The notes under the pieces: generated by a model
The model's database searches: none
What the model was told of the DNA's origin: nothing
What the model saw: only the letters and a program-made list of their open reading frames with translations
In this document: positions 1-34,008 of the stretch, one piece after another
Layout of the letters: the number at the start of each line of letters is the position of its first letter
Position numbering within the stretch: position 1 is the first letter of the stretch
Assembly: GCA_030696285.1 (NCBI GenBank)
Contig: JAUYSQ010000005.1
Location: forward strand, 1-34,008
DNA length: 34,008 bases
Direction: 5' to 3'
From: Sulfuricurvum sp.
GTDB lineage: Bacteria > Campylobacterota > Campylobacteria > Campylobacterales > Sulfurimonadaceae
Translations under genes and position numbers: made by a program

Positions 1-1398
<1,398 letters not shown>

Positions 1399-1407
1399 TC
1401 GTTTTTT

Positions 1408-2817
1408 ATGACCTATACTGAAGAAAAAGAGCGTTCCCACCGTTTTGCACTGGCACTTCGGATGGGATTGCCAATCTTTTTACTAAGTGTTGTTAGTTTG
1501 TTTATCCTCTTTTCAGAGCCATTAGCCACGATCTCTTCTTTAATTTTTCTTTCTCTTCTTTTACTGGCTATGGCAATCTATTTTATTTTCTTTTTGATCA
1601 ATCAAAGCAGTTATGAACAAATAACCGATTCCATAACCCATACGTTTACCCCTGAATATTTTTTTAAACTCTATAATCGCTGGAGTAAAACCAAAACATG
1701 TACGGTTATTATGATCAGTATCGATAATCTTGCAATAATCAATGAACGTTACGGTATTAAAAACGGGGATAATATTTTAAGAGAATCAGTCCTTCAAATT
1801 AACGACTTTTTTACCTCTAAAGAGATCAAAAAACTTCCTGTTTGCCGTTATAAAGGGGGAGATTTTCTCCTTATATTGATGGGTGAAAAAGAGCGTATTA
1901 TTCCAATAATAGAGCTTTTTTTAGCAAAATATCAAGAAAATGTGATTCATGAAATTGAGGTTGGATTTTCGGCGGTTGTATTGGATAGCAGATTTATTAA
2001 ACACCAAGAAGAGGTATTAACACGCCTTTACGAACTTCAATACGCGCATAAAGACAAAAAAACTGTTGATGATCAGGAGGAGGTAGTCCCTGCACAACTC
2101 GAATATTCCGTTTTGAATGCCCTTGAACATCATCGTTATTCCGTCGCAGTACAAACAATTTGCTGTGATGCTATCCCTGTCGTTGAAGTTACTTTTAAAC
2201 TTATCGATGAAAATGGAAAGTTTATTCACCAAAGCAGATTTATCCCCTTTTTAAACCGTATCGGAAAAATGAGAGAATACGAAGAACATCTTTTAGAAAT
2301 GGTGATTAAAATAGCCGCTACAGGACACTCTTGTCATATTGTCACCCTTTCAGCGGTAACGTTGCGAAACGGGTTGTTTTTTCAATACGCATTGGAACTC
2401 TTGCAGCGCCACCCTGATGCTAAAAATAAAGTTGTTTTTTTACTGGATGAAAAAGAATATTGTCCTCAAATCAAACGTTTTCGTGAGCAGATTGCCCAAT
2501 ATCGTGCGGTAGGGTACAAAATTGGACTGGATCGTTTAGGGGGAAGTCATGTCAGCTTGATGTACCTTAAAGAATTTCAAGTTGATTTTGTCCGTTTTGA
2601 TACCCTTTATACTCGTCATATTAAAGAGGAAAAATACCAAAATATTCTTCAAGGGCTGAATATCAGCGCTCATTTATGCGGTGCTGCAACGTGGATCGGT
2701 ATGATTGAAGATGAAGAAAGCGATAAAATTGCAAAGCGGTTGAAAATCAACTACCGGCAGGGTAATTATCACGGTAAAATTAGACTATTAGAACCAACAC
2801 AGGGAGATATTTTATGA
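1408..2817 (+). CDS. Membrane protein with degenerate GGDEF and EAL domains
   Basis: This 469-aa protein has two hydrophobic segments (about residues 19-35 and 41-65). A GGDEF-like domain (about 95-195) and an EAL-like domain (about 230-460) follow. The GGDEF signature reads RYKGGDFLL: the catalytic E is replaced by F at residue 153. The EAL motif reads E260-V-T. The usual DDFGTG loop reads DRLGGS (near 373), and the conserved Asn strand reads VTLS. These changes suggest it neither makes nor cleaves c-di-GMP and may instead act as a membrane-anchored receptor or regulator; that is inference. Its stop overlaps the queF start in an ATGA arrangement, so the two are probably co-translated. No clear Shine-Dalgarno precedes its own ATG, 9 bp after gyrB. 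Confidence 0.8.
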   Translation: MTYTEEKERSHRFALALRMGLPIFLLSVVSLFILFSEPLATISSLIFLSLLLLAMAIYFIFFLINQSSYEQITDSITHTFTPEYFFKLYNRWSKTKTCTVIMISIDNLAIINERYGIKNGDNILRESVLQINDFFTSKEIKKLPVCRYKGGDFLLILMGEKERIIPIIELFLAKYQENVIHEIEVGFSAVVLDSRFIKHQEEVLTRLYELQYAHKDKKTVDDQEEVVPAQLEYSVLNALEHHRYSVAVQTICCDAIPVVEVTFKLIDENGKFIHQSRFIPFLNRIGKMREYEEHLLEMVIKIAATGHSCHIVTLSAVTLRNGLFFQYALELLQRHPDAKNKVVFLLDEKEYCPQIKRFREQIAQYRAVGYKIGLDRLGGSHVSLMYLKEFQVDFVRFDTLYTRHIKEEKYQNILQGLNISAHLCGAATWIGMIEDEESDKIAKRLKINYRQGNYHGKIRLLEPTQGDIL

Positions 2818-3197
2818 AATACGGCGAACAGATAGTTGAAAATTTTGATATTGAAAAAGATTTTGAGATTTGGCCCAATATCCATGAACGTGATTATGTT
2901 GTTAAGGTAACATTACCTGAGTTTACGTGTCTTTGTCCTCGCAGCGGCTATCCTGATTTCGCGACGATTACCATCGAATACACACCAGACAAATGGGTGG
3001 CGGAACTCAAAGCCATCAAACTCTACATTAATTCGTTCAGAAACCGCCATATTTCGCACGAAAACGGTGCCAATGAGATCTACAGTCTCTTTGAAGACAA
3101 AATTGCTCCTAAGCGCTTAAAAGTCGTTGCGGATTATTATCCTAGAGGGAATGTTCATACAGTGATTGAGATTGATAGTGAGAAGATGGGGAAATAG
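2814..3197 (+). CDS. queF: NADPH-dependent 7-cyano-7-deazaguanine (preQ0) reductase, short type
   Basis: QueF reduces the nitrile of preQ0 to the amine of preQ1 in queuosine (modified tRNA) biosynthesis in the cytoplasm. The 127-aa length fits the unimodular type I (B. subtilis-like) enzyme. The motif TCLCPRSGYPDFA contains the predicted nucleophile Cys41 and the general acid Asp48; the 7-residue spacing matches C55/D62 of the B. subtilis enzyme. The substrate-binding segment is VAELKAIKLYINSFRNRHIS (E64 onward). A ribosome-binding site AGGGAG (2801-2806) lies inside the preceding gene, 7 nt before the ATG, and the ATG overlaps that gene's TGA. I see nothing unusual in the protein. Confidence 0.95.
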   Translation: MKYGEQIVENFDIEKDFEIWPNIHERDYVVKVTLPEFTCLCPRSGYPDFATITIEYTPDKWVAELKAIKLYINSFRNRHISHENGANEIYSLFEDKIAPKRLKVVADYYPRGNVHTVIEIDSEKMGK

Positions 3198-3205
3198 TTT
3201 TCATT

Positions 3206-3272
3206 CCGTTCGCCCTGAACCAGTCGTTGGGTAAGTGGGCGGTTCATGGTTCGAGGGGCTCATCCTCGAACG
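3206..3272. repeat. Palindromic intergenic repeat, family B copy 1
   Basis: An imperfect inverted repeat lies between the convergent queF and pstB genes. The left arm is CCGTTCGCCCTGAACCAG; the right arm contains GGTTCATGGTTCGAGG and ends CCTCGAACG. Words are shared with the element at 26356-26416 (GTTCGCCCTGA, GTTCATGGTTCGA). It could fold at RNA level and serve as a bidirectional terminator, although no T-run follows. Confidence 0.6.
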
Positions 3273-3282
3273 AAGAGGTAAA

Positions 3283-4068
3283 TCACCCAAATTTCCCTGT
3301 AATATATTCTTGCGTAAGTTTTTCTTTCGGGGTAACAAAGAGTTCTTCGGTTTGCCCTAGCTCAATAAGTTCACCCAAATACATAAATCCGGTGTAATCG
3401 CTCACGCGCGCGGCTTGTTGCATGTTATGGGTTACGATAATGATAGAAACACGTTCTTTGAGTTCGATAACGAGTTTTTCAATCCCTTGAGTCGAGATGG
3501 GATCGAGTGCCGAAGTGGGTTCATCAAACAGTAATACTTCAGGTTCTACAGCAATGGCGCGGGCGATACACAAGCGTTGTTGCTGACCTCCTGAGAGACC
3601 GTTAGCATCTTGTTTAAGACGATCACTGACTTCTTTCCAAATGGCAGCGTCTTTGAGTGCTTTTTCGACACGGTCGTTTAGTTCGGTTTTGTTTTTAATC
3701 CCCTGAAGACGCATACCATAGGCAACATTATCGTAAATTGACATCGGAAACGCCGTCGGTTTTTGAAAAATCATTCCGATTTTAGTACGCAAGTGAATCA
3801 AATCTTCTTTTGGGGTGAGAATATTACGCCCCTCAAATTCGATTTCCCCCGCATAGGTATTACCCGGATACAGATCATGCATACGATTAAATGCACGCAA
3901 AAGCGTCGTTTTACCACATCCTGAGGGGCCGATAAGTGCCGTGATAGAATGCTTAGCGATGGGCATCGTCACTTTTTTCAAGCTTGGCTCAGAAGCACCT
4001 TTGTAGGTGAATTCAAAATCTCGTACGTGAAGTGCGCATTCTTCTTTAATGTCAATGATGCTTGCCAT
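3283..4068 (-). CDS. pstB: Phosphate ABC transporter ATP-binding protein
   Basis: PstB hydrolyses ATP to drive high-affinity phosphate import through the PstCA pore. The 261-aa protein has every ABC ATPase motif in order: Walker [10 protein letters not shown] (residues 47-55), Q-loop Q102 in [12 protein letters not shown], signature LSGGQQQR (158-165), Walker B LLFDEP (179-184) and the H-loop in [26 protein letters not shown] is typical of PstB as opposed to other importers. It is the last gene of the minus-strand pho/pst cluster, with 3 bp between it and pstA, and it converges on queF. Confidence 0.97.
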
Positions 4069-4071
4069 GTT

Positions 4072-4917
4072 TTATTTCCCTTTTTTTCCGGCGAATAAGA
4101 TGATTCGCCCTAATATATTTAAACCCAAAATGAACATAGAGAGGATGAAGGCGGCTGCCCATCCCAGTTGTTGCCAATCCTCATACGGACTGATAGCGTA
4201 ATTAAAAATTGTCACCGTTAGCGATGGCATTGCCGCGTTTAGATCGGTGGTGAAAAAATTGTCGTTAAATGAGGTGAACAGCAAGGGTGCTGTTTCTCCG
4301 CCTACGCGGGCAATCCCCAGCAGTACGCCTGTCAAAATTCCAGCTTTAGCGCCACGATAAACGACATCTTTAATAACCTTATATTTCGGAGCTCCCAGCG
4401 CAAATGCGGCTTCACGAAGCGTCCCGGGTACCAGTTGGAGCATATCATCGGTGGTGCGCAAGATGATAGGGATCATAATGATGGCTAATGCAATTGCCCC
4501 TGCCCACGCGCTGAAATGTCCCATCGGCATAACGATGACGGCATACACAAACGCTCCAATAACGATAGAGGGTGCTGACATCATAATATCGCTGATGTCG
4601 CGGATGGTATGTGCAAGGCGGGAGTTTTTACCGTATTCGCTCAAATACGTGCCCGCTAAAATCCCCAACGGAACACCAATCCCCGTTGCTAATCCGACTA
4701 AAATGAGTTGACCGACTAAAGCGTGCTTGAGACCACTCTCGATGTATCCCGGAGGGGCACCCTCGAAGATGAAGATATTCCAGTTGAGCGCACTCATCCC
4801 TTTCATCACCAAAACACCCAAAATCCAAAATAAAAAGGCCAGGGCAATGACAGCGCTAAGAGTTGAAAAACCCAAGGCAATACGGTTAACCATAATTCGT
4901 TTTTGTACGGCGGTCAT
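4072..4917 (-). CDS. pstA: Phosphate ABC transporter permease
   Basis: PstA forms half of the inner-membrane channel of the phosphate importer. The 281-aa sequence shows about six hydrophobic segments. The cytoplasmic coupling loop ALGAPKYKVIKDVVYRGAKA contacts the ATPase, followed by the family segment VGGETAPLLFT. The N-terminus carries one long transmembrane helix (about residues 13-37). Its start codon shares one base with the pstC stop (TAATG), and AGGAG lies 6 nt before the ATG, so it is translated in tandem with pstC. The length is normal for PstA. Confidence 0.96.
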   Translation of the reverse strand: MTAVQKRIMVNRIALGFSTLSAVIALAFLFWILGVLVMKGMSALNWNIFIFEGAPPGYIESGLKHALVGQLILVGLATGIGVPLGILAGTYLSEYGKNSRLAHTIRDISDIMMSAPSIVIGAFVYAVIVMPMGHFSAWAGAIALAIIMIPIILRTTDDMLQLVPGTLREAAFALGAPKYKVIKDVVYRGAKAGILTGVLLGIARVGGETAPLLFTSFNDNFFTTDLNAAMPSLTVTIFNYAISPYEDWQQLGWAAAFILSMFILGLNILGRIILFAGKKGK

Positions 4918-5765
4918 TATGCTCTCCTCGCTTTACGTAAAAAGTAAAATTTCGCAATAGCGATAACGACAAAACTCATAATGAGCAAGGTGAGGGCTAA
5001 ACCAAAAAGGCTTGAGAAATAGAGTGACGAATCCGCTTCGGTAAACTCGTTGGCAAGGGTAACTGGAATCGAGGTTGTCGGGTCAAGAATCGATCCGGGG
5101 ACATGGTGGACGTTCCCCATAACAAATGTGACTGCCATTGTCTCCCCGATCGCACGACCAAGCGCTAAGATAAGGGAACCGATGATTCCTGCTTTGGCGT
5201 AGGGGATGATAACGTCTTTGATAACGTCCCATTGGGTTCCGCCCAGCGCGTAGGCCGATTCTTTGAGAATATCAGGGGTGGTGTTCATCGCATCACGGGT
5301 AACTGCCGCCATAAACGGCAAAATCATAATCGCCAACACGATTCCCGCTGCGAGCAATCCGATCCCCATTCCTCCAAAAATATCACGGATGATGGGGACA
5401 AAATAAAACAATCCCCACATTCCATAAATGACCGAAGGGATAGCCGCGAGAAGTTCAACGCTGACGCCAAAAAAGCTTTTGACTTTATCGTGGGCAATTT
5501 CACTTAGGAATATTGCGACGCCTATGGCGATAGGTACAGCGAGAAGCATGGCTAAAAAAGTAGAGATGACCGAACCTAAAATAGCAGCTTGTGCTCCAAA
5601 TTTATCGAGATTCGGTGCCCATTCATCTTTGGTAATGAAATCCAGACCAAATGCGTTCATCGCTTCGAGTGAGTGGTTGAACAGCACCACAAAAATCCAT
5701 GCCACAATAACGAGGATTAAGAGGGCGCTGAATCGCGTGAAGTTGAAAAATATTTTATCGATCAT
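4917..5765 (-). CDS. pstC: Phosphate ABC transporter permease
   Basis: PstC is the second permease of the PstSCAB importer. The 282-aa protein has about six transmembrane segments, with the coupling loop YALGGTQWDVIKDVIIPYAKA and the family motif GRAIGETMAVTFVMGN. GSVISTFLAMLLAVPIAIGVAIFLSEIA near residues 64-90 is typical of the first conserved block. A 46-bp gap separates it from the upstream CCA-enzyme gene, and a Pho-box-like promoter overlaps the end of that gene. Its ribosome-binding site AAGG lies inside a perfect 12-bp palindrome directly before the ATG. Confidence 0.96.
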   Translation of the reverse strand: MIDKIFFNFTRFSALLILVIVAWIFVVLFNHSLEAMNAFGLDFITKDEWAPNLDKFGAQAAILGSVISTFLAMLLAVPIAIGVAIFLSEIAHDKVKSFFGVSVELLAAIPSVIYGMWGLFYFVPIIRDIFGGMGIGLLAAGIVLAIMILPFMAAVTRDAMNTTPDILKESAYALGGTQWDVIKDVIIPYAKAGIIGSLILALGRAIGETMAVTFVMGNVHHVPGSILDPTTSIPVTLANEFTEADSSLYFSSLFGLALTLLIMSFVVIAIAKFYFLRKARRA

Positions 5766-5777
5766 GCAAGGCCTTGC
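5766..5777. repeat. Perfect 12-bp palindrome over the pstC ribosome-binding site
   Basis: GCAAGGCCTTGC is a perfect inverted repeat with no spacer, immediately before the pstC start codon on the minus strand. It contains the AAGG that appears to be the Shine-Dalgarno sequence. Without a loop it is a poor intramolecular hairpin, so it may be chance, a protein site, or part of a larger fold. Confidence 0.45.
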
Positions 5778-5793
5778 GTTATTTTGTCGTGAT

Positions 5794-5827
5794 ATTGTAA
5801 TATAATTTCGATTACAAAGTTATTACT
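5794..5827 (-). promoter_or_regulatory. Predicted Pho-box promoter for pstCAB, overlapping the 3' end of the CCA-enzyme gene
   Basis: Reading the minus strand: AGTAAT (5827-5822), 5 bp, TGTAAT (5816-5811), 11 bp, TACAAT (5799-5794). The 11-bp half-site period and the 11-bp gap to the -10 box match the pstS and phoU promoters exactly. The stop codon of the upstream gene (5814-5812) lies inside the second half-site. Transcription would start near 5787, about 22 nt before the pstC ATG. Binding by the PhoB-type regulator encoded at 8597-9271 is inference. Confidence 0.65.
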
Positions 5828-7197
5828 AAATCTCTTTTTAACCATTGAATTGCCTCTTGCCTAGTAAAAAATTGCTGATTGAGCTGTGCTTCGTAAGCGG
5901 TATCTAAAATATTTTTAAATTGCTGGGAGGGGATTAGTCCCAGGGTTATCAAATCTCGTCCCATTAGCAAAGGCTTGGGAGGGGAGTGTAGAACACCCAG
6001 CTTTTTTGCGTGAGAATATAGCCATTCCCCTGCCTCAAAATGTTCGGGACGACTCTCGTCAAACGCTCTCCCAAAAAAATCAGCGCGAGCAACGAGAACC
6101 AAATTTTCGATCGATACGTGAGTGCTTAGGCGTAAAATGTCACTATCGCTTGATTGGTTACGATAAAGTTTGCGTGGAGTTCCATGATACGCGATCAGCG
6201 GTAAAACGGCGTTAATGAGAAATTTGTCCTCTGTGATACGCCAAAGCCATGATCGGGCGATGTCAACGCCTGCGTGCGCGTGACGAGGAGCATTTAAAAG
6301 AGCATCTTCCATCACAGTTGTGGAGGGTTTGCCAATGTCGTGCAATAACACGGCTAACATAAGAGGGCAATCGCGTTTGGCATCACCGGTGCGCATTCCA
6401 GCCATAGAATCGAGCGCCATCATCGTGTGGGTCCAAACAGAACCCTCTGGATGAGAGGTGGGGTCTTGGGGAGTGATTTCGAGCTGATCGAGTGGAGTAA
6501 AAAAAGATAATCCTCCCATCTGTCTGAGAAGTTCAAATCCGATTGAGGGTTTAGGTGAGAGAAGCAAGAGTTTTTTGAGCTCTTCAAAAATGCGTTCTTT
6601 CGGGAGTTCGGAGAGGGCACTGTTTTCAATCATGACACGGCATAAGCGCAGAAGATTTTCGTCGCATACCAAATCATATCGGGCAGCAAATTGTACGGCA
6701 CGTAATACCCTTAGAGGATCTTCCACAAACGTCTTTTCATCGACACAGGCAAGTTTTTTGCACCGCAAATCCTCTAATCCGTTATAAGGATCCAATACCA
6801 TTTTGGTTTGCGGGTTATAGCCCATGGCATTGATCGTAAAATCGCGCCGCCGCGCCGCCGTAGTAAAATCGAGGGTGAAGTCACAACGGATATCGAACCC
6901 TTTGTGCCCTGCACCTTGTTTGGATTCAGTGCGAGGGGGTGAAAAATCAATTTCCAGTTCTTTTATCTTAAGTTTTATGACTCCAAAGCTTTTACCTACA
7001 AGATTGAGCTTGCCAAAGGGTTTTAGTATCTTCTCAATCTCTTCGAGGGATTGCATGTTGTAAAGCTCAATATCGATATCTTTTGAATTTGTTCCCAGCA
7101 GTGCATCACGGACATATCCCCCTACCACTATGGGAGTGATTTGATGAGCCTGTAACGATTCGAGGATTGGATGAAGAGCGGGAGGGAGCGAGATCAT
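5812..7197 (-). CDS. cca: CCA tRNA nucleotidyltransferase / poly(A) polymerase family protein with HD domain
   Basis: This enzyme is expected to build or repair the 3' CCA of tRNAs. The 461-aa protein begins with the nucleotidyltransferase domain: GGYVRDALLG (residues 26-35), the catalytic pair D40/D42 in KDIDIEL, then RRRDFTINAMGY (116-127) and DPLRVLRAVQFAARYDL (160-176), the class II tRNA-binding and base-selecting region. An HD domain follows, with H257 and LLHDIGK (H286, D287), suggesting added phosphohydrolase activity. A bacterial poly(A) polymerase is possible, since the families are hard to separate, but the HD domain favours a Cca-type enzyme. Its ATG overlaps the kinase stop by 4 bp, so it sits inside the phosphate regulatory operon, an unexpected location. 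Confidence 0.9.
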   Translation of the reverse strand: MISLPPALHPILESLQAHQITPIVVGGYVRDALLGTNSKDIDIELYNMQSLEEIEKILKPFGKLNLVGKSFGVIKLKIKELEIDFSPPRTESKQGAGHKGFDIRCDFTLDFTTAARRRDFTINAMGYNPQTKMVLDPYNGLEDLRCKKLACVDEKTFVEDPLRVLRAVQFAARYDLVCDENLLRLCRVMIENSALSELPKERIFEELKKLLLLSPKPSIGFELLRQMGGLSFFTPLDQLEITPQDPTSHPEGSVWTHTMMALDSMAGMRTGDAKRDCPLMLAVLLHDIGKPSTTVMEDALLNAPRHAHAGVDIARSWLWRITEDKFLINAVLPLIAYHGTPRKLYRNQSSDSDILRLSTHVSIENLVLVARADFFGRAFDESRPEHFEAGEWLYSHAKKLGVLHSPPKPLLMGRDLITLGLIPSQQFKNILDTAYEAQLNQQFFTRQEAIQWLKRDLVITL

Positions 7198-8603
7198 TTG
7201 GGGGGTATTTTTTTGGATACGAGGGTGTCAAGTCCAAAACTAAAAGTGGAGCCGATACCCAAAGTGCTCTCAATTCGCAGTAGTGTATCGTGAAGTTTGA
7301 GAATGTAGCTGACGATGGCAAGGCCTAATCCCATCGAGTTGTCCCAGCTGTTTTTTTGAACACGGTAAAACTTATTACTAATGAGTTCCAGTTCCGAGGG
7401 GGCAATGCCGATCCCTTTGTCGGTAACTTCTATCGTATGATCGGTGAGCTTGAGGGTGACTATATCCTCAGAATATTTAATTGCATTGTCTATGAGGTTG
7501 GTGATGACAAGATCCAGCATGGTTTTATCCGCGTAGACTTCTTTGGAATATCCCTCATAGCTAATAACGCGAAGGGGATATTTTCCCTGAAGTGTAGAGG
7601 TGACATCGCGACACAGAGTGTCGAGATCAAAGGTGGTGGGCTTGATAGAGAGATCGTTATTTTCGAGTTTAACAGAGAGGGAGAGCCGGTCTAGCATCGT
7701 ACTGATTTTAAGGGCGTTGGAGTGTATTTTGCCCAAAAATTTTTCTCGTATGGCAAGGTTGAGATTGGGATCTTCTTCGAGTGTTTCGGTGTATCCGACG
7801 ATGGCGGCGACAGGGTTTTTAAATTCATGGCTGATGGCAGAGAGAATGTCATTTTGCTGTTTGTTGATGAGACGAAGTCTTGCTGTGTATTTGCGCTTTT
7901 GTTTATCGCGGTTTCGTAGTTTTTTGACGAGATTTTTGAGAAGGAGGGTAATTTGTAAAAACTCTCTAAAATGTTCGGGTTTTAAGACGGCCATATAATT
8001 TTTCGCCGATATTTCGTGCAGATAATAGGTGATTTGAGCAATATCGTACTGCACTTTTTTGGAGATTTTAAATGCAAGGATGAGGGCTATAACGATAAAT
8101 AAAGCAAATGATGCTGCGAGCGTGATCCAGAGTTGATAAAAATATCCCATAACGCTGTGAAGTGTTACCCCAAGGCGGAGAATGACAATATCTCCATGAA
8201 AAGCAATTTGTTTGGCAACAAAAATATAATCCTCATCGAAGCTGGCAGAATAGCGTACCTCTACTCCGTAAGGCTCTGTTGCCGCATTCATGATCTCTTC
8301 ACGATTGCGCATGGAGTCAATGGAACGCTTGTCAATATTACTCTCGGCGAGGACTTTTCCGTCAATATCGAACAAGGTGGCCCGATAATCGGTTTGATTG
8401 TGTACGGCATTGACATAATGATCTACATTTAGCGATTGATTGGAACGTGTGGCAACCAGCTCCAATGTTCGTTTAAGGTGATTGATATTGTCGTTGACAA
8501 TCATCTCTTTGAGGGTGTAATAACCAATAAAAGAGGCGATAGCGAGGGTTCCAATAAAAAGAGCCAGTGTGTTTAGAAAAAAAAGCTGATGAATTTTTAA
8601 CAC
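7194..8603 (-). CDS. Sensor histidine kinase, PhoR-like
   Basis: This is the predicted membrane sensor of the phosphate two-component system. The 469-aa protein has two transmembrane helices (about 8-30 and 158-180) flanking a periplasmic domain of about 125 residues, then a linker or possible coiled coil (about 220-250). The phospho-acceptor is H259 in ISHEFKNPVAAIVGYTE. The ATPase domain has the N-box NLIDNAIKYS, G1 DKGIGIAP and G2 MGLGLAIV. No PAS domain is evident, unlike enteric PhoR. Its start overlaps the end of the response-regulator gene by 7 bp and its end overlaps cca by 4 bp. The phosphate role is inferred from flanking phoU and pst genes. Campylobacter PhosS is the likely functional counterpart. 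Confidence 0.88.
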   Translation of the reverse strand: MLKIHQLFFLNTLALFIGTLAIASFIGYYTLKEMIVNDNINHLKRTLELVATRSNQSLNVDHYVNAVHNQTDYRATLFDIDGKVLAESNIDKRSIDSMRNREEIMNAATEPYGVEVRYSASFDEDYIFVAKQIAFHGDIVILRLGVTLHSVMGYFYQLWITLAASFALFIVIALILAFKISKKVQYDIAQITYYLHEISAKNYMAVLKPEHFREFLQITLLLKNLVKKLRNRDKQKRKYTARLRLINKQQNDILSAISHEFKNPVAAIVGYTETLEEDPNLNLAIREKFLGKIHSNALKISTMLDRLSLSVKLENNDLSIKPTTFDLDTLCRDVTSTLQGKYPLRVISYEGYSKEVYADKTMLDLVITNLIDNAIKYSEDIVTLKLTDHTIEVTDKGIGIAPSELELISNKFYRVQKNSWDNSMGLGLAIVSYILKLHDTLLRIESTLGIGSTFSFGLDTLVSKKIPPK

Positions 8604-9271
8604 AGGGTGTATCCGACTCCCCTCACCGTTTTGATGTACTCCTTGCTTTTATCCGGATCGATTTTCTCTTTTAGGCGGTTGATCGCAACATTTACCGTGC
8701 GGTCTTGATATACTTCATCGCTTCCCCATACGTGTTCGAGGAGATACTCACGGTCTAATACAATATTTTGATTACTGATGAGCGCGTACAATAAATCAAA
8801 CTCGAGTTTGGTGAGTTCTATGAGGCTATTTTCAATCATGAGGGTGCGGGATGCGAGGTTTAAGGTTATATCACGGTAGGTACTATTCCCCTCATTAGGC
8901 GATTTTTTGGTGCGGCGCAAAATGGCTTTTACGCGTAAAATGAGTTCTTTCATACTGAAAGGTTTGGTGAGATAATCATCCCCGCCTCGCTCAAAACCCT
9001 GCTCGATATCTTCGTCTTTGTCTTTGGCACTGATAAAAATGACGGGAATATTGATCCCCTGACGTCGTAAGGAGGCGATGTATTCGCTTCCCTCAGTCCC
9101 AGGGAGATTACGATCCATTAAAATCAGATCAACGTTTTCTTCGGAGAGCACTTCGTGCACGCGCTTAGTGTTGAGAAAACCAATCGTTTCAAACCCTTCG
9201 CGTCCGAGATTGAATTCCATCAGTTCTAAAATATCTTCTTCATCCTCGACGATGAGTATGAGCGCATTCAT
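8597..9271 (-). CDS. Response regulator, OmpR/PhoB family (phosphate regulon)
   Basis: The 224-aa protein has a receiver domain followed by a winged-helix DNA-binding domain. The receiver has the acidic pair in VEDEED, phospho-acceptor D53 in LILMDRNLPG, S81 and K103 in YLTKPFS. The output domain contains LTKLEFDLLYALISN and the recognition-helix stretch DRTVNVAINRLKEKI, ending VRGVGYTLC as in OmpR/PhoB proteins. It lies 11 bp after phoU and overlaps the kinase gene. Family members bind tandem direct repeats with an 11-bp period, which fits the half-site pairs found at four promoters in this window. Counterparts are PhoB of enterics and PhosR of Campylobacter. Confidence 0.93.
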   Translation of the reverse strand: MNALILIVEDEEDILELMEFNLGREGFETIGFLNTKRVHEVLSEENVDLILMDRNLPGTEGSEYIASLRRQGINIPVIFISAKDKDEDIEQGFERGGDDYLTKPFSMKELILRVKAILRRTKKSPNEGNSTYRDITLNLASRTLMIENSLIELTKLEFDLLYALISNQNIVLDREYLLEHVWGSDEVYQDRTVNVAINRLKEKIDPDKSKEYIKTVRGVGYTLC

Positions 9272-9282
9272 AAAAAAGGCCC

Positions 9283-9954
9283 TTACGAGTGATAGTTTAA
9301 TTCGCCGCCTTGTTGGGCGTACAAAAGAAGGGCAGCGATGTTGACGGTTCGATCCCCTGTTCTCTCCAGCTTACGGAGTGTTGCAAGTACTCTAACGTAA
9401 TCAGCAGAGAGTTCATGTGATTCGACAATGAGATTGAGGAGATCTTTTTCGATGATAGAAAAGAGGTCATCGTTCTTGGACTCTTCAACGGATACTTTGC
9501 GAAACAGCTCTTCGGCATCCGAAGTGTTCATATTTTCCAAATACTCATGGATGTATTGCAATGCATTGAGTGTTGTTTTTTGCAGCTGAATGATAGAAGA
9601 GGTCATAGGAGTAATATCGCATTCTCCGGCGCAAAGGTCTTGGAGTCTGGTAGTATATTTTTTCATATTCTCACCGATACGGTCAAGCTCGTTGGTCATT
9701 TTTAAAAAGGCAACGAGAAGTCGTAGTTCTTCAGCCTCAGGACCGTAGAGGGCGAGTGTTTTGATTACCTCGTTATCGATTGTGTTTGCCTCGGTTTGGA
9801 TGCTTTTGAGGTGTTTTTTAGCACTTTCGTAAAGGTCGTTCTGATTGTTTTCAAATGCAGTGAGCGTCTCTTCGTTGGCAAGGATGATAGAGGCAACTAG
9901 ACTAGAGAGCTGTGTTCGGATTTCGTTGAGTTTGTTTTCATAACGTGGTAGCAT
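9283..9954 (-). CDS. phoU: Phosphate signalling complex protein PhoU
   Basis: PhoU couples the state of the PstSCAB transporter to the sensor kinase and keeps the Pho response off when phosphate is plentiful. The 223-aa all-helical sequence begins MLPRYENKLNEIR and shows two repeated three-helix units. Each has the metal-binding-type signature of the family: ELDRIGENMKKYTTR (about 88-102) and KLERTGDRTVNIAALLLY (about 197-214). It is the first gene of the minus-strand cluster and has its own Pho-box-like promoter in the divergent gap with pstS. Confidence 0.93.
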   Translation of the reverse strand: MLPRYENKLNEIRTQLSSLVASIILANEETLTAFENNQNDLYESAKKHLKSIQTEANTIDNEVIKTLALYGPEAEELRLLVAFLKMTNELDRIGENMKKYTTRLQDLCAGECDITPMTSSIIQLQKTTLNALQYIHEYLENMNTSDAEELFRKVSVEESKNDDLFSIIEKDLLNLIVESHELSADYVRVLATLRKLERTGDRTVNIAALLLYAQQGGELNYHS

Positions 9955-9988
9955 GCTTAAACCTTTTGTTAATAACGTAAATATTGTG

Positions 9989-10022
9989 ATTGTAATCTAA
10001 GTATCGTCACAATTTGATTACA
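9989..10022 (-). promoter_or_regulatory. Predicted Pho-box promoter for phoU-regulator-kinase-cca
   Basis: Minus-strand reading: TGTAAT (10022-10017), 5 bp, TGTGAC (10011-10006), 11 bp, TACAAT (9994-9989). The half-sites start 11 bp apart, as expected for a tandem PhoB-family dimer, and the gap to the -10 box is the same as at pstS. Transcription would begin about 28 nt upstream of the phoU start. Confidence 0.7.
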
Positions 10023-10038
10023 ATAGTTTACCATACTC

Positions 10039-10072
10039 TGTAACCTTTTTGTTACCTACCCCCAAGTACAAT
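10039..10072 (+). promoter_or_regulatory. Predicted Pho-box promoter for pstS
   Basis: TGTAAC (10039-10044), 5 bp, TGTTAC (10050-10055), 11 bp, TACAAT (10067-10072). The layout is the mirror image of the divergent phoU promoter, 17 bp away. The start point would be near 10079, giving a leader of about 25 nt that holds AAGGA, 7 nt before the ATG at 10104. Confidence 0.75.
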
Positions 10073-10103
10073 ATCGAAATAAAAAACCATTCAAGGACAA
10101 TCC

Positions 10104-11096
10104 ATGCTAAGAAAAGTTACTCAAGGTTTCGTGATTGCAGCTATTGCAGCTACGTCGATGATCGCAGCAGATAAAATCAATGGCGCAGGCGCAACCTTCC
10201 CGGCTCCTTGTTATTATGACTGGGCTTATAACTACCAAAAAGCGACCAAAACGCGTGTTAACTACCAATCAATCGGTTCAGGCGGCGGTATCAAGCAAGT
10301 TTCTGAGCGTATCGTTGATTTCGGTGCTACGGATGCTCCATTGACTCCAAAAGAGCTTGAAAAAGCAAATTTGAGCCAATTCCCGGCGGTTATCGGCTCT
10401 ATCGTTGTTGCGCATAACATCCCAGGTGTTGCAGACGAAAAATTGAAATTGAAAAACAGCGTAGTTGCTGACATCTTCGCGGGTAAAATCACAATGTGGA
10501 ATGACGCCGCAATCAAAGCAGACAACGCAGGGGTAAATCTTCCCGCTGAAAAAATTATTGTTGCTCACCGTTCAGACGGGTCAGGGACTACGTATGTATT
10601 TACTGACTATTTGAGCGAATCTTCTAAAATGTGGAAAAGCAAATTCGGTATCGGTAAAGCAATCGGATGGGCAACCGGCGTCGGCGGAAAAGGAAATGAG
10701 GGGGTAACCAACCTTATCAAACAAACTCCGTATTCTATCGGCTACATCGAAAACGCATACAAAGAGAAAAATAACCTTTCAGCAGCAACCTTGCAAACAG
10801 CAGAGGGCAAATGGGTTACGGCTACGCTTCCAAACTTCCAATTGGCAGTTAAACAAGCAAAATGGAGCAAAAAAGATCACTTTTATAGCTCATTGGTTAT
10901 GCAAGACGGATCGTATCCGATCGTAGCAGCAACGTTTATTTTATTGCCAAAAGACAAAGCGGAAGCCAATGCTGAAGTTATCAAATTCTTTGATCATTCA
11001 TTCCGTAATGGTGACAAAGCGGCTCAAAAATTGGGTTATATCCCATTGCCGGTTGAAACAACAAACATGGTACGTGAGTACTGGGCCGGTAAATAA
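10104..11096 (+). CDS. pstS: Phosphate ABC transporter periplasmic substrate-binding protein
   Basis: PstS captures inorganic phosphate in the periplasm and delivers it to PstCA. The 330-aa protein begins with a signal peptide (about residues 1-22, ending SMIAA). Family blocks follow: GAGATFPAPCYYDWAYNY, YQSIGSGGGIKQ, VDFGATDAPL, and HRSDGSGTTYVFTDYLS, which contributes phosphate ligands. VGGKGNEGVTNLIKQTPYSIGYIE follows, as in other PstS proteins. There is no lipobox cysteine at the cleavage site, so it should be soluble in the periplasm. It is transcribed divergently from the phoU-pstB cluster, not from within the pst operon. Confidence 0.96.
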   Translation: MLRKVTQGFVIAAIAATSMIAADKINGAGATFPAPCYYDWAYNYQKATKTRVNYQSIGSGGGIKQVSERIVDFGATDAPLTPKELEKANLSQFPAVIGSIVVAHNIPGVADEKLKLKNSVVADIFAGKITMWNDAAIKADNAGVNLPAEKIIVAHRSDGSGTTYVFTDYLSESSKMWKSKFGIGKAIGWATGVGGKGNEGVTNLIKQTPYSIGYIENAYKEKNNLSAATLQTAEGKWVTATLPNFQLAVKQAKWSKKDHFYSSLVMQDGSYPIVAATFILLPKDKAEANAEVIKFFDHSFRNGDKAAQKLGYIPLPVETTNMVREYWAGK

Positions 11097-11123
11097 GTTT
11101 TACCACCACTGTCATCTTTTTCT

Positions 11124-11179
11124 CGTCATTCCCGCGAAGGCGGGAATCTAGCTGGATCCCCGCCTTCGCGGGGATGACG
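11124..11179. repeat. Palindromic intergenic repeat, family A copy 1
   Basis: The element runs from CGTCATTCCC to GGGATGACG. It contains two adjacent perfect hairpins, ATTCCCGC-GAAG-GCGGGAAT and ATCCCCGC-CTTC-GCGGGGAT, and is itself a near-palindrome. It lies 27 bp after the pstS stop and could end or stabilise the pstS transcript. Related halves recur at 12868, 17046, 31547 and 33808. Confidence 0.75.
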
Positions 11180-11344
11180 ATGTGGATAACGCTAAGCTCA
11201 CCTTGGTGATTTTAACGGTGTCTTTTTCATCGAAGGCCCACGTTTCATTTCTTCTTCCTTCTTTCTTAAAGCTTGATAGCCCGTTTTAGCGTATGCACTC
11301 GGGCCTCACCTGTTATTCTCTCGTTTTTTATTCATTCATCGTAT
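11180..11344. other. Gene-free part of the 328-bp pstS-porin gap
   Basis: Between the repeat and the Pho boxes I find no convincing gene. A short inverted repeat TCACCTTGGTGA followed by TTTT (near 11200) could be a weak terminator. GCCCG (11279-11283) and CGGGC (11300-11304) can pair across a 16-nt loop. Nothing else stands out. Confidence 0.4.
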
Positions 11345-11394
11345 CGTAACCCTTTTGTAACCGTAACATTGACGTAATCTTCTTTTTCTACAAT
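11345..11394 (+). promoter_or_regulatory. Predicted tandem double Pho box and -10 upstream of the porin
   Basis: There are two half-site pairs: CGTAAC (11345-11350) with TGTAAC (11356-11361), and CGTAAC (11362-11367) with CGTAAT (11373-11378). Each pair has the 11-bp period. TACAAT (11389-11394) follows after 10 bp. The doubled site suggests stronger or more graded control than at pstS. AGGAG (11411-11415) precedes the ATG at 11425. Confidence 0.7.
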
Positions 11395-11424
11395 GCTGTT
11401 ATTAAAAATCAGGAGTGATAACCA

Positions 11425-12810
11425 ATGAAAAAAGTAACTTTATCTGCCCTTGCTGCGGTGATGTTGTCAGGTGTAGTGTATGCTGACACTATGACTCTCT
11501 TTAGTGACCCAAAAACAGGTCAAGTATTTACAACACCGGCTGAAGGTCGTGTAGAGATGGGCGATTTCGTTGATGCGAAAACGATTGATATGAATCAGCG
11601 TGAAGGTGAATCTGCTTTTTCTGACTACAAAGAAAATCAAAAAAAGTATGTCAACGTAAAATCAAAAGCAAAAACGCTTGAATTTAGCGGTACGCATTAC
11701 CTTGGCTATACATCAGCAAATCCTACTACAAAAAAAGATGTTACCAATGGAGATCAATCAAACTATGATGGCAGATCTGCAGGTTTTGAAATGCGTCGTA
11801 ACTATGTTCAAGTAAAAGCATTTATCAACGATAAAGACTATCTTCGTGTAACCATGGATTCAACGAAAGAATTGGCTTCATCTGTAGGTACTACGCAAGA
11901 TGGTAGTGATTTGAAAACGTCACAAGGCGGTGGCTATGCAGACGTATTTATCAAATACGCTTACCTCTATTTGGATAAAGTTCTTCCATATACTGGTGTA
12001 GAAGCGGGTATTGTACACCGTCCGTGGATTGACTATGAGGAACACAACTCATGGCATTACCGTTCATTCAATAAAGTTGTTCTAGAAGAAAAAGGGACTG
12101 CAACCGAATCGGGTGTTGACCTTGTGAACTCGGCTGATTTTGGTATTAATTTCCAAACGAAAACCGAACTATTCAGTTCTGAAATCGGTATTTTCAACGG
12201 TGAGGGATACCACGCAGATAAAATTGCTGGGAATCAACAAAACAGTTCTGATATGTCTTTGGAATGGCGTTTGACGGGTCACATTTTGGGTGATGGTACA
12301 AAAGTCGGTAAGAATGACCGTACTAAAGACACCTATTTGAATGTTTCCACTATGGGATTGATCTCTAAAAACCATAAAGATGACAATGCTACAATTGATG
12401 ATTCAAAAGAATACGATCGCACTTTCTATGGTGTTCATGCTGTATATAATCAACCGGAATTCTTGATTGCTGCGCAATATGTAAAGGCAGAAGATAAGTC
12501 TCAAAGTGCTACGCTTACAGATGGTAAAGAGTACGATGTTTGGTCAATCAATGGTGAAATTCGCCCAATAACCGATTGGACAATCATCGGACGTTATGAT
12601 GATTATAAAATCGATAAAGTTGCAAAAGTTACGGGTGCAACATCAACTTCTGTTGAAGGTACAAAATGGATCGCTGGTTTAGCGTATAAAATGAATAAAA
12701 ATGTGAGCTTTATCGGTTCTGGAAAATGGATTGATGAAAAAGGTGCAACAGGTTTTGATACTGGTGAATCCAAAGACGTTTACATGCTCACTACCGAAGT
12801 TAAATGGTAA
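11425..12810 (+). CDS. Outer-membrane porin, OprP/OprO-like (probable phosphate porin)
   Basis: The 461-aa protein has a 20-residue signal peptide (ending GVVYA). The mature part is rich in alternating hydrophobic/polar strands and aromatic residues, for example RRNYVQVKAFINDKDYLRVTM, DVFIKYAYLYLDKVLPYTGVE and WTIIGRYDDYKI. It ends in VYMLTTEVKW, an aromatic C-terminus as required for outer-membrane barrel assembly. The size fits a 16-strand trimeric porin. The segment AGIVHRPWIDYEEHNSWHYR resembles that of short-chain and phosphate-selective porins. The double Pho box and the pstS neighbour support phosphate uptake across the outer membrane as its role. Substrate specificity cannot be proved from the sequence. 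Confidence 0.85.
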   Translation: MKKVTLSALAAVMLSGVVYADTMTLFSDPKTGQVFTTPAEGRVEMGDFVDAKTIDMNQREGESAFSDYKENQKKYVNVKSKAKTLEFSGTHYLGYTSANPTTKKDVTNGDQSNYDGRSAGFEMRRNYVQVKAFINDKDYLRVTMDSTKELASSVGTTQDGSDLKTSQGGGYADVFIKYAYLYLDKVLPYTGVEAGIVHRPWIDYEEHNSWHYRSFNKVVLEEKGTATESGVDLVNSADFGINFQTKTELFSSEIGIFNGEGYHADKIAGNQQNSSDMSLEWRLTGHILGDGTKVGKNDRTKDTYLNVSTMGLISKNHKDDNATIDDSKEYDRTFYGVHAVYNQPEFLIAAQYVKAEDKSQSATLTDGKEYDVWSINGEIRPITDWTIIGRYDDYKIDKVAKVTGATSTSVEGTKWIAGLAYKMNKNVSFIGSGKWIDEKGATGFDTGESKDVYMLTTEVKW

Positions 12811-12820
12811 TTTAGATTGG

Positions 12821-12842
12821 ATTCCGTGTCATAGCGCGGAAT
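12821..12842. repeat. Short inverted repeat after the porin gene
   Basis: ATTCCG (12821-12826) pairs with CGGAAT (12837-12842), only 10 bp after the porin stop. It may act in 3'-end formation, though no T-run follows. It echoes the outer ends of the next palindrome. Confidence 0.45.
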
Positions 12843-12867
12843 GACTTCGATTTCTTCTTCCTTCTCC

Positions 12868-12935
12868 CGTCATCCCGTACTTGATACGGGATCCATTCAC
12901 TGTTTTTGGATTCGCTGACCGTGGCACGGAATGAC
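12868..12935. repeat. Palindromic intergenic repeat, family A variant
   Basis: The element starts CGTCATCCCGTA and ends CGGAATGAC. It contains the perfect hairpin ATCCCGTA-CTTGA-TACGGGAT (12872-12892). The CGTCAT/ATGAC borders match the other family A copies, but the inner stem differs. Confidence 0.65.
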
Positions 12936-12961
12936 AAATACTAAAAACGAACCCCACAATA

Positions 12962-12970
12962 TGCTACAAT
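12962..12970 (+). promoter_or_regulatory. Extended -10 element TGCTACAAT
   Basis: TGC followed by TACAAT lies 29 nt upstream of the ATG at 13000, with no gene between. An extended -10 with a weak -35 is usual for housekeeping promoters in this group. Confidence 0.5.
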
Positions 12971-12999
12971 CTCCTCTTATTTAAACCCAAGTGATTTTT

Positions 13000-13395
13000 A
13001 TGGATAAAGTTACCCTTTTGCTTATTATGGTGGGCTTGTTGTTCACCCTCATTTTTTTGGTTTTACTCTATGTCTGGGTGAGTCGGACGAAAAGAGCTCC
13101 TGATGCCCAAGCAGCGGAGACGTTTGAATCGCTTCAGTCGCTGATTTCTGATGTCAGCACAAGCAATAATGATCTTGTCCGTGCGGTAGAGGTTCTGATA
13201 GAAAAATTTATTCAGATTGGTGAGGGAACGCGCGATTATTCGCATTACGAAGCGTTGATAGAGAGACTGTGCATCCATCCTCATACCGATTCAAAAGTGG
13301 TTTTACGTTTTGAGCGAGCGTTGCGCTCTGCGAATCCTCGGTTTAAAGAGAAAATCGAAAAAGCGCTGAAGCACGGACTTGCGCACAGAGGTTAA
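13000..13395 (+). CDS. Small single-pass membrane protein, unknown function
   Basis: I do not recognise this 131-aa protein. Residues about 4-25 form one strongly hydrophobic helix (LLLIMVGLLFTLIFLVLLYVWV). A basic stop-transfer patch (SRTKR) follows, then a soluble, mostly helical tail of about 100 residues, predicted to face the cytoplasm. The tail has no enzyme motif that I can see. The ATG at 13000 is preferred; an in-frame GTG at 12991 would add three residues, and neither has a clear Shine-Dalgarno. It converges on the SurA-like gene with a 10-bp gap. Confidence 0.7.
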   Translation: MDKVTLLLIMVGLLFTLIFLVLLYVWVSRTKRAPDAQAAETFESLQSLISDVSTSNNDLVRAVEVLIEKFIQIGEGTRDYSHYEALIERLCIHPHTDSKVVLRFERALRSANPRFKEKIEKALKHGLAHRG

Positions 13396-13405
13396 GAGAG
13401 AAAAA

Positions 13406-13924
13406 CTATAACTTCACTTCGACTTTAGAGGACGCGCGAAGCGTTTCGGTCGTTTTGGTCATTTGTGCTTTAAATTTTTCCATTTTGATAAACTGCGTTA
13501 TCTCAAATTTTGCTTTTTCGTACGGTACTGCTTTGCCGTTTTGTTTCATCTTTTCTTTATTGGCATCGTAAAATGTTTTGGTCTCTTTGTCGCTGACAGT
13601 GATTTTCCCCATCTGTTGCTTCATCCACATATCGACAGCGAGATCATCACGCAAGGCGGCGTAGGCGAGCTTGAACTGCGGAGTGTTTTGGATACCGCTT
13701 TTGGCCACCTGTCCTTTGATAAGATGCTGATTGATGAGCTGATCGACCACTTGACGTTTCATCTTCGGATCAAGCTTGTCAAACGTCATTCCCGGAATTG
13801 CTTTGGACATAAAAGCACTGGCATCGCTTGACGTAATAGATTGGCCATTGACAATGGCAAGAGTTGCAGGAGCGGCGAGTGCAAACGTAACAGCTGTCGC
13901 TAAAATAAGGGGGTAACGTAGCAT
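13406..13924 (-). CDS. Periplasmic SurA-N-like chaperone lacking a parvulin PPIase domain
   Basis: The 172-aa protein has a signal peptide (about residues 1-17, ending FALA). It then has the start typical of SurA/PpiD/PEB4-type proteins, AIVNGQSITSSDASAFM, and the helical chaperone block MKRQVVDQLINQHLIKGQVAKSGIQNTPQFK. The segment ITVSDKETKTFYDANKEKM normally leads into the parvulin domain. Here the sequence passes directly into the terminal helix AKFEITQFIKMEKFKAQM. The catalytic domain of about 90-100 residues is absent, with no sign of a frameshift. A chaperone or outer-membrane protein assembly role is inferred from the fold. AAGGA lies 6 nt before the ATG, and TACAAT farther upstream is a plausible -10. 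Confidence 0.78.
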   Translation of the reverse strand: MLRYPLILATAVTFALAAPATLAIVNGQSITSSDASAFMSKAIPGMTFDKLDPKMKRQVVDQLINQHLIKGQVAKSGIQNTPQFKLAYAALRDDLAVDMWMKQQMGKITVSDKETKTFYDANKEKMKQNGKAVPYEKAKFEITQFIKMEKFKAQMTKTTETLRASSKVEVKL

Positions 13925-14015
13925 TAAAATCCTTTTATGTAAAAAGATATTGTAACGAAAAAACGGTTTAATATTTGAAGAAGTAGAGGGGTAAAAACTA
14001 TGAGACTAAAAAGTA

Positions 14016-14103
14016 TGGCGGACAGCTAGGGATTCGAACCCTAGAAAGGTTGCCCTTTACACGCGTTCCAGGCGTGCGCCTTCGACCACTCGGCCAGCTG
14101 TCC
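14016..14103 (-). tRNA. tRNA-Ser (anticodon GGA)
   Basis: On the minus strand the acceptor arm GGACAGC (14103-14097) pairs with GCTGTCC near the 3' end, followed by discriminator G and an encoded CCA (14018-14016). The anticodon GGA is at 14069-14067, in a CACGCCT/ACGCGTG stem-loop context. A long variable arm lies between the anticodon and T arms, and GGTTCGAATCC forms the T loop. The class II shape and discriminator G agree with serine; it would read UCC and UCU. Confidence 0.97.
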
Positions 14104-14146
14104 ATTTTGAGGAGCGGTATTGTAATCTATCCTACCTTAAAAGGTC

Positions 14147-14578
14147 TCAAACCCCTCGGCGGGATGAGCTTCTTTTTCGGCTTTGTTCACGGTTATATCG
14201 ATTACGATAATGATTGATCCACGCTAACAAGATAATTCCCATTAGCAGTACTGCACTGACCTCGTACCCGATCGCCCAAATAACGAAGAACGATGTGAGA
14301 TTAAACTCCAAAAAGTATTCGTAACTTGCACGCGCTACAAATAAAAATAAAAAGCTGAGTCCAATAAGATAAGGGAGAGTGAGGAGATACACGAACATTA
14401 CGAGCCCCTCATACCCCTCTGGTGCAAAGATGAACTTACGATAATCGATTTCTTGACTTAGAAAATCTTCTTCTTGAACCTTGCGCCGCTGAATGCTCTC
14501 TTTTGAATATTGTTGTCCTGCACTTCGATAATCGTTAGATAAAAAAGATTTGGAGTCTTTGGAAAAATTTGTATCCAT
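14147..14578 (-). CDS. Small two-helix membrane protein, unknown function
   Basis: I do not recognise this 143-aa protein. A polar N-terminal part of about 55 residues (many S, K, E and D) precedes two hydrophobic helices (about 57-82 and 96-118). The tail is strongly basic and arginine-rich (HYRNRYNREQSRKRSSSRRG). Both ends are therefore probably cytoplasmic. It lies 43 bp upstream of tRNA-Ser on the same strand and is divergent from the dGTPase gene. A TACAAT on the minus strand near 14617 may be its -10. Confidence 0.7.
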   Translation of the reverse strand: MDTNFSKDSKSFLSNDYRSAGQQYSKESIQRRKVQEEDFLSQEIDYRKFIFAPEGYEGLVMFVYLLTLPYLIGLSFLFLFVARASYEYFLEFNLTSFFVIWAIGYEVSAVLLMGIILLAWINHYRNRYNREQSRKRSSSRRGV

Positions 14579-14700
14579 TATAACCGCCTTGGTTGCATAT
14601 CACACAATTTTATTATTGTAACCATTTTTGTGGTAAATTAAACTAAAATCGATATGATATTAGTAAAATATTCTCAAAGAGGGTAATTATAAAGGTTTTT

Positions 14701-15801
14701 ATGCGTTCTGATCAACGATTTTTTGATGTCAGCGATGATTTTCGCTCCCCCTACGCCCGCGACCGTGATCGAATCATCCACTCAGGGAGTTTTCGCCGTC
14801 TCGAATACAAAACACAGGTATTTCTCAACTCTCAGGGTGATTTTTTCCGCACCCGTCTCACCCACAGTATCGAAGTGAGTCAGATTGCCCGCTCCATTTG
14901 TTCCCATTTGGGTTTACAAGAGTCTCTCGCCGAATCGATCGCCCTTGCGCATGATTTGGGGCATACTCCTTTCGGGCATATTGGTGGGGATACGCTTGAT
15001 GAGTGTTTGAAAAAAGAAGGATTTAGCCATGGATTTGAGCATAACTTTCAGAGTTTTCGGGTTGTAACATTGTTGGAACAGCGTTATAAGGCGTTTTTGG
15101 GGCTAAACCTCACCTATGCGACGCTAGAGGGGATACTCAAACACTCGTATCCTTATAACAAAACGTTTTTACCCGATTCGGTTCGCAATGCGTTTGCCCT
15201 CGATACTCATCCCAGCATCGAAGCGATGATCGTTGATCGTGCCGATGAGATCGCTTATATCAGTCATGATATCGATGATGGGGTTGCGTCTGGGCTTATC
15301 ACCTTTGATACTCTTAAATCAAGCGAACTTATTCAAACAATTCTACAAAAAGTATACGATGAGGGAATCTATGAAGACGAGGATGAGATGTTTCGCTATC
15401 GTTTCAGTTCCCATCTTATCAATCATCTGGTCTATTCGCTTTTGGAGTATTCACGGGATAAAATTGATAACACACGCGTGTTAGCATCCGTTATTGATTC
15501 CAAAGAGGACATTCCTGTCGGAATGGCTCCGGAACTCGAAACACAGATCAAAAAACTCAAAAAAATCCTCTTTCAAAACCTCTATCAAGACAAAGACATT
15601 ATGCGTAAAATGTTTGCAGGAAAGCAGGCGATTATTGGGTTGTTTAATGCTCTAATGGAAGAGCCGAAAATGCTTCCTCTCTATTTTCACAATCAATTGG
15701 CGTTACGGAATAAACATCGGGTTGTGAGTGACTACATTGCCAGTTTGTCGGATCGGTACGCTATGAAACTTTATAATGAGCTGTACGGGAGAGAGGGATA
15801 G
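14701..15801 (+). CDS. dgt: dGTPase-like deoxyguanosinetriphosphate triphosphohydrolase (HD superfamily)
   Basis: Enzymes of this family cleave dNTPs to deoxynucleoside and triphosphate and help set nucleotide pools. The 366-aa protein starts RSPYARDRDRIIHSGSFRRL. It has HD-domain metal ligands H55 (RLTHSIEVSQIAR) and H84/D85 in ALAHDLGHTPFGHIGG, with H88 and H93. VDRADEIAYISHDIDDG supplies the last metal Asp. The length is shorter than the roughly 500-aa enteric Dgt and fits the second subgroup, whose substrate range is broader. AAAGG lies 5 nt before the ATG. Confidence 0.93.
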   Translation: MRSDQRFFDVSDDFRSPYARDRDRIIHSGSFRRLEYKTQVFLNSQGDFFRTRLTHSIEVSQIARSICSHLGLQESLAESIALAHDLGHTPFGHIGGDTLDECLKKEGFSHGFEHNFQSFRVVTLLEQRYKAFLGLNLTYATLEGILKHSYPYNKTFLPDSVRNAFALDTHPSIEAMIVDRADEIAYISHDIDDGVASGLITFDTLKSSELIQTILQKVYDEGIYEDEDEMFRYRFSSHLINHLVYSLLEYSRDKIDNTRVLASVIDSKEDIPVGMAPELETQIKKLKKILFQNLYQDKDIMRKMFAGKQAIIGLFNALMEEPKMLPLYFHNQLALRNKHRVVSDYIASLSDRYAMKLYNELYGREG

Positions 15802-15805
15802 GTGC

Positions 15806-15811
15806 TATAAT
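15806..15811 (+). promoter_or_regulatory. -10 box TATAAT 6 nt before an ATG (possible leaderless start)
   Basis: TGC precedes a consensus TATAAT, and the spacer to the ATG at 15818 is only 6 nt. Transcription would begin on or next to the A of the start codon. No good Shine-Dalgarno is present; the nearest AGG is about 15 nt upstream. Confidence 0.5.
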
Positions 15812-15817
15812 TCTTTT

Positions 15818-17038
15818 ATGAATACAATAGCGATTATCGGTGGAGGTGCGGCTGGACTGATGGCGGCGCTGAGCGCTGCACGAGCCGGCGCAGACGTAAC
15901 GATTTATGAGCACAACGCAAGTGTCGGGAAAAAGATTTTAGCCTCGGGAAACGGGCGTTGCAATATTATTAATACGAGCGCTTGTTCGGATGATTATGCG
16001 GGAGCGAATCCGCAGTTTGCACAGTATGCACTAGAGCAGCTTCCATACGCAGCTTTTGAGACGTTTTGTCACTCCATCGGTTTACTTCTCGACAGCAAGG
16101 AAGACGGGCGCTGTTATCCGCTCTCAAACGAAGCTAAAGCGGTATTAATCGCTTTTAAAAGTGCTGTAACCGAAGCGGGGGTGAAAGTCCTCACCGAAAA
16201 AAAAGTGACGGCTCTTTTTAAAGAGAAAGGGCGTTTCGTCGTCCAATCCGATCAGGAAAAAAAGAGTTACGATAAGGTGCTCATAGCTACGGGTTCAGAA
16301 GCCGCTCCACAGCTTGGCGCATCGGCGGATGGATATCACTTTGCTAAAAGTTTTGGTCATGACATTATCCCGACCTACCCCTCTTTGGTGCAACTGCAGC
16401 TAAACTCTAAAATTCACTCTAAAATGGCAGGGGTCAAAACGCATGCCGAAGTGACACTTTATGTGAATAACAAGCCAAAAGAAAAAGTTCGAGGTGATAT
16501 CCTTTTTGCCAGCTACGGCATTTCAGGTTTGGCTATCCTGGATATCAGTCAAAAAGCCTCGTATGCTCTCATGAAAAAGCAACGCGTTGAGATTGGGATT
16601 AATCTGCTGCCTCGTTTTGATGCGCAAACCCTTAGCGCTACGATGGAGAAACTTTTCTCATCGGTACCCAATCATTCTATTGAGGCAGTGCTTTCCACTC
16701 TTATCCCTGCAAAAACGATTGTGCATCTTTTAGAAGAAACAGCGATTAAACCCATGACAGCTGTTTCAAGGCTTTTACCCAAAGAGATCAAAAAACTCAC
16801 CTGTCTCATACAAGATTGGCGTTTTGAGGTCACGGATACCCATGGCTTTAAGCATGCGGAAGTCAGTGGCGGCGGAGTTGCAACGGCACAAATAAATGAT
16901 AAGACAATGGAATCAAAGCTGGTTAAGGGACTTTATTTTGCGGGTGAAGTTCTGGACGTTGTAGGTCGGCGTGGGGGATATAATTTTAATTTTGCGTGGG
17001 CTAGCGGGATGATTGCTGGAAAAGAGATGGGGAAATAG
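15818..17038 (+). CDS. FAD/NAD(P)-dependent oxidoreductase, HI0933/YhiN/BaiN family
   Basis: The 406-aa flavoprotein starts with the dinucleotide-binding fold MNTIAIIGGGAAGLMAALSAA. The family signature VGKKILASGNGRCNIINT follows at about residues 33-50. The C-terminal FAD-contacting block is GLYFAGEVLDVVGRRGGYNF and then NFAWASG. Substrate is unknown for most of the family; some members act on bile-acid intermediates and others have been called aminoacetone oxidases, so no specific reaction is claimed. The start was chosen because the Rossmann strand begins there; an upstream in-frame codon at 15776 would overlap dgt and add unrelated residues. It lies 16 bp after dgt. Confidence 0.9.
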   Translation: MNTIAIIGGGAAGLMAALSAARAGADVTIYEHNASVGKKILASGNGRCNIINTSACSDDYAGANPQFAQYALEQLPYAAFETFCHSIGLLLDSKEDGRCYPLSNEAKAVLIAFKSAVTEAGVKVLTEKKVTALFKEKGRFVVQSDQEKKSYDKVLIATGSEAAPQLGASADGYHFAKSFGHDIIPTYPSLVQLQLNSKIHSKMAGVKTHAEVTLYVNNKPKEKVRGDILFASYGISGLAILDISQKASYALMKKQRVEIGINLLPRFDAQTLSATMEKLFSSVPNHSIEAVLSTLIPAKTIVHLLEETAIKPMTAVSRLLPKEIKKLTCLIQDWRFEVTDTHGFKHAEVSGGGVATAQINDKTMESKLVKGLYFAGEVLDVVGRRGGYNFNFAWASGMIAGKEMGK

Positions 17039-17045
17039 TTTTATT

Positions 17046-17104
17046 CGTCATCCTCGGGCTTGACCCGGGGATCCAGCTGGATTCCCGCCTTCGCGGGAAT
17101 GACG
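17046..17104. repeat. Palindromic intergenic repeat, family A copy (hybrid arms)
   Basis: The left half is CGTCATCCTCGGGCTTGACC; the right half is ATTCCCGCCTTCGCGGGAAT followed by GACG. It lies between the convergent flavoprotein and typA genes and could act as a terminator for both. The two halves form different stems. Its reverse complement nearly matches the element at 31547-31621. Confidence 0.75.
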
Positions 17105-17112
17105 AGAGGTAT

Positions 17113-18918
17113 TTACTTTTTAGCGTAACGTTTACGATCCGCTGGATCCAACCATTTTTTACGGATACGGATAGTAAGAGGAGTTACTTCAAGAAGTTCA
17201 TCATCTTCGATCCATTCAAGTGCACGCTCAAGGTTCATATCACGTGGTGGTACGAGCTTGATCGCTTCGTCTGCTCCTGATGAACGGACGTTTGATTGCG
17301 CTTTTCCTTTGATCGGGTTAACGTCAAGGTCATTGGTTCGGCTATGCTCACCAACGATCATCCCTTTGTATACTTTTGTTTGAGGATTAACAAACAATAC
17401 TCCACGCTCTTGCAAGTTTGCAAGGGAAAATGCCAAGGTAACACCGTCTTCCATAGAGGTCAATGCTCCGTACTGACGGCTCTCAACGCCACTTGCCGTG
17501 TATGGGCGGAACTCCATAAAAGAGTGGTTCATAACACCCTCTCCTTTGGTTTCAGTCAAGAATTGTCCACGGAAACCAATAAGTCCACGTGCAGGGATAA
17601 CGAACTCAACACGCGTAAAGCCCTCACCCATTGGAACCATCGCTGTCATTTCTGCTTTACGACGACCAAGACGCTCGATGATGCTTCCTGCAAACTCTTG
17701 AGGAAGGTCTACGACGAGGTGCTCGAATGGCTCACATCTGACCCCTTCGATTTCACGTATGATAACTTCCGGACGTCCGATACCGAACTCGAAGCCCTCA
17801 CGACGCATATTTTCTGCAAGAATAGTGATTTGAAGTTCTCCACGTCCTGAAACTTGGAATTTACCCTCACCGATGACTTCACAACGCATTGCAACGTTGG
17901 TGTTCATTTCCGATTCTAAACGCTCACGAATTTTGTTTGACGTGATATGTTTCCCTTCTTGACCCGCAAGTGGAGAATCATTAACCGAGAAGAATACGTT
18001 CAACGTAGGCTCTTCAACGTGCATTGGATCCAATGGCATAGGATTGTTAGGATCACAAATGGTGTCCCCAACGTCTACGGTTTCGATACCTGCAAGGGCA
18101 ACGATGTCGCCCGCTTCTGCAGTTTGGATTTCTGTACGGTTAAGACCCATAAATCCGATAAGTTTAGAGATTTTACCCTTAACCATTTCGCCGTCTGCTT
18201 TTGCAAGGAGGATATTATCCCCTTTTGAAATGCGTCCGTTGAAGATACGAGCAATACCGATTTTACCAACATAATTATCGTAGTCCAATGTGAAAACTTG
18301 TAATTGTGTTGGGTTCTCAGCATCACCGGTAGGCTCAGGAATTTTTTCAAGAATGGTGTTAAACAAACACGTGAAATCGCCATCAGGATCAGACATATTA
18401 AGTTTTGCAATACCATCACGAGCTGCTGCATAGATGATTGGGAAATCAAGTTGATCTTCCGTTGCGTCCATTGCAACGAATAGGTCGAATACCTCGTCGA
18501 CTACGCGCTCAGGATCAGCGGAAGGTTTGTCGATTTTGTTAATAACAACGATTGGCTTGAGTCCAAGCGCTAACATTTTTTTAACAACAAACTTCGTCTG
18601 AGGCATAACCCCTTCGTAAGCATCAACGAGGATCAAAGCGCCGTCAACCATTTTCAATACGCGCTCAACTTCTCCACCGAAATCGGCGTGACCCGGAGTG
18701 TCGATAACGTTGATTTTATGATCACCGTAGCGAATCGCGGTATTTTTAGAAAGAATGGTAATTCCGCGTTCTTTCTCAAGGACGTTAGAGTCCATTGCTC
18801 TTTCGTTGACTTGCTCGTGGCTGCCATACGTTCCAGATTGCTTGAGCAATCCGTCAACTAAAGTGGTTTTACCGTGGTCAACGTGTGCGATGACGGCGAT
18901 ATTACGAATTTTTTGCAT
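17113..18918 (-). CDS. typA: Ribosome-associated GTPase TypA/BipA
   Basis: BipA is a translational GTPase that binds the 70S ribosome, aids 50S assembly and matters under stress such as cold. The 601-aa length is normal. The GTPase domain has AHVDHGKT (residues 11-18), ERGITI (switch I region), [16 protein letters not shown] and NKID. Elongation-factor domains II and III follow, with [19 protein letters not shown]. The BipA-specific C-terminal domain contains [20 protein letters not shown] and ends [20 protein letters not shown] lies about 7 nt before the ATG, and TAGAAT (18958-18953, minus strand) is a possible -10. It is divergent from the fliK operon. Confidence 0.97.
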
Positions 18919-19001
18919 TGAATGTCCTTGTGGGAAGCAAATATTTTCGCGAATTCTATCTAAAATAAGGTTAAGGATGGTTTAAGTGATTTTTTTAGCA
19001 T

Positions 19002-19018
19002 TTGGAATATTTTTTGCT
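19002..19018 (+). promoter_or_regulatory. Sigma-54 promoter for the fliK-flgD hook operon
   Basis: TTGG (GG at 19004-19005) and TTGC (GC at 19016-19017) are separated by exactly 10 bp between the invariant GG and GC, the -24/-12 geometry of sigma-54 (RpoN). Transcription should start near 19029, giving a leader of about 22 nt with AAAGGA before the ATG at 19051. Hook genes of Campylobacterota are classically RpoN-dependent. Confidence 0.8.
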
Positions 19019-19050
19019 TTATAAACTTTAATTACTTCAAAGGATCAATA

Positions 19051-20439
19051 ATGGTCGTTCAAAGCAAAGAGAACAAAACGTCCTCATCGCTTATTGATTT
19101 GCTCGGTGGCGCGGCTAAAAATAAAAATAGCAAAACAAATGATGTTTTTGCGCAACTGTTGTCCTCCCTTAATCCTCCACTAAAAGGGGAAAAGACTTTC
19201 GGGATGGTAGTCGATCCAAAAGCTTCCAAGGTCATTGAGTCGACTAAAATAAGCGAACCATTAAACGTGGGCGTAAAAAAACTCGAAGATGTGTTGAGTA
19301 ATGAAGAGACGAAAATGCTCCCCAAAGAGCTTATCAATGTTTTGAGCAACGATCAAGTGCGTTCACTCATTCAAAAAGCAAAAGAGTTTCTAAAAACCAC
19401 CATTTCGGAAAAAGCCCCTGAATATAAAGCAGATCCAAAATCTCTCCCTAAAACACTTATGGGGCTCGTAGAATTGGCCGATAAAATGGGGATTGATTTG
19501 AGTGAAATTACTCTATCAACTCTCGACGATAATGAAAAACCACGTTATAAAGAGCTCTCCTCCCCCTTGCTTTCTAAAAGTATTATAGAGGTAAAAGAGG
19601 TTTCAAAAGGAGAGGTTTCCCTAAATCCAAAAGTTTACGAAGCGATTACGCAGCTTTTAAATGAGACCAAAGAGGTTCAAGGTGAGATAAAAACGGCGAA
19701 AGAGGGTGAAAAAGTGGCTCACCAGCCTCTTCAGTCATTACTCAAAGAACTGAAACAATCGATGGAAGCTCCTACGGCTACTTCTATGGCAACTTCTAGT
19801 TCTACGGTTACTTCTACTTCAACCCCCTCTCCTGTCTTGACTCCGCTAGAGGTTCCAAAAGAGCATCCAAAAACGTCTGCTGTTGCCTCGTTGGATATTT
19901 TAGGGGCGTTATTGCGCGGGAGCAGCGAAATAGAAAAAATCGAGAGTAAGGAGAGCGGTAAAGCTTTGGAAGAGCCTTCGAAGCTTGTTGGGGTGTTTAA
20001 AGCCGATTCCCTCGAAGTAAAAGGAAAAGAGGCCGTTCAGAGTTTACGCCATTTTGCCATCGATCTCAAAGAGGCAGCTGAAAATTACAAGCCCCCTTTT
20101 ACCCGTATCATGATGAAACTTAACCCTGAAAAACTGGGGGAGATAGAGGTGACCTTGGTACAGCGCGGTAACAATGTTCACGTCAATATCCAATCGAGCA
20201 ACGCAAACAGTGTCGCGTTTCTCGCCCATAATGCCACCGAGCTCAAAGCACAGCTTGCCAGTCAGGGAATCACCAATGCAACGATGAACTTTATGTCGGG
20301 CGGGGAAAGCCAATCCCAAAACCCCAATCAACCGCAGCAACAGCAAAACCGTTTTCAATCATACCAATCGCTTTTAGAGCTTGAATCCAGTGAAGAGCAG
20401 TTGAGTGCTCTTGAAATCATCTTACCGCATTACGCGTAA
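19051..20439 (+). CDS. fliK: Flagellar hook-length control protein
   Basis: FliK measures the growing hook and switches the export apparatus from hook to filament substrates. The 462-aa protein has a long, low-complexity, lysine/glutamate-rich N-terminal part. A Ser/Thr/Pro linker (about residues 245-265, TATSMATSSSTVTSTSTPSP) follows. The C-terminal hook-control domain has PPFTRIMMKLNPEKLGEIEV then TLVQRGNNVHVNIQS (about 350-390). The glutamine-rich stretch NPNQPQQQQN lies near the end. The N-terminal part is poorly conserved in this family, so identification rests on the C-terminal domain and on the following flgD. AAAGGA is 7 nt before the ATG. Confidence 0.9.
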   Translation: MVVQSKENKTSSSLIDLLGGAAKNKNSKTNDVFAQLLSSLNPPLKGEKTFGMVVDPKASKVIESTKISEPLNVGVKKLEDVLSNEETKMLPKELINVLSNDQVRSLIQKAKEFLKTTISEKAPEYKADPKSLPKTLMGLVELADKMGIDLSEITLSTLDDNEKPRYKELSSPLLSKSIIEVKEVSKGEVSLNPKVYEAITQLLNETKEVQGEIKTAKEGEKVAHQPLQSLLKELKQSMEAPTATSMATSSSTVTSTSTPSPVLTPLEVPKEHPKTSAVASLDILGALLRGSSEIEKIESKESGKALEEPSKLVGVFKADSLEVKGKEAVQSLRHFAIDLKEAAENYKPPFTRIMMKLNPEKLGEIEVTLVQRGNNVHVNIQSSNANSVAFLAHNATELKAQLASQGITNATMNFMSGGESQSQNPNQPQQQQNRFQSYQSLLELESSEEQLSALEIILPHYA

Positions 20440-20451
20440 AAGGACATAATT

Positions 20452-21114
20452 ATGGCAATCAATGCACTTAACACGACAACAACTACCACAGCGTCGTCTA
20501 GTACGACCAATCCTAACAGTGTTTTGGGAAAAGACGACTTTTTAAAGCTTCTCTTGCTGGAACTCAAATATCAAGACCCTACCGCTCCGATGGACAGTGA
20601 GAAGATTCTCTCTCAAACCTCTCAGCTCGCGGCACTTGAATCAAGCGAAAATACGAATAAAGCACTGGAAACCTTGGCGGCATCGTTAGGGGCATCCATG
20701 CAATTTTCAGGTATCTCGGCCATCGGTAAAATAGCCGATACGGGGAGTAATGCGGTTAGTCTGACAAAAGGGAAAAATGTTGATTTTCAGCTCTATTTTC
20801 CCGATGATGTTACGACGGGTAAAATCAATATTATGGATGTGAATGGAAAAGTGCTTCATACCATGAATATCGGAGCTACCGATGCCGGTATCGCACAATA
20901 TACATGGGACGGAAAAGACAGTACAGGGGCGACTTTAGCGGAGGGGGTTTATTATATTGAATCTGCCTATACGGGAACCAATGGTGCATCTGAAACAACG
21001 CGTGTCGGACGCTATCCGATTGAGGCGATCAAATTTGATGCCGGTAAAACGTATGCCAAGCTGGGTGCCAGCTATGTTGACTTTAGCACCATTAAAGAGA
21101 TTACGGGAAATTAA
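20452..21114 (+). CDS. flgD: Flagellar hook assembly (capping) protein
   Basis: FlgD forms the cap under which hook subunits polymerise and is later lost. The 220-aa protein has a Thr/Ser-rich start. The defining N-terminal block follows: LGKDDFLKLLLLELKYQDPT then APMDSEKILSQTSQLAALES (about residues 25-64). The C-terminal half is an Ig/tudor-like fold with VNGKVLHTMNIG, QYTWDGKDSTGATLAEGVYY and YVDFSTIKEI. It lies 12 bp after fliK with AAAGGA before its ATG, so it shares the sigma-54 transcript. The length is normal. Confidence 0.95.
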   Translation: MAINALNTTTTTTASSSTTNPNSVLGKDDFLKLLLLELKYQDPTAPMDSEKILSQTSQLAALESSENTNKALETLAASLGASMQFSGISAIGKIADTGSNAVSLTKGKNVDFQLYFPDDVTTGKINIMDVNGKVLHTMNIGATDAGIAQYTWDGKDSTGATLAEGVYYIESAYTGTNGASETTRVGRYPIEAIKFDAGKTYAKLGASYVDFSTIKEITGN

Positions 21115-21214
21115 TTAAGCATGCAAGCGTGCGCGGGCTCACTGCCGAAGTGAACTTGTGCTGCTAGCGTAGCTATCGGGACGTATTCCGATGGCGTATT
21201 ATAAGGAAACTATT
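21115..21214 (+). other. Hairpin-rich intergenic leader between flgD and the first FlgE-family gene
   Basis: Four short hairpins can form in order: GCAT/GTGC (near 21120-21133), TCACT-GCCGA-AGTGA (21139-21153), GCTGC-TAGC-GTAGC (21160-21173, one G-U pair) and ATCGG/CCGAT (21175-21192). The last ends just before the ribosome-binding site AAGGAAA (21203-21209). No sigma-54 or clear sigma-70 promoter is seen, so this is probably read through from fliK. Confidence 0.45.
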
Positions 21215-22555
21215 GTGACACAAGGATATTACGCAGGGATTTCGGGGATTCAGACGCATCAGTATGGTTTGGATGTGGTTGCGGATAATTTAGCCAATAC
21301 CTCTACCACTGCCTATAAAGGGACATCAACAGAATTTTCGGATCTTTTTAGCAAGGCACTCACAAGCAGTAATGCCACGACCCCGACATCGGACGATATC
21401 GGATTTGGGGTGCAATTGCAAGCGACTACTTTCCAAATGGAACAAGGTTCCTTGATGCCCTCAGATAGGTTCAGTGATTTGGCGATTGAGGGTAATGGAT
21501 GGTTTGGGGCTACCTCCGGGACGCAAGATTATTTTACCCGTGATGGTCATTTTACGTTTGATACGTATCAGACAATAGCGGGAGATGTGAACTCTTCAAC
21601 GGCTCGTTTGGTAACAGCGGATGGAAAATACATCACAGGAACAATGCTTACGAATTTTGCCTATGACGCAAGCTTCGATTATGGTGACAGTGTGAGCAAT
21701 GGTGCTGTGGGCGCGTATGTGATTAGTGATCCTACAAGCGATGTGGTATTGTCCGGAGTGAATAGCCAGGGACCGCTGGAGTTTCCAACCCGTATTGCCT
21801 ACCCTGTAGAACCAACCACCCAAACACAATTTTTTGGAAATATCGGGGTAGCCAACGAGGTCCGTTCCATTAGTGCCGATGTTATCAGTGCTAGCAGTGA
21901 ACGCAATCGTCTCAAGCTGACCTTTACGCAGAGTGCAACCCAACCCTCTGTCGGTGTAGCATGGGATGTGGCGGCTACCGTTACCTCTAACGATGGAAGC
22001 GTGGTGTATGACACCCAAAACGGTCAGGCACTTTTCGGAGAGTCCGGAGGACTTTCCAGCTTTACCATTGCCTCCGTGAATAATGACGGAACGCCGGTTT
22101 CTATCGATTTGGGAAGCAATTACAGCGGTGTGATTGCCATTGACAGTGTCGGTATTAGCGGTTCATCGCAATCGGATGGTATTTCAGGGGGAACCCTCAC
22201 CAATTATGGGATCAATACAGATGGAGTGATTATCGCTGATTTCTCCAATGGTCGCCAAAGTGCCATCGGTCGCGTGGCGGTGTACCATTTTCAAAATGAC
22301 CAAGGGTTGAATCGTGAGGGGGGAACCTATTACCAGCAAAGCTCAGACAGCGGTAAACCGCTCTTTTGGACGGATGCGAATGGAAGTACGATTACGGGTG
22401 CTACCGTTCGAAGCGGAACACTAGAAGCATCTAATGTCCGGATGGAAGTGGGGCTGACCGATATGATTATTTTGCAGCGTGCCTATCAGGCGAATGCCAA
22501 AACAATTACTACGGTGGATGAGATGATCCAAAAAGCACTTCAAATGAGACGATAA
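21215..22555 (+). CDS. Flagellar hook/rod family protein, FlgE paralogue
   Basis: The 446-aa protein carries both helical ends of the axial protein family. The N-terminus is QGYYAGISGIQTHQYGLDVV then ADNLANTSTTAYKG. The C-terminus is LEASNVRMEVGLTDMIILQR then AYQANAKTITTVDEM. The middle has the FlgE/F/G core motif LAIEGNGWF. It follows flgD, the position of C. jejuni Cj0043, a second FlgE-like protein distinct from the main hook subunit. I chose GTG at 21215 because AAGGAAA lies 5 nt upstream and it yields the canonical short N-terminus. An ATG at 21191 would add eight residues. FlgG-like function cannot be excluded. Confidence 0.85.
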   Translation: MTQGYYAGISGIQTHQYGLDVVADNLANTSTTAYKGTSTEFSDLFSKALTSSNATTPTSDDIGFGVQLQATTFQMEQGSLMPSDRFSDLAIEGNGWFGATSGTQDYFTRDGHFTFDTYQTIAGDVNSSTARLVTADGKYITGTMLTNFAYDASFDYGDSVSNGAVGAYVISDPTSDVVLSGVNSQGPLEFPTRIAYPVEPTTQTQFFGNIGVANEVRSISADVISASSERNRLKLTFTQSATQPSVGVAWDVAATVTSNDGSVVYDTQNGQALFGESGGLSSFTIASVNNDGTPVSIDLGSNYSGVIAIDSVGISGSSQSDGISGGTLTNYGINTDGVIIADFSNGRQSAIGRVAVYHFQNDQGLNREGGTYYQQSSDSGKPLFWTDANGSTITGATVRSGTLEASNVRMEVGLTDMIILQRAYQANAKTITTVDEMIQKALQMRR

Positions 22556-22573
22556 TTTGGAATAAAAAATGCT
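22556..22573 (+). promoter_or_regulatory. Sigma-54 promoter for flgE
   Basis: TTTGG (GG at 22559-22560) and TGC (GC at 22571-22572) have exactly 10 bp between GG and GC. The flanks match the fliK promoter closely: both read TTTGGAATA, then a run of A or T, then TGCTTTATA. It begins directly after the stop codon of the preceding gene. Transcription would start near 22584, leaving a leader of about 110 nt. Confidence 0.78.
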
Positions 22574-22583
22574 TTATAGTTTT

Positions 22584-22694
22584 TACTGAATTAAATTTCT
22601 GCCTCATTAGAGGCTAGCTTTAGCAGCCCAAGCGGCTAGCGTATGTTGTTAGGGGCTTTGCTCCTGAAACGTGTTAAATTTAAAAGGACTACTT
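22584..22694 (+). other. Long structured 5' leader of flgE
   Basis: Hairpins are visible at GCCTC-ATTA-GAGGC (22601-22614), at GGCTAGC/GCAGCC just after it, and at AGGGGC-TTT-GCTCCT (22651-22665, one G-U pair). The word GCTAGCGTA (22635-22643) also occurs in the leader of the previous gene (21163-21171). AAAAGGA (22682-22688) is the ribosome-binding site. A post-transcriptional control role is inference. Confidence 0.45.
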
Positions 22695-24560
22695 ATGTTA
22701 CGCTCACTTTTTGCTGGGGTTACTGGCTTACAGTCACATCAGATCGCTATGGACGTTGAATCGAACAATATTGCCAATGTCAATACGATCGGGTATAAAT
22801 ATTCTCGTGCTAACTTTTCCGATCTTTTGGCCCAAACGAGTCAAATTGCAACAGCACCTCAAGGGGATTTGGGCGGTAAAAATGCCGTTCAAATCGGATT
22901 GGGAACGACGGTCAGTTCCGTTACTCGGATCATGACGCAAGGCTCGATTCAAAATACCGATAAAAATACGGACGTAGCGATCCAAGGGGACGGTTTCTTC
23001 ATCGTCAGTTCGGATGGCGGAAGTACCTATAAATACTCTCGTTCGGGGGATTTTAAATTTGATGCGGCGGGAAATTTCGTCGATAATAACGGATTTGTTG
23101 TTCAAGGGTGGCTGAGAGATCCAGATACCGGAAAAGTGGATGCGACGGCACCGATCGCCAATATCCAAATCCCCCCAGGGCTTACTACCCCTGCAAATGC
23201 CAGCACACAAGTCGTTCTTAAAGCCAATCTAAGTTCTAGCGGAACGGTATCCCAATATAGCCCTACCTATAAAATTGACGCAGCAGGGGTTGCTACAACA
23301 GCTGATGGTAGAATAGCTATTCCCGAAGATATGGGGGTTATGTTTAATGCGAGCGGAGAAGCCCTTCAATTGACTCCGGTTGCTACAGGTCCTATTGGAG
23401 GACAAGGAATTACTGTTTCTTTTGATAATAATGTCAATACAATGGAGTTTCGATATACCAACGATGATGCATTGGTTACTTCCGGAGTTATTGTACCTGG
23501 TACTCCTGCGGATCTTACCGATCCTTTAAATCCCATTCCTGCAATTCCGGGTGTCTATTATTTTCGTACGACCGAAGATGTACGTGCCGGATTGCAGACA
23601 TTAGCCCAAGATACATCACCAACGGCTGAGGTTACTATCAATAATCAAGGTAAGTTTATTGTTACTAACGCAGATACTGCAACGGGAGCATCTCTCACTA
23701 TAGCTGTATCGGGAATCGTTGATGCCAATACGGTCGAAAATGTCAAATTTACCAATGCTTTTGCAACAATGGCGGGTGCATTACCGGAAGGGACGGCGCT
23801 TAAGCAGTCGCAGGCACTCAATGCCGCAACCCATTCGGCGAGTATTGATGTGTATGATTCCCTCGGGAGTAAGCATACGGTAAAAACAGATTTTCGTAAA
23901 CAATCCATCAACACGCTCAATGGGGCAGCAGAGTGGAACTATACGATCAGCGTCGATACCCCAGGCTCAATCGGCGGGAATGCTCCGTATGAAAATATTC
24001 TCGAGGGAGGGGTTATCCAGTTTGGCAGTAATGGTGAACTGGCCGGATACAGTATCCCCAGCATCGACTTTTCTCCGAATAATGGTGCTGCACCGAACCA
24101 AGCGATAAATCTTGATTTTGGAAGCATTGGCGCATTTGATGGGATTACGAGTTTTGACAATCCATCTGCAACCAGCGGTATTAGCCAAGACGGTTTCCCA
24201 GGCGGTGATCTCGTCGGTATACGAATTGATCAAAGCGGTACGTTAGTCGGTTCATTTTCAAACGGACGCTCTTTTGGATTGGCACAAATCGGGATGGCAA
24301 AATTTACCAACAATGAAGGTCTCGTCAGTGATGGCGGAAATGTCTATCTCCAATCGGCGAACTCAGGAGATCCGATCATCGGTACGGCAGCGACGGCAGG
24401 ACGCGGATTTATGCAATCGTCCGCACTTGAAGCCTCCAATGTCGATTTATCCAAATCACTGACCAATCTCATCATTATTCAGCGCGGGTATCAAGCCAAT
24501 GGTAAAACGATTACCACATCGGATACGCTTCTTGAAACATTATTAGGAATTAAAAGATAG
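22695..24560 (+). CDS. flgE: Flagellar hook protein
   Basis: This 621-aa protein is the better candidate for the structural hook subunit. It starts MLRSLFAGVTGLQSHQIAMD then VESNNIANVNTIGYKYSRAN. It has the core segment VAIQGDGFFIVSSDGGSTYK then YSRSGDFKFD. It ends in LEASNVDLSKSLTNLIIIQR then GYQANGKTITTSDTLL, the paired helices that polymerise in the hook core. The large middle region (about 170-480) carries the variable surface domains, and hooks of Campylobacterota have large ones. ATG at 22695 is preferred because AAAAGGA lies 6 nt upstream; an in-frame codon at 22671 would add eight residues. It has its own sigma-54 promoter. Confidence 0.92.
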   Translation: MLRSLFAGVTGLQSHQIAMDVESNNIANVNTIGYKYSRANFSDLLAQTSQIATAPQGDLGGKNAVQIGLGTTVSSVTRIMTQGSIQNTDKNTDVAIQGDGFFIVSSDGGSTYKYSRSGDFKFDAAGNFVDNNGFVVQGWLRDPDTGKVDATAPIANIQIPPGLTTPANASTQVVLKANLSSSGTVSQYSPTYKIDAAGVATTADGRIAIPEDMGVMFNASGEALQLTPVATGPIGGQGITVSFDNNVNTMEFRYTNDDALVTSGVIVPGTPADLTDPLNPIPAIPGVYYFRTTEDVRAGLQTLAQDTSPTAEVTINNQGKFIVTNADTATGASLTIAVSGIVDANTVENVKFTNAFATMAGALPEGTALKQSQALNAATHSASIDVYDSLGSKHTVKTDFRKQSINTLNGAAEWNYTISVDTPGSIGGNAPYENILEGGVIQFGSNGELAGYSIPSIDFSPNNGAAPNQAINLDFGSIGAFDGITSFDNPSATSGISQDGFPGGDLVGIRIDQSGTLVGSFSNGRSFGLAQIGMAKFTNNEGLVSDGGNVYLQSANSGDPIIGTAATAGRGFMQSSALEASNVDLSKSLTNLIIIQRGYQANGKTITTSDTLLETLLGIKR

Positions 24561-24576
24561 ATTTTAGGGGTAAGAG

Positions 24577-24619
24577 TTGTCGGGAGGACATTGTGCCCCT
24601 TGCGGGTAGCGACCCGACA
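24577..24619 (+). terminator. Inverted repeats downstream of flgE (possible terminator or switch)
   Basis: TGTCGGG (24577-24583) can pair with CCCGACA (24613-24619) around a 29-nt loop. The latter arm can alternatively form the tight hairpin CGGGT-AGCG-ACCCG (24603-24616). AGGGG (24565-24569) can also pair with CCCCT (24595-24599). There is no T-run, so intrinsic termination is uncertain. Confidence 0.35.
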
Positions 24620-24730
24620 TACTTTGAACTTAAGGAGTATCGAAAGAATGAAAACTCCCCTTTGGCTGCTGCGACCAATTGGGATAGCATTATTATGAAA
24701 CAAGTTGGTAAACAAACGGTAATAAGAGGT

Positions 24731-24736
24731 TATAAT
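24731..24736 (+). promoter_or_regulatory. -10 box TATAAT 6 nt before an ATG (possible leaderless start)
   Basis: A consensus TATAAT is followed by TCCTCT and then the ATG at 24743. Transcription would begin at the start codon. AAGAGG at 24724-24729 is too far from the ATG (13 nt) to be an ideal ribosome-binding site and would lie upstream of the transcript. Confidence 0.5.
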
Positions 24737-24742
24737 TCCTCT

Positions 24743-25249
24743 ATGCGACACCGAACTCTTAAAAAAAATCAAAAACTATCCAAACCCGCTTCCGTTAGAA
24801 TTGCCTATGCCTCCTTTTGGTCTCGGGCATTAGGATTTATCACGGACATTTTTATGATAGGTTTGCCTATCTCTCTCATCATCATTCTCTTTTTCGGTTA
24901 CGATCAAACGCACAGTGCGGGCGGAATCGATGTCATCATGCAAAACAAAGAGGCTCTTAAAAATCCTCCTAATCCACTCGTTTCCATCGTGCAGCTTTGT
25001 TTGTTTATGATCGTTACGGTCACGTTATGGCATAAAAGCGGTCAAACTCCCGGAAAAAAAATGGCACATACCCGAGTGGTGGATGCGCGTACATTACAAA
25101 ATGCCCCCTATTGGAAACTGATACTCCGTTTTATTGGTTATTTTATTTCACTCATTACCCTCATCGGATTTTTTATCGGGCTGTTGCGCCGTGATAAACG
25201 CGCTTTGCACGATCTTCTCAGCGGTACGGCTGTGATTCAAGCTAACTAG
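24743..25249 (+). CDS. RDD family integral membrane protein
   Basis: The 168-aa protein matches the RDD family, named for conserved Arg and Asp residues. ASFWSRALGFITDIFMIGLP carries the first R and D in helix 1. GQTPGKKMAHTRVVDA is the loop after helix 2. RRDKRALHDLLSGTAVI is the C-terminal block. Three to four transmembrane helices are visible. Function is not settled for the family; some members are linked to sodium or proton exchange. ATG at 24743 was chosen because the family N-terminus begins just after it; the in-frame codon at 24593 would add 50 residues of unrelated intergenic sequence. Its stop is 1 bp before the MFS gene. Confidence 0.85.
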   Translation: MRHRTLKKNQKLSKPASVRIAYASFWSRALGFITDIFMIGLPISLIIILFFGYDQTHSAGGIDVIMQNKEALKNPPNPLVSIVQLCLFMIVTVTLWHKSGQTPGKKMAHTRVVDARTLQNAPYWKLILRFIGYFISLITLIGFFIGLLRRDKRALHDLLSGTAVIQAN

Positions 25250-25250
25250 C

Positions 25251-26348
25251 GTGATATTTCTCGTCGCCCTCTTTTATTTTTTCTATTTTGCTCTTATCGG
25301 GGTCCATGTCATTTTTGTCCCTAAAATCCTCTCGATGAGCGGAATGTCTGCGATGGAGATAGGCATTATTTTCGCCAGTGCACCGCTGGTCCGTTTTGCT
25401 GTCCCCTTTTTGTTTCTGCGAGGGTTCAAGCTCGACCAGCGTACTTTTTATGTCTCACTCGCCTTTATGAGTGTAGGTGCAGCCGGTTTCTATCCCTCTC
25501 TGGAACATTTTTGGGCGCTGCTTGGGGTGAATGTCCTCTTTGGAATTGGGATTGCCCTAGTGCTGCCTTACGTCGAAGTTATTGCTTTGGAAAAAATAGG
25601 ACGAGAACAGTACGGAAAGATTCGGCTGTTCGGTTCCATCGGATTTATTGCCGTAGCATTGGTGCTGGTGAAATGGCTCACATCGGCTCAGGTGGGGATC
25701 GGGTTTTTGATCGCTATGGCAGTTGGGACATTGATTTTCGGCGCTATTATCGGGTCCGTCCATCAAAAAAACTCCAGTGAGTGTGAGCACGAGGTCTGTT
25801 CTTTTAACCCATTGGCGCATCTTTCTCTGTGGATCGGCTTTTTCTTGATGCAGGTGAGCTTCGGACCTTTCTATAATTTCTTTACCATTTACGCGACCGA
25901 CCATGGAGTATCGCTGGAATCGACCGTTTGGCTGTGGGGGTTTGGGGTCATTGCGGAGATCGCGATGTTTTATTTTCAAGGGGGATTGTTACGCCGTAAT
26001 CTTTACACTATTTTATGGATTACTGCTTTTATCACCGCGGTTCGCTGGTTGCTGGTTGATCTTTTTCCCACCTCTTTACCTCTTCTCTTTGTGTCGCAAA
26101 GTCTCCATGCCTTTAGCTTTGCCCTTTTTCATACGGCAGCGATCAGCGTACTCTTCTCTCTTTACAGCGCACGACGCCTTTCTCAGCAGTTTTTCTTCGG
26201 TATCTCGTACGGGCTGGGGGGATTTGTGGGGGCATTGGGAGCAGGGGTACTGTACCAATACACACCTGAATATTTATTTGCCGGGGGAGCAATCGCTGCG
26301 CTGGGAGCGAGTATGGCTTTTTATGTTCATACTTATCACGCGAAATAA
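25251..26348 (+). CDS. MFS transporter, HcaT/nucleoside-permease-like
   Basis: The 365-aa polytopic protein has about 11-12 hydrophobic helices. Features typical of the MFS_1-like/PPP group are the N-terminal PKILSMSGMSAMEIGIIFAS, and EKIGREQYGKIRLFGSIGFI in the loop before the fifth helix. The second half begins around LAHLSLWIGFFLMQVSFGPF then YNFFTIYATDHG. A secondary transporter of the inner membrane is therefore likely; the substrate cannot be told. It starts with GTG 1 bp after the RDD gene and has no visible ribosome-binding site, so translational coupling to that gene is likely. Confidence 0.85.
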   Translation: MIFLVALFYFFYFALIGVHVIFVPKILSMSGMSAMEIGIIFASAPLVRFAVPFLFLRGFKLDQRTFYVSLAFMSVGAAGFYPSLEHFWALLGVNVLFGIGIALVLPYVEVIALEKIGREQYGKIRLFGSIGFIAVALVLVKWLTSAQVGIGFLIAMAVGTLIFGAIIGSVHQKNSSECEHEVCSFNPLAHLSLWIGFFLMQVSFGPFYNFFTIYATDHGVSLESTVWLWGFGVIAEIAMFYFQGGLLRRNLYTILWITAFITAVRWLLVDLFPTSLPLLFVSQSLHAFSFALFHTAAISVLFSLYSARRLSQQFFFGISYGLGGFVGALGAGVLYQYTPEYLFAGGAIAALGASMAFYVHTYHAK

Positions 26349-26355
26349 TACCCTT

Positions 26356-26416
26356 CCCCTTCGTGGTGAGCCAGTCGAACCATGAACTGCCCTTCGACTA
26401 GCTCAGGGCGAACGGG
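26356..26416. repeat. Palindromic intergenic repeat, family B copy 2
   Basis: An imperfect inverted repeat: TTCGTGGTGAGCCAGTCGAA on the left against TTCGACTAGCTCAGGGCGAA on the right, with CCATGAACTGCCC in the loop. It lies between the convergent MFS and MscS genes, matching the position of copy 1 between queF and pstB. Similar elements ending in CAGGGCGAACGG are widespread in proteobacterial genomes. Confidence 0.7.
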
Positions 26417-26421
26417 AAGAA

Positions 26422-27300
26422 TTAACGATTGATAACGTCTTGAAGAACATCCTCTTTTCGTACATGTAAATTCATTTGCGGGAAGGGTATGGATAGATTG
26501 TTTTTGTCAAACTCAAGCTTTATCTGCTCTGTGATTTCAAATTTTATTTTCAAGTAATCTTCGGTAAGCACCCAAGGTTGCGCATATATCTGCACGGAAT
26601 TCGCACCAAGCGCACCTACGGCAACAATGTAAATCGGATCTTTCAACACTTTTGGATGTGTTTCAAGCACGTGTGAAATTACTTCTTTTGCCAATTTAAG
26701 ATCATCTTTGTAGTCAATATCGAATACCATATCAATACGACGATGGGCGTTGCCTGTGTTGTTGATGATGTTTCCCGCTACCAATGTCCCATTGGGGATG
26801 ATGATGGAACGATTGTCCGCTGTTGTCAGTGTTGTGGAAAAAAGATTAATCGCCTTGACGGTTCCTGCTACCCCTGAAACTTCGATGGAGTCGTTTACTT
26901 TAAAGGGGCGAAAGAAGATGATGAGTACCGCCGCACCGACATTGGCAAGGGTATCTTTGAGAGCAAGCCCAATGGCCAATCCCGCTGCACCGAAAATGGC
27001 GATAAAAGAGGAGGTATTGATTCCAAGATTACTTGCAGCCGCCACAACAATAGCAATAATAAGGGCTACGTAAATGACGTTGCTGGAAAAAGAGATCAGC
27101 GTCGCATCGACCCCGCCTCTCTCCATCCCTGAACGCATCAGTTTTAAAAATTGTTTGGCAATCCATTTTCCAATCAAGAAAATAGCAATGGCTCCCACTA
27201 ATTTTAACCCGTATTCTGTTGCGAAGTTTAGTACTGCATCACCATACTGTTCTGCTGTTGTACTGTAATGTTCCAATTTATGTTCAACTTTTTGGTACAA
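26422..27300 (-). CDS. mscS: Small-conductance mechanosensitive channel, MscS family
   Basis: The channel opens under membrane tension to release solutes after osmotic downshock. The 292-aa length is close to E. coli MscS (286). Three transmembrane helices are visible (about 29-45, 72-90 and 97-128). The third is the Gly/Ala-packed pore helix AAGLAIGLALKDTLANVGAAV. The cytoplasmic beta domain follows, with VNDSIEVSGVAGTVKAINLFST and the conserved IIPNGTLVAGNIINNT. The start is TTG with AAAGGAG 8 nt upstream; no ATG lies nearby in frame. It is the last gene of a four-gene minus-strand operon, 14 bp after the nitroreductase gene. Confidence 0.94.
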   Translation of the reverse strand: MYQKVEHKLEHYSTTAEQYGDAVLNFATEYGLKLVGAIAIFLIGKWIAKQFLKLMRSGMERGGVDATLISFSSNVIYVALIIAIVVAAASNLGINTSSFIAIFGAAGLAIGLALKDTLANVGAAVLIIFFRPFKVNDSIEVSGVAGTVKAINLFSTTLTTADNRSIIIPNGTLVAGNIINNTGNAHRRIDMVFDIDYKDDLKLAKEVISHVLETHPKVLKDPIYIVAVGALGANSVQIYAQPWVLTEDYLKIKFEITEQIKLEFDKNNLSIPFPQMNLHVRKEDVLQDVINR

Positions 27301-27314
27301 GAGTTTTTCTCCTT

Positions 27315-27935
27315 TTATCTGTATTCCACAATCTCTTTAAGCATTAACCGTTTTCTCTCACTTGGCGGATTGACACGATACCCGAACGCACAGATCACGG
27401 CAACACTTCGTCCATACTCAATATCCAAGACAGCCTCTACCTCTTCTTTGTCAAATCCCTCGATCGGGCAGCTGTCGATTTCGAGCGTCGCAGCATACGT
27501 CATCATATTTGCCATGGCAATATAACACTGTTTTGCCGTCCAGTTTTCCAGTAACACTTCATCACATTCGATAGGTTCAAGATAGTTTTTATAGACTCCC
27601 ATATACATATCAACTGCATCAGAGGGCATCCCTCGACGCTCAAACATTTTGCGCACATAGGGAGAGTCGCTTCGGACGATATCATTATCGGTGGTAAAAA
27701 TCACCAATTCACTCGCCTCCGTAATCTGGTTTTGGTTCCAGCACGAAGATTTGAGTGCTTTGCGAAGTTTAGGATCACGCACGACGATCAGTCTCCACGG
27801 TTCCATTCCAAAGGAGGAGGGCGAGGTACGTGCCACTTCTAAAATCGACTCAAACTGCTCATTGGGAATCTGTTTTTCGGGTTCAAACTTTTTGCATGCG
27901 TGACGAAACGCCATTGCTTCTAGGAATTGGGACAT
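27315..27935 (-). CDS. NAD(P)H-dependent nitroreductase family FMN enzyme
   Basis: The 206-aa flavoprotein has the family FMN-binding N-terminus FRHACKKFEPEKQIP. The segment ARTSPSSFGMEPWRLIVVRD (about residues 35-54) binds FMN. The C-terminal blocks are DSCPIEGFDKEEVEAVLDI and VAVICAFGYRVNPPSERKR. Such enzymes reduce nitro compounds or quinones using NAD(P)H. The closest types in related bacteria are RdxA/FrxA, which activate metronidazole in Helicobacter, but assignment to that subgroup is not proved here. Its ATG lies inside the end of the DUF309 gene (16-bp overlap), with GAGG 6 nt upstream. Confidence 0.9.
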   Translation of the reverse strand: MSQFLEAMAFRHACKKFEPEKQIPNEQFESILEVARTSPSSFGMEPWRLIVVRDPKLRKALKSSCWNQNQITEASELVIFTTDNDIVRSDSPYVRKMFERRGMPSDAVDMYMGVYKNYLEPIECDEVLLENWTAKQCYIAMANMMTYAATLEIDSCPIEGFDKEEVEAVLDIEYGRSVAVICAFGYRVNPPSERKRLMLKEIVEYR

Positions 27936-28261
27936 ACTACACCTCTTTTTTCTTCGATTAATTGCACTATTCTAACATAGGTTGAACAATGCTGACCCTC
28001 AAGACCCTCTAACAGCGGGCGATATTTCAGATACGTTTTCCACGCTGTTTCAGAAGGTTTAGGACGACCTTTCTGTATCAGCTCAAAACTCACCGCTGCA
28101 TTGATAAACCCTTTCCAGAGTTTTACCTCTTTGTTATCCTCAAACCGTTTTGGAAACCAGATGGCTTCCAAATCTTCATGCGCATCGTAGTAACGCCCTT
28201 CCTCGAGAGAAACCGAAAATGCTTCACACGCTTGCGTTATACGCTCAAATTCCGTCTCCAA
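27920..28261 (-). CDS. DUF309 family protein
   Basis: The 113-aa helical protein carries the DUF309 signature: GRYYDAHEDLEAIWF, with the conserved HE pair that may bind a metal, then LWKGFINAAVSFELIQKG. The molecular function is not known. A TTG at 28261 was chosen as start because purine-rich GGGAGGGAGAGG sits directly upstream. An in-frame TTG at 28291 would add ten residues but lacks a ribosome-binding site, and no in-frame ATG exists near the N-terminus. It overlaps the end of the rhodanese gene and the start of the nitroreductase gene. Confidence 0.8.
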   Translation of the reverse strand: METEFERITQACEAFSVSLEEGRYYDAHEDLEAIWFPKRFEDNKEVKLWKGFINAAVSFELIQKGRPKPSETAWKTYLKYRPLLEGLEGQHCSTYVRIVQLIEEKRGVVCPNS

Positions 28262-28545
28262 TATCCTCTCCCTCCCCGCAAACTGATACAAATATGATGG
28301 GGAAATTTAGAACGAAACTCTTTTAGTCGGGAATGCGTCCCTTTTCCGCTGTCACAATAAAAGACAAACACGCTTCCCTCCGGATACTCACGCACTAACG
28401 GCGGGTTATAGGTGATGGCTTCCGCCCCCTGGATAGGATTCAAAATGGTATCGACTAACACGACACTAACACCTTGTAGCTCCAAGGCACGTTTGTTTGC
28501 TAAATATTCAGATTGCGTCCACTCATCGACATGTAAATCGAGCAT
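28237..28545 (-). CDS. Rhodanese-like domain protein
   Basis: The 102-aa single-domain protein resembles sulfurtransferases of the rhodanese fold. The strand SVFVFYC ends in the predicted catalytic Cys64. The active-site loop is CDSGKGTHSR, and the C-terminal ISLRGGRGYWRR matches the usual LxGGxxxW motif. The loop seems about two residues longer than the six-residue sulfurtransferase loop, and longer loops are typical of Cdc25-like or arsenate-reductase-like members, so substrate is uncertain. It is the first gene of a minus-strand operon with DUF309, nitroreductase and mscS, divergent from the helicase gene. Confidence 0.75.
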   Translation of the reverse strand: MLDLHVDEWTQSEYLANKRALELQGVSVVLVDTILNPIQGAEAITYNPPLVREYPEGSVFVFYCDSGKGTHSRLKEFRSKFPHHICISLRGGRGYWRRNLSV

Positions 28546-28617
28546 TGTTTTTTCCGTAAATATAATTTTTCAAAAGTTTATCAGAACTACAAAAGGATAC
28601 CCCTTAGAATTTTTAGC

Positions 28618-28623
28618 TACACT
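28618..28623 (+). promoter_or_regulatory. -10-like TACACT 6 nt before the helicase ATG (possible leaderless start)
   Basis: TACACT (28618-28623) is followed by TACGCT and the ATG at 28630. The distance equals that at 15818 and 24743. No Shine-Dalgarno precedes the ATG. The hexamer departs from consensus at one position. Confidence 0.35.
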
Positions 28624-28629
28624 TACGCT

Positions 28630-31458
28630 ATGGCTAAGAAAAAGAAAAAAATGATAAAACTCAACCAATCTATTCGCCATTTTTTCGGCGATGAGGGGCT
28701 TGATGAGGGGATTGAACGGGTTCCGACAGAGACCCTCGTTGCGTTGGCGCATACATTGGGGATTTTCGACGGTACCACCTCTAAAGAGGTGCTTGTCAAA
28801 TCGTTTCGGCGATTGTGGTCGGAGGGTGAGGCAGAAAATCGGATGGTGATCGTCGATTTTTTTACCCAAAACGGTAAAGTGTATCCCAATCCGAAACCAC
28901 GCGAAAAACCGCACGAGCGTGAAGAAAAAATTGATGAATTACTAGAAGATTTTGAGCTGACCCGTGATGAGCGTGTTGCGTTACATGCATCGTTTAATGA
29001 TATTCGCACCCGTAAAATCACTCCCGAAAAAATAGCCTCCAAACTCGAGCATATCCGCTACCTCCAAAAACGAGAACTTCTCGAAAAGGGGTTGGAGGGA
29101 AAATTTGATTATGACGATCGGCTTGAATTTTATGCGTCGATTCGTTACGAGATAGCGGATGAACACTTTAGCAAAATTCATGTCCTGAAAACGTCGCCTC
29201 TGGACAATAAGCGACTCCATGAAGAGAGTATAGATGTTCTGATTCAGGAAATACAGGCTCTCAAAGAAGAGTTTACCGCGCAAAAGCAAGCGCAAATAAC
29301 CTCCTTTCTCTCTACTCTCAATCTCGATCATCATCGCTATCTTACCCGTGATGAAATCATTATTGCTCTCAAAAGTGCTCCTCCCTCAAACAAAAATACT
29401 TTTTTCCCCCTCACGATGGAAACGTTTAAGCGCGTATTACCGGCACACGCCATCGGAATCGAATTTGTGGGAGAAGAGCTGCTCATCGAGTATCGCCAAG
29501 CGATTGCACTCCCTTATCACGAGGAGCCGTTGCTCCATACGACCCATTTGCAGCTGAGTCACTCTGATGTGAGCCGTCTGATTTGGGGCGAAGAGGATTT
29601 GGTCTTTGATGCACAGTTTGATATTCAAGGAAAAGAGCTTCGAGAGACGTTTTTGCGAGAACTTGAGGAATTGATGGAGGCGTGTCGCGACCATGCGAAA
29701 CTTTTAAATCTCAGCGAACCTCTTTTATACGAAATGGTGTATGAGATTTTACTTCCTCAGCTCGCCGAAACGCTTCATATCAATACAAAAATGGTACGTC
29801 GGGTGCTGTTTGCCTTTGATCGGCGTATTGCGGGCGAACTGCTCAAAAAACAGCGTCAGGAATTGTTAGCACGAACCGTTCGTGATTTTAAAAATCTCTT
29901 CCCCCTTGCACGCTCACTTCGCCGTAAGCTTGTGTTACATATTGGACCTACCAACAGTGGGAAAACCTATACGGCGATGGAGCAATTACGTCGCGGGGGA
30001 ACGGGATATTATCTCGCCCCTCTCCGACTTTTGGCATTGGAAGGGTATGAGGATCTACGGGATCACGGGATCAATGCGTCACTGATTACCGGAGAAGAAC
30101 AGATTGTGGATGAGGATGCGACCCATATCAGCTCCACCATCGAGATGCTTAGTTTTGAATCGGAAGTTGATTGCGCCGTTATCGATGAGGTACAGATGAT
30201 CGGGGATCGTGATCGCGGATGGGCATGGGCGAATGCCATTATCGGAGCCCCTGCCAGAGTCGTGATCATGACCGGATCCCCCAATTCTCGTGAGGCAGTT
30301 GTTGCACTGGCGGAGTATCTGGGTGAACCGCTTGAGATTATCGAGTTTGAGCGTAAAAATCCTCTCGAACTGCTCCCGCATACTACGTCTATCAACGCCA
30401 TCGAACCCCAAACGGCGATTATCGCTTTTACCCGTTCCAATGCGTTGCGACTCAAGCAACAGCTCTCGCAAACGTATAAAACAAGTGTTATCTACGGAAA
30501 TCTCAGCCCCGAAGTGCGTCGTGAAGAGGCGCGCCGTTTTCGTGAGGGGGAGACAGAGATTCTCGTTGCCACCGATGCGATTGCGATGGGGCTCAATCTC
30601 CCTATTAAAACACTTCTCTTTTCCAAAGCTGATAAGTTCGACGGTCAAAGCCAGCGGGATCTCACCGCCAGCGAAGTACAGCAGATATCAGGGAGAGCTG
30701 GACGGTACGGTTTGAGTGAAAAAGGGTACGTTGGGGCATTGAGTCCTGAAGTTCTTAAAAAAATCACTCCGCTCTTTTCCAAAAATGCCGAAGTGATCAA
30801 AATTCCGTTTAACGTTATGGCGAATTTTGACCACATTCAGCTCGTTTCCACCATTTTAGAAGAAAAATCACTCTCCGCTATTATCGAATTTTTTGTTGAA
30901 AATATGAAATTTGAAGGGCCGTTCCGAGCGGCAAATCTCGAATCGATGAGCGAGGCTTCCGCCATTGTCGATCGCTATGATTTGGATATGCGCACCAAAT
31001 ACATTCTTTCTACCGCACCTCTCTCCACAGGTTCACTGCTGGTGATGGCAGCATTTGAGCGATATGTCCGCGCACTTGCACAGGCAAAACCGATCGCCTA
31101 CATCCCTCCTCGACATTTAGGTTCACACGCCCAAACGACCGAGGAACTCCAAGAGGCGGAAGACCAAATCAAAGAGATTAGTTTGTATCTGTGGCTCTCG
31201 TATCGCTTAGGAGAATTTTTTGTCGATAGCGAAAAAGCACGTTCGTATCGAGGAGAGCTCAACCGTTTTATCGAAACCTCTCTCAAACAAAGTCATTTTG
31301 TTCCGCGCTGTAAAACGTGCCGAAAACCGCTTGCTTTGGGGAGCGAATTTAGTATTTGTCAAAGTTGTTTTCACAATCTCAACCGGGCAAAGCAGGGGGC
31401 TAGAGAGGGTGATAAACGCGTTCCGCTGCGCGGAGGCTTTCCGCCGAAGAGAAGATAG
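28630..31458 (+). CDS. Suv3-like superfamily 2 RNA helicase with C-terminal Cys4 knuckle
   Basis: This 942-aa protein looks like a bacterial relative of the mitochondrial degradosome helicase Suv3. Motif I is GPTNSGKT (residues 439-446), motif II DEVQ (519-522), motif III MTGSPNS (548-554). The second RecA domain has IAFTRSNAL, VIYGNLSPEVRREEARRFRE, ILVATDAIAMGLNLP and motif VI QISGRAGRYG. A Suv3-type helical C-terminal domain follows. The last 50 residues hold C894-x2-C897 and C910-x2-C913, probably a zinc knuckle, then a basic tail. The N-terminal 430 residues are largely charged helix with no recognised domain. RNA unwinding is inferred from the family. A second start at M8 (after KKKKK) is possible. 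Confidence 0.88.
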   Translation: MAKKKKKMIKLNQSIRHFFGDEGLDEGIERVPTETLVALAHTLGIFDGTTSKEVLVKSFRRLWSEGEAENRMVIVDFFTQNGKVYPNPKPREKPHEREEKIDELLEDFELTRDERVALHASFNDIRTRKITPEKIASKLEHIRYLQKRELLEKGLEGKFDYDDRLEFYASIRYEIADEHFSKIHVLKTSPLDNKRLHEESIDVLIQEIQALKEEFTAQKQAQITSFLSTLNLDHHRYLTRDEIIIALKSAPPSNKNTFFPLTMETFKRVLPAHAIGIEFVGEELLIEYRQAIALPYHEEPLLHTTHLQLSHSDVSRLIWGEEDLVFDAQFDIQGKELRETFLRELEELMEACRDHAKLLNLSEPLLYEMVYEILLPQLAETLHINTKMVRRVLFAFDRRIAGELLKKQRQELLARTVRDFKNLFPLARSLRRKLVLHIGPTNSGKTYTAMEQLRRGGTGYYLAPLRLLALEGYEDLRDHGINASLITGEEQIVDEDATHISSTIEMLSFESEVDCAVIDEVQMIGDRDRGWAWANAIIGAPARVVIMTGSPNSREAVVALAEYLGEPLEIIEFERKNPLELLPHTTSINAIEPQTAIIAFTRSNALRLKQQLSQTYKTSVIYGNLSPEVRREEARRFREGETEILVATDAIAMGLNLPIKTLLFSKADKFDGQSQRDLTASEVQQISGRAGRYGLSEKGYVGALSPEVLKKITPLFSKNAEVIKIPFNVMANFDHIQLVSTILEEKSLSAIIEFFVENMKFEGPFRAANLESMSEASAIVDRYDLDMRTKYILSTAPLSTGSLLVMAAFERYVRALAQAKPIAYIPPRHLGSHAQTTEELQEAEDQIKEISLYLWLSYRLGEFFVDSEKARSYRGELNRFIETSLKQSHFVPRCKTCRKPLALGSEFSICQSCFHNLNRAKQGAREGDKRVPLRGGFPPKRR

Positions 31459-31546
31459 AGGGAGTTATGTCATGAACAGTAACGAGATTTATAGCCTGAT
31501 GCTACGCATTTTTTATTTTAAGGCTTTAAAAATAGCCTTTTCTCTT

Positions 31547-31621
31547 CGTCATTCCCGCGAAGGCGGGAATCCAGCTCTGTATTTAGGGGGATGGATCCCC
31601 GGGTCAAGCCCGAGGATGACG
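31547..31621. repeat. Palindromic intergenic repeat, family A copy with internal insertion
   Basis: The left half is CGTCATTCCCGCGAAGGCGG then GAATCCAG. The right half is GGATCCCCGGGTCAAGCCCG then AGGATGACG. This is the reverse complement of the hybrid element at 17046-17104, with about 16 extra bases (CTCTGTATTTAGGGGG) between the halves. It lies between the convergent helicase and HTH-protein genes. Confidence 0.72.
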
Positions 31622-31648
31622 GGAAAAGAGATTACTACGTAAAGTCAG

Positions 31649-32278
31649 TTATAACAAATCAGTGTAATCGTACCGTGAAGGGTTCAAATAAATTTTTTCA
31701 TCACGAACCGCAAGGCGCTCATCCTTTTTGAGGGAGGCGAACTTAAATCGCTGTTTGATCTTCTTTTTGGCTTTATCTTCGTAGCGTTTAAGTTTCAAAA
31801 ATGATTTCAGCGAAACCCATTCGTCGATTTCGATAAACTCGGCATTAATCACATTTTCATTTTGATCCTCTTTCATCGCCTCTTTCATCACCGCATCTTC
31901 ATTCACGTGCGATAAAAATTTGGTCGCAACCACATGGAGGACGCTTCGCAGTTGCGCATCCCGCTCTTTGTAAATTTGCTCGATTTTACTCCGCTCATCA
32001 ATAAGCATCTGTTCACGCTGGTCCCGCAATCTTCCCGTCTCTTTTTCGAGGACATCCACTTTGTCTCGAAGTCGAACGTTTTCTTGCTCAATGTACTGGG
32101 TATAGCGATTTTCCGCTAAGTTTGAAGGTTCAGAGGTCTCTTTTTCAGAGAGGAGAATGACAAATTTAACCCCATTTTCAACAACGCTATTGAGACTTCC
32201 TCTGCGGATACGGTTATGAATCGCCTCTTTGGAGACTTTGAAATATTCCGCTGCATCGGCGATTGTTAATTTTTTCAC
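31649..32278 (-). CDS. HTH and coiled-coil protein, Campylobacterota type (DUF3972-like)
   Basis: The 209-aa protein begins with a MerR/excisionase-like helix-turn-helix, LTIADAAEYFKVSKEAIHNR then IRRGSLNSVVENGVKFV. A predicted coiled coil follows (about residues 58-105, rich in E, R, Q and K with heptad hydrophobics). The C-terminal domain is basic and lysine-rich (LKLKRYEDKAKKKIKQRFKF) and ends YLNPSRYDYTDLL. I recall similar proteins annotated as DUF3972 in related bacteria; the label is tentative. DNA binding is inferred from the N-terminus. Its ATG overlaps the HD-GYP stop by 4 bp, so the two are co-translated. Confidence 0.72.
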   Translation of the reverse strand: MKKLTIADAAEYFKVSKEAIHNRIRRGSLNSVVENGVKFVILLSEKETSEPSNLAENRYTQYIEQENVRLRDKVDVLEKETGRLRDQREQMLIDERSKIEQIYKERDAQLRSVLHVVATKFLSHVNEDAVMKEAMKEDQNENVINAEFIEIDEWVSLKSFLKLKRYEDKAKKKIKQRFKFASLKKDERLAVRDEKIYLNPSRYDYTDLL

Positions 32279-33234
32279 GAGGTATGTTCTCCTTGTTTTT
32301 GTAACATTTTGATAAATGCGTCTACCATATTCATATCCAAATGACCGCTCATCTGCTGCTTCATAAGGCGTAATGACTCGAATGAGCTCATCGGGTCTTT
32401 GTAGGATCTCTTGGTAGAGAGAGCATCAAATACATCACACACACCGATAATGCGGGCGAATTCACTGATTTGATCCTTTTTGAGATTGTCAGGGTATCCG
32501 CCTCCCTCCATTCTCTCATGGTGATGCCGGATTCCGGTGAGGATACGTTGATCGCTAATCCCTAGCTTCACCGCTATATCGTAGCCCAGAGAGGGGTGTT
32601 TTTTCATATGGTCAAACTCTTCATCGGTCAGTTTGCCGTTTTTATTGATAATGTCATAATCGACTTTACTTTTTCCCAAATCATGAAGAATGGCAGCCAT
32701 CCCGAGTGTTTCGAGATCTTTTCCCGCAATCCCCAAAAATGAACCCAGACTAAGGGTATAAATACTCACATTGATCGAATGGGTATGGGTATAAAAATCG
32801 TGTGCGGTGATCTTAAGCAAAGATTCGACAGCGTTAAGATCTTGCAAAATAATATCGATAAAGCTGTTGACTACGGGTTGAGCTCTTTTAACATTTTCCA
32901 GTGATTCGGGATTTTTAAACATCGCATCAATCGCTTCAGCCGCTTTTTCGTAGACTAACCGCCCTTTTTGTTCTGTCGGTATATCACTGTTTTGTGCAAT
33001 ACTCTGAAGATGCCGCTTGACATAAGCTTTATAGCGTGACTCATCCTCTTCGTCTACGTAGAGCATTTCGATTTCGCGAAGCTTCACCTTGGTATTCCCA
33101 TCCACCGCGCTGTCACTTTGAAGAAAAAGAGTCATAGCATTTTTAGTCTCATTCGACAAAAAAAGATTAAAATCAATATTCGACCCTTCCGTTATAAGCC
33201 GCTTATCGATGGATGTATACTTTTTTTGCTTCAT
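32275..33234 (-). CDS. HD-GYP domain protein, probable c-di-GMP phosphodiesterase
   Basis: HD-GYP enzymes hydrolyse c-di-GMP to GMP. The 319-aa protein has an uncharacterised N-terminal region (about 1-140) without transmembrane segments, then the HD-GYP domain. Visible residues are HTHSINVSIYTLSLG, H184/D185 in AAILHDLGKSKV, H213 in KKHPSLGYDI, the RHHHER triplet (237-239) and an intact G246-Y247-P248 in EGGGYPD. FARIIGVCDVFDALSTKRSY completes the metal-ligand set. The usual motifs are present, so it is probably active. No receiver domain is attached. It lies 9 bp after yajQ with AGGGG before the ATG. Confidence 0.9.
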   Translation of the reverse strand: MKQKKYTSIDKRLITEGSNIDFNLFLSNETKNAMTLFLQSDSAVDGNTKVKLREIEMLYVDEEDESRYKAYVKRHLQSIAQNSDIPTEQKGRLVYEKAAEAIDAMFKNPESLENVKRAQPVVNSFIDIILQDLNAVESLLKITAHDFYTHTHSINVSIYTLSLGSFLGIAGKDLETLGMAAILHDLGKSKVDYDIINKNGKLTDEEFDHMKKHPSLGYDIAVKLGISDQRILTGIRHHHERMEGGGYPDNLKKDQISEFARIIGVCDVFDALSTKRSYKDPMSSFESLRLMKQQMSGHLDMNMVDAFIKMLQKQGEHTS

Positions 33235-33243
33235 GATTAACCC

Positions 33244-33741
33244 CTAACGGAAGTTTTCAAACACGAGCGGTGCTTCCCACTCCATACCTTTGATGTGCGC
33301 CATAATTTTTTGAAGCTCATCGATTTGTTTGGATTTTACGCGGATATACTCACCTTCAATGATAGCGGAAGCTTTTGTTTTGAGATTTTTAATCTCGGCG
33401 ATAATCTTTTTCGCCTCTTTAGAGTCGATGGTATCGACGATTTTGTAGGTTGCTTTACGGCTTCCACCGCTTGCATCTTCGGTTTTCAGCTCTTCTAGCG
33501 CTTTACTGGAGAGGCCGCGCTTAATGAGTTTACCGATAACAACGTCTTTAAGTGCGTCAAGTTTGTTATCACTTGAAGCTACAAGAACGAGCTGCTTTTC
33601 TTTTTCGCGGTAGTTGATTTCGTAGGCAACCCCTTTGAAATCGTAACGACCGATTACCTCTTTTTCCGATTGGGCAATGGCGTCTTTAAACGCTTGGAGA
33701 TCGATTTTTGCGGAGATGTCGAGAGAATGTTCTGATGCCAT
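33244..33741 (-). CDS. yajQ: YajQ family nucleotide-binding protein
   Basis: The 165-aa protein matches YajQ throughout: EHSLDISAKIDLQAFKDAIA at the start, GRYDFKGVAYEINYREKEKQ, GKLIKRGLSSKALEELKTED and the C-terminal KVKSKQ-like segment RVKSKQIDELQKIMAHIKG. YajQ proteins bind nucleotides, and members in Xanthomonas and Pseudomonas bind c-di-GMP and act with transcription factors. The neighbouring HD-GYP gene makes that role attractive here, but it is inference. AGGA lies 7 nt before the ATG; TATACT upstream on the minus strand (near 33770) may be its -10. Confidence 0.95.
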   Translation of the reverse strand: MASEHSLDISAKIDLQAFKDAIAQSEKEVIGRYDFKGVAYEINYREKEKQLVLVASSDNKLDALKDVVIGKLIKRGLSSKALEELKTEDASGGSRKATYKIVDTIDSKEAKKIIAEIKNLKTKASAIIEGEYIRVKSKQIDELQKIMAHIKGMEWEAPLVFENFR

Positions 33742-33807
33742 AAAAAGTCCTGTTTGTTTTTATAACATCAGTATAACATACATAACAGTGTTTTAAAAGG
33801 GACACTT

Positions 33808-33862
33808 CGTCATTGCGGGCTTGATCCGCAATCTTGGATCCTGAATCAAGTTCAGGATGACG
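33808..33862. repeat. Palindromic intergenic repeat, family A variant
   Basis: It starts CGTCATTGCGGGCTTGATCC and ends CAAGTTCAGGATGACG. Inner stems are TTGCGG/CCGCAA and ATCCTGAA/TTCAGGAT. It shares the CGTCAT/ATGACG borders with the other copies. It sits between yajQ and the partial upstream gene, both on the minus strand. Confidence 0.68.
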
Positions 33863-33886
33863 GGTGACAAGTACGGTATGACAGAA

Positions 33887-34008
33887 TTAAAACATCGGTG
33901 AGCCGAAATCCAAACCGCCGCCAAACATTCCTGTCATATTAGGATCAGTGTATCCCATCATCCCGCTCTTCGACCGTAACATCCGAATATCTTGTGCAGG
34001 AGCAATGT
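33887..34008 (-). CDS. C-terminal fragment of an unidentified protein (5' beyond window)
   Basis: A minus-strand frame is open from the window edge to TAA (33889-33887), about 40 codons. The visible end reads IAPAQDIRMLRSKSGMMGYT then DPNMTGMFGGGLDFGSPMF. It is rich in Met and Gly, probably a flexible tail. No in-frame stop occurs before the edge. I cannot name the protein. It lies upstream of yajQ on the same strand, separated by the palindromic repeat. Confidence 0.5.
   Translation of the reverse strand, partial: IAPAQDIRMLRSKSGMMGYTDPNMTGMFGGGLDFGSPMF

Follow-up and report, generated by a model that had tools for sequence, protein, structure and literature searches.

Conserved predicted Pho boxes at the divergent phoU and pstS promoters of Sulfuricurvum and before a c-di-GMP gene

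Results and discussion

The window, a stretch of 34,008 nucleotides from Sulfuricurvum sp., contains the divergent genes phoU and pstS, whose promoters carry repeats that are very probably real, conserved Pho boxes, as predicted from their sequence. With high confidence, we interpret these predicted boxes as sites at which the regulator encoded in the phoU operon would bind and activate transcription when phosphate is scarce. While such a Pho box is itself ordinary in kind, the proposed family-wide link to a c-di-GMP gene is unexpected. The regulon predicted in this way is compact, and its non-transport member is a c-di-GMP enzyme.

Locus and repeat pairs

The minus strand comprises pstB, pstA, pstC, a pcnB/CCA-enzyme-like gene, a histidine kinase, a PhoB-type regulator and phoU, while pstS and a porin-like gene are located on the plus strand (Table 1). 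The porin-like protein matched no Pfam or NCBIfam family, and its gene adjoins pstS in the relatives compared, throughout the genus. In nearly all same-genus loci the poly(A)-polymerase/CCA-enzyme-like gene was found 3' of the sensor kinase.

Table 1. Genes and predicted promoter elements of the window. Half-sites and -10 elements are given in the reading direction of the respective promoter.
Feature	Position	Strand	Details
pstB	3283..4068	-	TIGR00972 over cut-off
pstA	4072..4917	-	TIGR00974 over cut-off
pstC	4917..5765	-	TIGR02138 over cut-off
pstCAB promoter	5794..5827	-	AGTAAT, 5 bp, TGTAAT, 11-bp spacer, -10 TACAAT
Poly(A)-polymerase/CCA-enzyme-like (pcnB-like), after the kinase	5812..7197	-	
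Sensor histidine kinase	7194..8603	-	Pfam: only HisKA and HATPase_c, without PAS
PhoB/PhosR-type response regulator, presumably binding the boxes	8597..9271	-	Pfam/NCBIfam, alignment
phoU	9283..9954	-	Pfam PF01895; under NCBIfam PhoU equivalog cut-off
phoU-operon promoter	9989..10022	-	TGTAAT 10022-10017, 5 bp, TGTGAC 10011-10006, 11-bp spacer, -10 TACAAT 9994-9989
Stretch between the back-to-back boxes, 16 bp	10023..10038	.	
pstS promoter	10039..10072	+	TGTAAC 10039-10044, 5 bp, TGTTAC 10050-10055, 11-bp spacer, -10 TACAAT 10067-10072
pstS	10104..11096	+	TIGR00975 over cut-off
Porin-like gene promoter	11345..11394	+	Four half-sites: CGTAAC 11345, TGTAAC 11356, CGTAAC 11362, CGTAAT 11373; 10-bp spacer, -10 TACAAT 11389-11394
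Porin-like outer-membrane protein	11425..12810	+	Named by eye from sequence

The intergenic region between phoU and pstS comprises 149 bp, with 16 bp between the edges of the two boxes, and the distance from the -10 element to the ATG amounts to 34 bp for phoU and 31 bp for pstS. The half-sites, the spacings and the TACAAT element which the initial annotation had assigned to both promoters were recovered exactly, on opposite strands. The half-sites start 11 bp apart on the phoU and the pstS side alike, as had been claimed. In the window, the loose pair TGTNAYN5TGTNAY was found three times compared to 0.17 times expected from shuffles, and no shuffle reached three. Extended by an 11-bp spacer and TANNAT, this pattern matched at three places in the own genome (2.39 Mb), two of them being the phoU and pstS sites and the third lying before a histidine-kinase gene (C260:1419); the reversed control gave 0 matches in the same genome.

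Core letters and comparison with known Pho boxes

The core had been described as TGTAAY, possibly specific for the lineage and unlike the enteric TGTCA. This description holds for the first half-sites, whereas the second half-sites of the pair (TGTGAC and TGTTAC) differ, so that the core has to be written as TGTNAY. Among 74 distinct same-genus sites, which were collected with a pattern, base 4 was A in 99% of the first half-sites. In the named loci, the pair was found upstream of pstS in 16 of 19 Campylobacterota and in 35 of 59 others, and base 4 of the pstS half-site was A or T in 34 of 34 cases from Campylobacterota and C in 64 of 80 cases elsewhere. A lineage-specific core can be maintained at the level of the order or phylum, but not at the level of the genus; TGTAAY also occurs outside the Campylobacterota, in a small number of loci from other phyla (L213, L219, L222).

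None of the boxes of the window has the C that occupies base 4 of the enteric core (TGTCA). The contrast to TGTCA is correct in that base 4 is shifted, but was overstated, since the second repeat of E. coli already tolerates A: the E. coli Pho box reads CTGTCAT-A(AT)A(TA)-CTGT(CA)A(CT), its second half-site allowing TGT(C/A)A(C/T) (PMC3465305). Both systems share direct repeats with an 11-bp offset in front of pst as well as a PhoB-type regulator (PMC3465305, PMC4415409), and the 11-bp repeat is present in the E. coli phoA and pstS boxes, too (PMC3465305). In contrast to E. coli, base 4 is A, T or G instead of C, and the genes for phoU and the regulator form one operon that is divergent from pstS. 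For Campylobacterota with a free-living lifestyle, a Pho box that can be put to the test is thereby proposed, the core of which has drifted from TGTCA in a fixed geometry.

For Campylobacter jejuni, which belongs to the same order, the PhosR box reportedly reads GTTTCNAAAANGTTTC, with an 11-bp repeat as well and a core that differs from the boxes described here, a difference that counts against their reading as Pho boxes. No exact match to this consensus was found in the own genome, and its matches spread over many families at a near-control level, which makes them uninformative. The PhosS/PhosR system of C. jejuni exerts a phosphate-responsive two-component control of the pst genes and phoX (PMC3197622, PMC6250842).

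Regulator and proposed mechanism

The PhoB-type regulator that had been noted next to the boxes was found in the phoU operon. It comprises a receiver and a winged-helix domain and showed its best match to the NCBIfam PhoB model, yet under the cut-off of this model; its identity to E. coli PhoB is 38%. Thr194, Val197, Arg201 and Arg219, the base contacts of PhoB, of which the first three touch G and T bases (PMC3973317), are retained. Departures from PhoB were observed at positions 196 (D to N), 198 (H to A) and 200 (R to N), and we infer that these changes may explain the shift at base 4.

Since tandem half-sites are common to the whole OmpR family (PMC4415409, PMC3973317) and the ligand is assigned here from sequence, the boxes could also be addressed by another member of this family encoded in the own genome. 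This is improbable, because the phoU operon includes a PhoB-like regulator in every genus locus compared, and the one encoded here retains the PhoB contact residues.

With the regulator of the phoU operon as the ligand, each box would consist of two head-to-tail half-sites, 11 bp apart, and would be located 10-11 bp upstream of the -10 element, at the usual place of the -35 box. Under phosphate scarcity, the kinase would phosphorylate the regulator, which would then dimerise, bind to the box and recruit the sigma-70 polymerase. In the window, the phoU-regulator-kinase-(pcnB) operon, pstS, pstCAB and the adjoining porin-like gene would be turned on together. Counting against this mechanism, the equivalent of PhoB Glu191, which is part of the sigma-contacting acidic patch (PMC3973317), is Gln in the regulator and in all 12 regulators aligned. 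Furthermore, PhoB promoters are said to need a strict spacing (PMC10294691), and three of the four promoters described here have spacers of 11 bp.

Conservation and spacing within the genus

The initial annotation had named missing box pairs in close relatives as evidence against the boxes. Among 30 Sulfuricurvum loci, the window's own locus included, the divergent arrangement of phoU and pstS was kept in all 30, and both boxes together with the -10 element were present in all 30 as well. In L014, the second half-site of pstS reads GGTTAC; it lies outside the first regular expression and was counted as present. The pairwise identity across these loci was 74-98% for the half-sites and the -10 elements, 35-41% for the spacers between box and -10 element, and about 50% for the leaders, with the caveats that patterns served to set the limits of the sites and that the species do not count as independent. 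Since the half-site, -10 and spacer columns share one tree, this contrast serves as an internal control.

The claim of an identical geometry is true for the window, where the gap between box and -10 element amounts to 11 bp on both sides, but this is a local form, as most relatives show 10 bp. Among the 29 other loci, the gap was invariably 10 bp on the phoU side, and on the pstS side only L006, L010, L012 and L013 departed from this length (11 bp). At the phoU and pstS promoters of 30 of 30 loci, the box takes the place of the -35 box, at a near-fixed distance of 10-11 bp from the -10 element.

These distances also bear on the possibility that the sites are ordinary sigma-70 promoters, in which TTGTAA would act as the -35 box and the second repeat would be incidental. 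TTGTAA resembles TTGACA, and a -10-like element (TACAAT or TATAAT) follows; however, the first and the second half-site lie 21 and 10 bp, respectively, from the -10 element in most relatives, neither near 17 bp, conservation extends to both half-sites but not to the spacer, and the matches cluster at phosphate genes. Since no half-site is located 16-18 bp from the -10 element, a plain sigma-70 -35 box does not describe the sites, and this explanation is very unlikely.

The 16-bp stretch between the back-to-back boxes is identical in 13 close relatives despite their diverged spacers between box and -10 element, and varies freely in the other 17 loci.

Further promoters of the window

The number of promoters given in the initial annotation was too low, since the window has four Pho-box promoters and those of pstC and the porin-like gene had been missed. 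Both were located by a scan allowing two mismatches and by a model derived from 49 sites, based only on sequence. In front of the porin-like gene, the proximal pair with its -10 element (CGTAAC-5-CGTAAT-10-TACAAT) was matched by pattern in 24 of 27 upstream regions read. The second half-site of this pair is GGTAAY in L056 and L064, and a similar site with AGTAAC was found in L068, which belongs to another genus of the order. The two pairs of porin half-sites start 17 bp apart in the window and 15 bp apart in many relatives; as this offset is not a multiple of 11, a simultaneous binding of both pairs may fail.

The pstCAB promoter overlaps the end of the pcnB-like gene, the stop codon of which lies inside the pstC Pho box. 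Comparable pstC sites were seen by eye in the same-genus upstream regions shown. They include L104 and L107, in which a pcnB-like gene is either lacking or located at a greater distance, and a coding constraint does not explain the sites for this reason.

That the repeats form an inverted-repeat operator of a symmetric dimeric regulator, as the perfect palindrome GTAAC-N6-GTTAC of the pstS box in the window and the GTAAC...GTTAC of other boxes in the genus would allow, is hardly credible, since the second halves at the porin, pstC and phoU promoters and at the EAL-domain gene described below (GTAAY, GTGAY or GTTAT) are direct and non-palindromic and only the direct-repeat reading fits all promoters.

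Between pstS and the porin-like gene, a GC-rich, palindromic repeat-like stretch (TTCCCGCGAAGGCGGGAATC ... CCCCGCCTTCGCGGGG) was observed at positions 11125-11180.

Genome, genus and order scans

A matrix scan, as suggested in the initial annotation, gave the porin promoter as the best match of the own genome; the other top matches were pstS, one further site, phoU, the EAL-domain gene, pstC and ppk1, and across 41 genomes the best matches fall in the pst locus. The fixed pattern TGTAAY, 5 bp, NGTNAY, 10 bp, TAYANT matched 157 times, with matches in 40 of the 41 genomes of the genus, compared to 1 match of the reversed control over the 41 genomes; both sums were made by hand from a table. Because of its 11-bp gaps and half-sites starting with C, the own genome showed no match to this pattern. 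Within the order, 134 of 299 genomes were matched, matches being absent throughout family f14 and in almost every genome of f11, and the box layout was found before pstS, phoU or pstC in other families. A scan with three mismatches was noisy (14 matches compared to 11 in the control).

The ppk1 sites (L084, L134-L136) hold a single half-site, and the site in C213 lies next to a gene whose product has a twin-arginine-like signal and matched no Pfam family. A further matrix match in the window, at position 13938, was rejected as a poor box on inspection. In a few genomes, box-like matches were observed before a phosphate-permease-like protein, which was named by eye from its sequence (L131, L137). 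A box-like match also precedes a cytochrome-c-peroxidase-like gene in L109, with a near-identical site in L110.

An EAL-CBS-GGDEF gene behind the same predicted box

In the genus-wide model scan, a box directly before an EAL-CBS-GGDEF gene (domains according to Pfam) was recurrent. In L144 (1501-3258; G000:C228), the gene has its ATG 6 bp past the -10 element, and orthologs occur in most genomes of the genus. Thirty upstream regions were read, of which 29 were readable, as L147 is cut by a contig end. The pattern [N]GTAAY-5-NGTNAY-10-TATANT was exact in 24 of these 29 orthologs, while in the other five (L152, L153, L163, L164, L167) the second half-site is TGCGAC, TGAAAT or TGCAAT and the layout is preserved as judged by eye.

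For 20 orthologs of sister genera (about 47% identity) the strict pattern gave 0 matches, and 17 of the 20 showed the first half-site, 5 bp, [TA]G[AC]AAY, 10 bp and TAnnnT. This relaxed pattern was found 0 times in 300 dinucleotide shuffles, a result that overstates its strength, since the pattern was written after viewing the same sequences. In these 17 orthologs, the second half-site has drifted to TG[A/C]AAY, and the site is regarded as a candidate box.

The start codon of the EAL gene lies 6-7 bp past the -10 element in orthologs of the genus, compared to 5-6 bp in those of the sister genera. Since this is approximately the expected transcription start, the mRNA is probably leaderless. In the protein sequence, the EAL motif is present and the usual catalytic residues were recognised by eye, GGDEF being replaced by GGDDF; the enzyme probably breaks down c-di-GMP. 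As the gene is preceded by the same box, phosphate starvation probably lowers c-di-GMP, too. We consider it fairly likely that throughout the family, probably Sulfurimonadaceae, the regulator directly controls this gene via a Pho box and a leaderless mRNA, and that phosphate shortage leads to a loss of c-di-GMP.

In Pseudomonas fluorescens, a PhoB-controlled Pho box drives the c-di-GMP phosphodiesterase RapA under phosphate starvation (PMC3032545). The regulatory logic of a Pho box before a c-di-GMP gene is shared with this system, whereas the lineage is a different one and the gene here encodes an EAL-CBS-GGDEF protein with its ATG 5-7 bp past the -10 element. Given this parallel, the link between phosphate and c-di-GMP could reflect either an independent evolution or an older connection.

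In L113, L126 and L141, a divergently oriented gene (about 240 amino acids) with its own box-like site lies opposite the EAL box.
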